Shown piece by piece: positions 1-64,000 of a stretch of DNA of 64,000 nucleotides (the stretch's first letter is position 1; each line of letters opens with the position of its first letter). Made by a program: the position numbers and the translations under genes. The notes under the pieces are model-generated. The model saw only the letters and a list, made by a program, of their open reading frames with translations. It ran no database searches and had not been told where the DNA came from. The stretch is taken from positions 11,832,361 to 11,896,360 of the forward strand of contig CM020501.1 of the NCBI GenBank assembly GCA_009823395.1. The letters are read 5' to 3'. This DNA comes from Thamnaconus septentrionalis (Eukaryota > Chordata > Actinopteri > Tetraodontiformes > Monacanthidae).

Positions 1-41
1 TGCTAATAAAACAGAGTTAAACTAAAAGACGGGAGACCAAC

Positions 42-154
42 CTAGAGACAGTTTCTGCCTTCCTGCGGCTCCTTTTTCCCTTATTATTTCCTGAAGCAGT
101 GAGAGTCTCTGCACTCTGTGCTTGCTTTTTCTGGCCTTTCTCTTCTTCTTTTGG
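42..154 (-). CDS. tmem131l: tmem131l exon 26, lysine-rich tail segment (last exon in window)
   Basis: Encodes [17 protein letters not shown] and [13 protein letters not shown]. It has a CAG acceptor and a GTTGGT donor and ends two bases into a codon, so the gene continues to the left. Human tail contains a comparable basic cluster (WSKSRTCRKNKKRG). Sequence 1-41 is intron. Confidence 0.8.
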
Positions 155-3100
155 CTGCAAAGGAGGGGACAAAACAAAACAAAACAATCGAGATTACATA
201 ATTTCCAAGGTCTCAGTAGATGAATAACTAACTTGGATGGATTCAGTGCATTACCTCAATTGCAAAGCTGTCCCTTTTGTCAGAGTTGATCTTCTCTGCA
301 AAGTGCTCAGTGCAGCTCTTTTCCACAGGGCTGCACAGTAACAGGCCCGGTCGAGGTCCTGGACTCAGTGTGACATTCTCTGGGAAGCCGGCAGGTATTT
401 CCATGGGAAACATAACGGCTGCTGGCTCTCTGTCTTCCACGGTGCCGTGGGGCTCGTCTTTAAAGTCTGTCGGCGCGCTCTTGTCCAGCTCGCTGATGAA
501 AGCCGGCTCGTTGTTGTTGCAGATGTCGGAGTCCGGGGTGTGCGGCTGGTCTGGGGTCAGCTCCTCCGGCTCCTCGTCCATCGTCGCAGCGCCGGCCGTG
601 ACCGTCGACACGCTGGACTTGTATTTGGAGTAATACAGGGAAACCTTGTGCTTCCTCTGGGTCTGAGACGGAGTGGCCGACGAGGCTTTCTTGGAGGACT
701 GGGGACGCTGGGCGGGGCTGTTGGCCAGGGCTGGAGAGCCACGCCCCTTACCTTTGTCTGAGGTGTGACACGTTTCCACATAGCTCTTACAGCTTCCCTT
801 GGTTTTACTGGGGGAGGGGGAGAAAGACAGCGGCTGAATATCCCATCAGCAAATACAAAAGAATGATGTAAAAAATAAGTCAGACAAGACTGTGGACATA
901 CCTGACCCCGTTAGGTGTGAAATTGCTGTTGGCAGGGCCGTTGTCCCGGGATAAGACAGAGTTGTGGTTACTCCGAACGCTGGGTGTGGAGAACTCGTTC
1001 AGAATGTACTGAGCCTGATAGGAGGCCATCAGACACACGCCAAACAGGGAAAAGCTAAAACACAAAACAAAAAAGCACAATGAGTGAATTTGTTAGAATA
1101 AAAACATACATTGTGTAAAATTGTTCATGATTTTTATATTGGTAAAAAGCATAACAAGCTGTCCATAAATACATAAGTGTATACTCACAGTACACTAAAA
1201 GCAATTTGGTTTTCCCACCCTTAGAATGGTTGTCATATATATAAGAATATACTTATACTTAGCAATAAGGGTTTTGCTACTAGTTAGCCATTTTAAAAAA
1301 AAATCCCAGTATTTATTATTAAATAGAGACAAAAAAAACTAATACAGTTTAAAGTTCAGCTTATATAACTTCCTTTTAAAGGTGTAAATCTTTCAACTGT
1401 GACGGTGAAAAGCACTTTGTGGCACTACTGACCATGTGAAGATGAGGGTGACCACCCAGAAGGTCTCCTCCCAGCTGGGTCCTGGAACCACCTGCGCGCA
1501 CAGAGGCAGCATGTGGTGAGGCAGCGTCACGTTGAGGGTGAAGGGGAAGGACGTGCCACGTGACGTGGCCAGGGTGAGGTCCCGGATCACCCATGACGAG
1601 GTGAAGTCTGGGGTGAACCTGACGAGCACAAGGAAGGGAGACAGCGTTAGAGAGCAGAAGGACTAGGGAGAGAGAGAGAGAGAGAAGGAAGAGCCAATTG
1701 TGTTGGTTTATATTTGGTGACACCATGTGCAACTATCTAGAGAGAAACATAAAAAAGATCAGGTTTCACTTACGCAACAGTAATTTCAGCGGAAGTGTTG
1801 TGGTTGAGACTGAAGGGGCTACACTGCAGCACCTCGAAGCCGAACCCCTGACACTTGTATCCATTTATGTTCATTGACATGACTGTCAGCGGGAGCTCTC
1901 CTACGTTTTCCACCTTAAAGCTCTTCCTGATTGCGAAAAGCGGCTTGTTGTTGCGCAGGCCTGCGGGAGCAAAGAAGCGACTCTTAACCACCTGAGTGTT
2001 CACAGTTAATATCTTCCTGTTTGTCAGAAAAACAGCAATAAAGTGAAGCGTGACGCGCAAACGTTGTCTCACCGTCACGACATTCCATCAGCGTGGACTG
2101 AGGAACATTAAAGCGCAGTGAGGCTCCTGGTCCTGGCAGTTTGCCACCAACTCTCAGCAGCTCTTTGGCCCCATGGCCTTGCACTGTCTTCATGTCAAAG
2201 ACGGTCAGGTTGTTCCTGAAAAGAGGAAGAAATTATTATTAAACACTTAAGCTGTGATATTGTTAAAACAAAGGAGTATGAGACTAAAACTAAAACTCAT
2301 TTTCACGTAAATGCCATCCTGGGCCTCCTTTTTTATTACTAAAAAATGTGTTTCTAAGTTGGGAGAAAAAAAAAAAAAAAAATCCCTAACCCACATGTTT
2401 GAAAACACTCGGGGTCATTTGCATCTTGAGACACCTCAGATCAACCATATTTGGTAACAACACAACCCTCTGAAAAACTCGAGCTTTTTTTTAAGGTTTT
2501 TTTCTCACCAGAATAATGTCAGAGAGAACTAAAAAGAGGAACTTCTCGTATACCGATACCGAGAAGATGAGGTTTACTCACCACCCCCAAGAAAAGCTGC
2601 AAATGGGGGTGGGAAGATGGACTAGAGAACACTGTTAATATATGTTTTAAGATGACTATTAGAAACTTATACATAGTCCAAGGTATAATACTGAATATAC
2701 AAAAAATATATAAATGTAAGCTGCAATGAAATGAAACAATAACTTTTTTCATTTGGAAAACAAGTTAAACAAAAATGAAATAGGGTCTTGCAAAAACAAC
2801 TGGCATGCTCTTAAAAAATATGCTGATGCTGCAAGTAGATTCCAGACAACACACTCTTAAACATGAAGGCATGTGTGTCCAAAACTGGTCGCGATGACAG
2901 ACTACTGCGCTAAAATTCAAACACTTTTTTTTCTCACTTCCCACTTTTCTCACTATGTAAAATTTTTGACACCATTGAATGGTTTCTAAATCGAAGGGTT
3001 TTACCAATACAGGAACCAGCCTGCTTGTAGTCTGCTCATTTATTTATTGTACAGGGTGCTTTTATTCACTGAGTACGTGTACTGGCTGATAACAGCTACA

Positions 3101-6100
3101 TGTCGCGTGGGAATGTTTTGTTATGCAGTGACTAAGCTCAGATTTAGTCATACTTTGTTTTGTTTGTTTTTTACATATGGTAAATGCTATGAAACAAAAC
3201 TGTCAAATGCAACAATGGACAATACATGAAACTTGCCAATACTGAACTGTCCTACAAGCCAAGATTAATGCTGAATTTCACTCCACTGCTCAACATAATC
3301 AGTGGCTCACCTGATGATCAGGATGGTAGTGGTGGGCTTGTGGTCGGAGGGAGTGAACACTACAGCGACTGCTCTGGTCTCCCAAGGCTGCAGCAGCAGA
3401 CGCAAGACACCCTTTCCAATCAAGTCCTCCTCGCTCTCGCCTGCCTGCAAAACAAAAAAAGAGGAAGAATTGAATGGATGGGGAGAGGAAGAAATATGTA
3501 TCTGCATTTAAAGAACCGATAAAGCCATTTGGCAGCCATTACGTAAAGGATAACTTCACCAGGAGAGTTGTGAGGATTTACCTTCGGAAGAGAATCCAGC
3601 AGAGAAAACTCTGTAGTGCTGATGTTGACAGACAGCGGGCTGATATTAAACCTGCAAACCAAGACAAAGAGAGGACAGTTGGCAAAAAATAATGGGGGGG
3701 GGCAGGACATATTGAGGCCGTGTGTTGCAGAGGCACAAGGCACAAAAGAACACTTCTTTACCATTTTGTCAGGAGGTCCAAGGCCTCCAGAGGGGCAGAG
3801 TACAGGGACAGGATTCGAATCTCCACAGAGACCACTGATGAGGAGGGATTCTTCAGCGTGAACGTCTTGACCTAAAAGACACACGGCCATAAATATACTT
3901 CATTTCTTTTCGGCAGCCAACAGACATTTCAGAGGCGTGTTTAAAAAAAATATAACCAAGCTTCCTACCTTGCTCTCGTTGACGGGCGTTGCACCAAATT
4001 CCAGAGGCAAGGACGTCTCTGCAGGGAGCCTCGGCCACCTAAGGAAAAAAAAAAAGTCAGTTATTTGTGACAAGTCTGTTAAAGTTAAGTGAAACAAAAC
4101 TTCTGGACAAGGATGGCGTCTGAGAGTGACCTGCAGGGCAGCTTGTCTTTGCTGCTCTGCCAGCGAGAGCAGAGCTCCGCAGCCAGTTTGCTGTCCACCG
4201 TCCAAGATGAGGAGAAGAAGTCTGGGAGGAGGGAACGCTGCCATTCAGTGCGACCTGGAGGGTGTGACAGACGCGTAAGAAATTAGCAACTTGTTGTTGT
4301 TGTTGTTGTTGTTTTGAGCGATGGCTTTCGGAGCGGCGACTCACCTGATTCAGACAACCGGAGGGAGCAGGGCTGCCCGCACGCTCGCTCCGCCTCAAAC
4401 ACAACCGCCCCCTGCTGACGGACGTAGCCAATGTAAACACATCTAACTCGCAGATGGACACGGCAGTGCGTGTGGTCAACGATCCAATGCTATTTTTACC
4501 TTGAAGGGAGTCGGGCGGAAGTACATGGGGACGGTGAGGACAGTGCCGAAGCTGGTGTGCAGGCTCAGGCTGAACAGCTGGTTGATGGGCAGAGTCTTGC
4601 TGAGCAGCTGCAGTGACAGGACGCGCCAGCAGCCCCGGGGAAGCATCAGCGGGCCGCTGAAGTTCATCACCTGGCAGACAGGGGGCAGCAGAGGCTTCAG
4701 TTGCACACTTAAAGGTAAAGTGTGTAATATTTGGAGTTATTGAAGAAGAAACTGCAACATCAAGTGGTTTAATTTCAGATTGCAGCGTCTCCCTCTCTGT
4801 GAACTACGGTGGCCTGCACACCCAAACCAGGATATCTCGTCAACCTTCTTCTTCGTTGGTTTATTTGAAGACGCAAGCAGTCACACTAATTACGTAACGC
4901 GCTCTCAGGCGAACTTATATTATCCCTTACTAACTGGCTGCAAGACCCTTGCTATATAAATGTATATGTGTGTGTGTGTGTGTTGTACTGTGATTATACA
5001 CTTTGATCTATTTATGGGCAGTATATTAAGTTTTTACCAATATAAAAAACATAAATCAAGCTAAATATTACACTCTGGACCTGTGAGAGCCAATTCCTAC
5101 GACAGAGAGAGAAACAACAAGAATGGTCTCTGTGGTCAGAGCTGTTGCGTTTAAACTTGTTTCGCACCTTCATCGCCCCCTGCAACCTGGGTGGAAGGCT
5201 GACATTCAGCACGGTGAGGGGAAGCAGGAAGGAGTTTGTCAGCCACAGATCCACTTTGTCTGCATCTCTTTGCTTCATGTGGAACAGGCTGTAGAGAGAG
5301 ACCGGGCGGGGAGTTAGCAGCACTCTCATCATTCAAAACACAAGGGGGCAGCAGGAACAATCATCAATCCGCAGACACATTCGATCATCATTACCTGTGT
5401 GTGATATGTAGCCCGGGGAAACAGTGGCTTGTCTGGTTTCCCAGAATTTTCAATGTGATATGATTAATGCACTTTCTTTCATCCCCAGGCGGCGAACCTA
5501 GTCAACGCAACAAAGCTATTAGTGATTGAAAACACTTCAAGATGTTTGGCTGAAAACCAATCACACTTGGAGGGGATTATTAAATTATTTGGAAAGTGAT
5601 GAGAAAGATAATAAAATGGTGCTAGTTCACCTCTGCAAGTAAGCGCAGCCAATTCAGTGAAGTTCTTTGCCTCTGATCTCAGCAGGGCTTGGCTGAATTC
5701 AAGGCTGGCTTCCACCTTCGAGAGCACCTGCATGTCCTGCAGAAACACGTTTGGGTTACAAAACCTTACCAATTTTACAGAAATGATGGCACAAAAAACG
5801 GGGAAAAAACAACTCACCTTTACAAACAGCTTCTTGGCCCCAGAATTTAACATATAAACTCCTATTTTTGGTTCCCCTGAAAAAATAAAAAGATGATTTG
5901 TAGTTTTTGTTTTTAAAGAGGTACAGCAGTGTTTCAGTTTGGTTTTTATTTGTTTTGTCAAAGGAACTATGATGGGGAAATGATGGAAGCAATGGTTTAA
6001 ATAGATTAGCCCCTGTCGCATTTTTTTCTATCATAAAAGTAGAATTTCTTTCATTTCATCTATATAAAAAGAAGGTCAGATAATAAATTATAATTTAGGT

Positions 6101-9100
6101 TTTAACTGGTTTTAATCTGGATTTTGCCTTTGTGCTGTTTGATCACATTCCCACAGCTAATCTGCCTCTTGACACAGAATCAGAAGAGTCAACCAGACTG
6201 ACCTGCTGCTGCCGGTCCAGCAGTGGGGGCCATCAGCAGCACGACAATGTGCTCAATGACGTAAGGCTTGAGTTTGTCCAGGTCAGCAGGCCGGTCGCCA
6301 CGCGCTGACAGATTAATCTGGAGACTGAGGTGCTCCTCGCTCTGCAGGCACGACCCCTGACCAGGGAGGAGAGAGAACACTCGTCACATACCAAGAGGGA
6401 GAAGAGTTAGTGGCGTGTGAAACATCTTGATCGGATGCTCGGCGTAACAGAGACTGGGAACTTGTTCCCAGTGAGGGTTCAATGCAAGACAAAGTAAAAC
6501 AATAGAAACAAACTTGCGTGCTAATGGTTCTCTTTTCTATGAAGATGCACGATGCACTTTGACAGACAGGTTCACACTGGCAGCGACACACCCCCGCCAA
6601 CTCTCCGACCCGCCCTGTGACTAACACTCTTGACACTGACAGATCAGTGTTGGGCGAGTGCAAATCTCTCTGGAGACCAGAGCTCGTTTCAGGCTGTGAA
6701 TCAGCACTCCAAGGCCCTGCGGACAGACGGCCAGGCTTCGTGCCACCAGAGATCAAGGATAGAACAGCAAACCTAATCTCTGGAAACGGAGCCCGCCGCT
6801 AACTTCCTGTATTTAATGTATGTGCGGCAGACAGACTCAGTGATTTCACAGAGAGCAGAAAGGTAGGTGCTGATCCCAGATATGAAAGTCGAAGTTGAGA
6901 CAATCAGTTAACTAAACAGCGAGAAGACGGCCGTGTGTAGTAAGAGTGGCGACAGTCTCCTCTTACATTACGAGTGTTGCACCACACAGTTAAAGGGAGT
7001 ATCACGTCCATCACAGAGGCTCTGGAGCAATTTAAAGTTTGACAGGAGGTCTCCTGCTCCCCTCCCGGTCCTTGGAAGACGAGCAATTCTAAAACCTGGC
7101 TGAAGGCTCACTGATATACAGCAAAGTAACATGGAAAAACATTTTTAATTTAATTTATTTTTTAAAGAATATTTTAACAAACAACAAATATCACCTCTAT
7201 AATGATCGCTGTGGTGATGCGACCAGGTGTTTTAATGAGGGCTACAGTGAAATTTGAAGAAATTTTCCAGTAACATAGGTTTGCAGGTAGCCTGGCAACC
7301 CATAATTCACTTCATAGTTAGTGTCTGCTGGACTTAATGCCATCCAGGCCAATCACTGCTGTACCTACATCAGGCTTACGGCAACAACAACTCACTCAGG
7401 AAACCACAGGAGCAATCAGGTGCACATACAACCAACCAGAGAAAGAAATTGTGGCATTTTTTTCATACATCCTTTGGTATCAACCACTGTAATGTTACAT
7501 GAACACAAAAGCACCAGACCAATTCCATTTTGAACCATTCTGAAGTAGTCTTGCTGTGCTAGGCTAGTTTGTAGCACTTAATAAGCGATATTAGATTTTT
7601 CATTGTAAGAATAAATGCTTCACCTAGAGTTTTAAGGTAAGTTTTGGAGGGTTTAATGTCAAAGTTTCCTCTCAAAGCTCAGCCTGCTTATATGAAAACA
7701 TTGAAGGTTGAAGTTCCACTGATTGTCACATGCCAATTGTCTGAGGGAGCAGTGAGTAGGCGTGAAGCCTCGCTCCAAGTCCAAATCTCTGAGTCTTTGC
7801 TATGACCTGGTCGGGTCTCAAACCCACAGCCTCCCAGTCTCACAGCAAACACTCAATTATGTGGGAAAACGTGGAAGAGAAGGTAAGTGAAGTACCTGAG
7901 GATTGTTGAACACACTCTTGGGTAAGCTGCACTCCAGGAGTAGACCTAGTATTGTTGTGTTGGAAGCATCTTCCTGCAGGAGAAAACAAACCATGCAATC
8001 AGCAATTCAAGCATCTAAGACTCCACAAAACAAAACAAAAAACAGACGATTTGCATGCTGGAGACAATGATAGACTGATGAGAAAAAAAGAAGGAATGGA
8101 GTTAAGTCCTCCTAAATTCAATGCTTTGAGGAGAGCAGCTCAGACGACTTAATAAGCCATTCAAACCAGAGCACTTAAAATACAGCTAACGCTCACCAAC
8201 TAAACAACATTTGCAAGCATTTGCAGTCTTTAAAAAAAAAAAAGCATCTTAAATGCTGATCACAGTAAGTGTGAGGAAGGGTGTGCATTATATCTATCGC
8301 CTCTTCAAATACATGCGATGTTCAGCAAAAACTGAAACACACATAATATTCAACTATAAGAAGTCATTGTGTCAGGCAGAAAACCCGGAGCAATTTGAGA
8401 TGCTACTAGAACGGCCCAGTTAGGAGGTTGACTCTATTTCTGATGACTGTTAACACACAGAGTTCACTAGTAGGGAGGAAAAGGCCTGTATTCAGCAAAG
8501 GCAGAACTCTGAGTGATTACGAGAGCGACTTTCTGCACTTGGCTAAGGTGACATTTTGCAACTACCACTCCACTTCCTGTTGTGGAGGCGACCACTGCTT
8601 TCAGATTAGCTTCGAACACGCTTTTAATGTCTCAGCGCGTTTCTCATAGCATGCACCAGTTCTGTGCATGTGCATGCTTTTAACATTTGTAAAACTTGAA
8701 AGGCTGCGACAAAACTTACACAGTTTAAACAAAGAATGGTTAAACTTGGTTTAACCTGGTTAAACTGCAAATATTTCTTTTTCCAAAACACTCATTTGGA
8801 AGTACAAATAACGTTCTGTGAAATAATTTACATAGACTGCAGGCTTAAAAACCAAGTCCAATAATGCAGCCACAGCAAGGTCTGGTTGGTGTGTGTCTGA
8901 GCAGTCTGGTAGGGAAGGGAATATCAGCTGTTTCCAATGATGAGCCATTAGTCAGTATGATACTTGCACAATGCAACACACAGACAGTCAACACATACCT
9001 GAGTTTGGGTCAACTTAATGCTCTGTATGTGAGGGAATATTAGCAGATTGTCCTGCCTTTGGACAGATTTTAATGACCCTCTGTGAACTCCCACACCAAA

Positions 9101-12100
9101 CACCTGGAGAAAGAAAAGTTAGCTTTCAGAAAAGGCTGCTTGGATGTATTACAGGATGGCCAACTGAACTGAAGTAATATGGTCATTTAGGAAGCCAAAA
9201 AAGGAACTCGGTGGCATTTTTTTTTAATGGGACTGAACTCTGGACTAAAGTGCGTTAACACTGAAAGTCCTACTTCTCCACCAGAGCAAACATGGGTCTG
9301 TTGACCTCGCTGAACATTTACGGCTTCATATATATAGATATATGTATTTTAAAAAAAGCTGTGCTTTTGTCCATTTATGAACATTCATACATATCATAAG
9401 CTGGCCAAAAACAAGCATTTACAATTTAGACTCAGCAATAAAGTGTGACACAATCGACAGTGAGGCCCCACAAAGTTAAGTTAGTGGGTAAACAAACTGT
9501 CAATGTCAGCACCTGCAGGCTGTGGCTTCAGCAACTGTGCCAAATAGCTTGGGTTCATTTTGTGCATGAGGGGGAGGTGGAAATGGATCATCTCGCTATT
9601 TTGGCTTTTGTTTTTTTTTCCAAATAAATGAATGATGATGTATAATATTTTGATGGAACTGACCTGGTATGACAGGAGCCCGTGGGCTGATGTGTTTATA
9701 AATAATGTGTTTTCAACGTTGCCCTCCTCAGACGGGAGGAAGATAAGTTTAAAAGATGCCTTCCCTCTGGGTGGAATCACCTGGCAACAAACGCAGACGT
9801 TTCATTAGTTCAACAGGTTTAGTTAAAAGAACGACAAGATAAGCCTGCACACGCGAACACTTACTCTTCTGTGAGAGAAAGGTATGTAAAAATGTCTGCT
9901 GGTTGTAAACATGGACAGCAGCGTCACAGGAACTTCCTGGCTGGGGTTGTGTATATATATGGTTTCAGCTCTCGCCAGCCCCAGCGGCCTGCAAGACAGC
10001 AAAGTATCACATGCAGAGCACTTCCAAAAAAGAAAAGAGAAAAAAAGACATGGAAAAACACATCCCCAAAGAAACATGGTCCTTCAATGTAGGAGAGCTT
10101 AAAAAAGAGGAGAGATAGAAAGGCGTTAAGCCTCCAAGCGAGCAGGAGCAACCTAAGCTTAGAACTCAGCCATTTCGGGCGTCTACATGAAAGATACTGG
10201 TATCATCTTTTAGCTAGGCTGTGCTGCAGTTAAATGTCTGTTGTTATGGGCGTTGTTCAATCACAAGCCAGCATTTATGACTGACATGTTTTAATAGCCT
10301 TCTATCATGTTCTGCCTGCCAGTTGAGGAAAAAAAAAAAAAAGAAAAAGAATGTTACGCAATCAGTGTCCTTTATAGTGGATCTTGCATTGTCAAAGCCG
10401 ATCCAACGTTCTAACTATATCCACAAATATGAAGAGTTATGGCTTAGAGTCTGGTTGGGGGGCGTTGCCGCGAAAGCGGTTGGAAAAAGCAAAAATGTTT
10501 TTGATGATTCTTTGTAATGAAGGTCAGACTATGTCTTACTGAATTTTCAAGCCCGTTGGACTTTGCGCTTTCTGAGCGTTATGATTTTAATTTGAAAACC
10601 AAAAGCGTGGGAATAACTCACTTCCTGTTTGTCGGGGGACAAAGGTTAGAGGTGCAAAATGTCGGGCTTGAAGAGACGAGCAGCGTGGGTGTTTTCCCCA
10701 TCTTTTTGGACCTTCCTAGTGGAAGCTAGGGCCATTTGTAATTTGTGGTCAATTGTAGTTGGGCGCCTTTTGGGGCGCCACGAAAATGGTTGGAAGCATC
10801 CCTTTTTTTGATGATTCTTTGTAATGAAGGTCCAGTCTATGTCATACTGAATTTTCAAGCCCGTCGGACTTGGCGCTTTCTGAGCTGTATGCTTTTAACG
10901 TGAAAACGAAAAGTGGGAATAATTCACTTCCTGTTTGTCGGGCGACATAGGTTAGAGCGTCTGAAATGTCGGGCTTGAAGAGACGAACAGCGTGGGTGTT
11001 TCCCCATCTTTTTTCGACCTTCCTAGTGGAAGCTAGGGCCATTGTAGTTTTTTGGACAATTGTAGTTGGACCCCTCTAGGGGCGCTAGAAGTGGAATTTT
11101 GCCTTTTGTCTTCATTTTCTTTCATTGTGTACCAGTTTCTACCTCCGTGCGAATTTGGTGGGTTTTGGAGCATGTTTTGTAAATAATAATAATAATAATA
11201 ACTAGCCCTGCAAGCAGGATTCGCGGGACTGAGCCGCCACGGCCCGACGACCCCGATGACCCCGACCTCTGCCAGCGCCCGGCGACTGATGAGACAAATA
11301 CGTGGATGTTTGAATGGCGTCTATACGACTTCCCTAAAGGAAACTGCAGCCATTTATGTGTGTTAAAAGAGGAGAGATAGAGAAAGGCGTTAGGGCTCCA
11401 ACCGAGCAGGAGCAACCTAAGCTTGGAACTCAGCCATTTCGGCGTCTACATGAAAGATACTGGTATCATCTTTTAGCTAAGGCTGTGCTGCAGTTAAATG
11501 TCTGTTGTTATGGGCGTTGTTCAATCACAAGCCAGCATTTATGACTGACATGTTTTAATAGCCTTTGAGCACGTTCTGCCTGCCAGTTGAGGCAAAAAAA
11601 GGAAAAAGAATGTTATGCAGTCAGTGTCCTTTATAGTGGATCTTGCATTGTCAAAGCGATCCAACGTTCTAACTATATCCATAAATATGAAGAGTTATGA
11701 GTTAGAGTCTGGTTGGAGGGCCGTTGCAACAGCAGTTGGAAAAAGCAAAATTAATACACACAGGCTCACAAATCCACATAAAAACATTAGTGGCACGAGT
11801 TAGTGCGGAGGATGCTCTGGTAGCTTTGCTGAAAAGTTACTTCAGCATAACAGTGAGGCTGAAAAAGGTTCAGGCCCTAACCTGATCGTAGAGGTGTTAC
11901 GCATTTATTGAATCATGTAAAAATCAGCTTTACACTGTTGAAAAGCATTAGCTTACACGTTAACACACATTGACAAGTGTAGTGGAAATAATTATTTTCC
12001 TGACAGTTTATAGGTACAAGAAGAATTCAGTGCACTTACCTTGCAGAGGTTAGACAATGGCTGTCGTCGTCGAGTTGCTCACCGTAAGAGGGGACAATTC

Positions 12101-15100
12101 TAAGAGCCTTTGTCTGACAGGATATTTATATGTCACAATTTGGACATTCTGATGTGGACATTCTGTTCCCCCACCTTAAGTCTTTCTGATCCAGCCCATC
12201 AGCAAAGTGACTCCATTCTTCTTGCCCGCTTTGATCTGACTGGTTAGTTACAGTTGTGGTCAGAAGTTTACATACACTTCATGTTCCTACACTAAATCTC
12301 ATGCTAGGTCCTGAAGCTACGTTGGTGCACTTGTCAGTGATGGTGTGCTTCATTAATTGTAGGCATGCCGTGGCCGACGCAGCACTTTCAGAAAAGATGT
12401 CTAAACCAGTATATAAGTCTAACGCCGGTTCACACTGGGCGGAAGTGCCGCGGCGCCGAGCGCTTCCATTCGGCGCCCATGTTAATCAATGTAGTAGTTC
12501 ACACCAGAGCTCCACTCATCTTTTAGCTAGGCTGTGCTGCAGTTAAATGTCTGTTGTTATGGGCGTTGTTCAATCACAAGCCAGCATTTATGACTGACAT
12601 TTTTAATAGCCTTTGAGCATGTTCTGCCTGCCAGTTGAGGAAAAAAAGGAAAAAGAATGTTATGCAGTCAGTGTCCTTTATAGTGGATCTTGCATTGTCA
12701 AAGCCGATCAACGTTCTAACTATATCCACAAATATGAAGAGTTATGGCTTAGAGTCTGGTTGGGGGCCGTTACCGAAAGCAGTTGGAAAAAAGCAAAAAT
12801 GTTTTGATGATTCTTTGTAATGAAGGTCAGACTATGTCTTACTGAATTTTCAAGCCCGTTGGACTTGCGCTTTCTGAGCCTGATGATTTTAATGTGAAAA
12901 CCAAACAAGTGGGAATAACTCACTCCCTGTTTGTCGGGGGACAAAGTTAGAGGTGCAAAATGCCGGGCTTGAAGAGAGCGAGCGTGGGTGTTTTCCCCAT
13001 CTTTTTGGACCTTCTAGTGGACGCTAGGGGCATTTGTAATTTGTGGTCAATTGTAGTTGGGCGCCTCTTGAGGGGCGCCACGAAAAGCAGTTGGAAAAAT
13101 CCCTTTTTTTTTTGATGATTCTTTGTAATGAAGGTCCAGTCTATGTCATACTGAATTTTCAAGCCCGTCGGACTTGCGCTTTCTGAGCCTTATGCTTTTA
13201 GCGTGAAAGCGAAAAGTGGGAATAATTCACTCCCTGTTTTTGGGCGATATAGGTTAGAAGCGTCACGAAATGTCGGGCTTGAAGAGGCGAGCAGCGTGGG
13301 TGTTTCCCCATCTTTTTTCGACCTTCCTAGTGGAAGCTAGGGCCATTGTAGTTTTGGACAATTGTAGTTGGATGCCTCTAGGGGCGCTAGAAGTGGAATT
13401 TTGCCTTTTTGTCTTCATTTTCTTTCATTGTGTACCAGTTTCTACCTCCGTGCGAATTTGGTGAGTTTTGGAGCATGTTTTGTAAATAATAATAATAAGA
13501 ATAAACATAGCTTAAATACAATAGGGTCTTTCGCCATTGCGAAAAGACCAGTTCATTCGAACTGGTCTTCCGCTGGCTCAGTCCCTAATAAGAATAAACA
13601 TAGCAAATACAATAGGGTCTTTTCGCCATTGCGAAAGACCAGTTCATTCGAACTGGTCTTTCACTGGCTCAGTCCCTAATTAAAGCTGCAAGCAGCGTTT
13701 GCGGGACTGAGCCGCCGTGGCGGCGACCCCCGGCGACCCACGGCGACCCCCGGCGACCCCGACCCCTGCCGGCGCCTGGTGCCCCACGACCTCTGCCGGC
13801 GCCTGCAATTGCCCCGACCTCTGCCGGCGACTGCAATTGACCCCGACCCCTGCCGGCGCCTGCAATTGCCCCACGACCTCTGCCGGCGCCTGCAATTGAC
13901 CCTCGTCCTCTGCCGGCGCCATCTGCTGAAAAAGTCTATGCAAATGATGCAGATTTTTCAAAGTTTTTTAAATTTTTTGGAAGATGTTGTCAAATCTAAA
14001 TTATAGGCCTTAATGAGACAAACACGTGGGTGTTTGAATGACGTCTGTATGACTTCCCTAAAGGAAACTGCAGCTATTTATGTCTGTGTTCAGAAAGAGG
14101 GAGAAGAGGTGTAATTAATCATCATAAGCCTGTGTATGGAAATGATGCAGATGTTTCACCTGCATTTTTTTATTTTGTTGGTTTGTTTTTTTGAAGTGGC
14201 CGTAAATTGTAAAAATAAAGGTCTTGATGAGACAAAAGACGTCGGTGTTTGAATGACGCCTGTAGCACTTTCTGTGAAGGAAACTGCAGCCATTTACAGT
14301 ATATGGCTGTTGAATAAGAGGGAGAGCAAGAGACAGGCGTGAGGGCTCCCAACCTGCAGGAGCAGAGGTGGCGCCGCTAGCTCCGCTAGCTCCGCTTTTG
14401 GAAGCATGGACATCTAAACTCAGAACTCCGCCATTTCGGCGTCTACAGGAAAGATATTGGTATCTTCTTTTAGCTAAGAGCTTCAGCTATCTAACTATGT
14501 ATAGTTATCCGGGGTGTGAGTAACGGTGTAGGCGTGGTTAGTGAAAATACGATCTTTTTTTTTTTTTTTCGTTCAGGCGATCTCAAACAAGTCGAAATAT
14601 TTAACTTCCTGTTTGTCCTAGGCCAAAAGTTAGAAGCGTCTGCGACGTAGAAGCTCGATGAGACGAACGCGTGGATATTTGTTGCATGAATGTCCGATGT
14701 TCCTAGAGGCGCTAGGTGCATTTTAGGTATTTTTTGGTGGTGTTTTATTGGATTTTGGTCAGTTTTGACATGCATCGACTTTAAAGGGCTGTAAAATGAA
14801 AGCGGTGCAACGCATCGGACCATTGTTTTTGCGTTGACCTTCTGACAGTCCAGTCTTTGCAATACAAAAGGTTTGAAAGTTGCAGCATTCACGGTTGTTG
14901 AGTTGTGTCACTGTGGATGATTTCAAACAAGTGTAAATAACTAACTTCCGGTTTGTCTGTGGTCAAAGGTCAGAGTGTCAGAATGTGGGTCTCTATCCAA
15001 GGAACAGCGTGGGCTTTCGTCCCATGTCGTTTCGACCTTCCTAGAGGAATTAGAGGCATTTTAATTTTTGCGACGAGATTTTAAGCGATTTTTGGTCAAT

Positions 15101-18100
15101 TTTCAATGTACGTGACTTTGGAGGCCGTTGCAGCAGTTTGAAAATTTCACTTTTTTTGATGATTGTTTGGAATGAAGGTCCAGTCTATGTCATACAGACT
15201 TTTCAAGCCCGTCGGACTTGCGCTTGCTGAGCCTTGTGTTTTCTGATTTCCAAAAATTTGCGATAGCTGACTTCCGGTTTGTGTGGGGTCAAGGTCATCA
15301 TGAGCAAATAGCACCCAATTGCGGCGCGCAGCGTGGGTGTTGGTCCCATGTCTCACGACCTTCCTAGAAGAAAAAGTTTTGAAAGCAGGGGCAAAAACAG
15401 GAAAAAATACAAGTGGAAATAACTCACTTCCTGTTTGTCGGGCGCCAAAAAAGTTAGGCGTCACGAAATGTCGGGCTTGGCCGAGACGAGCAGCGTGGAT
15501 ATGTTTGTCATATTTTTTGACCTTCCTAGTGGAAGTTAGGGTTAGTGATCACTTTTTACACCAGTAGAAATTTTTGGACGCCTGTAGGGGCGCTAGAGAC
15601 TGGAATTTTGCCTTCTACTTTTCATTTTATCAAATTTTAGCGGTTGTGACCTGCGTGCCAAATTTGGTGACTTTTTTATGTATGTTAAGGGGGTCAAAAT
15701 GGGCTTCAAAGCGAGCGTTAATAATAATAATAATTAAAGCTGCAAGCAGCGTTTGCGGGACTGAGCCGCCCGTGGCGGCAGCGACCCCGGCGAGCCCACG
15801 GCGACCACGACCCCTGCGGCGAGCGCCTGCAATTGCCCCACGACCTCTGCCGACGCCTGCAATTGACCCTCGTCCTCTGCCGACGCCATCTGCTGAAAGA
15901 AGTCTATGCAAATGATGCAGATTTTTCAAGGTTTATTTATTTATTTTTTTTGGAAGATGTTGTCAAATCTAAATTATAGGCCTCAATGAGACAAAGACGT
16001 GGGTGTTTGAATGACGTCTGTATGACTTCCCTAAAGGAAACTGCAGCTATTTATGTCTGTGATCAGAAAGAGGGAGAAGTGGTCTAATTAATCATCATAA
16101 GCCTGTGTATGGAAATGATGCAGATTTTTCACCAGCATTTTTTTATCTTGTTGGTTTGTTTTTTGGATGAGGCTGTCAAATGTAAATTATAGGCGTTGAT
16201 GAGACAAACACGTGGATGTTTGAATGACGTCTGTAGCACTTTTGTAAAGGAAACTGCAGCCATTTACAGTATATGGCTGTTGAATAAGAGGGAGAGCAAG
16301 AGGCAGGCGTGAGGGGCTCCTGACTATGAGGAGCAGAGTTAGCGCCGCTAGCTCCGTTAGCTCCGCTTTTGGAAGCATGGACATCTAAGCTCAGAACTCC
16401 GCCATTTCGGCGTCTACAGGAAAGATATTGGTATCTTCTTTTAGCTAAGAGCTTCAGCTATCTAACTATGTATAGGTATCCGGGGTGTGAGTAACAGTGT
16501 AGGCGTGGTGGTGAAAATACGAACTTCGTTTTTTTCGTTCAGGCGATCTCAAACAACTCGAAATATTTAACTTCCTGTTAGTCCTAGGCAAAAAAGTTAG
16601 AGCGTCTGTGACGTAGAGCTCGATAGAGACGAACGCGTGGATATTTGTTGCATGAATGTCCGATGTTCCTAGAGGCGCTAGGTGCTTTTTTAGTTATTTT
16701 CTGGTGTGTTTTTTGGGATTTTGGTCAGTTTGACATGCGCATCGACTTTAAAAAAGGGCTGTAAAATGAAAAGCGGTGCAACGCATCGGACCATTCTTTT
16801 ACGTTGACCTTCTGACAGTCTAGTCTTTGCAATAGTAAAGGTTTGAAAGTTGCAGCATTCACGGTTGTTGAGTTCTGTCACTGTGGATGATTTCAAACAA
16901 GTGTAAATAACTAACTTCCGGTTTGTCAGGGGTCAAAGGTCAGGGTGTGAGAATGTAGGTCTCTATCCAAGGAACGCGTGGGTTTTCGTCCCATGTCGTT
17001 TCGACCTTCCTAGAGGCGCTAGAGGCATTTAATTTTTAGCGGCCCGTCATTTTGAGCGATTTTTGGTCAATTTTCAATGTGCTTGGACTTTGGAGGGCCG
17101 TTGCAAAGAAAACAGTTTGAAAGTGACCTTTTTTGATAATTGTTTTGGATTGAAGGTCCAGTCTATGTCATACTGACTTTTCAAGCCCGTCGGACTTGCG
17201 CTTCCTGAGCCTGCGTGTTTCTCTGATTTCAAAAGTGACGATAGCTGACTTCCGGTTTGTGTGGGGTCAAAGGTCATCATATCAGCAAATAGCACCCAAT
17301 TGCCGCGCAGCGTGGGTTTTGGTCCCATGTCTCTCGACCTTCCTAGAAGAAAAAGTTTTGCAAAAGGGGCAAAAACAGGCCAAAATACAAGTGGAAATAA
17401 CTCACTTCCTGTTTGTCGAAGGCGCCAAAAGTTAGGCGTGCGAAATGTCGGGCTTGCAGCGAGCGAACAGCGTGGATATGTTCGTTATATTTTTTGACCT
17501 TCCTAGTGGAAGCTAGGGGCCATTTCTAATTTTTTTTATACCAGTTGAAATTTTTGGACGCCTGTAGGGGCGCTAGAAAGTGGAATTTTGCCTCTTACTC
17601 TTCATTTTATCAAAATTTTTAGCGGTTCTGATCTGCGAAGCAAATTGGTGACTTTATGTATGTTAAGGGGGGTCAAAATGGGGTTCAAAGGCGGCGGCGG
17701 AAGAATAATAATTAAAGCTGCAAGCAGCGTTTGCAGGACTGAGCCGCCCGTGGCCACGGCCGACCCGGCGACCCATGACGACCCCGACGTGGCCCGGCGA
17801 CCCCGGCGATCTCCGACTACTGCGTTGCCGACGCGACAAAGCGACGCAGCGACCCCCGACCCTACCCCGGCGTCCTGCAATTGCCCCGACCTCTGCCGGC
17901 GCCTGCAATTGCCACGACCTCTGCGGCGCCTACAATTGCCCAAGCTCTGCCACGGCGCGGTATTGACCTCGTCCCTCTGCCGGCCGCCATCTGCTGAAAG
18001 AAGTCTATGCAAATGATGCAGATTTTCAAAGTTTTTTTTTTTTTTGGAACATGTTGTCAAATCTAAATTATAGGCCTTAAGGAGACAAAGGCGTGGGTGT

Positions 18101-21100
18101 TTGAATAGCGTCTGTATGAGCTTCCTAAAGGAAACTGCAGCTATTTATGTCTGTGATCAGAAAGAGGAGAAGTGGTCTAATTAATCATCATAAACCTGTG
18201 TATGGAAATGATGCAGATTTTTCACCTGCATTGTTTTATTTTGTTGGTTGTTTGTTTTTTTGAAGTGGCTGTAAATTGTAAAATAAAGGTCTTGATGAGA
18301 CAAACACGTCGGTGTTTTGAATGGCGCCTGTAACACTTTGGTGAAGGAAACTGCAGCCATTTGTGTCTTTGAGAATGTTGGACAAGAGGTCTAATCATCA
18401 TAAGCCTGTATATACAAATGATGCAGATTTTTTACCTGCAGTCTTTTGAAGTGCCCATCCAAATGTAACATATATAGGCGTGATGAGACAAACACGTGGA
18501 TGTTTGAATGGCGTCTGTTGTACTTTTGTAAAAACTGCAGCCATTTACAGTATATGGCTGTTGAATAAGAGGAGAGCAAGAGACAGGCGTGAGGGCTCCT
18601 CAACCTGCAGCAGCAGAGGGAGGCGCCCGCTAACTCGTTAACTCGCTTTTGCAAGCATGGACATCTAAGCTCAGAACTCCGCCATTCCAGGCGTCTACAG
18701 GAAAGATATTGGTATCATCTTTTAGCTAAGAACTTCAGCTATCTAACTATGTATAGTTATCCGGTGGGTGAGCAACGGTGTAGCCGTGGTGGTGAAATAC
18801 GATCTTCGTTTTTTTTTTTTTTTCGTTGAGGCGATCTCAAACAACCTCGAAATATTTCACTTCCTGTTTGTTGGATTCCAAAAATTAGAGTGTACGCATG
18901 ACGTAGAGCTTGATGAGACGAACGCGTGGATATTCATTGCACCAATTTTCGATGTTCCTAGAACTTCTGGTTTGCATTTTAGTTTTTGGTGTAGGCTTTT
19001 AGGATTTTGGTCAGTTTTGACATACATCGACTTTCAAAGGGTTATAAAATAAGCAGTGCAACGCACATCCGGACAATTCTTTTCGTTGACCTTCTACGGA
19101 AGTCTAGTCTGTTTAATACACGAAAAGGTTTGAGAGTTGCAGCGATTGGCCGTTTTGTTGAGTACTGTCACTCTGGATTATTTTCAAGAAGTGGGAAATA
19201 ACTTCTTCCGGTTTGTCAGGAATTCAAAGGTCAAGTGTCAGAATGTGGGTCTGTATCCAAGAGGACGCGTGGGTTTTAGGTCCATGTCATTTTGACCTTC
19301 TAGAGGGCGCTAAGAGGCATTTTAATGTTTCAAGGCGGGTTTTGAGGCGATTTTGCTCAATTTTCAATGTCGCGAGCCAACTTTGGAGGGCCGTTGAGCG
19401 GAAGCGTTTTGAAAATCGATTTTTTTGATGATTCCGTGGATTGAGGTTCAGTCTATAATATACTCAATTTTCAGTAAATCCCGGACTTGCGCTTTCTGAG
19501 CCTTGTATTTTCATCTGTTTTCCAAGCAAGTGACGCTAGCTCACTTCACGGTTTGTCAATGGGGTCAAGGTCAGCATATCAGCAAAATGAGTCTGGATTG
19601 CCCGCGCGTGCGTGGTTTGGAGGCCAATATCTGTCATTATTCCCTAGAAGGAAATACGGTCTCCCGCGAGGATGAAGACGTGCATTTCAATAAAAGTGAA
19701 ATAACTCACTTGCAGCCTGAATATACGTTAGGCGTGCTGAAATGTCGGGAGAAACCGGGCAGCCAGGGCGAGCAGCGTGTGAAATTTTCCCCAGATTTTT
19801 TCGACCTTGCTAGTAGATTTATAGACCAGACAATTTTTGGAGCGTCTGTGGGGGCGCTAAGAGAGTGGGTTTTCCTTCTACTCTTCATTTATAAAATTTT
19901 CGCCAGTTCTGACCTGAGTGCAAATTTGTTGTTGACTTTTTATGTATGATACTGATAAAATACGGGGTTTCAAAATAGCGGTATAAGTATAATAATAATG
20001 TTAGTCAGCTGCAAACAGCGTTTGTGAGACTAAACCGCCGTATGTGACCCATGCGACCCACGACGACCCGGCGTTGACGACCCGACGACTGGCCCAGGTA
20101 CCTACCGGCGTACCAAAAATTGCCCCACTGACCTGCAGCGCCTGGTGCCCCGGCCCCTCACGCCGACGGCCGGCCACGGGTGACCCCCCGACCCTGCCGG
20201 CGCTACGGTACCCCACGACCTCTGCAGGCGCCTACCAGGTGACCTGAAATCCTCTGCGGCTGTCCTGCTGAAAAAAGTCTATGCAAGTAGTACAGATTTT
20301 TTCAAAGTTTTTTAAATTTTTTGGAAAGATATTGTCAGAAATCTAAATTATAAGCCCTCAATAGAGACAAACGCGTAGGGTGTTTGAATGGCGATCTATA
20401 TGAACTTCCTACAAAGGAAACTGCAGCTATTATGTCTGTGTGTTCAGAAAAGAGGAGAAGAAGGTCTAATTAATCATCATAAGCCTGACGTACATGTGGA
20501 AATGAGTGCAGATATTTCACACCTACATTTTTTTATCTTTGTTAGTTTGTTTTTTGAAGTGGCGTAAATTGTAAAATAAAGGTCTTGATGAGACAAAAAC
20601 GTCGATTGTTTGAATAGCCTTCACTGCTTAAATGGTGAAAAGCTGCAGCCATTTGTGTGTGAAAAAAGCTGGACAAAGAGGTCTAATCATCATAATACTG
20701 TATATAAATGAATGGTGTTTGTATACAGTCTTTTTTTGAAGCCCTATAAAATAGCGTAAAATAAAAGGTCTTGATGAGACAAACATCGGATTATTTGAAT
20801 GACGCCTATAACGCACTGGGTGAAAGGAAACTGCAGCCATTTGTACAACAATGAAAACTGGACAAAGAAGGTGGAATCATCATAAGCCTGTATATGCAAA
20901 TGATTTTAGATTTTTAACCTACAGTCTTTTGAAGTGCCTGTCAAATGTAACATATAGAGCCTTGATGAGACAAACTGCGTGGATGTTTGAATGGCGTCTG
21001 TAACACTTTTTGTAAAGAGCTGCATACCATTTGCAGTATATGGCTGTTGAATAAAGAGGAGAGCAAGAGACAGGCGTGAGGGCTCCCCAACCTGCAACAG

Positions 21101-24100
21101 CAGAGGGGTAGCGCCGTAGCTCCGATTAGCTCCGCTTTTTGCAAGCATGGACATCCTGGCTCAGAACTCCGCCATTCCGGCGTCTACAGGAAAGATATTG
21201 GTATCATCTTTTAGCTAAGAACTGACTGCTATCTAACTATATATAGTTATGCGGTGTAGGTGAGCAACAGTGTGAGCCGTGAATTGGTGAAAATCGATCT
21301 TCGTTTTTTTCGTTGAGGCGATCTCAAACTTCGAAATATTTCACTTCCCTGTTTGTTGGATTCCAAAATTAGAGTGTGCCTTGACGTGAAACGAGTAGAG
21401 ACGAAGCGTGGATATCTGTTGCACCAATTTTGATGTTCCCTAGAGGCTCTGGGTGCATTTTTTTAGTTTTGGTGTGTTTTGGAGTTTGGTCGGTTTTGAC
21501 ATACATCAACTTTCAAGGGTTATAAAGAGAAAAGCGATTGCAGCGCATCGGACCATTCTTTCGTTGACCTTCTGAGGTCTAGTCTGTTTAATACAAAGGT
21601 TTGAAAGTTGCAGCATTGACGGTTTGTTGAGTACTGTCACTCTGGATGATTTTAAAAGTGTGAAATAGCTAACTTCCGGTTTGTCAGGGGTCAAAGGTCT
21701 GAGTGTCATCAGATATGTGGGTCTGTATCCAAAGAACATATGGGTTTCGTCCCATGTGTCGTTTGACCTTCCTAGAGGCGCTAGAGCGCATTTTAATGTT
21801 TTCAGCGGGATTTTGGCGATTTTTGCTCAATTTTTCAATGTCGTCAACTTTGGAGGGCGTTGAGCGGAAACGTTTGAAATCGATTTTTTTTTTGATGATT
21901 CCGTGGATTGAAGGTCCAGTCTATGCTCATACTGAATTTTTCAACCCGTCCGGACTTCAAGCTTTTCTAACCTTATTATTTTCCTCTTTTCCAAACAAGT
22001 GGCGGTAAAAACTCACTTCCGGTTTTAATATTGGAGGTCAAGGTCAGCATATCAGCAAAATAGGTCTGGATTGCCTGCTGCAGCGTGCGTGATTGGCCCA
22101 TATCTGTCGCGACCTTCCTAGAAGGAAATAGGTGTTCTGACGAGGATGAAAGACATTTTCAATAAAAGTGGAAATAACTCACTTCCTGTATGTGGGACGA
22201 TATGGATTAGGCGTGCAATGTGGGACAACGAGGCGAGCAGCGTGGTACCCCCATATTTTTGACCTTCCTGGTGGAAGCTAGGCCCATTCAAAATTTTTGC
22301 CAGTTTCTACCTATGTGGCGGATTTAATTTATTTTTATATGGTGAGGGGTCAAAATGGGGAAAAAGGGAGGAATGTGTAAAAATAATAATAAGAAAAACA
22401 TTACAAATACAATGAGTCTTGCCTTGCGAAACCTGCTCTGACATGACAGGCCTTGCTGAGCCAGTCGTAAAGCTGCAAGCAGCGTTTGCGGGACTGAGCC
22501 CCGTGGCACGACCCCGGCGACCCGGCGACCCCGCGACCCCGCGACCCCGACGACCCCGACCCCGCGGCGCCTGCAATTGCCCCGACCTCTGCGGCGCCTG
22601 CAATTGCCCCGACCTCTGCCGGCGACTGCAATTGACCCCGACCTGCCGGCGCCTGCAATTGCCCCCGACCTCTGCCGCGCCTGCAATTGACCTCGTCCTC
22701 TGCCCGCCATCTGCTGAAAAAGTCTATCAAATGATGCAGATTTTTTCAAAGTTTTTTTAAATTTTTGGAAGATGTTGTCAAATCTAAATTATAGGCCTTA
22801 ATGAGACAAACAGGGGTGTTTGAATGGCGCTGTATGACTTCCCTAAAGGAAACTGCAGCTATTTATGTCTGTGTTCAGAAAAGAGGGAGAGCTGAAAAAT
22901 TGAACCAACAAGTAAGCCTGCAGGAAATGATGCAGATGTTTCACCCGTATTTTTGCCTTTGTTGGTCGTTTGGCGCTCGGAATTGTAAAATAGTTAGCCT
23001 TGATGAGACAAAAGGCGTCGGTGTTTGAATGATCGTCTATAGCTTACGTTATAAAAAAGGCAAAGCCATGTATTCGGTATAAGGCTGTTGAATGAGGAGA
23101 GCAAAGAGACAGGCGTGAGGGCTCCCAACCTGCAGCAGCAGAGGTAAGCGCGCTAAGTCTCCGCTAGCTCTCGCTTTTGGAAGCATGGACATCTAAGCTC
23201 AGAACTCCGCCATTTCAGTGTCTGGGGAAAGATATTGGTATCTTCATTTAGCTGAGAGCTTCAGCTATCTAACAAATGTATAGTTATCCGGGGAGCCGAG
23301 TAACAGTGTAGGCGTATGTTGGTGAAATGCCATCTTAATCTTTTTTACGTTCAAGCGTTCAAAAACCTGTCGAAGATTTCACTTCCCCTGTTGTCCCAAG
23401 CCAAAAGTTGAGCGTACGGCGTAGAGCTTCGATGCTAGGCAAAACGCGTAAGATATTTGTTGCATAGATATCCGATGTTCTGAAGGCGCCAGTGCACCGA
23501 TGTACCTTTCTGGTGTGTTTTTGGATTTTGGTCAGCTTTGACATGCATCGACTTTAAAGGGCTGTAAATGAAAGCAGTGCCGCGCATCGGACTATTATTT
23601 TCGCGTTGACCTTCGACAGTCCAGTCAGTGCAATACAAAAAGGTTTGAAAGTTGCAGCCTTCACTATTTGTTGAGTTGTTAATACTGTGGATGATTTCAA
23701 ACAAAGAATAATTAACGCCGGTTTGTCAGGGGTCAAAGGTCATCATGTCAGATATGTAAAGTCCATATCCAAGGAACGCGTGGTTTCGTCCATATAGTTT
23801 TCAGACCTTCAGAAGGCGCATGAGCGATTTAATTTTACGAGGGATTTTTGTGATTTTGATCAATTTTCAATGTGCATAGATTTGGAGGCCGTTACGAAAG
23901 CGTTTGAAAATTTCACCTTTTTCGATAATTATTTGGAATGAAGGTCCAGTCTATGTCATATTGACTTTTCATTACCCGTCGGATTACGCTTCCTGAGCCT
24001 TAGTTTTCTCTGATTTCCATAAAAGTGAGGATAGCTGACTTCCAGTTTGTGTGGGGTCAAAGGTCATGCATATAACAAAAGCACGCATGCCACTGACAGC

Positions 24101-27100
24101 GTGGGTTTTGGTCCATCTCCTCGACTCTTCATGAAAGAAAAAGTTTACGAAAAGAGGCAAAACAGGCCAAAATACAAGTGAAATAACTCCGCACCTAGCA
24201 TGTCAGGCGCCCAATGTTAGAGCCGCGCGAGAATGTCGGAAACGACAGAGACTGAGGCCGCGCAGCGATATATTCGTTATATTTTTTGACCAGCATAGTG
24301 GAAATTTGGAATGGCTGACGAGCAAACACTTTTACACCAGTAGAAATTTTTGGACGCCTGTAGAGGCGCTAGATAATGAGCGTTTTGGCTTCTACTCTTC
24401 ATTTTATAAAATTTTCGCCAGTTCTGGCGTTAGGTGCCAAATTTGGTGACTTTTATGTATATGATGAGGGGGCCAAAATACCTGGGGTTCAAGGCAGGCC
24501 CGGAGTATAATAATAATAATAATTAAAGCTGCAAGCAGCGTTTGAGGACTGAGCAGCGTGTGGCGTGCGACCCCCAGCAGCCCAAGATGACCCACGACCC
24601 TGCCAGCCTGCAATTGCCCCGGCCTCTGCAGGCGCCTGCAATTGACCCCGTACTCTGCAGCGCCACATCTGTTGAAAAGAAGTCTATACAATGATGCAGA
24701 TTTTCAAATTTTTCTTTTTTTTTTTTGGAAGATGTTGTCAAATCTAAATTATAGGCCTTAATGAGACAAACACGGGTGTTTGAATGACGCTGTTGACTTC
24801 CAAAGGAAACTGCAGCTATTTTTGTTGTGTTCAGAAAAGGGAGAAAGGTCTATCATCATAAGCCTATGTATGGAAATGATGCAGATTTTTCCCGTTTTTA
24901 TTTTGTTGGTTTGTCTTTGGTGAGGCTGCAAATTAAATTATAGGTTTGATGAGAAAACCCCCGGTGGAACGTCTGTAGCACTTTTGAAAGGAACTAGCCT
25001 TTCAGAATGCCTTTGTAAAGGAAGAAAGGACAGGCTGAGGGCTCCCAACCTATGAAGGTACCGTAGTCCGTTAGGCTTTGGGTGGAATCTAACTCGTCCG
25101 TCGGCTACAGGAAAATATTTACTTCTTTTGCTAAAGTTCTTCTCTAGTATAGGACCGGGGTGTGAGAACGGTTAGGCGGGGGTGAAAATAAATTCGGGTT
25201 TTTTGCAGGCGATCTCAAAAACTCGAAATTTTAACTTCCTGTTTTTAGGAAAAGTTAGGCGTCGGGACTGATGAGCAAACGGGGATATTTGTTGCATAAT
25301 GTCCGATGTTCCTAAGGGCGTGGGTTTTGTTATTTTTCAGGTGGTTTTTTTGGATTTTGGCATTTTGACATGCATGATTTAAAGGGCGTAAAGACGGTGA
25401 AATCCACCTTTTTTATTATTTGAAGTCCAGTCTTTGTAAAATTTGAAATTCAGCTTCACTTTTTGAGCTTGCTTTGATTTCAAAAAAATAACTAACTGGT
25501 TTGTGGGGGTCAAAGGTCATCATTCAAAAGGCATCCAACGGTGGGTTTTGCCCATGTCTTTCGACCTTTAGAAAAGGGGCAAGGCATTTTAATTTTGGGG
25601 GATTTTTCGTTTTGGCAATTTTAAGTCTGAATTTGGGGGCCTTGCAAAGGGCGGGAAAATTTCTTTTTTTTAATTTTTGGAAGAAGGCCACTTTCAATTG
25701 ATTTTAAGCCCGTGGGGCCCGCTTTGATTTTGCCTTTTCTATTTATAAAAGTGGGTAGTGATTGGTTTTGTGTGGGGTCAAAGGTCATCATATAAAAAAA
25801 AATTGCCGCGCTGGGTTTTGGTCCCAAGGAAGGGCCAAAAAAAGGGTTTTTAAGGGCGTCTTTGCCCAAACTTTCCAAAAGCCCCCCCCCAAAAAACTGG
25901 GGGGTTTTCCCCCAAAAAAGTTAAATTAAAATTAAATTAAATTTTAAAGTGTGGGTTTTGGGCCTTTATGCCATTTCTTCATAAAGGGGAGTTTAAAAAT
26001 GTTTTTCCTTTTGTTTTCCCAAAAAATTGGGAAAAAAATTTTTAATACCCTAAGGCCCGGGGGGTTTTAAAACTTTTAGGGGGTTTTGTTAAAAAATTTT
26101 TGGTCACTGCATTTTTTTGGGTTTATTTAAAAAAAAAAGGAAATATTTTTGGAAGAAATTATGAAGGGGGCTGGTTTATAAATAAGGTTTTCCCCGGGGG
26201 GTTTTAGGGGGGAAAAAGGGGTTTAAAACCCTTTGGGGGAAAAAAAGGGAAAAACTTTCCCAAAGGGTTTAAATTGTTAAAAGACAAAGCCGCCCCGGAA
26301 CCCCTTTTTTTTTAGGGTAAAAAGTGGGTTTTAAAAAAGGACACCGGGAAACCCAAAAAAGGTTTTAAAAAAAAAGGGGTTTTTCCCAGGGAAGAAAACT
26401 TTAACCTCGGCCTCAAGAAAAAGGGTTTTTAAAACCCCACCCCAAAATTTGGGTCCCAAAATTAAGTTTAAAGCCCCGCCCCGGGGGTTTAGGAAAAAAG
26501 AAAAAGGAAGCCTGGGCCCTTTTGGCCCGGGAAAATAAGAAACTTTAAATTTTGAAATTTTAGTTTTGGGGGGAAACAAATTTTGGGAAAAGGGAAAAAG
26601 TTTAGGAAAAAGGGCGGGTTAAAAGCCCCCGGGGGTTTTTTCCCAAAACACCCCTTTTCGGGGAAAATTGGGTAATTTTGGGCTTGGGGGAAAAGGGGTT
26701 TTTTTTTTGGTTTTTAATAAACCGATTTTTAAATGGTTTGGCCCAATGGGTTAAAAATGTTTTTTGGGTTTAAAAAAAGAATTTCCCCGGGGGCCCGGTT
26801 TTATTTTTTATTTAAAGGGGGAAATTTTTCCCTTGGTTTGGCTTAGGGGTTGGGGGGCCTTCCCTTTTTTTTTGTTCTTTGTAAGGGGGTTTGATTTTTT
26901 TAAATTTTTCCCCCCGGGGGCGGCGATGGATTTTTGGGCCCCCACTTTGGGGAAAATCTCCGGTCCCAAAAAGGGGGTTTAAATTTTTTAAAAAAAAAAA
27001 CGGGCCCCGGGGGCCCATTTGGACCCCAGGGGGCCCAAAAATTGGGGCATTTTGTAGGGGTTTGGCCAAAATTTTGGAAATTTTTTTTAAAAAGAAAAAA

Positions 27101-30100
27101 GAAAGCTTTGTTTCCCCGCGGGGCCCAAAAAATTATGCTTTTTTAAAGGGTTTATTTTCCCTTTGTCTTTAAATTAAATGTTTGGTTAGGCGGCTGGGGT
27201 TTTCATTTTTAAACCTTTAAAAAACCCCTAGGGCAGAGTTTGGCCCTTTGTTTTTGGGACCCCTGGGGCAAAGGAAATTTCCTTTTTTTTTTTATTGAAA
27301 TTTCTTTGTTAAAGGGGGAGCAGTTAAAAAAAAAAAATTAAATAAATAAAACAATGGCGAAAGGGAGCCCGGGGACTGGCCCTCACCCACAGGGAAAAAA
27401 TTGGTTTTTGACTTTAAGGGTTTGGATTTATTGGGTTTTTTAAGTTTCTTGGGCCCAAAAGGAAAAATTTTTTTGCTTTTGGAAAAAAATTTCCTTCCTT
27501 TGAAAGATTGGACAATTTTGCCCAGGGGGCCCCGAAAGGGAAAACGGGGGGTTTTTCCCCTGGCTTTTGGCCTGTTTTAAATTTTAAGCCCCGGCCCCCA
27601 AATTACCCGGGGTTTTTTGGGGCCAGTTTTTAAGGTTTTCCTTCTTTTAAAAAAATTCAAGGGTCCTAATTTTATTGGGTAGGTTTTTTTTGGGGGTTTG
27701 GCGGGGGGTTAACAGTTTAAAAAAAATTTTAAAACGGGGATTGGGAGAATTTGGTGCCCCGAATTTATTTTAAAAACAGTGGTAAAAATTTTGGGGGGCT
27801 CCAAAGGAAGGTTTTTCCCCTTTTTGCCCATTGGGAAAAAAAAATGTTGGGCCCTTTAGGGACCCATTGAAAAATTTTTTTAAAATTTTAAAAACCCAAG
27901 TTTTGGTTTGAAAACGTGGACAAATTTGGGTTGAAATGGGTTTTGTTTTTCCCGTAGGGGAACAATTCGGGCCCTTGGAAGGGTTTTTTTTTTCCAAAAT
28001 GGAACTTTCCCTTTGTTTCCCAAATTAACCTTTTTTTCCTTTTCCCCCTGGGAATTTTATTTTCATTTTTTTTGGGTTTGAAAATTTAGGGTTAAATTTT
28101 TGGGAGTTTTTAAAACCCCCAGTCACAATTTAAAAACCCCTGGGCTCTGGCTTTGCGGAAAGGGGATTAATGTTTTGGGGTTTTAAAAGCGCCGGGAAAA
28201 CCCGGGTTTGGGGCAACGGGCCCCACGGGCCCTGGGGCCCGGGCCCCCATTGGGCCCGGGTTTCTTGGGCCCCAAATTAATTTTTCCTTTGCCTTTAAAT
28301 TTGGTTTTTCCCCGTTTATTTTGGGATTTTTTAAAAAAAAATTAAAAATTTTCGTTTTATTGGAAAGGGGAAAAAAAATTTTGTTAAAAAAAATGTTTTA
28401 ATGGAAATTTCCCCATTTTTTTTAAAGGAAATTTAAATAAAACCAAAATGGGAAGGGGGGGGGCCCCCCCCCCCCGGGGCCCCCCCGGGGCCCGTTAAAA
28501 AAGCCAAAAATGTTTGAAAAGGGAAAGGCCCCAGACTGCCCACCCGGGTTTTAACCCCCCGGGACCCTTTCTCGAAAAGTTTTATTTTTTAAAAAAATTT
28601 TTAATTTTTGTTTTGGGAAAAATTAAGGCCCGGGGAAAACCCTTTTTTGGTTTTTCCCCAAAATTAAATTTTTCCTTGAGGGGGGGGGGTAAAATTTAAA
28701 AGGGGGTTTTGGGCCAAATTTTTTGGGGTTTTTTTTTTGATTTTTTTTTGGAAAGAAGCCTTTTAAAGGGCTTAAAGAAAATTTCAAGCCCGGGTTTGGG
28801 GTTTAAAGGGAAAAGGAAAGGAATGGGGGTTTTTGGGGGGGATTTTAAAGGGTTTAAATTGGTTTTGGGGAACCCGGGTTTTCCCAAAATTTTTCCTTCA
28901 AGGGAGGGGCTTGTTTCCCAAATTTTTTTTGGGGGAATTGGGCTTTTTGGGGAAAAATTTTTTTTTTTCCCGGGGCCATTTTTTTTAAATTTTTTTCCGT
29001 TTTCCCTCCAAAGTTTTAAAGGCCCCGGGTTTGGGAAATTTTTTTTAAAATAAAATTTTTTCAAAACCCTAGGTGCCCTTTTGGGGAAATTTTTTTTTTG
29101 GGGTTTTGGGGAGGGGAAAAAAAAAAATAAACCCTGGGCAAATTTTACTGGGTTCGTTTTTTTAAAAAAAATTGTTCCGGGTTTGGTTTTTGGGTATTTT
29201 AAAAATAAAATTTTTGCTTAGGCCGGGGGGGCCCCCCTTTCAAAAGGGGGCCCCTGGTTTTGCCCCAAAAAGGGGGGTTTAATTTGGGCCAAACGTTTTA
29301 ATTTTAAAAACGCGGGGGGCAAACCCGGGTTCCCCCCCCCTGGGGAAATGCCTTCCCCCCAAACCCTGTTTGGGGGCCTTGTGGTTTTTCTTTTTTAAAA
29401 TTTTTTTGGAAAGGTTGTTTAAATTATAGGCCCAATGAACAAACAGGGGGTGTTTGTAGTCAGACTTCCTAAAGGGTTTTTTTGCGGCAAAAAGGAAAAA
29501 GGGTTTTAAATCTTTGGGGAAAAGTAGGTTTTCATTTTTTATTTGTTGGGTTTTGAAGGGCCGTAAATTTTTAAAATATTTGAAACCCAGGGTGGGTTTA
29601 ACCCCAATTTTGGGTGAGCCATTTCTTATTTTTAAAAAGGGGGGAGGGAAAGGGGCAGTGGGGCCCCTTTTAAAAATTAAAAGGGGCCATTTCCCGGGAG
29701 GGCCCCGGAAAACACTTTTCCAATCCCCGGGGTTCAGGTTTTTCTCCCCTTTTCTGGTTTCACAAAATTTCTTTTCTTTTTAAGGGGTTGGGTTTAAATT
29801 TTGGGGCCCTTTTAGGAAAAGGGGTTTTTTTTTTTTTTCCCGTTTTACTTAAAAAAAAGGGTTTTAAACCTTCCTTTTTTACCCCAAGTTTTTCTTTTGG
29901 TTTTAAAGGGCAAATTAAATTTGTTGAAAAACCGATGTTTTTTCCCCTTTTAAGGGGAGGGATTTTTAAAGGGGTTTTGGGGGGGTTTTTTGGGTTTTGG
30001 GCAGGGGAAAAGCTTTGTTTGGGGTTTGGTTGAAATTAAAGCTCGGGGTTTTTTTGGGGTTTTAAGGAGTTTTTTTTTAAAAAGGGGTTTAAAGTTTTAA

Positions 30101-33100
30101 AAACGGGTAGGTTTTTTTTTTCCGGGGGATTTCCCAAATTCCTTTTTTGGGGCAAAAGGCAAAAAGTTAAGGGCACAAAGAGCGTTTTCCCCCAAATGGT
30201 TTTTTGATTCCTGAGGAGGGCATTTTAATTTTTTTTGGGGTTTTGGGATTTTGGTCTTTTGCTGAAATTTTTGGGCTTTTTCCCCAAATTTTTTTTTTCC
30301 TTTTTATTGGGAAAATTTGAATTTATTAGTTTCAAAGGGGAAAAGGGAAAAATTTTTTTTAACATTGGATGACCTTTGGGGGAAAGGCCACCCAGGGCCC
30401 CGGGGCGCGGGGTTTTTGGCCCCTTTTGCCTTTTAAAGGGAGGGGGCGGGCAAAACGGGGCCCCGGGAAATTCCATTCCCGTTCCCCCTTTCAAGCCCCG
30501 GGCTTCCCGGCCCGAATGGGTTTCTTTTTTGCCCCAAATTTGGAAAATCATTTTTAAAATGAAAAATTTTAAAGGGGGTTTTTTGGAACCCTTTTTTCCA
30601 AAATTTTAGGGGGACCCGGTGGGGAAAGGGAACCCTTTTTATTTTTTGTCAAAAGGGGAAAGGGAATTTAATTATAATGGGGTTGGGGGTTTAGGGTTTT
30701 TTTTTTTTTTTTGGGGCTAAATTGAAAAATTTGGGCCCTTTTTAATGGGGCCCTTTGGGGAAACGCAAAAATTTTTTAAAACAGAAATTTTAAAGGGGAA
30801 AAAAAAGGGGGCCCCAAAAATTCCTTTGGCCAAAACGGGGGAAGACGCCCAAAACCCCTTTCCCCTAAAAAACGCCCCCCTGAGGAAAGACCCCATCTTG
30901 CCTTTTAAAATTCAATTTTCCCCCCGGGGTTTTTTTTTTTTTTTGAAGGGTTTAAAAATTTTTTTTTGGAAAAATTTTTTTTTTAGGCTTAAAACAAAAT
31001 TTTACTTTGTTTTGGTTTAAAAATAAAGGGGAAAAGGGGAGGGGCCTTAAATTTTGGGAAACAATTTTTCCCGGTTTTTGGTTGGTTTTTTTGGTGGTTT
31101 TTAAAACTTTGCCCCTTTTAAATTTTTTTAAAAAAGAGCATTTCCCTTTTGTTGGACCTTAAATTAGCTGTTTAAAACAATTTTTTTTGGTTGGGGGTTA
31201 AAAACTAATTTTAAAAAAAATTTTTGGGAAAGGTGATTTAAAGAAAGCGATTTTTGGCTTTTGGGGGAAAAGGGCCCCAAGGGCCAAGGATTTTTTGTTT
31301 TGTTTTGGGAAATTTGTAAAAATGGTTCACTTTAAACGTTTAAAAGAAAACGGTGAAAATGGGGTTTTTTTTTTTGGGTTTAATATCTTTTGCAAATAAA
31401 TTTAAATTTTCGTGGTTGGTTCCCTTTTTAATGTTCCAAAAAGGGACTTTTGGTTTTTGTGGGGTAAAGGGGTTTGGGTAGGTTTTGGGGGGTTTTGCGG
31501 GGGTTTTGGGCCTTCTTTGGGGCCCCTTTGAGGTTTTTTTACAGGGAAAGAATTTTTGTATTTTATTTGTTTAGGGGTTGTTTGAAAGTTTTTAAGGGGA
31601 AGGGTTTTGCGCGTGGTTTTCCCCATTTTTTTGCCAAGGGCCTAAATTTTTTTTTTGGGTTTGGTTCCAATTTTTGAAATTTGGGGGGGGGTTTTTCAGA
31701 CCCGGGAAAAAAATTTTAAAAAGGCAAACGGCCCAAAACCCCGTGGTCCACCCGGGGGGGCAAAGACGGGGGGCCCCGGCCGGGGTTTTGAATTTTCCCC
31801 CGGGGGTGGGTTTTCAAAAAACCTTTTGGGGGATTTCCCAGGGGGAAAAGGGGTTTTTCCCCAATTTTTCCCCCGGTTTGCCGGGCCCAAATTTTTGAAA
31901 TTTGAAGGGGAATTTTTTCAAAAATTTTTTAAAATTTTAAAGTGCAAAAATTTTTTTATAGGCCCTGGGGAAAACCCGGGGAAAAAAACGCCCGGGGGCC
32001 CCGCCCACCCCCGGGCCCGGGGCCCCCGGGAAGGGAGAGGGGCCCCTCAAGCCCCCGTTTTGGGGCGTTTCCCCTGCCCCAATGGGTGAATTGCCCCAGA
32101 TTGGGTAAATTTTTGGGACCCTCTTTGGGATTTTGAAAAATTTTCCAAATTTTTAAAATTTTTAAGGGTTTTTTTTTTTAAAAAATTTTAAACCCTTTTG
32201 GTTTAAAAAAAATGGTTTGTTTGAAAAGGGATTTTAATTTTAAAAAACCCCAATTTTGGTTAAAGGGAAATTTTTATTTTGTTTTGAAATGGGAAATTTT
32301 AAAATTTTGATGGAAAATTTTTGGTTTGTAAGTGGGCTGGAATTTTAAAAGGCCCTTTACAAAGCTTTTGAAAAAAAAAACCCCCTTTTGGGGAAAATCA
32401 AAAATGGCATTTACCCGGGTTTTAAAATGCCTTAAATTGAAAATTTCAATTTTTTTAAAAGCTTTTCCCGTAAATTCTTAGGCGGGAAAAAACCGTTTTT
32501 AAAAAATTTTTTATTTTTGGGAAAAAAGGTTTCCCGGTAAAGGCTTTGGGGGGTAAAAGGGGAACAAGAGGGAAGGGGGGCTAAAAGGGGGGGGCCGGCC
32601 CAGCTCCCTTTTAAGGGTTAAAGAAGCCATTCCCCGGGAAAATTTGGTATCATTTTAGCTGTTATACAATAGTTAGTTACGGTTGAGGAAGGTTTAAAGG
32701 GGTTTAAAAATTTGGGGGGTAAAAAAATTTTTTTTGGGGGTTAAAAAAATTTTTTCCCCGTTTTGTTGGGGTAAAATTTTGGGGTTTTTTCTTTTCCCGG
32801 GGCCCGGGGGGGGGTTTTGGTTTTTTGATTTTGGGTTTTAAGGCCAAAGGGTTTAAAGGGGGTTTTTTTGGCCTTTTTCTTTTACTTGGGTTTAAGCGGT
32901 CCCAAATCCCGGGGAATTTTTTCTTGACCTTTGGAGTATTTTTAAATAAAAAAAAATTTTTTGGGGTTGGGAGGCAAATTTTGGGGAAGGGTTTTTCCCC
33001 TTTTTTTTTAAAGGGAATGGTTTAAATTTTCGTTTTTTCCAAGGGAATTTGGGCCCTTAAACAAATTTTTTTCCCATTTTTAATTTTTAAAAGGTAGGGC

Positions 33101-36100
33101 AAATGAAAACGGGGGTTTTTTGGCCTTATTTTCCTTAAAGGGCTTCACTTTGGGTTTGGGGTTGGTAAATTTAAATTTGGGGTGGGCGCAAACCCGGGGG
33201 GCCCCGGGCCCCGCCCCCTGGTTTTTTCCGGGCCCAAAAAATTTCTCATTCCGTTTGGGGTAAGGACCCCTTTAAAGTGGGCTTGAAGGGCGACCTTCGT
33301 AGAAGAAAAAAGTTTTGAAAAGGGGCAAAACAGGCAAAATACAAGTGGAAATAACTCACTTCCTGTTTGTCGGGCGCCCAATGTTAGGCGCACGAAATGT
33401 CGGGCTTGACGAGACGAACGCGTGGATATGTTCGTTATATTTTTTTGACCTTCCTAGTGGAAGATAGGCGGCGAACACTTTTTACACCAGTAGAAATTTT
33501 GGACGCCTGTAGGGGGCGCTAGATAGTGGAATTTTTGCTTCTACTCTTCATTTTATAAAATTTTTTACCGGTTCTGACGTTCGTGCCAAATTTGGTGACT
33601 TTTTATGTATGATGAGGGGCCAAATGGGGTTCAAAGACGCGGAAGTATAATAATAATAATAATAATAAACATTACAAATACAATCGAGTCCGCCTTGCGA
33701 AGACCTGCTCTGACATGAGCAGGCCTTCGCTGAGGCTCAGTCCCGAATAAACATTACAAATACAATCGAGTCTTCGCCTTGCGAAGACCTGCTCTGACAT
33801 GAGCAGGCCTTCGCTGAGGCTCAGTCCCGAATAAACATTACAAAAACAATCAAGACTTCGCTTTGCGTAGTCCTGCTCTGATGAGAGCAGGCCTTCGCTG
33901 ATGCTCAGTCCCGAATAAACATTACAAATACAATCGAGTCTTCGCCTTGCGAAGACCTGCTCTGACATGAGCAGGCCTTCGCTGAGGCTCAGTCCCGAAT
34001 AAGTGATTCCCACATGAATAACATCCAGTTAGCTGCTACAACAGGAAAGATTTAGACTGCAGATAAAGTGGCATACATCACTTTTATGGCCGTGTGACAT
34101 TCTAAAATGCATGGGGGAATGTCAGCGTGTTTTAAAAAGTTGACTGATACCACAACTTCTGCCGCGAGAGGCAGTATTCTGTGTAAATATTAGATATATG
34201 CAAAATTAATCGAGGTTAAGATCCATTTAGGCACAAAAGAATGCGGCGAGTCTCTTTGTGAGCTAAATGGAACAGAACCGTGATCAGCAGCACAGGAGCA
34301 GCTGTGCCAACCACACTTCTTCTCACTAAAACGGCTGCTGTGAAAGAGAAATAGGTAGAAAAAAAAAAACAGCGGCAAAAAGCTGAGTCTTCTCTGTAGG
34401 TGATGTTAATGTTTGATACTAGTTTTGTTAAATACACTGATGAGGAACATCATGTTTCCCTTCTTTTAATGCACCCTGCACAAGCCGGCACAGCCAACCT
34501 GAGAGAAAAATTGAGTTGGGCAATTAGATGAGTTACTCCTGGTAGTGACCGCAGAAATAAGAGTCTTCTGCTCATATGAAAAACTAACTGCTGACAAAAA
34601 TGAGCAGTTTGTCTTTGACCTGAGACGATTACAAGCCTGAGCTGCAGGGGTGCAATCTAAAAAAGGCCCGTCAGAAGTGAAACCACATACACAAATAAGG
34701 ACATGGGGAAGGTTGTTAAGAGGCTTTGTGTTACAGCAGCACGAGCGGCGCTCTGCCTTCGGCCAGGTCTGCTGCAAACCATTACACACGGCCCTCCTCC
34801 TGGGTGACAAATTATCAAAACCTTGGCCTTTTCCAAAGCAGCTCGTAACTTAATGCCCTTTGGTGAGGGCACCGGCCGTTTTGACTCGCTGCTGCCTCAC
34901 ACAAGGGAATAGTGCCTAATTGTGTTGCTTTGCATTTCGTTATGAGAAATTCCCATGTGAGTTACATTCTGCATTAAATGAGTCCTTTATTGCCAAAGAC
35001 TGTTGAAGTCGGGAACAACAGTTGTGACCTTTATTCACGTTCGTTCTGCAATTTAATCATTTTACAACACAGCCATTATCAATTATTGATATGGTGCACG
35101 TTGAGTTTGTAGGAGAGATACTACAGCAAAGTCACTTTATTTTGGGTGTGAAAAACATTTTTTTTATCTCTCCTACTGAACACTAACCAACTGACTTCGG
35201 TTTGGCAAAACAGTCGTTATTTTATGGCTGATAAGTTGCAACTCTTGCAACTCGGGAACCCATAAATGCTGCAAATTTTTCAAATATTAGAATTAATTCA
35301 TGAAAGCAATCTTTTTGAAGACGGTTCACAGTGAAACAGCAGCATCTAGACGTCTTTGACCTCTTCGCTAGAGACGTTCAAATCAAGTCGAAACAGAAAC
35401 ATCTTTCACTTCCTTTTGCCTCAGAGATCAACTTCACTTTCTCTCAAGCCAAAAGACGTGCAGGCCAAAAAAACAGAATCATGAGACGTGGTGGCTAAAT
35501 TAAACATTCCTTCTTGTTCTCTTGAGCCATAAAATGAATCAAGTGTGGAATAATTTGGTTTCATGGTCACTCTGAATTTTCTTCATGAAAAGAATGGCAG
35601 AGGGCTTGCTCTTGCGCGACAAAGTTCAGCTGCAGATTCCCCAAAATGTTTGTGCAAGCATGAAAGGCAATTATGTAATTAGCGTTTCCTACATTTCTTT
35701 TCCACTTGCAATCTTCAGCCACATCTTCAGGCGAAGTTATCACTCAGAACAGTGAACAGGAGGTTCCCAAAGGAAAAAAGGTGCTTTCTGAAAACGACTA
35801 AAACTACTGAGCACACATTGTACTGCATGTGTGTATTTGTTTTTAGCTGAAACAACATTGATTCTGGTGCAAGGCAATACATTCGATACGGAATGTTCCG
35901 TAGTGGGGCAGCAGCGACATTCTTAACCCTGATCACTCTCTTGTCTCAGAGTGCATGATGGGAAAAAGGGGGCAGACTGCCTTACTTGGACATCCTGGCT
36001 GTTTGTTCAGAAATCTGCCCTTCCTGACGTCTGTGTCCCGCCATCTTATTTTGACTGTGTTTAAATTTAGTCGGTGGAGTTGGGCTGAGTGACGTAGACC

Positions 36101-39100
36101 TTGTTACAGGTGTGTGTGTGTGTGTGCGCGAACGGTTCCATCTTTTTCAGTGCAAAATAAACAACATCCGTGCTTGTTCCAGCATGTCACATAGCGCAGA
36201 GAAACACTGAAGAGACACTGAAACACTTACTGTGTCCCGAAATCCAGCGCAGGGGGCTGGAAATGCAGGGGCCTCCCACTGTCCCGCGAATATGAGGATG
36301 CGCTGGTAGAGGGAAGAACAGAAGATCAGTCAACGACTTGGAGGTCACGGAACACAATGAATCAACACGTTATTTACATTTCTTAAACAATTTCTCTTGC
36401 TGTCCGTTTAATACAATCAAATTCCCACATGAGTCACTTCTCGGCCAAACTGGCTGACAGTTCTCAGCAGCCGTTCGAGCTATGAGGGAAGTAAAAATGA
36501 AAAGAGGGTCAGCGCTGACACAGCAGAAATTGAAAAAGGATGATGTCAAAGCTTGGCAACACCTCAGCAACCCCTCTGCTTTCCTTCCGCTGAGGGCACT
36601 CAACCTCTCCGTCTGAGCCGGCAAAGCAAGACCATTCAAATTGAGAAGGGAGGACCGGCTCTCTTGTCTCCAATTGTACTTCAGGTTGAAGTAAAGTGGA
36701 GAAGAGAAGTTCACCAGTTGCAAAGTTGACTCGATGAATAATTTTCTTTGGCAAACAACTTGCTAACAGAGGTGACATGGCCATTGCAAAAGGAAACAGA
36801 AACCACACAAAAGGAGTGTAAATATAAGCTCAAATTCAAGAGACAAATATTTGCGCGGAGCCTGAATGTGTTTTTGCCAGAACCAAATGTTGCTTCTAGA
36901 GAGGTCGTTTAAAATTCTGTGAGTCTGATTTGATATGAGACAGATCAGTGCGAAACAAGATAGTGTAAAAATCTAACAGTGTGGCTGGGGTAATACCCCT
37001 CACCGTCAGCATCTACTGGCTAATGTGGCCGATTACCCAACAACAACTGATGGCGGCGTCTCTCATCCCAGACACTACAGATGAACTATATGAATAATTT
37101 AACTGGATACAAAAGCCGTGCAAGTCAGCAAAGGTAACAACGAAACACGAAGGGTGTCGATGAGAGGGAGCAGATTGACCCCAAGCATCAAACACCGGGT
37201 TCAGTTTTCAACTGATGGATTAAAAAAAAACACAAAACGAGCAAACATAGCACCGTCCGTTCACAGAGCATTTGTGCTGACACTGTCTTTCTTCACTGTG
37301 TCTTAGTAATCACATATCTGGAACTTATCAGACGAACAAGCTGAGCAAACGCAAGCAGCAGCACACTGTGCATCTCTTCTGAGGCGTCTCTCACACCGCG
37401 CAACGTGTTAAATTGACGCTGCCAACCAGTATTGAACTGTGGCGTCTCTGTGATATGCATCTGACACTCTGATCACATGTTCCAAGGTCGAGACATTTAT
37501 TGTTGCCGGTGGCGTTGTTGTTGGCCCAGCGAAGGCCTGTATGAAATGCTTTGTCGAAAACAACAATAAATACAACAGTGGAAGTTTTTTTCCCGCTGCT
37601 GTTTCCATCAACGCTGTGCGCTCTGTCACCTCTGGGGTGAAAAAAAGTTTTTCTAATGAGATCTTTAAACACACACGGATACTTAAAATGAAAGAAAATG
37701 TTTAAACACCCAGACATCATACAGAGTGGGTCTATTAGCAAGTGAAACGTTTCCAGTGTGCTTTTGACTGCGGCTGCCCTTTAAGAAAAATTCGGCCTCT
37801 CCACATGTCACACCGCACGGTGTTCCAAGGGTTCCGTCTACTGCCACAGTTCTAAAATAACAAGTTATGTTTGACGCTATTTGATCCCCTGGATCTAACT
37901 CAAATAAAGTCGATGTTGCCCGTGACCTCAGCCGTGCTCCAGGGGAGAGGTGAGAACCAGAGGAGGGCTCAGGTCAACTGGCTGTCCACACTGCGCTGCT
38001 GCATGTGTCTGGAAAGGATCGGGGGGGGGGGACACTGCAGCGAGAGCAGCAGAGGAATGGACAACACGTGGCGCACTCACCAGCGTGGTGCTGCTACTAC
38101 ATGAACTTAATTTAATTTAAAAAAAGGTGCTAGTAAGAGTTTATTTAGCAAAGGGAAGATCGGACGAGACGCACTCGGCGGATAAACCCTTCTATCTGCA
38201 TCCTGCGACGCTGCTCAGGTTCCAGACGAGTGATGGCAGGCCTGCTAAGCACCTGATAACCCAGGCAGGAGAGGCCTCAGCCGCAGCCGCAGCTCTGGAA
38301 GGGTCCCAGGGTCAACTAGCACTGAGAAACCTCCTCGGCCCGACACTTCCCCGAACTTATAAATAGCCAGATTCTCACACTGTTTATTAACAGCTGGCTC
38401 GCGGCTTTACAGCAAGACTGAAAGCTTGTCACTTTAGAAAGAAGCACGGCAGCGTTTCAGTACTACACCGCTTGATGCAGATAAGCCAGATAAGCCTTTA
38501 GCAGACTGAGGTGAAGGAGGTAGGAAAGCACAGAGCGGGAAAATATCAGGACTCTGGTCTCAAAATAGTGAGCGGTGCTAAAATCATTTTTCTTTCCCCC
38601 CCCCCAGACTACTACAAACGTAATTTCTCAGGGTGAAACATCAAACTCATTGTATATGTGAACGAATGAATGATTCTGTCACATGGTAGCACGTGGTTGC
38701 ATCGTATCTGAATGTGCCAACTGAGGGAACTGCAATAAAAGTTATGGGAGTAATAAAGTGTAGCAGAGATCAGCACATTTGTGCATTACTTTATAGGATA
38801 AAAGCTTGTATGCCCGGAATGTCTGGCGCACATGTGTGTGTGTGCGTGTGCGTCTGTGTGTGTAAAACACTGACAATTCAGGTATGACAGGCTGGACTTT
38901 AACATTTCTACTTGGACAAGACAAACAGGAAGGACCAAATATAGACTACCACTCAATATATTTATCATCACTAAACAGGCCCTGAGCAAGTCATAGTGAG
39001 ACAAAAAAAAAAGTTTAATTTTGTACGCGTGAGAAGATTTTCTGCAGGAGCAGAAACAACTCGGAGACACAGAGCTCTCCTGCTTTTCTTCTTTCAAGGA

Positions 39101-41313
39101 GTTCTAAAATTAGGCAGGAATTTTGTTCTGTGCCTCTGTAACACACGCCCCCAAACAGTCTCTCTCTCTCTCTCTCTCTCTCGCTCTCCCCCTCTCCTCC
39201 TGATTCACCAACATAAACAACATGGGCTGAATACAAGGCAGGACTTTTAAATGCCTTTATAAAAAAAAACAAAAAAACCATGGGCCCTGTTATGCTGAAA
39301 CCACATCACCTCATTTGTCTTGCGTGAAACACAAAAACATGTCTGGCCACAACTACAGCAAAGCTGCACACATTAAATAAACCTTGTACTGGGCCTCACG
39401 AAAGAGCATGTCTTAAATTATACAAAATTAATTTAGAGCACTTGTGGGTGGGTTGGGGGTGCATATTGTTTTTCCACTTTGATTTGCTGCAACCAAAAAC
39501 AAGGAAGGCCACGGCCCAGCAGTCATTCCGTCGTTTATACCATATGAGAGAAAACACTTCCGCATGATGCAATCTGCATGTTGCGTCTGGGTTTGCTGCA
39601 ATTATGTGGCTCAGTGGAAAGACTCACATATTCCCTAGTGCAGCTCGGGAGCAGGTGGAAACTTTTCACCAACTTCCTGCGGCTGTAAACATTTTTGGAA
39701 AGCATTTCAAGTGTGTTCAAGTGGCCCTCGACGTCTCTTTTGCCTTCTTGTCCGGGGCTGCTGGCTGCCATGAACTAGTTTGCACACATTACAGATGTGT
39801 GAGGACAAAAAGCAACACCTCACAGCAGAGGCTCGTGCGGACCACACGCATGACAAAGAAAGAAAAATGGTTACCTGTCTTCTTGTGGAAGACCATCTTT
39901 TCTTCGGTCCTTCTCCATCTGTACGTGAAATAAATAATGTCAGTCAATGTGGCTGTAAAGGAAAAAAGCATTCAGGTTCAGGAAAAATATCGGCAGCATC
40001 TGTGGGATGTAAAACTACTTATTGTTGTCAGACTTTTGGCATCTGTGATCATGACGAGATCATAAAGGTTTGGCACATCCTCGACACGACTCAACTGTCT
40101 TATCACATTTTACTGCCATTGTATTCCTTCATATTCTAGCAGCTCCTGCATTTCATGCGATTTCACTTAATAAATGTTCAGGTTGCCACAGCTAGAAAAA
40201 AATTAAACCTGCTCTGAGAAAAACAAAAAACTAGCTTCACATCTCTCCAGCCTGCGTCCAAAGGTTCGACAGCAGGCAGCAATTTCTGCCAGTGTTGGCA
40301 GAGTTTACAGTAGAATGAAAAGACACACATGCAGTTTCTTTCTCCCTGCGTTTTTCAAGGAGTGAGTTTAGAATTACCGATTGAAAACAGAAACGCCCAA
40401 GATTAGAGATCAAACCAGAAAACATATTTGTGCCTCTGCAATAAAATGAAACTTTAGATACAGCAGATTCATTAAATAAAAACATATTTACTTGAAAGAA
40501 TGAACTTCATCCATTTGTTTGTGGTTGTAGCACGTGTTCTCCTTGCACTTGGCAAGACTTACAAACACTGATAGCTTGTCACCTTTGACTGAACACGGTT
40601 TCCTGGATGACTCTAAAATCAAGACACAGCATTTCACACGGGCAGTAAAAACATTTACTATTGTTGTAGTAAGGGGAGTGCACCATTCATGGCCAGGACA
40701 GATTACTTGGACGATCAATTCAGACCATCTTAAAACATAAGGACACATTTATGATGATGATGCAGAATAACAAATGCAGGATGTGAAATGGACTGCAGCA
40801 TAAAATTGAGTCTCTTTGACATAATAAACAAGTGTCAAGTCAAAGCACACCTTAGACCCATGAAGAGCTAATGAATGTTTAAAACAGTAATGTCTAAGGC
40901 TTGGCAGCTTCTACTGTTGTCTGAGCAAAGGTCACAATGCGACAAAGATCAAAGTTGGTGAATTGTGCTAAGTATCAAATGAATGCTATCAAACCTGCAA
41001 GAGCTCATATCAAATGAATGCAGGTGCTGTGTCGGCATCTCCAGGGGATAGTTTGACTAGCAGTAGTGTTTCAAAACAAACTGCACTGCAGAGTTATCTG
41101 GACACTTGGACAACGGCAGCAGGAGCATTATGGAGACATGTTTAACTTTGATGTTGTCATTTTCTTTTTTTTGCTCTTTTTAATTTTTAATTTGAACACA
41201 TGGCTAAAGTTGTATTTCAAATATAGTAGCCAACACAGACGGACACTGGCATGGAGTCGAAAATGGGTCCTATTCTAGGTGAACTGACCATTTAAGCCTT
41301 TGTGAAAACATCA

Positions 41314-41347
<34 letters not shown>

Positions 41348-44300
41348 CTGACTTAAGAGACTGAAGAATGAAAAGAGCTACATCACGAACATCAATACCA
41401 AGATGAATCTCATCTAAACGAAATACGTCTTGATGCACCAGTTTCTTTGGAAAATCATACCAAAAATGTGCTAAATTTATCAAGTGCATAGAGGTATGGA
41501 GTGAAGATTCTAACGTAAAAAAGGACATATTAACATATGGAATATTAACTACATCTTCGCACTTCTTCCGCTGCCCAAATAAGATCCCTGATTAGATTTG
41601 TGCTGTGCTTGGGCGCATGACACAGAGTCTCCTGCATCACCACTTCTGAGTGCCCACGGCAACAAACGGTGCACGACTCAACCAGCTGACCAGCAGCACG
41701 ACACTATAGAAGGCACCCATGTCATGCTCTATTTCACAGGGACCATGTAACTGAGACAGTCGCTCCATTCACCACCGCCTATCTAAACATGACACCTAAC
41801 TATGTCAACCATTCTGCCATCTGCCAATTTGGGCGGCAGCAGGAGAAACACGTCCGCACACTGGCACACATCAGCACACCTTGACCACGTTCTGCGGGCC
41901 TCGAGCCTCGGCTCCCCCGGTGTCAACCATTTGAATTTTGACACGTCACATTTAACGTGCAATAAAAGAGCACAGACGGCTGCTGACGGCTGCTGCGTTA
42001 ACCGAAACCTTTTGCAAGACAGTCATGAGGAGCTTTGCCGTAGTAATGAAATGCAACTGAATGGAAAAACAAATTGTTAAAAAGGTAATAAAAAAGGTAA
42101 GAAGTGTAGAAGTGTGTCTTCAGTTGAAACTCTAGACAAGCAATAATGTTCGCGTTCACTCTGCAGCTCTACCACGGACGTTAACAGCTAATAATCAACA
42201 GCATTTTGTTCTTCCCCTCTCAAAAGACTAGTTCCCCTCTACTGCAACTGCTGCACTCACAAAGTGAACAACGGTGCAATAAATAGTCGGCACAAATCAA
42301 AGATGATCAAATTTTAAATGAACATTGTTTTTCCCCATTTATTTGATTCAGTGGTGGAGCCCCAAGGGGACCACAACAGAAAAGTGGATATTATAAAAAA
42401 TAATGATACACAGATATAAATAAGTAAGCCTGTGTGAGTGTTTCATTTCAAAACACAGCACACATTATCTTGTGTAGACCGCACATAGGTTTAAGGCAAA
42501 CAGACTTTTCATATCATCTTTTCAATTTCCCATTTCAATCAGCGTGATAAAGATGCATTACTGCGTGCTTGTTGTTGTGACTCTACTTGAGACTGTTAGG
42601 CACTCTGACCGCTGCACATGAGGGCAAGGCAATTACAGAAACACACCGCAAGGGCCTTGTAAACAGCAATAAGCTTCCAACAAGGCGGCCTCTCATCTTT
42701 CACACAAAACCAAACACATCTTAATGCATCAAATGAGTTTCCTTCAAAGGAACTGTATGGCCAGAGCTTGTTAAGCCTTCAGGCGCAGCCACACCCCCCT
42801 CAGGTGACATGACAGTCAGCTGTTGACCTCATGACAATTCATCAGTCAACACTCCAGCTGTTTGTTTTTCGACTTGCACATCGATTACATAATCGTCGGC
42901 GTGCACCCACCTGAAAATATTTGCAAAAAAGTTTAAGTCTTGCACTCCTAAAAGTCATTCCTGCCCGGCATCTGACTGAACTGCATTTAAAACTAAAGAA
43001 GAGGAAGTGTGAGCAAAGTAGTGATGTTTGCAGAAGCCACTAAGTAGAAGTCAGGGTGGCTCATTCCTGGCATGCTCTGGTGTGTACAACTGGGTGAACT
43101 CCACAATGTACACTATGTACAAAAGAAAATAAGGAGGAGCCACATGGCAGATGGTCCCCTGCACTGGTTTCTTTCCAATTAGGAAGTAGGCACATTGCAA
43201 AAGGCAAGAAATGTACATAAATCAATAAATAAATAATAAATTAGACATTAGCAATAAGGCAGAGTGCAGAACTTTAGATGTTTTGAGTATGAATAAAAAA
43301 CAAAATCATATATAAGATGCACACATTGCCATGACGCAAACGGAGGGAAAACACAATAGACCCACCCGCACACGTGGTCATGCAACTGGCTGCAAACGAG
43401 CGTTTAGCAGATTTGGCAAACGCACAAAATCGGCCTTTGTTGTTACAAACACAGGAGAGATGTTATGATTACCTGGAGCGGGACGAACGGGTCCGCATCC
43501 TCTGGTTGCCAGACCTCGACCACGCTGGGGGACATCTGACTCAAGGCTTTTTGGGAACAAGTAATTAACAGAAAAATATTAGCCAAGAAAACAGGCAACG
43601 TGCAAAGATAAATAAACAAATAAATAAACAAACTGGAATTGTACCGACACAAAAACTACTAAACTCACCGGTTACCGAGACTGGTCATTTCAAATGAACA
43701 AAGCGAGGCGGCGTAGATAATCGGAGGGACAAGTGAGGAAATGACTTGGCATAGGCAGGCTGACAAAGGCTGTTCGCTAGCTGCGCGTTTAGCACCCTGG
43801 TTAGCTCGGTGGCTAGCCAACTTAGAAAAACACGGCAGCCTCGTCACTGCACAACTCTCGCCTACTCATTTGGCTGTCGCGGCGTTTATTTTCAATATTG
43901 TTCAGCCATGTCACAGCGGCAACAGAAGTCGCCAAGTATTCGTTTTAAGTAGCGATAAGGTCTTACTTCCCTGCCCACAAGTTATCTTTACGTTGAAGCG
44001 ACAGAGCAGGAGGACTGCTGGTAGCTAGCATGGACTAGCGAACTGACTAAACGCAGGCTTTCCTCTCCGTAAAAACTAAAATACGAACGAGCGCTGAAAT
44101 TTCACGCACATTTTGATTTAAATGGTAACATTGGACGCTGTTTTATGCCGCTACTTTATCGGAGAGTGTCAAGCCAGCCCAGTTCAGTCTTTTTTTGCCT
44201 TTTGCCTTTCCTTCTTTTTTAAACGTCCGCGTTGACGTGAAGGTAAAAAGCCACAGAAAAAACGGCAGATAAAAGGCGAGCACTCACCTTGCAGCTGCGC

Positions 44301-44411
44301 TCTTCCGTGTTGTATGCATGGCGAAAGCAACTGTAGTATTCCTAATAGTATATTGATCCACGTTTTCCTGTGACAGTGGCTGCCTTGTTGGAAGTCATGA
44401 AGCCCCGCCAT
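42..44411 (-). CDS. tmem131l: tmem131l, transmembrane protein 131-like (26 exons in window, 3' end missing)
   Basis: Coding exons in transcript order: 44288-44411, 43473-43546, 39875-39918, 36231-36302, 9865-9988, 9664-9780, 8999-9103, 7896-7973, 6203-6356, 5818-5876, 5631-5736, 5395-5497, 5168-5288, 4500-4670, 4345-4414, 4131-4254, 3969-4038, 3762-3871, 3582-3651, 3311-3444, 2073-2215, 1774-1960, 1433-1618, 902-1054, 255-807, 42-154. Phase is continuous through all junctions, giving 3,365 nt (about 1,121 codons). The product is a type I membrane protein: signal peptide (about 1-38), long luminal region of Ig/PapD-like beta domains, one membrane span (about 840-859) and a basic cytoplasmic tail that continues past the left edge. 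Human TMEM131L has been reported to dampen Wnt signalling in thymocytes; its paralogue TMEM131 helps collagen cargo recruit TRAPP. Identity rests on residue-level resemblance (for example [20 protein letters not shown]) and on the neighbours mnd1 and trim2. Intron 4 is 26 kb and carries the repeat array. Confidence 0.93.
255..807 (-). CDS. tmem131l: tmem131l exon 25, cytoplasmic tail
   Basis: A long 553-nt exon. It starts [20 protein letters not shown], contains the basic motif [15 protein letters not shown] (human KKHKCSVYYSKHKTS), and then becomes acidic and Pro/Ser-rich. The second half shows little conservation, typical of this low-complexity tail. Confidence 0.92.
902..1054 (-). CDS. tmem131l: tmem131l exon 24, rest of the membrane span and start of the tail
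   Basis: Continues the span with [10 protein letters not shown], followed by QAQYILNEF, as in human FQQAQYILMEF. From here the protein is cytoplasmic. Confidence 0.95.
1433..1618 (-). CDS. tmem131l: tmem131l exon 23, last luminal domain and start of the membrane span
   Basis: Encodes [17 protein letters not shown] and [20 protein letters not shown], then enters the hydrophobic run FWVVTLIFT. The donor is GTCAGT, which is less common but leaves the correct split Cys codon for exon 24. Confidence 0.96.
1669..1686 (+). repeat. (AG)n microsatellite
   Basis: Short dinucleotide run in the intron between tmem131l exons 22 and 23. Confidence 0.9.
1774..1960 (-). CDS. tmem131l: tmem131l exon 22
   Basis: Encodes [20 protein letters not shown] and [13 protein letters not shown], the most diagnostic family motif in the window. 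GTAAGT donor. Confidence 0.97.
2073..2215 (-). CDS. tmem131l: tmem131l exon 21
   Basis: Encodes [20 protein letters not shown] and [18 protein letters not shown], almost the human sequence ([35 protein letters not shown]). Confidence 0.96.
3311..3444 (-). CDS. tmem131l: tmem131l exon 20
   Basis: Encodes [18 protein letters not shown] and TTTILIIR, matching human QPLEMKRVGVVFTPADYG and TSLILIR. Confidence 0.93.
3582..3651 (-). CDS. tmem131l: tmem131l exon 19
   Basis: Encodes [18 protein letters not shown], aligned to human FGTDMQMINFTTGEFQL. Confidence 0.88.
3762..3871 (-). CDS. tmem131l: tmem131l exon 18
   Basis: Encodes [18 protein letters not shown] and [14 protein letters not shown], matching human KYFVVQNPSSWPVSLQL and LSLYPKPEALVHLL. 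Ends two bases into a Trp codon. Confidence 0.93.
3969..4038 (-). CDS. tmem131l: tmem131l exon 17
   Basis: Encodes [19 protein letters not shown], aligned to human FLPRLIAEPGLMLNFSATA. Ends in phase 0 at a GTAGGA donor. Confidence 0.87.
4131..4254 (-). CDS. tmem131l: tmem131l exon 16
   Basis: Encodes [18 protein letters not shown], matching human STWNVDSELANKLYERWK. Confidence 0.9.
4290..4314 (+). repeat. (TTG)n microsatellite
   Basis: Seven to eight TTG triplets in the 90-bp intron between tmem131l exons 15 and 16; on the sense strand it reads CAA repeats close upstream of the exon 16 acceptor. Confidence 0.9.
4345..4414 (-). CDS. tmem131l: tmem131l exon 15
   Basis: Encodes [16 protein letters not shown] and ends one base into a Gly codon. 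It aligns with human EGSLGFEVIAHCGMHY and is needed to bridge the phase between exons 14 and 16. The acceptor could slide by one CAG. Confidence 0.82.
4500..4670 (-). CDS. tmem131l: tmem131l exon 14
   Basis: Encodes [20 protein letters not shown], a strong match to human [20 protein letters not shown], then [17 protein letters not shown]. 57 codons, phase 0. Confidence 0.95.
5168..5288 (-). CDS. tmem131l: tmem131l exon 13
   Basis: Encodes [18 protein letters not shown] after a [13 protein letters not shown] stretch, aligned to human SIWYRNHFDRSVVLNDVFL. GTGCGA donor. Confidence 0.87.
5395..5497 (-). CDS. tmem131l: tmem131l exon 12
   Basis: Encodes [17 protein letters not shown] followed by PGLHITH and a split Ser. 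Resemblance to human is weaker here (FHIETHENTSG region). The exon was chosen because it alone joins exons 11 and 13 in phase, with a TAG acceptor and a GTAATG donor. Confidence 0.75.
5631..5736 (-). CDS. tmem131l: tmem131l exon 11
   Basis: Encodes [20 protein letters not shown] and LTCR, aligned to human LQFEPVLLPTSTTNFTKIA and FTCK. Confidence 0.88.
5818..5876 (-). CDS. tmem131l: tmem131l exon 10
   Basis: Encodes [20 protein letters not shown], aligned to human VNMYILHSGNSLIWIQ. GTGAGT donor. Confidence 0.87.
6203..6356 (-). CDS. tmem131l: tmem131l exon 9
   Basis: Encodes [17 protein letters not shown] and [13 protein letters not shown], aligned to human DDVLRLQMSIMVTMEN and HLSIVYVATDES. 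Ends one base into a Gly codon. Confidence 0.87.
7896..7973 (-). CDS. tmem131l: tmem131l exon 8
   Basis: Encodes [20 protein letters not shown], aligned to human TNTSLLQVQLECSLHNKV. 26 codons, phase 0. Confidence 0.87.
8999..9103 (-). CDS. tmem131l: tmem131l exon 7
   Basis: Encodes [10 protein letters not shown] and [14 protein letters not shown], matching human VSGIGTRR and LPKVQSIQLSQMQ. 35 codons, phase 0, GTATGT donor. Confidence 0.9.
9664..9780 (-). CDS. tmem131l: tmem131l exon 6
   Basis: Encodes [13 protein letters not shown] and [16 protein letters not shown], near-identical in pattern to human TSFRIIFLPTEEG and SLFINTSSYGVLSYH. 39 codons, phase 0 at both ends. Confidence 0.93.
9865..9988 (-). 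CDS. tmem131l: tmem131l exon 5
   Basis: Encodes [18 protein letters not shown] and continues to FYIPFSHRR, matching the human segment ending AAAGHFHVPPV. Its acceptor lies only about 100 bases from the start of the repeat array in intron 4. Confidence 0.9.
12249..12405 (+). mobile_element. Tc1/mariner-like terminal inverted repeat, fragment
   Basis: A TA dinucleotide followed by CAGTTGTGGTCAGAAGTTTA and CATACACTT is the typical outer end of fish Tc1-like transposons (the Sleeping Beauty end is closely similar). Only one end is present; no transposase frame and no second inverted end are found nearby, so it is a truncated relic. The inner boundary is uncertain. Confidence 0.75.
12421..12510 (+). 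mobile_element. GC-rich fragment of another DNA-transposon-like repeat
   Basis: Starts GGTTCACACTGGGCGGAAG and ends near GTAGTTCACACCAGAGC, around a core rich in GCCGCGGCGCC. It looks like a dispersed repeat terminus. Weak evidence; the family is not identified. Confidence 0.35.
13500..13680 (+). repeat. two hairpin repeats (type A), about 88-90 bp each
   Basis: Copies at 13,500-13,589 and 13,593-13,680, each AATAAACATAG...CAATAGGG, then two stem-loops. Stem 1 is GTCTTTCGC with GCGAAAGAC (copies vary by one base); stem 2 is GACCAGTTC-ATTC-GAACTGGTC, a perfect 9-bp stem. They sit between the TAA tail of one unit and the head of the next. Confidence 0.88.
13770..13925 (+). repeat. GC-rich minisatellite, about 28-30 bp period
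   Basis: Tandem CCTGCAATTGCCCC + GACCTCTGCCGGCG, five copies with alternating CCCC/ACCC variants. The same minisatellite follows each head at about 15,820, 17,870, 20,100, 22,560 and 24,600 with differing copy number. Confidence 0.88.
14960..14972 (+). promoter_or_regulatory. DR1-like nuclear receptor motif
   Basis: TGGTCA-A-AGGTCA, a direct repeat with one-base spacing inside array unit 1. Motif match only; no evidence that it is bound. Confidence 0.4.
16930..16942 (+). promoter_or_regulatory. DR1 nuclear receptor motif
   Basis: GGGTCA-A-AGGTCA in array unit 2, the classical HNF4 / PPAR-RXR site form. Confidence 0.42.
17264..17276 (+). promoter_or_regulatory. DR1 nuclear receptor motif
   Basis: GGGTCA-A-AGGTCA in the following module of unit 2. 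Confidence 0.42.
17716..20006 (+). repeat. array unit 3
   Basis: About 2.3 kb, longer by an additional copy of the TGATGCAGATTTTT module. From about 18.9 kb small insertions and substitutions become frequent. Confidence 0.82.
20007..22467 (+). repeat. array unit 4
   Basis: About 2.46 kb with three repeats of the AAACTGCAGCCATTTG module. The copy is noisy. Ends with a degenerate hairpin repeat at 22,391-22,465 between (TAA)n and the next head. Confidence 0.8.
23730..23742 (+). promoter_or_regulatory. DR1 nuclear receptor motif
   Basis: GGGTCA-A-AGGTCA in unit 5, intact although the neighbouring bases are diverged. Confidence 0.4.
24054..24066 (+). promoter_or_regulatory. DR1 nuclear receptor motif
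   Basis: GGGTCA-A-AGGTCA in the next module of unit 5. Confidence 0.4.
24526..33663 (+). repeat. array units 6 and beyond, heavily degraded sequence
   Basis: Starts with a normal head; after about 24.9 kb only landmarks remain (DR1 motifs at 25,507 and 25,775; the AAATTATAGGCC block at about 29,425; GGTATCATTTTAGCT at 32,646). Clean tail sequence returns at about 33,285. At the normal period this should be four to five units. Confidence 0.7.
24900..33285. other. low-confidence consensus sequence (probable assembly artefact)
   Basis: The text consists almost entirely of stretched runs such as GGGGTTTT, CCCCAAAA and AAAATTTTT, unlike any other part of the window. It degrades gradually on the left and recovers sharply on the right. 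Open frames here (for example 28,696-29,064 and 31,655-32,089) consist of Gly/Pro/Lys/Phe and are meaningless. Confidence 0.85.
33664..33997 (+). repeat. four tandem hairpin repeats (type B), 82-84 bp each
   Basis: Copies at 33,664-33,745, 33,746-33,829, 33,830-33,913 and 33,914-33,997. Each begins AATAAACATTACAAA and carries stem 1 (GTCTTCGC-CTT-GCGAAGAC; truncated in copy 1) and stem 2 (CCTGCTC-TGACAT-GAGCAGG), then GCTCAGTCCCG. They close the array at its right end. Confidence 0.93.
33998..36230. other. non-repetitive remainder of tmem131l intron 4
   Basis: No exon matching the family and no simple repeat of note, except a short GT run near 36,111-36,126. Nothing else identified. Confidence 0.6.
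36231..36302 (-). CDS. tmem131l: tmem131l exon 4
   Basis: Encodes [23 protein letters not shown] and a split Gln, matching human GLHFQPSVLDFGIQ, the start of the first beta domain. Good pyrimidine tract and CAG acceptor; GTAAGT donor. Confidence 0.9.
39159..39182 (+). repeat. (TC)n microsatellite
   Basis: Dinucleotide run in tmem131l intron 3. Confidence 0.95.
39875..39918 (-). CDS. tmem131l: tmem131l exon 3, 44-nt microexon
   Basis: A short exon flanked by introns of about 3.6 kb on each side. It encodes [14 protein letters not shown] plus two bases of a split Ser codon. It was found because exons 2 and 4 are out of phase with each other. This stretch has an AG acceptor after a pyrimidine-rich run, a GTAACC donor, the exact length needed to restore phase, and a QED-S match to the human QEQS segment. 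Confidence 0.72.
41316..41345 (+). repeat. (AC)n microsatellite
   Basis: Fifteen perfect AC dinucleotides in tmem131l intron 2. Confidence 0.97.
43473..43546 (-). CDS. tmem131l: tmem131l exon 2
   Basis: Encodes [18 protein letters not shown] near its end, matching the conserved N-terminal mature segment of the family (human VVELWQAEEGELLLPTQ). Ends in phase 0 at a GTAATC donor. Confidence 0.85.
44288..44411 (-). CDS. tmem131l: tmem131l exon 1, signal peptide
   Basis: The ATG (44409-44411) opens [10 protein letters not shown], followed by a hydrophobic core [13 protein letters not shown] and a likely cleavage site near GRA-QLQ, as expected for a secretory signal. The exon ends one base into a Gly codon at a GTGAGT donor. 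Human TMEM131L also begins MAGL and has the same hydrophobic block, which supports this start. Confidence 0.9.
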
Positions 44412-44640
44412 GCTGCCCTCTCAGCTAGCAGCCTACCTTGTGCTCCGCCGTGTTGCTCTTTCTTCCTCTCCCCGAGCAGCAGCAGCAGCGGCGGCAGCAG
44501 CAGCAGCAGCAGCGGCCGGAGCTCCCTCCCACCTCCTTCCCTCCCACCGGTCCCGCCTCCTCAGCTCAGCTCAGCTCAAGCACAGTACAGCAGAGCAGAG
44601 CACAGCATGCCAACAGAGAGCAGTTGACGAACTCGGCTCC
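44412..44640 (-). promoter_or_regulatory. tmem131l: tmem131l 5'UTR / core promoter region, GC- and CpG-rich
   Basis: Immediately upstream of the start codon the base composition becomes GC-rich, in contrast to the AT-rich flanks, and it contains a GGCGGG-type GC box on the minus strand (near 44,545-44,555). There is no clear TATA box. A CpG-type promoter is inferred from position and composition only. Confidence 0.5.
44475..44515 (-). repeat. CTG/CCG trinucleotide repeat upstream of the tmem131l start
   Basis: On the minus strand (sense for tmem131l) this is about twelve CTG/CCG triplets in two runs, 60-100 bases before the ATG. It probably lies in the 5'UTR or the promoter. Confidence 0.85.
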
Positions 44641-45182
44641 TGTAAAGGTCCCACACAGTTTGGCTGTAATGTTGACCCGTGTTTTCCTAACAACAATAAT
44701 GCCTTTAGCATGTCATTGAATTACCTTTACTCACACGCACTCATTTTCCTTTTTGTCTCTACTTTGCTTCACTTTTCACATAAAAAGTGTGTGCAGTCCT
44801 GTAAAGGTTAAGATACCTGTGCATAGCGCGTGACAACACCAGCAGCCACGTGTTTGTCGTGTCCCCTGAAAGTGTCTTGTTGCTGTCTTTGTTTTGTCCC
44901 TGCTACTTCCAGGCAAGGAACATACAAGAAGTGCTTAACTCAAGATAAAAGTGCAGTACTTCGCTTCACACATGAGTAGCTGTTGTGAATATTCTTTCAG
45001 TATCATTCCAAAACGCTGGCCTTTGAAGGCTTGCATTTAATCTTTCAAATCATAATCGTGTTCACATTTTTTCTATATAGCAATATGCACTTGAAGCTTC
45101 CTTCAAGTGATTGTTGTATAGTGATTGTTAGGCTTTTAGTGCTGCAACAGTAGTTTCCTAATTTGAGTTCAATAAAGTACAG

Positions 45183-45223
<41 letters not shown>

Positions 45224-46180
45224 CTTGTACATCATCCCTAAGCAAGCCGTCTTTTGCCTAATTAGATTAAAAACACTTGAACTGCCTGCTGTTATTAGTT
45301 ATTGTTATTTCTGTCCCAGTCACTAGTTGATTTTCGCTAGGAAACAGAATCTTGGCCTCCCCTGGTCACGTCCTTGGCACTGAATTCAAACTTTCAACAT
45401 CTTTCAATGCAAACTCTCAACATCTGCATTGGCCTGTCATTTACTTTAGGTTTTTTTTTTTGGTTACTTTTAAAATCAGTGGCCATATAGCAACCGGCCC
45501 ATAACCAAACCCCTTGAAAGGATTAATAAATGGGTGTGAATAAAGCTGAACTGATCTCTGTGATTTCAATGTGTGTGTTTTTTTTGTAAGGTCACTTTTC
45601 ACTTTTTAGTGACTGAAATTGTTTTAACTCTACCTAAAAGTAACCTTCATTGTAATGAAGAGATTTCTCAGTCAGCCCGGTTGTACAATAATTTTATTTG
45701 TTATTTAGTAGCGTTCCAGTGAACAAGACACTTAAACTAAAGAAGCTAAAATTACCTGAGACCTTTCCATTAATGGCTGAGAAGTTAAACTATGCACAGG
45801 CCCTCAGCAGAGCTTTTGACAAGTGGCGTGTCAGAATTGTGAATCATAGTGAGGACAGGTCGGGCAGGTACACACATGATTTTACTCCCAGGCTACAACT
45901 CTCTGGGTGTGTCATTCCTGCCAAACCAAACTGCAGCCAAACATTTCCACATCTTTTCAAGCCACTATAAGAGATTCAAAGTTTAACACAATGGTTTAAC
46001 TAGTAGTTGTCCTGCATTTTTGGGGCAGTAACATACATGAAAGTGATCAGGTCAATAGTCCTCTATGGCATTTACATTCAGCAACAGTGGTAGCTGTATT
46101 TGAAAATATTCAAGATGGGAGCGACTTGTCCAAATACAACAGATGCAACTGGAGAAAACGGCTTTGTAGAACTCAGGGAC
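44641..46180. other. intergenic gap between mnd1 and tmem131l
   Basis: AT-rich, with no exon I can support on either strand. It holds one tetranucleotide microsatellite, listed separately. An open frame at 45,698-45,970 (+) has no recognisable domain and is treated as chance. Confidence 0.6.
45184..45223 (+). repeat. (TATC)n microsatellite, ten copies
   Basis: Perfect tetranucleotide run between mnd1 and tmem131l. Confidence 0.98.
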
Positions 46181-46721
46181 ATTTTATTTACAACGTCAGA
46201 AAACAAGCTGCGCATTTTATTCACAACATTTAAAGACAAAACATATCCAACATAACTGAACTTTTCCATCAGTCAAGCATGCTGTTTGGAAATAAAGAAG
46301 AAAGGAAAACACAGGAAGAACGTCCGTAGGCACTCATTCCCAGAACATACATGTTGGGTCATTTGGCGTTAAGTGCTGATTCTTCTCCGTCGTCGACTCG
46401 GGGTTCTCAGTTTTCATGCAAACAGGTGTTGTAAAAGTCAGACTGCTAGGTTGTGTTTACTATGGAACCCGCTCGCAGCCACTAAAGGTTGGAGCTTCTC
46501 TTCTCTTGTTTCACCAAAGCAACATATCTGCTGATAAGGTCCATCTGCCGCAGCACAATATCTGATATCCATCCCCGTTCAAAGGCCACGGAGGACATAC
46601 GAACCTGCCTCTTTTCATTTTTCCTTTAAGTCACGTACAAACTAACACTGCTGAGACCAGCTTGACAACCAACCAGAGCTTATGAACACTTTTCTTTTTC
46701 ATGTTGTCACTGTGTCGCCAC
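46181..46721 (-). other. mnd1: probable mnd1 3'UTR
   Basis: Sequence downstream of the mnd1 stop. AATAAA-type signals on the minus strand occur near 46,184-46,189 and 46,216-46,221, so the transcript may end just beyond them. No other gene is visible here. Confidence 0.35.
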
Positions 46722-46828
46722 TCAGTCCATGTAGTCAAAGTCCTCTGGAATTCCAAAGGCTTTGTCAATGCGGCTGTCATCAAAGGCAAACTTCTTCTTT
46801 GTCCACGACTTGATGGAGAAAACATTGT
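46722..46828 (-). CDS. mnd1: mnd1 terminal coding exon
   Basis: Encodes [20 protein letters not shown] and ends [15 protein letters not shown] then TGA. Human ends [15 protein letters not shown]. Confidence 0.97.
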
Positions 46829-49800
46829 CTGGAAACAGAAATCAAAGTCTTTGTTTGATGAACTCTGAAATGATATTTAGCGCCATTTCACCAGTTCTAT
46901 GGAGTTATACATAGCACAGTCAGAGTGGGATTATGGAGATATTCTTAGACAATCATGGCCGAGTCTCTGAACAAACCATCTGTCTCACTGACATGAATCA
47001 CACGCATTTCTTCAACACCCAACAAGTGACTGTATCACTGGAGTTTCAGTCCTCGATGAGGGTGAGTCCTGCCAAGTACACTGATTCCACAGATCTGTCA
47101 GGTGAGACAGAACTTCTTCAAGGTGCCTGGCTGTGACTTCACTGTGATTTTAATTGGCTTAAGATTTCTGTTTGACTTTTTTCTTCTTTTTTTTCGACTT
47201 AGCCTTGTAAATTCAAGCCTGAGTGTTTATAGTGCTTAGTTTGACAGTCAAATGTAATCATTTTTTGTAATGAGTCACATTGGTGTAGCGTTGCAAAATA
47301 CATTAGTATGAAACCATTTAATTTACATCTATGTTAAAGCCACAAGTGGTTTTGTGACTAAGTATTTTCCATTTCTTTTAGGGAGTAATGACAGAAGCGC
47401 ATGTGAACTTAAAAGAATGCACACTTTTTGCTGGAATGATTGATTTATTGATGGTCTCATATTTTAAGACCTTATTTTTTATGCTTGAGTAGAGTAGTTT
47501 GCCGTGCGGATTAATGATCAAAAAATCTCTTCAGAAAGCTGTGTTCCCAGCCTCCAGCAAATAAGTGTGGGTGCTAGAATTATGAGTTCCACGCTTTGTT
47601 TGACCTCACACGTGTTTGGAAGGGGACAGAACCTAGGCAGCTTCGAGAGTGGAACAAACACTGGGGCTAGAGGGTAGTCTTTGTGACATCACAAAGGGCT
47701 TCATTTCAGGGGCTGTGTGTTTTAACATACAGTTTCTGAAAAGTGGTACATGCAAAAGTCGTGAAAGACGGGCTTCTTTTCATTGCTGCGAAGTCCGTTG
47801 TCATGCAAGAGCCATAAATTAGAAAACAGAAAGAAAAGTGAAGCGAACTTTGAACATCATTAAATAATTTCCCTCCCTCCTCAAAGCCTCACTGGGCTGT
47901 AGCTAAAGGTCAACACTGTTTTGGAATTATGATTCCAAAACAGTGAGTTGCGATGAATATTACAGCTTGCTTGTATTAAAAGACACTGCATTTACTCAAG
48001 GTGCCTGTGGACACAGTAATGAGGGGGGAAACACTTTCTGGTCACTGTCAACTCATGCCTATTGGTTTAGCAGTGTCCACCCCGTTTTCAAAAAGTGCAG
48101 TGAGAGGCAGATATGACTCATAGTTTCTTAAATAAATATAATTAAAAAGGGGGAGAGGGAGTAAAAGTGAGCCATGCAAAAAGCGCAACTCGCAACTGAA
48201 TTTGTTGACCTGGAGAGTCAAAACACTACAGACCTGGTTGGTTACCATGAGCCCCAAAGGTCAGCGTTGTTACTAGGTTACTGCTCAGGTCAATGAATGC
48301 ATTCAGTGTGGCTGTGTGCGTGTGTGGGTGTGTTTGTGTGCGAGTGCTAACTCCAGGGAGGTGACGTGTGCAACGCAAACTGCCCGTGCAGCCTGCACTT
48401 AAAATGTAATCAATGCAACACAGCCTGTCGGACAGAGTTATTTTTATGCGGGAGCAATTTGCAAAAAGTGAATTCAAACCCAGACTGCAGATCACGAGCT
48501 GCACCAACAGTTGTCCGTCAGTCTGATAAAGGTCACGGGGCCGAGAGAAAATGTATTCCGCATCAATTTGTTTTATGATAATCATTTTGCAGACCAAATT
48601 GTTTTAACTGTAGGCAGAGCAAAGTAGCAGTGACCTTCCAAGCCCACTGTGCAATTAAATGTATTACTTCCTGTTAATTTAACTGTCCACCTCAATAAAT
48701 GCATCGCTCTAAATCATCTGTGTGGGTGTGTAGGAAGGAAACAACTCACCTGTCCACCTGGAAACAGCAGCTTTTGCTACAACGTTTGATTTTCCTGCAA
48801 GTACAATGTATTATGAAGAATTAAAAATCAAACTTACAATAACAGAGTGTCATTAAAACAAAAACATTACATTATCCAAGACAGGGAAAGTCAGTAACGG
48901 GTGACAGTATTAAACAACTGTGTTAAAACTGCGTGTTAAGACTGAGGTTACAGAGGAGAGGAGACCATCGTTCTCCATTCTTGTACGTGCTTGTGCCTCC
49001 CAGGCAACACACCCTGTAACTATATTACAGGGAAACTAATTATCTGATCAACCATTTAACTGGTCCTGATTGGATGACAGCAGTTGTCGCAGCTGCTTTC
49101 TCAACCACCACCACCACTGATTTTTGTCAACAACAAAAAAAAAAGACTCAATGCTGCATTACACACTCTGTTTGAGCAGTTACAGTTTGTGTTACTAAAG
49201 CAATATTTTTTTTCATCATGAGACAGAAGGTGCAGGTCCAGATTTATTGTTTCATACACTTAGTAGGTTGCACTTTCAAACAAATGCTCATATAGCTGCA
49301 GCTAACAGCATTCTGTAATGTTGGAAGTTGTGGTCCAAAGAGGCGGTCCGATCAATTACTCTTTAGTGGGCTGTTCACCTTGCAGCACCTCCGCAGCTCT
49401 TGCTGCAAAGAGGCCTCTCTGAAGACGATGAGGTAGGTCTGAACAATGAGCCCAAATGGCGGCACTCTCCCAGCAAATACCAGCTTTTAATGTCAGCCGC
49501 ACTTAATCTCCCCTCTGGCAGTTTATTTATTTATGTATTTTTAACAGTTTAGGTTTAGAACTGTATTAGGAGTACATTGAAAACAAAATGTGTTAATCTC
49601 AAAGTACACTTTTCTTATTCTCCATTGTGTCTCATTCTTAAAGACTGCACGATTTAATCATTAGGACACACTGGACACTAAATATACCGGCAAACGTATA
49701 TTTGGGGGATTTTACTCATAAAGCGCTAACTCCAATAAACTAATGGAGATATTAGTTTACATAAGGGACACAAAGCAATGCAGGTCTCACACAATACCTG

Positions 49801-50125
49801 ACCAATCTGCAAGCCCGTCGTAGTAAAAGAAAGTAGGATAAGAAGTAATCAATAAAATGATTCAATAAATCATTAAAGAATTCCAACACGTGACACTCTG
49901 ATGCAGGCGAAGGAAGGTCGCTGAAACATGTCAGGTAAATAACCTCAAATATATGTCTGGGATAAAAGAATCTGTAACATAAATCTGTAATCTGACCCAG
50001 TGGATTGACATCTGCATCTTTGGACATTTATGGTTTCTTTTTAGGTGAACGTAAGTGCACCGAGGCAGATTTATCCTTTCTATTTTTGGTGTTGCCTCAC
50101 CGCAGCACGTTTATTTATGTGTATA

Positions 50126-50167
<42 letters not shown>

Positions 50168-53100
50168 ATATATATATATATGACTGTGCAACTTTTTTCA
50201 AATCTTTGGTCTTCTTCCTTTTTCAAGTGAAGCAATTTTGCACAACTCCAGAAAACTCCACAGTTAAGTAGTGTGTGTTTGCTCCGTATTTGGCCCATAG
50301 TTTAATTGAGGAATTGCATTTCTCAATTGAGCAATGAGAGCTGCATTCATGTGTATGCAGGGACATTTTGTTTTGAAGAGGCCTTGAGTCATGCGTCTGC
50401 AGAAACAGGTCTGAGCTTATTATTCTGCAAGTTAAGTCCAACCCGCAGTAGAAGAATAACATCAGGTCCTATCTGCACTTACCTCAGAATTCAAGACTCA
50501 ATGAGAGGAGATGTTATCTCTGACGTGTGTTTGTGTGTGTGTATGTGTGTGTGTGTACGTGCATGCGTGTGCTGCATGACTGCAGAAGGATAAAATGGGC
50601 AAGAACGGACACTGATTTACGATGAAGACAGATGATGAGCTGCCTCCCTTGAACTGGGCTGCATTTCGCACAAACCGCGCTGCATCTCATCAGGAGATGA
50701 CTTGGAGGGTTAAAGACAGATTAACAGGTCAACAACCATGCAGTTCACAGCTGCACCTAAAGAGGAGAGCAGTCACATACTGTCAGAGTCGGGTTTTCCA
50801 ATCTTATCAGGTCATCAGGAAGTGCCGCCACCAAAGTTCACGCAGATGTCATCCGAGAGACGTTCAACCGTCTTCGCTGTTTGTCACCGCTTATCAACAA
50901 TTTGGGCAGGAGAACGAAAAGCCCTACAAATTGACTTGGTTGGAAAGCTTCATAGAGAAAACACAGCGTTCCTGCGGTTTTGGATTGGTGTTCCGACAGC
51001 TGCTGGAAGCATTACGCCTCGATCCAAGGCCCTGAATTCACTGGATCCAACAGCTGGAGCTAACGGCTTCGCTGCAGCAACACAACTTCAGCCATTACAT
51101 TTCCTACAAACGTTGGGTAACATAAATACATACTTTGGTTCGCGCTCAATTATCAAAACAGATCCGAGTCTTTCTGCGCAAAGCTGGCATGTCCACTTCC
51201 TGCTGCTGGACTCAGACACTTGGCTATTAAAACTCTTAGAAGTCAAGCTTTAAGGCAGCTTATTGTACACAATATCTGTAAAATAAGAGGCAGCAAATCA
51301 ACCACGTGATGTAAGAATGTGGCTTTGCTTATTTAAATGGACGGTGTCACCTACCCAATAAGCCAAACATTGAACCTTGACAGACTAGATCCCTTTACTA
51401 GGCCTGTGCCGAGGAATCGATCCAACGCCTGGCTCGGCTGATGCCTGGCTGGATAATGCCTATTGTCCCATTGACAAATAAAACCATATTCAATCACGGC
51501 AGTGGCCGAGCTACTTGTGTCGTGTCGATTGCAATGGTTGGACTGCGTACACAGTTTATCTCAGTACAAAGGGGCTTCTAAGGTTCTTACCTTTCAAAAC
51601 ATTTTCCAGGCTGTTTTCTTTCAACATAACCTTTTGAGATAAGACTGTTTATTCAGTGTGACAAATTTTTTCTTTGAAAATTATTTTTCTATAATTTTTT
51701 TAAGAGTAGCTTAAGTCCTAAAAAAATTAAAGCGTATCATGGAACATATTCAAATAATTCTGCCAAGGTTAAGCTAGCGTTGATTTTACTGAGCCTTTAA
51801 TTGTGATTAATGTGGATTGCTGAAACATTTGTATTGTCAATCCTGTCTTATTCCCACGGAGCTAGCTACACTGGGTTACAGGTGGGCCATCTACCTGGGC
51901 CATGTGTCCATGTGGCTGTTTGCAGTAGAGAAGTGATTTTCACGCGGGCCATGAGCGCAGAACAGAGTCACGCTTGGTGCAACGTTGGGAGGAGCAGGTA
52001 AACAGACCAGATGTTTTTATGACACTGCGCAGGTCACATGTTCAGATAAAGGCAGCGCGCACCCTCAGCGGTCACTGACCACAAAGCAGGTGAGGATTTT
52101 TGTAATGCCTGTAAAAGCTTTGTTAAACGTGGAGGTGTGTCAATAGAGACGACCAAACAGAGTGAGTGGGTTTGCCTCCAAAACCTTCAGGCTGTGACAT
52201 CTGAGGTCGTTATGCTCATTAAGAGCACAGTTAAGGCAAACATGCAAGGCTTGCACCCGTGACAGGACTAACTGGAGTCAGGCCACCGGCTTGCGTTTGA
52301 AATCCAAGGTTTTGACTGAGTGCTGCTTTCAGCAAAAAAAGAGTGATTTATTTGATCTATAATTACACCAGCTGCATGTGCTCAGTATGAAGCAACTGGT
52401 TGAATTATAATAATAATAATCATAATAATAATAATAATAATAATAATAAATTGCATTTGTATAGTGCTTTTCAAAAAACTCAGACACTTTACATAAAAAT
52501 AAAAATCATATGGTAGATAAATAAAAAAAATGAAACATTTTCACTCACTGATCTCCTCTACAACTTCCGGGTCGCACTCCTTGTATTTGTCCAACTCAGC
52601 CAGCAGGTGAGTCTTGTCTTTTCTCAAAGCCTCCAACTCCTTCAGCAGACTGGCCCTCTCCTTCTGCACGTGCACAGACCCATTTTTGATTCACGCGACT
52701 GTTCAAATGACCACGTGTGCTTCGCAATAGATGCATTTTTCTTTGTGTGGCTGCACAGCAAAACATTCTTACTGTATCTTGTCGTCCCTCTTTAGCTTTT
52801 TCCACTGCTTTCTGCAGTGACTCCTTCCGCTGCTTGGCTTGGGTGCTCTGCAGAAGAAAAAGCACGTTTCGTACGTGGGGCTACATCACTGCATCTGTGG
52901 CATCACGCACAGGTGGACACGGGTCACATGTGTTCTGCCAAAGAACTGACAAATTCTGCTCACGACTTTCCTGCTGAAACTTCAAGTGATGAAACAGCAA
53001 AATTCAGTGAAAAACAAAACATCACATCTCCAGAGGGGCGACAAGTCAAAACAGGTTACGACAAGTAAAACAAAGCCGAGCTCTTCTGGCCGGCTTTGCA

Positions 53101-56100
53101 GCGCTGCAATTTTGCACTTCCTTTTTCTTGTCATGAAAGCAACCTCAATGAACACATACACACATCACTGCATGATGGGATAATCAGAGGACAATTATCA
53201 TACATCACCATCTACACGTTGTACATTGTGCTCTTAAAGCCTGGTTCTATATTTACACTGGCAGGGGGACAGGAGGCTGTGTCGCAATGAGCGACTGCCA
53301 AAAGGCTCTGCGCGCCTCCTCATTCCTTTTATTCATAACATCAATCAATGAGGTTTCTTTTTCAGCATTGAATCTGCGGCGCACTATGCGGCGGCGCTCA
53401 TGATATCCTCAACAGATTGCTGCTCTGCAGCATTTAGAATCTGTCCCAGAAATCTGGTGGCCGACATTCTCGAAGGAGCCACCTCCCTCACACCATCTGT
53501 CTGCCGGGCAAGTGGGACGCAACGCATGGCCAGAAATATCAGGACGAGCTGCATCGAACAGTATATGAAGCACCCTAAATGCGACTCATCGGCTTTCAAG
53601 TCAAATATCACAACTTTTTTTTTTTTTCTTCCTTCAAGCTGGGAAAAAACACTTGAGAGAAACGTAGCAGCACGTTTTCTTCCTTTTTCACCTACACTTA
53701 CAGCTCATCATGAGCTAAGTGACCGTAACCACACTGATTGGCGTCACTTTACTCGAAGCAACCGTCATTGCTCAACTACGGTAAAGCCTCCAGTTGTGAA
53801 AAACACAAGTTTTTTTTAACACTTCTTCAAAGCAATCGCTGCCGTTCTTTTTTCTTGCGCTAACCTCTGATTCATGAGGTCTTGTTAGGTCAAACTGAAA
53901 CCATCAGGTGGCTGACATGTCAGGCAGGGCGAATGAATCTAACAACTGTAAAATGACGACATTGCTGGGATTGCCTTTCAGTGTTTCTAGTTACTTGATG
54001 TCACTGGGCTGTATAGAAAAACTCAACTCGTGAGACTTGAGGAAAAACTCATTGTGACATGTACACAACTTGAGGCGTAATGACACCCAGTGTTAAGAGG
54101 GCAGTTCGGTCACAAGTTAATGTTTGTGTGCAAATATCCAATTCCGCCTGAAGTTTAATGTGATATCCACACAGTTGACAACTAGCAGGGAAATTTCGTG
54201 TGTTGCACTTTTAACCAGTGAATTAATTGGATCTATTCAGGGATGGAAAAAGTTTTTAACCCTTGTTTTACAGAAGGGTTTATGTCTCAGGGAAAGGCCT
54301 CTTTTTTTTTTTTTTTTTTTTTTTAAACCAAAGTGTTCCAAAAATATTTCTCTCTACCATGTCAGAAAGTTGTTGTTTTCAGAAATCAGAAGAAAGTCAA
54401 TTGAAACATCACAGATAGAAGGTCCAACAAGACATCAGTTTTAGCAGGAAGAGAGAACTGAAGTTTTATTTATGCATTTATTTATTTACACAAGTCTGAA
54501 AAAAGTGTACCAAACATGCGCCTCTTAGGAGAACTGCACATTTTTTGGGATAATTAATCCTGCCAGACGGCTTCACTGGAGTCTGGGACAAAAACTTAGG
54601 ATCTAAAAATCGCTCTACTAGGAGTCCTTTAAACCACCAAAACATTGTCCAGGCTTTAAAGTTTTGTTAAATTTCCTCAGCTCTTATTAGCTGCTCACAG
54701 ACAATGTTGTCGTATCGTTTTCAGACTCACCTGCTTTTGCAGCTCTTCCAGTTTCCGTTTGCGAGCGTGCAGGGCTTTGCTGGGGAAAGCCCAGAAGTAG
54801 TTGGATGTTCCCACTTTTTCACAATCCACCATGTTGTCATCTACAAGGCTCTGAAGCACATCCTTCACAGTCATGGGAGCTAAAAGCAGCCAAGGGAAGG
54901 AAAAACGTATTCAGGAGTTGTGGATTTTAATTTTGAATGATGACAGAGGTGTGATTGTCACACACTTCAGAGGTGATACAGGGTCTGATATATCCAATAT
55001 AAGCTATCATACAACATAGAGGGGATTTAACAAAAAAACAACCTATCACATCTCTCTTTTCTTTTTTCTTTCAATTTACTGCTGCAGAGTTCAGCACTGG
55101 AAAGTTCAGAGAGGTGAAAGCCCACACATCTGCAACATATCTGGTCCTCTTAGCGAACGCTGGGTGAGAGGATGTAACCGAACATGGAGATCCAATTTGA
55201 AAAGTGTCAGCGGTGAAATGCGATACTCCCACACGTTAGGAGCTGGGCTGATTCCTGGGAGGATGGTGAGCGGCAGCAGAAACAAAGACGATGAAAAACA
55301 CATGACATCAGGACTTTCAGTCTTTACTGGCTTCTCTTCATTTGTGCAGTAAAAAAACTAAAAACTTTTTTTGTTCTTTTTAACCCTTTAAACCCTCCAA
55401 CTGTCTTTCATTCATTCTGAAATGAGCACATTGGCAAAGAATTTTTCTTTTTATACAGCTCTTGTTGCACATATTATCCTGGCCCTCACCCCCATCGTTC
55501 AGTCATTAAATCCAATCCATGAAAAGGGGTAGAAACATGCTTTAAATCACAAAGACGTGAACTGGTGTCTCCAGATTAATGTCCGCTCGAAAACAGAAAC
55601 TGCTTCATAAACCGCCTTGTGCGGAGCACTTAACCCTCTCCTCATGGGCACCATGTTGACACAGAGGAGAGAGGGCGTTTCATTACAAAACATGAACATG
55701 TTCAACTGTTCTCCATGCAATGAGACGATTGTTGCCAAAGATAGGTTGGTTTCTGCTGACAAAGATAAAGCCCTAGTCCCGGTTGTCATGGTGATCGTGC
55801 AAGAATGCATGAGGGTGCAGCGAGGTCTTTTATAAATAAACTAGTGGCATTTCACACACAAAAAATGTTTTAGCCAGCACTCACATGTTTGTCCCATTTA
55901 TTTAGAAATTCTATGAATAAATGAATAAACATAAATATTCCTCAACAAATCATAATTTCTTTTTTTTTTTTAAATCTTTGTTTGGTTGTTTTTAAAACCT
56001 CACACCTCACAATGAATCGCTTAATGTGTGTACATGGAGCTTAAAGACGACATTAAACAAATCAACCAACCCTGTGCTGAAAATGATGTCATTACTCACC

Positions 56101-57051
56101 GATACCCTTTGTCTTTGGGGCAGTCTTCTCAATGTCCTTCAGCTGAAACACATCTTTCTTCAAGGAAATAACGACAACAACACTTGTGATAAAGGTCATA
56201 CATTCAAGTAACTACTGTATATTTGTCTTGACATACGCAGTATATGTACATATACACAAAACCCACAAATATATAACATACAAGTCAGTCAGAGACTGGC
56301 AGACAAAGATAACGTAAATAAATAAATAAATCTGCCTGGGTTCCTTCTATGCAAAAATTAAAAATCCCTTCAAAAATTGTTCATCTGCAAAAAAACAAAA
56401 CAAAACAACAACAACAACCAAAACTCACCGTTTCGAAAAAAATCTCCATCATGCGACTTCTCTTCTCTTCCAAACTCAGTCCTTTCCTCTTTGCCTAAAT
56501 AACATTTTATTGCATCAAAAAAATTGAAATCCATTCCCATTATTGTACAGTTCATGACTATATTATACAGTAATGAATGGCAAGTGGCAAGCAATAAAGT
56601 ACACAAAAGATGCACAAGCCCTTTTGCATGAATATATAGTAATATATACCTAATTATTAGGACAGTGGGGAATGTGGGTATCCAAAATAGGTTTTTAAAT
56701 CATTAAGTACTTCAACACTGGTCTTGCTGGTTGAATTAAAAACCTCCAGCCACTAGGGGCAGCGCTGATTCACAAATGTCTCCGCCGAAGAAGACAATCG
56801 TTTTCACCCATCTGTTACAAAGTCCTGTCTATTAATAAATGCTATAAAGGCACGTTCTGTTTGAACGGTTGATATTTATTTACATGGTAGAATATTAATA
56901 AAGCCTGGGAAGCCCAAGTTAGGGTTGTTATATCGCCGGTGTCACAGCTAGTTATCGCCCTGACAACTGCTGCTAGCTACGGAGTTGTTCATGCAGAGCT
57001 GTACTCAAACCACTCCCAAGTCATATCAGAATCATGGATAAAGTCTACGTA
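46722..57051 (-). CDS. mnd1: mnd1, meiotic nuclear divisions protein 1
   Basis: Coding exons in transcript order: a proposed ATG-only exon 57049-57051 (tentative), then 56429-56494, 56100-56157, 54731-54879, 52773-52847, 52549-52663, 48750-48794, 46722-46828. All seven later exons join in phase. Adding a bare ATG gives 618 nt, or 205 residues plus stop, the length of human MND1. The N-terminus (about 1-80) is the winged-helix DNA-binding region, residues about 83-150 are a charged coiled coil, and the C-terminus ends in [13 protein letters not shown]1 pairs with HOP2/PSMC3IP; the dimer binds DNA and stimulates DMC1 and RAD51 strand invasion during meiotic homologous recombination in the nucleus. 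It sits between trim2 and tmem131l, as in human, all in the same direction. Confidence 0.95.
48750..48794 (-). CDS. mnd1: mnd1 exon 7
   Basis: A 45-nt exon encoding [14 protein letters not shown], aligned to human QANKVAKEAANRWT. CAG acceptor, GTGAGT donor. Confidence 0.9.
50130..50181 (+). repeat. compound (GT)n-(TA)n microsatellite
   Basis: About seventeen GT units followed by a TA run, in the mnd1 intron between exons 6 and 7. Confidence 0.95.
50738..51253 (+). other. unassigned 171-codon open frame inside an mnd1 intron
   Basis: The longest open frame that belongs neither to the trim2/tmem131l exons nor to the array. It lies opposite to mnd1, between mnd1 exons 6 and 7. Starts [19 protein letters not shown]; no domain, signal peptide or repeat is recognised. 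A second frame on the same strand (50,622-51,035) is open across the same DNA, which weakens a coding reading. Probably chance or an old element. Confidence 0.15.
52407..52450 (+). repeat. (TAA)n microsatellite
   Basis: Imperfect TAA run (one CAT interruption), 100 bases beyond mnd1 exon 6 in its downstream intron. It is joined to the element tail in the next entry. Confidence 0.93.
52451..52495 (+). mobile_element. short dispersed-repeat tail
   Basis: TTGCATTTGTATAGTGCTTT followed by CAGACACTTTACAT resembles the very common fish repeat segment TTTATATAGCGCTTTTC...GCTTTACA. Together with the adjoining (TAA)n this looks like a retroelement 3' end. Family assignment is from memory and unverified. 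Confidence 0.45.
52549..52663 (-). CDS. mnd1: mnd1 exon 6, coiled coil
   Basis: Encodes [20 protein letters not shown] and [15 protein letters not shown], matching human VEKYKDCDPQVVEEI. Ends one base into an Arg codon at a GTGAGT donor. Confidence 0.95.
52773..52847 (-). CDS. mnd1: mnd1 exon 5, coiled coil
   Basis: Encodes [18 protein letters not shown], aligned to human ASLQKSIEKAKIGRCETE. 25 codons in phase 0. Confidence 0.92.
54301..54324 (+). repeat. poly(T) tract
   Basis: A run of 24 T in the mnd1 intron between exons 4 and 5. On the minus strand it is poly(A), possibly a retrotransposed tail, but no element body is recognised. Confidence 0.9.
54731..54879 (-). CDS. mnd1: mnd1 exon 4
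   Basis: Encodes [20 protein letters not shown] and [20 protein letters not shown], the best conserved part of the family: end of the winged helix and start of the coiled coil. Confidence 0.97.
56100..56157 (-). CDS. mnd1: mnd1 exon 3
   Basis: Encodes [19 protein letters not shown], the winged-helix core (human [19 protein letters not shown]). Confidence 0.96.
56429..56494 (-). CDS. mnd1: mnd1 exon 2
   Basis: Encodes [19 protein letters not shown] and FET, matching human KKKGLSAEEKRTRMMEIFSET. TAG acceptor, GTGAGT donor, 22 codons. Confidence 0.95.
57049..57051 (-). CDS. mnd1: mnd1 proposed exon 1 (start codon only)
   Basis: Exon 2 starts in phase 0 with Ala-Lys-Arg-Lys-Gly, one residue short of the family N-terminus (human MSKKKG), so exon 1 should end exactly in ATG. 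On the minus strand an ATG directly followed by a good donor (GTACGT) lies here, in a favourable context (AAAATGG) and with several CpGs upstream. Another ATG followed by GTAACC at 57,669-57,671 is less attractive, because upstream of it on the minus strand is mostly a TA repeat. Confidence 0.4.
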
Positions 57052-57683
57052 CCATTTCTCTAAGTTGACTTTGCCAGACAATCCTATTTATGTTACGGTT
57101 GAAGCGCCCGCGTTGTCATACAGCCTCACTGTTGTGTTCGTATTCCCTGAAAACCTGGCAGTACTGAATTTCCCGCGGAAGGACGACACTTGTAGATGCT
57201 GCATTCACTGGCATCGAAATTCGAAAAACAAGAAACCAAGGTGGAAAGCCTTGCATTCGGAAATTTAATTTTGTCTTTAAAATTGCTCAAACAGTTTTTT
57301 TTTCTTTTTCGGGATCACTTGCATGTGAATAGAGTTTGGTGTTTTTCGTGAATAAAATACAGCTTCAGGTGTAAAATCAAAGCTTATGTCGCTCAATTCA
57401 ACAAATTTTACTTTTAATATTCTAAATGAAAAAAAATAACATAACAAAAAACGTATTGTAGTTATTTTGAATATGACGTCAATGAGCCTAAAGTACCTTG
57501 GAAAAGAACGATTGTGGTGAGTTTGGTCTTGAGTTCATGAATTATTTCCGACTGGAAGAGAAGGTAACGTTACTTCTGGCAAGGCGATGCTTTCTCCATT
57601 AGGTGGTTTTCTATTGCCCCCTACTGTTTTAAACTATGTATTGTTTAAATATTAGCCGCTGTGGTTACCATTACGCAAATAGA

Positions 57684-57751
<68 letters not shown>

Positions 57752-59697
57752 TACACGTTACAAATGTATTCTCAATCGTTACCTCAATAAAGTAATGTAG
57801 GTTTTGGGAAAGCTGGCAAATTGACCAATTTCTACATTTTCTCAGTATCAAGGTTTTGGTGCATTGGATTATTATGTTCTTGTTCATGAAATAAATTGCA
57901 AACAGAATGCAATATTCTTTCCCATGGGCACTTTAATTCCATTTTGGCATAACAAATATAAGAAGACATGGAAAACAAATAAGTTAATGGTATTGTGTAG
58001 AAAAATGGAAGTTCAAATCCAGGAAGAAAAAAGAAGACACGGACATTGATTTGTTAACACCTTAAACTTAAGCTACAAAGTGCATCACTTCAGTTGGATT
58101 AACTAATTGTACAACTACAATGCCACTTGTTATTTCTATATTTTGTTTAAAGAAATAAAAGCTTATGTTAAGGAGTGAGGGTGATCAAAGTACTGCAGCT
58201 CTGCAACTGCAGACTGATGTACACAAACATTTACAGTGACAATCACTGAAACCAACTACTATTGCTGAATGTGTTTTTTAGGTGGGTGACCTTTTCAACA
58301 TAATCACAGCAGATCAGAAGTTCTTAAAACACTCAGACTGTCTTAAACTCAGAAGTTCACTGTTTATCCTAAAAAAAACAATTGAGAAGAACAGACAATA
58401 GAATCGTTTAGAATAGAATTCTATATAGTGCACAGAAGTTATGAAAGTGTAGTTAAAAGCATGCAGAGTCTTTATCATGCTCTAAAATACCTTGTTCTAC
58501 CACCGGTGAGACTTTTCTATTACAATGAACACGCAAAGTGTGAGGATTCTTGAGAGCATCCATCCTGAAGCTGCAGTTCAGTCCAAATTGATTTCCTGTT
58601 TTTATTTTCTTCAGAAGAGAACGGTACTTGATGGTTGGATAGCCCCAATTTCTAACCAGTATTATGCAGCAACAGATTTACTGTCCATTTTATCCTCTGC
58701 ATCGTGACAAAATAAATGTTGAACATATGTACAATCTTATGTTTTGTTTTGTTTTCTGTGATAGCAATATTTTAAAAAAACAGTTCTCTCAAATCAAAAA
58801 CATGATTTTACTCTGCAAATATTATGTCATTTTTCCATCTGATTTTTTTCAATGTATGCTCCCTTCAGATAGTGAAGCTCAAGTGCCAATGTTTCTTCAT
58901 AAAACAAGCTGATGAAAGGCTGGAACAAAAATAAACGGAACGACACCGAATTTTGAGAACTTAACAATGATGTGGATTTTTAGAAATTCATTCCTGGACA
59001 TTTATGATAGTTCATATACTGTTTATTGTTGTGAAGGCTTTCATGTTTTTCATTCTGCTTTACTGTGCAGACAAAATGGGGTTGCTAATGGTGAGAAACT
59101 CGCCAACAGCTAAACTAAGGAGGAAACTATTCATGCTCACATTTTACCATCTGCTGAAAAATGAGCCTCTGATCTGTTAAAAAATGATGCACATTTCCAT
59201 CTAATGAGCAATGCAGCTTTGTGTGGTTTGGGAGAGAACCCTTGAAAAGTACTTTCCACAGAAGGCAGACATCTTTCTTTACATTCCACATCTCCAAAAC
59301 TGAGCAACCAACATTAAAACAGCCAGGCCTTCCAATTCAACAATAATTAGGAGCAAAGTATTTTTGTATCACAGACGAACTCTGGTGCTGAAGTGGAATG
59401 TGAACAGGATGAGAGACTCCTATGAAGCAATTCATCGGGATATCGCTGCAAGGACAAAGCACACTTCACAGAAACCACGACTCATAGCTTCACTTTTGGT
59501 TCATCTTTCGGAAGTGATGCAGCAGACAGACGTGTGGAGGTGAGTCAAACAGATGGCACGACGACGGGACGATCCGCGGAGAGACGGGAGGGTGGACGAG
59601 TGCAAAATCTGCCAGGGTTATTCTGCACCCAGGGGTGCATGTGAGAGTGTGTGATCCCTCAGGGTGCGCAGTTTGTTGTGCCGTGGGGGAAGAGCCG
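57052..59697. other. trim2 3'UTR and trim2-mnd1 intergenic DNA
   Basis: The part nearest 59,697 is presumably the trim2 3'UTR (minus strand). An AATAAA signal in that sense occurs near 58,597-58,602, but I cannot fix the end. The rest contains a long TA microsatellite and CpG-containing sequence just upstream of the proposed mnd1 start (57,052-57,250), plausibly its promoter. No other gene is supported. Confidence 0.45.
57688..57742 (+). repeat. (TA)n microsatellite
   Basis: About 27 TA units between trim2 and mnd1, likely to form cruciforms and to vary in length. Confidence 0.97.
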
Positions 59698-59850
59698 CTA
59701 CTGCAGGTAGCGGTAGATTTTAAAGCAGTGGTTCCCGGAATCTGCGACCACAACGTGTCCGTCAGAGGTAAGAGCCAATCCCTGCGGTCCATACAGTGGG
59801 TCAGCTGACGTGTTGATGTAGGACAGGAACGAGCCGCTGCCATCAAACAC
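59698..59850 (-). CDS. trim2: trim2 last coding exon, NHL repeat 6
   Basis: Encodes [20 protein letters not shown] and [18 protein letters not shown], then TAG. The C-terminus matches the end of the human TRIM2 propeller. Confidence 0.98.
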
Positions 59851-62800
59851 CTGACACAGACACACGTTAAGTCAGCATCCTGTTCATGGTTGAATAAAGC
59901 AAGAGGTATCACCAATAATATTCCTAGCTTCAACCAGGGGACAAGTTTTGTCTGGAATCATTTGCGCTTGTTATGAAACAAATATATTATAAGAATTATT
60001 TCTCAATTTTTTTCTTTACAAATTATTATCATTTAAAGATCTAATTTATTATTTTACCTTCATTTCAAAGTTCAGAGTCCGGAGGTTACAAAGATACAAT
60101 TTAACTACGGTAAGTTATTTAAGAGTTTCCTGGGTAGCCGCACACACACATTTTATGGTTGTAAATTATTTCAATGATGCCACATTTACATTTTATTTTC
60201 ATCTACACATTTCTAAAATATGATACTGTTTGTCTATGTATCTACATTTACTTTTGGTGTGGCTGACATATTTGCTGTGTATGTGAATGATGAGCGTTGA
60301 TCACATGTGACCATTTAAGGTGAGACTTCCTGTGCTCACCTGTATCCTGCTGTTGCCCCAGTCTGCCACGATGATGTTCCCATTGACATCCACGGCCACA
60401 CCTGTGGGAGCGTTGAACTGACCGTTGCCTTCACCGTTGGAGCCGAATTTCAGCAGGAATTCCCCCTCTGTGTTGAACACCTAGGCAACAAGGATGCAAC
60501 AGGCATGAGACACATTATCACTATTAGCTTTATCACTTTTCACCATTATTATGCATTCATCAGCTGTGCTTCTAGCCGCTCAGCGCTCACCTTGACCGAG
60601 TGGTTGTGGAAGTCTGTCACAATGATTTCATTGTTGCTGTTGACGGCAGCAAAGTGGGGACCTTGAAAAACCAGGATAGGAGGTCGGGGTCAAGTCAAGG
60701 TGTGAGTTGTCCATCAAAGTCAAACAGAAAGAAATGCAAGCCAATAGGGCATATAAAGGAATAAAAGATTAGTGAAATCATGTGAGGATGATACCAGAAT
60801 AACCAAAGTATATTTGGAACGATATGATGTTTGAGGAAGGTTCAGCTCAATTTCTACACATGACCCAGAATTGTGAGTGGAATTAATCACACCATATGAC
60901 CACCTACTGTATGAAAGTTACTATGTGCGCCAACAAACAATAACCCTGCCAAAAAATCTTGTCTTGCTTTATTGACAATTAAAAGAACCAGACCAAGACT
61001 TGGCCTCTTGAGCCATTATTTCTCTGGCAGTTCTGCAGTGTTCAGAGATATTAGAGATTCAGAGGCAGCACTAGATTCATGATTATTTGTATTTACTGTG
61101 TGCTGAATCCACACCCCAACGATGCAATACAAAAAAACAGCACAAAATAATTATTACATCCACTAATGAATGAATGAATACTTTGGATGACAATGAAATC
61201 TGCTTTTTGTTCAACTTCATTGGTCCTTCAAATTAAAAGGACATTTAATAAAATTTGTTCAACTACCTAAGCATTAAAAAGGCTGCATCACCACCCTGGT
61301 ATCCCAAAATAGTCAAGAATGTTGTCTAACGTGAGCACAACCATTGGATTTTGAGATAAGAGGTTGCAGTGCAGCTCTGATACTGAGCAGTTTCTCTGAG
61401 TGGTGCTGCTGTTTCAGGTCCTCTAGTGGGATGCAGCAGCTCAGGTCAGGCACTGACAGTGTCTGCCGTACTGCAGCACCGAGTTCCTGCAGTGGCCTCC
61501 AGCAGCCAAGCCAAACACTGAGTAGAGAGGCGGGCTCTTGCAGAGTGAGTGTGAGGTTGGCCAGGATCAGAGAGCTCTCATCTAGACGTATCAAACGTCA
61601 AACAAATGGACCTTTTAAATCAGAATTTTAGCCAGAATTGTTGATTCTATCGACTTCACCTCGGTGAAAAACAGTCATAATCTTCACGGCTTCTAGTTCT
61701 CTAATCCTCATTTCACTTGCAGGTGACAGAGCTGGACAGTGACTGCAGGGGGACAGCACGCTGAGCATACCTGCAAACTGACGGTCACCGTTGCCTCGGT
61801 TACCAAACTTGGTGACCAGCTTGCCGTTGAGCTGGAAGATGAAAACGCAGCAGGATTTGTTGTCCACCACGATGACGTGGCCATTTCTGTCCACCGAGAC
61901 GCCTTTAGGACCCATCAGCTTCCCCGAGCCGATCTTGTTCTGGAAAAGGTCGACAGGAAGTGATGTCACATAATGCCTCGTGTACGTATAGACGGAAGTG
62001 CTGCCCACACAAAGTGCCTTCCCACTGTCTGCAGAGATTGCATCTAGATTACTCAACACAGTGCACCATGGGACATAAACAGAGAGGGGAGCGGGACGAC
62101 TAAAAAGAGGGGGAAACAAGTAAAAATCATCTAGAATCAGACTGCAGCGCAACCTACCTTAAATTTCCCCTCACTGGAAAAGATGCTGACCCATTTGTTG
62201 TCATAGTCGGCGATGATGATGTCACCGTTGGGGTGGACGGCCACACCCGTGGGCCGCTGCAGCTGACCAGGTGTCCTGCCCCGCACACCGAACCGGCTTT
62301 TGAACAGACCATCGTTGGAGAAAATCTGTAGTGCACAACACAAAAATATGTAGAAAGTGAGTTAGACGAGTTTGTGTGGGGAAACAGCATGGATTTAAAG
62401 AGGGCCAGAGTCTGAATATTATTTAATCAGTTTTTAAAAGCATAGAATTTATAATTAACTTTCACTCCTCTAGATGGTGCTGATGTCAACACAGCAGGGG
62501 GAAAAAGATATCCCAAAAGCTATGACTGTAATATTGCATAAATGTTCTAGGGCAGAAGTGTCTGCACAGCCACAGTGACATGCATGTGGCTGACAACAAG
62601 ACTCTAAATGTTGAGCAGCAACAGCTGAAAATCCCCTGCAGTTTAAGAGAACAGTAGTTTTCCCGAACACCATGAAAAAAAACAACACTTTACCTGCACA
62701 CACTGGTTGTTGCTGTCTGCTATGAGCACCTTCCCCTGAGATGAGGCAGCGACTCCCTGCAGGTTGGTGAACTCCCCTTTGTTTCTTCCCTTTGTTCCTG

Positions 62801-64000
62801 GAAGAGAAGAAATATGTTTCTACATGCAAAGAGCACGACTGGATTAAGCATTTAACAGACACAGGCTGACTGACTGGCTTTTTGTTTCACTTTTTGTGAC
62901 ACTCAGAAAGCTTCAGTACAAATAACTTGTTCAAGACCAAATCTGTGAAACTGAAATGACTGTGACACCTGAATGTCAACTCTATGGATAATAAGACAGA
63001 AAGCAACAGCATTTTTGTTTGTTTCGAGAGCCCCATATTTTGTAAAATCACATTACAAAAAAAAACAAAACACAAAAATCACAATTCACTTTTTTATGCT
63101 CCACTTTTCAGAAAGACTGAGCTGAATACGCAGGACTAGATACAACACTTCTCCTAGGTCAGTAACAGGAAGTCTGTTCCACCCCTCTGAAAACTCTGGT
63201 CTACCTTCCAAACATGTGGAAGGCCCAATAAAGTTTTTTGCCAGAAACTAAAACTCTTTGGCAAGACGCTGTAAACATTGAGATAGATATTCTGTTTTTG
63301 GAGCTTTGTGAGAAAGGTTTGGATGGTTAATCATCCAAGGTTGTTTCACTGGACTTCAGAATATGGGACTTTTAATGCTTAAATCTTGAAGGAATGACAG
63401 AAAGAATGGGTTTGAACTATCTTAATTTCCCTTTCACATTCATTTTGTCCATTAAGTCTGATGGTTATTGCCCACTGAGTGTCCTCTGCCTCACCGATCC
63501 TGAAGATGAGGTCGTCCTCAATGGGGTTCTCCTTCCTCCTCCCGATGCTGTACATACTGGCTGGCCTCTTGATGGCCTTCTGTTTGACGTGGGCACTGCC
63601 CGGAGACTTCAGCCTCTTCTTCATGCCGTCCGAGGTGGCCGTCACGTCTATGGACTTGGTGGCCTTGATCTTAAAGGGGCTCCCTTTGATGTGCTGGTCG
63701 TACAGACGCAGCGACAAATTGAGAGTCCCCTCTTTGGGAGCCGTGAAGAGGTACTCGTAAGTTCCGTTCTTATTGTCCAGAATCTCCCCCTCCCCTTTGC
63801 TGCCGTCGAGTGAGGAGATCTCGGCGGTGATGACCGCGTTGCCCATCTTGCACAGCTCCCCGTCTTTGTCCTTGGTGGTGATGGTGACGGCTGTGGGCAC
63901 GCCCACCACGCAGTGCCGCAGCCCCTCGCCGGTGGCCACCGTCTCCGAGGCCACGGCGTTGGTGGTCAGGATGGTCCCCAAGTTGTGGATAGACTTCTTC
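59698..64000 (-). CDS. trim2: trim2, tripartite motif protein 2, 3' half (5' end beyond window)
   Basis: Coding exons in transcript order: 63495-64000 (continues to the right), 62694-62797, 62158-62325, 61771-61939, 60591-60661, 60340-60480, 59698-59850, ending YRYLQ-stop. Phase is continuous. The RING, B-box and coiled coil are outside the window. Visible are the filamin/ABP280 repeat, a basic linker, and the NHL beta-propeller, whose six repeats are seen as recurring GVAVxxxGxIIVAD strands. TRIM2 is a cytoplasmic E3 ubiquitin ligase in neurons that targets neurofilament light chain; human loss causes an axonal Charcot-Marie-Tooth neuropathy. It is TRIM2 and not the close paralogue TRIM3, because diagnostic stretches such as [10 protein letters not shown] follow TRIM2. 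Fish may carry two copies (trim2a/b), which I cannot tell apart here. Confidence 0.96.
60340..60480 (-). CDS. trim2: trim2 exon, NHL repeat 5
   Basis: Encodes [18 protein letters not shown] and [20 protein letters not shown]. 47 codons, phase 0. Confidence 0.97.
60591..60661 (-). CDS. trim2: trim2 exon, NHL repeat 4
   Basis: Encodes [20 protein letters not shown] and SVK. A 71-nt exon with a GTGAGC donor. Confidence 0.96.
61771..61939 (-). CDS. trim2: trim2 exon, NHL repeat 3
   Basis: Encodes [20 protein letters not shown] and [20 protein letters not shown], ending GDRQFA plus a split Gly. Confidence 0.97.
62158..62325 (-). CDS. trim2: trim2 exon, NHL repeat 2
   Basis: Encodes [20 protein letters not shown] and [20 protein letters not shown]. 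56 codons, phase 0. Confidence 0.97.
62694..62797 (-). CDS. trim2: trim2 exon, NHL repeat 1
   Basis: Encodes [20 protein letters not shown] and [19 protein letters not shown] donor. Confidence 0.97.
63495..64000 (-). CDS. trim2: trim2 exon with filamin repeat (partial at right edge)
   Basis: Begins within [20 protein letters not shown], runs through the filamin-type Ig repeat ([41 protein letters not shown]) and the linker ([20 protein letters not shown]), and ends one base into a Gly codon at a GTGAGG donor. The filamin repeat differs from human mainly around [13 protein letters not shown]. Confidence 0.96.

Follow-up and report, generated by a model that had tools for sequence, protein, structure and literature searches.

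Hairpin repeats as probable iterated 5′ termini of a non-autonomous Helentron in a teleost-like genome

Introduction

Helentrons and the non-coding HINEs (DINE-1) are described as having subterminal inverted repeats at either end, a 3′-proximal palindrome, microsatellites and central repeats, and as inserting at TT (PMC4067079). The domain set named for Helentrons is of the Rep, helicase and endonuclease type (PMC4067079, PMC6431247), as in the two long open frames reported below. In Helitron2, at most 2 bp separate the 5′ inverted repeat, which is part of a hairpin, from the border, and the 3′ repeat lies 20–30 bp from the border, upstream of a hairpin; Bao and Jurka recorded compensatory base mutations between two related Culex families, and proposed that the two inverted repeats, by pairing with each other, open the 5′ hairpin and fix the end point (PMC3627910). 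In work on Helitrons, nicking at the 5′ end by a Rep nuclease is followed by displacement of one strand, with a 3′ hairpin as the termination signal (PMC4778049, PMC5876387). Tandem Helitron arrays with many 5′ ends and one 3′ end (Xiong et al., as summarized in a review) are attributed to rolling-circle copying past a lost terminator (PMC12628747). Already on record are Helentrons, HINEs and their tandem arrays, as are compensatory changes at the ends of Helitron2; how Helentrons recognize start and stop is, in the parts of this literature available to us, a proposal rather than a tested step.

The present study concerns hairpin repeats in a 64,000-nt stretch of contig CM020501.1 (positions 11832361-11896360; hereafter the window), which are very probably the iterated 5′ termini of a non-autonomous Helentron (HINE) of a teleost-like genome, read on the minus strand. 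This element has in common with the HINEs/DINE-1 as described (PMC4067079) its paired inverted repeats, the 3′ palindrome, TT, microsatellites, central repeats, the lack of coding sequence and a Rep/helicase/endonuclease partner, but its 5′ unit is present in 1 to 7 copies per cluster, with subtypes mixed.

Results and Discussion

Anatomy of the Array

Repeat inspection of the window identified four type-B 5′-terminal units of 82–84 nt in direct repeat at 33664..34002 on the minus strand (33664-33745, 33746-33829, 33830-33913 and 33914-33997, the third being the copy 3 subtype), with relatives elsewhere in the genome. They form the 5′ border, in element orientation, of the whole array, and AATAA closes them, extending to 34002. 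Two type-A units of 91–93 nt, also direct repeats on the minus strand, lie at 13493-13585 and 13586-13680. The initial annotation had described hairpin repeats with compensatory changes; the units at 33664-34002 and 13493-13680 bear this out, while a seventh, degraded type-B unit with many single-base deletions (22394..22467, minus strand) and the rod fold described below had been missed. On the minus strand each unit starts directly after TT, at CGGG or AGGG, with the 5′ asymmetric terminal inverted repeat GGGACTGAGCC; a single base (C or A) separates TT from GGG, as in the 5′ spacing of Helitron2.

The elements stand head-to-tail between 10 and 34 kb, with the hairpin unit as the 5′ terminus on the minus strand. 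Self-comparison delineated, at 10103..25826 on the minus strand, an array of non-coding element bodies of ~2 kb, all in the same orientation and with internal subrepeats of ~300 bp, and, next to the type-B array, an element body with (AAT)n (33291..33663, minus strand; 86% to 15356-15734). Read on the plus strand, the repeat starts with TTAAAGCTGCAAGCAGCGTTTGCGGGACTGAGCC and the hairpin unit finishes with GGCTCAGTCCC; because these are 11-nt inverted partners, exact in most copies, we take the unit to be a 5′ terminus on the minus strand, starting with GGGACTGAGCC. Subterminal inverted repeats are accordingly present at both ends (GGGACTGAGCC and GGCTCAGTCCC, 11 nt exact).

The 3′ end reads GGCTCAGTCCC-GCAAAC-GCTGC-TT-GCAGC-TTTAATT on the minus strand, which places the inverted repeat upstream of the hairpin and 25 nt from the border (6 + 12 + 7), within the 20–30 bp of Helitron2, compared with 38–60 in mite Helentron families (PMC4067079). 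All 3′ termini of the window lie on the minus strand. The one at 13681..13713 comprises GGCTCAGTCCC, GCAAAC, the GCTGC-TT-GCAGC hairpin and TTTA, and the same 36-nt end occurs near Helentron frames elsewhere in the genome. The 3′ termini of further tandem copies, at 15735..15767 (where the joint holds just (AAT)n), 17713..17745 and 24524..24555, and a degenerate terminus at 20001..20036 (GCTGTTTGCAGC), have joints without a 5′ unit, and the terminus at 22468..22500 abuts the degraded type-B unit. A variant terminus at 11202..11235 has the hairpin CCTGC-TT-GCAGG followed by (ATT)n; this variant was seen at three places (window position 11202, locus L048 and contig C16), which probably reflect one event.

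Canonical Helitrons (Helitron1) have a 5′-TC, a CTRR-3′ end and no inverted repeats, whereas the element studied here has the ends CGGG... and ...CTTTAATT and does have inverted repeats. Helraiser of bats, a canonical Helitron, differs likewise in its TC...CTAG ends, its lack of inverted repeats and its hairpin at the 3′ end; it is comparable in having a terminal hairpin read by shape (exchange of the stem kept ~90% of activity), in forming circles and in its head-to-tail joints (PMC4778049, PMC5876387).

Several copies carry a GC-rich minisatellite of ~28–30 bp period just inside the 3′ end (13721-13920, 15805-15887, 17867-17951, 22508-22704 and 24606-24664). Within the array, ACAGTTGTGGTCAGAAGTTTACATACACTT at 12250-12279 looks like a possible Tc1/mariner transposon end.

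Parts of the assembly are poor, which bears on unit counts and on single-base differences. Between 25800 and 33290 homopolymers are stretched (mean run 2.7 vs 1.4–1.5 elsewhere; 74% of bases in runs of at least 3 vs 21–29%) in what looks like a bad assembly consensus, and a homopolymer-compressed comparison of the 25.8–33.3 kb stretch with the array, treating it as a distorted element, gave no matches (reversed control, 2). The array also seems to lose single bases between 18000 and 25800, chiefly at 22394-22467, where deletions account for most of the departure of the 22.4 kb unit from type B; single-base differences in 18000-25800 are therefore not trustworthy.

Autonomous Partners and Identity of the Element

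A search of the same genome (474 Mb assembly) with the Pfam profile PF14214 returned six matches above the cut-off, compared with none in 14 control genomes. At two of five inspected places the matches lie in long open frames, of 2,690 codons on contig C16 and 2,744 codons on contig C12. Helitron_like_N, PIF1 and Exo_endo_phos scored over the cut-off in both frames, the C12 frame having been scanned as two pieces and the C16 frame over the last 1,702 of its 2,690 codons; OTU and DUF6570 were also found in the N-terminal piece of the C12 frame. The genome thus holds an autonomous partner with a Rep-helicase protein and a C-terminal endonuclease, as expected of a Helentron. A protein search with an E-value limit of 1e-20 yielded 1,067 relatives of the partner protein; among the 120 listed, the closest reach 69–70% identity and are in Myripristis and Salarias. 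With a 474 Mb assembly and best-named relatives from teleosts, the window is animal DNA.

About 2.6 kb downstream of both frames, on the same strand, lies the 3′ end of the window element, identical over 36 nt. This end was present at three of the five inspected Rep-domain places (C12, C16 and, as a variant, the broken copy on C14) and was not seen at the other two (C12 at 496 kb and C16 at 20.3 Mb). The C16 copy has a type-B unit 22.4 kb upstream of its 3′ end; over the intervening stretch it is collinear with the C12 copy in separate pieces of 86–98% identity. The C12 copy has no unit on its own 5′ side, where it meets an older 3′ end through (ATT)n. Further Helentron-like coding stretches, mostly broken, were noted at G000:C14:454388-462000 (L089), G000:C16:20295001-20305000 (L088) and G000:C12:486001-506000 (L086 and L087); among these the 3′ end occurs at L089 alone, as a variant.

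The window element body aligns with the first ~1.7–1.8 kb of the C12 and C16 copies at 86% and with their last ~0.1 kb at 76–80%, and for this reason we take it to be a deletion derivative of the Helentron; a non-autonomous copy thus shares ends and sequence with its partner. Helentron is a closer name for it than Helitron2, because the partner has an endonuclease domain. A stem-loop close to a short-repeat (AAT)n tract might also suggest the 3′ tail of a non-LTR retrotransposon, recognized by reverse transcriptase, but the shared ends belong to a Rep/helicase element, which makes this origin extremely improbable.

A 17-base end motif was found in three stretches of a viral collection and in 21 prokaryote stretches, against ~30 expected by chance (an estimate for 257 billion bases), and further searches of viral, phage and plasmid collections gave no match. 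A full-text literature search found no mention of the element end sequence.

Units and Insertion Sites across the Genome

With a pattern that fixed both flanks only and left the stems free, 369 units were matched genome-wide (174 and 195), and none with the reversed pattern used as control; the units are therefore not a product of chance. The first 100 matches fall into 59 clusters (38 single, 12 double, three triple, three of four units, two of five and one of seven), these sizes being lower bounds obtained with exact anchors. Within these clusters the units are spaced 82–94 nt apart, with one spacing of 116, and neighbouring clusters at most 25 kb apart are on the same strand in 20 of 20 cases. 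The unit is 82–99 nt long, and different subtypes stand side by side within single 5′ ends.

Insertion sites were viewed at 39 loci surrounding matches to the type-B array. The set is biased (of 310 candidates 40 were scored, with 42 matches reported), and every locus in it has at least two units. TT precedes the first unit in all 39, in keeping with the TT or T-rich target of Helentrons on the 5′ side, and the exact joint of GCAGCTTTAATT with CGGGACTGAG occurs in ten loci and a variant joint in two. At a short element of ~950 bp with three 5′ units and its own 3′ end (L046, G000:C9:21496800-21499500), useful for defining the borders, no target-site duplication was visible by eye. Three insertions (L037, L053 and G000:C16:19634898) have the 5′ flank GTGATTTAGCGCTGTACAAATAAA in common, apparently another repeat that served as target.

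The AATAA or (AAT)n flanks, together with five window joints that lack units, might suggest that the unit is a separate minisatellite or tiny mobile unit living in (AAT)n tracts beside the element. We consider this highly unlikely: the unit has an exact 11-nt inverted repeat in common with the far end of the element, the C16 Helentron copy has one unit on its 5′ side, all 39 loci of the biased set have (TTA)n after the units and the element body where read further, and single units make up most clusters among the first 100 matches.

Folding of the Unit

The initial annotation proposed two stems and a folded form, either RNA or a single-stranded intermediate. The latter fits the identity of the element as a Helentron derivative, but the fold is a different one: in the six intact window units the lowest-energy structure of the element strand under DNA parameters is one rod, and the two-stem fold is 3.8–7.4 kcal/mol weaker in all four units compared. 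Since the segment GGTCTTTCGC pairs either upstream or downstream, the rod and the two-stem fold are mutually exclusive. The rod pairs GGG, CT and GCC of GGGACTGAGCC, so that the 5′ inverted repeat is held in a hairpin as in Helitron2.

Folded on the minus strand under DNA parameters, five of the seven units have z-scores between −5.7 and −6.5, and copy 3 has −3.6; the damaged 22.4 kb unit has no rod and folds no better than its shuffles (z +0.31). When 3′ ends are folded alone, their small hairpin shows no gain in stability over shuffles (z −0.30 and +0.29). Folding of both strands, a check put forward in the initial annotation, gave strong folds on both with RNA parameters in the three units used (z −6.9, −6.1 and −4.0 on the minus strand; −7.5, −6.7 and −4.8 on the plus strand), the plus strand being as strong or stronger in all three. 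In all 50 haplotypes compared, the element strand has the lower DNA free energy, with shuffled sequences showing part of the difference. The strand assignment hence rests on end anatomy and on free energy (in part a matter of composition), since the RNA-parameter z-scores do not favour the minus strand.

These strong RNA folds on both strands would suit units maintained for a folded RNA, be it a small RNA or a structured transcript, instead of a DNA end. However, the units mark the 5′ border of a Helentron, to whose 3′ end an inverted repeat links them, and scans of the window with Rfam (gathering score) and ARAGORN returned no RNA family and no tRNA, so that an RNA function appears very unlikely.

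Compensatory Change and Covariation

Type A and type B were compared by taking the rod from the second type-A unit alone and aligning it by hand with the second type-B unit over 24 comparable pairs. All 24 pairs are kept despite 11 substitutions, compared with a mean of 16.2 under random placement, and 0 of 200,000 trials reached 24; under a plus-strand reading 22 pairs are kept (P 0.0003). Copy 3, set against the same type-A rod, keeps 22 of 24 pairs despite 15 substitutions (P 3e-5). Four rod pairs have changed on both sides, one of which hinges on the alignment of a small indel, and these double changes are located in the outer, middle and tip parts of the rod. Inversion of whole palindromes, named in the initial annotation as an alternative source of the A/B differences, does not account for them, since by inspection an inverted A tip does not yield a B tip and the double changes span all three parts.

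The second-stem arms given earlier (AGTTC/GAACT in A, TGCTC/GAGCA in B) are correct and their changes compensated, but just two of the five pairs differ (A-T to T-A and T-A to C-G). Likewise, copy 3 has the reported T-to-A change with its A-to-T partner, a second stem longer by one pair and a GATG loop, but an extra A-to-T change in the same arm creates a T.T mismatch in stem 1. Because its haplotype is common (13 of 81 units counted) and has one stem-1 pair compensated but another broken, it is weaker evidence of covariation than was claimed.

The covariation check on many copies, also suggested at the outset, gave a mixed outcome. The first 100 genome matches give 47 distinct rows, in which 93.8% of rod cells pair (1,064 of 1,134), compared with 23.5–48.1% for slid partners. 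Rod pairs with double changes number four, and slid versions of the rod have 0–4, up to as many as observed; for the two-stem fold, 393 of 431 stem-1 cells pair, with one double-change pair against 0–3 in slid versions. At the most variable rod pair, the third state is matched in four of seven haplotypes, and five others with A have A opposite (A.A). The 25 column pairs that rank highest in mutual information include one rod pair and no stem-1 pair, a test confounded because the split between subfamilies A and B dominates it. One-sided changes on the element strand leave more G.T than A.C in cells (71 vs 12), and hardly so in sites (8 vs 7).

These pairing-preserving changes are best read as selection on a single-stranded rod, which we regard as likely but short of proven because subfamily structure confounds the covariation. 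A serious rival holds that the element is the same and that mutation produced the complementary differences, through arm-templated repair (quasi-palindrome correction or template switching) spread by gene conversion or copying. It is in line with double changes confined to few branches (the A/B split and the copy-3 subtype), with subtypes mixed within unit arrays, with the recurrence of identical copies, and with mutual information that is mostly subfamily signal. On the other hand, several of the A/B differences are one-sided G.T changes that are still paired on one strand, which correction would not leave, and the double changes are spread over separate rod segments; we consider this mutational origin possible, if rather unlikely.

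Compared with Helitron2, the fish variation exists among hundreds of copies in one genome and the partner has an endonuclease domain (PMC3627910). FoHeli1 and FoHeli2 of Fusarium also comprise related subgroups whose 5′ hairpins have a GAA loop in common but differ in the stem, with a 3′ inverted repeat to match; their hairpins are described as much shorter, with one 5′ end per element (PMC5148889).

Proposed Mechanism

The sequence itself shows the anatomy, the partner genes that have the same ends, and the differences from one unit type to another that preserve pairing; what follows carries the published Helitron mechanism over to the fish element by analogy. The Rep/helicase of the partner Helentron would nick at the 5′ unit, and one strand would then peel off until a stop marked by the 3′ hairpin and by pairing of the two inverted repeats. 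The rod would be read as single-stranded DNA, its pairing kept by selection. Head-to-tail arrays could arise from bypass of the stop or from insertion beside an older 3′ end, and candidate routes to the iterated 82–99 nt unit are slippage, unequal exchange or rolling-circle restarts. As in the tandem arrays of Xiong et al., 5′ ends outnumber 3′ ends; there, as the review describes them, whole truncated elements repeat, whereas the fish element also repeats its terminal unit alone (PMC12628747).

A more speculative view, which we think doubtful, is that the 5′ unit is a modular initiation cassette, amplified and shuffled among Helentron copies, and at the same time a two-state switch between the rod and stem 1 with an inverted-repeat mini-hairpin, in which end-to-end pairing could flip start to stop. 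If so, several units would mean several start sites per element.

Conclusions

The unusual part of the finding is a 5′ unit iterated up to seven times; otherwise this is an ordinary transposon family. In the portions of the open-licence literature searched, we found no description of a reiterated 5′ unit of mixed subtypes. The genome offers hundreds of naturally varied 5′ hairpins of at least three stem types, along with long open partner frames bearing the same 3′ end, and hence a set for testing whether the termini are recognized as folded single strands. That one copy can have several termini bears, moreover, on the origin of Helitron arrays and satellites.
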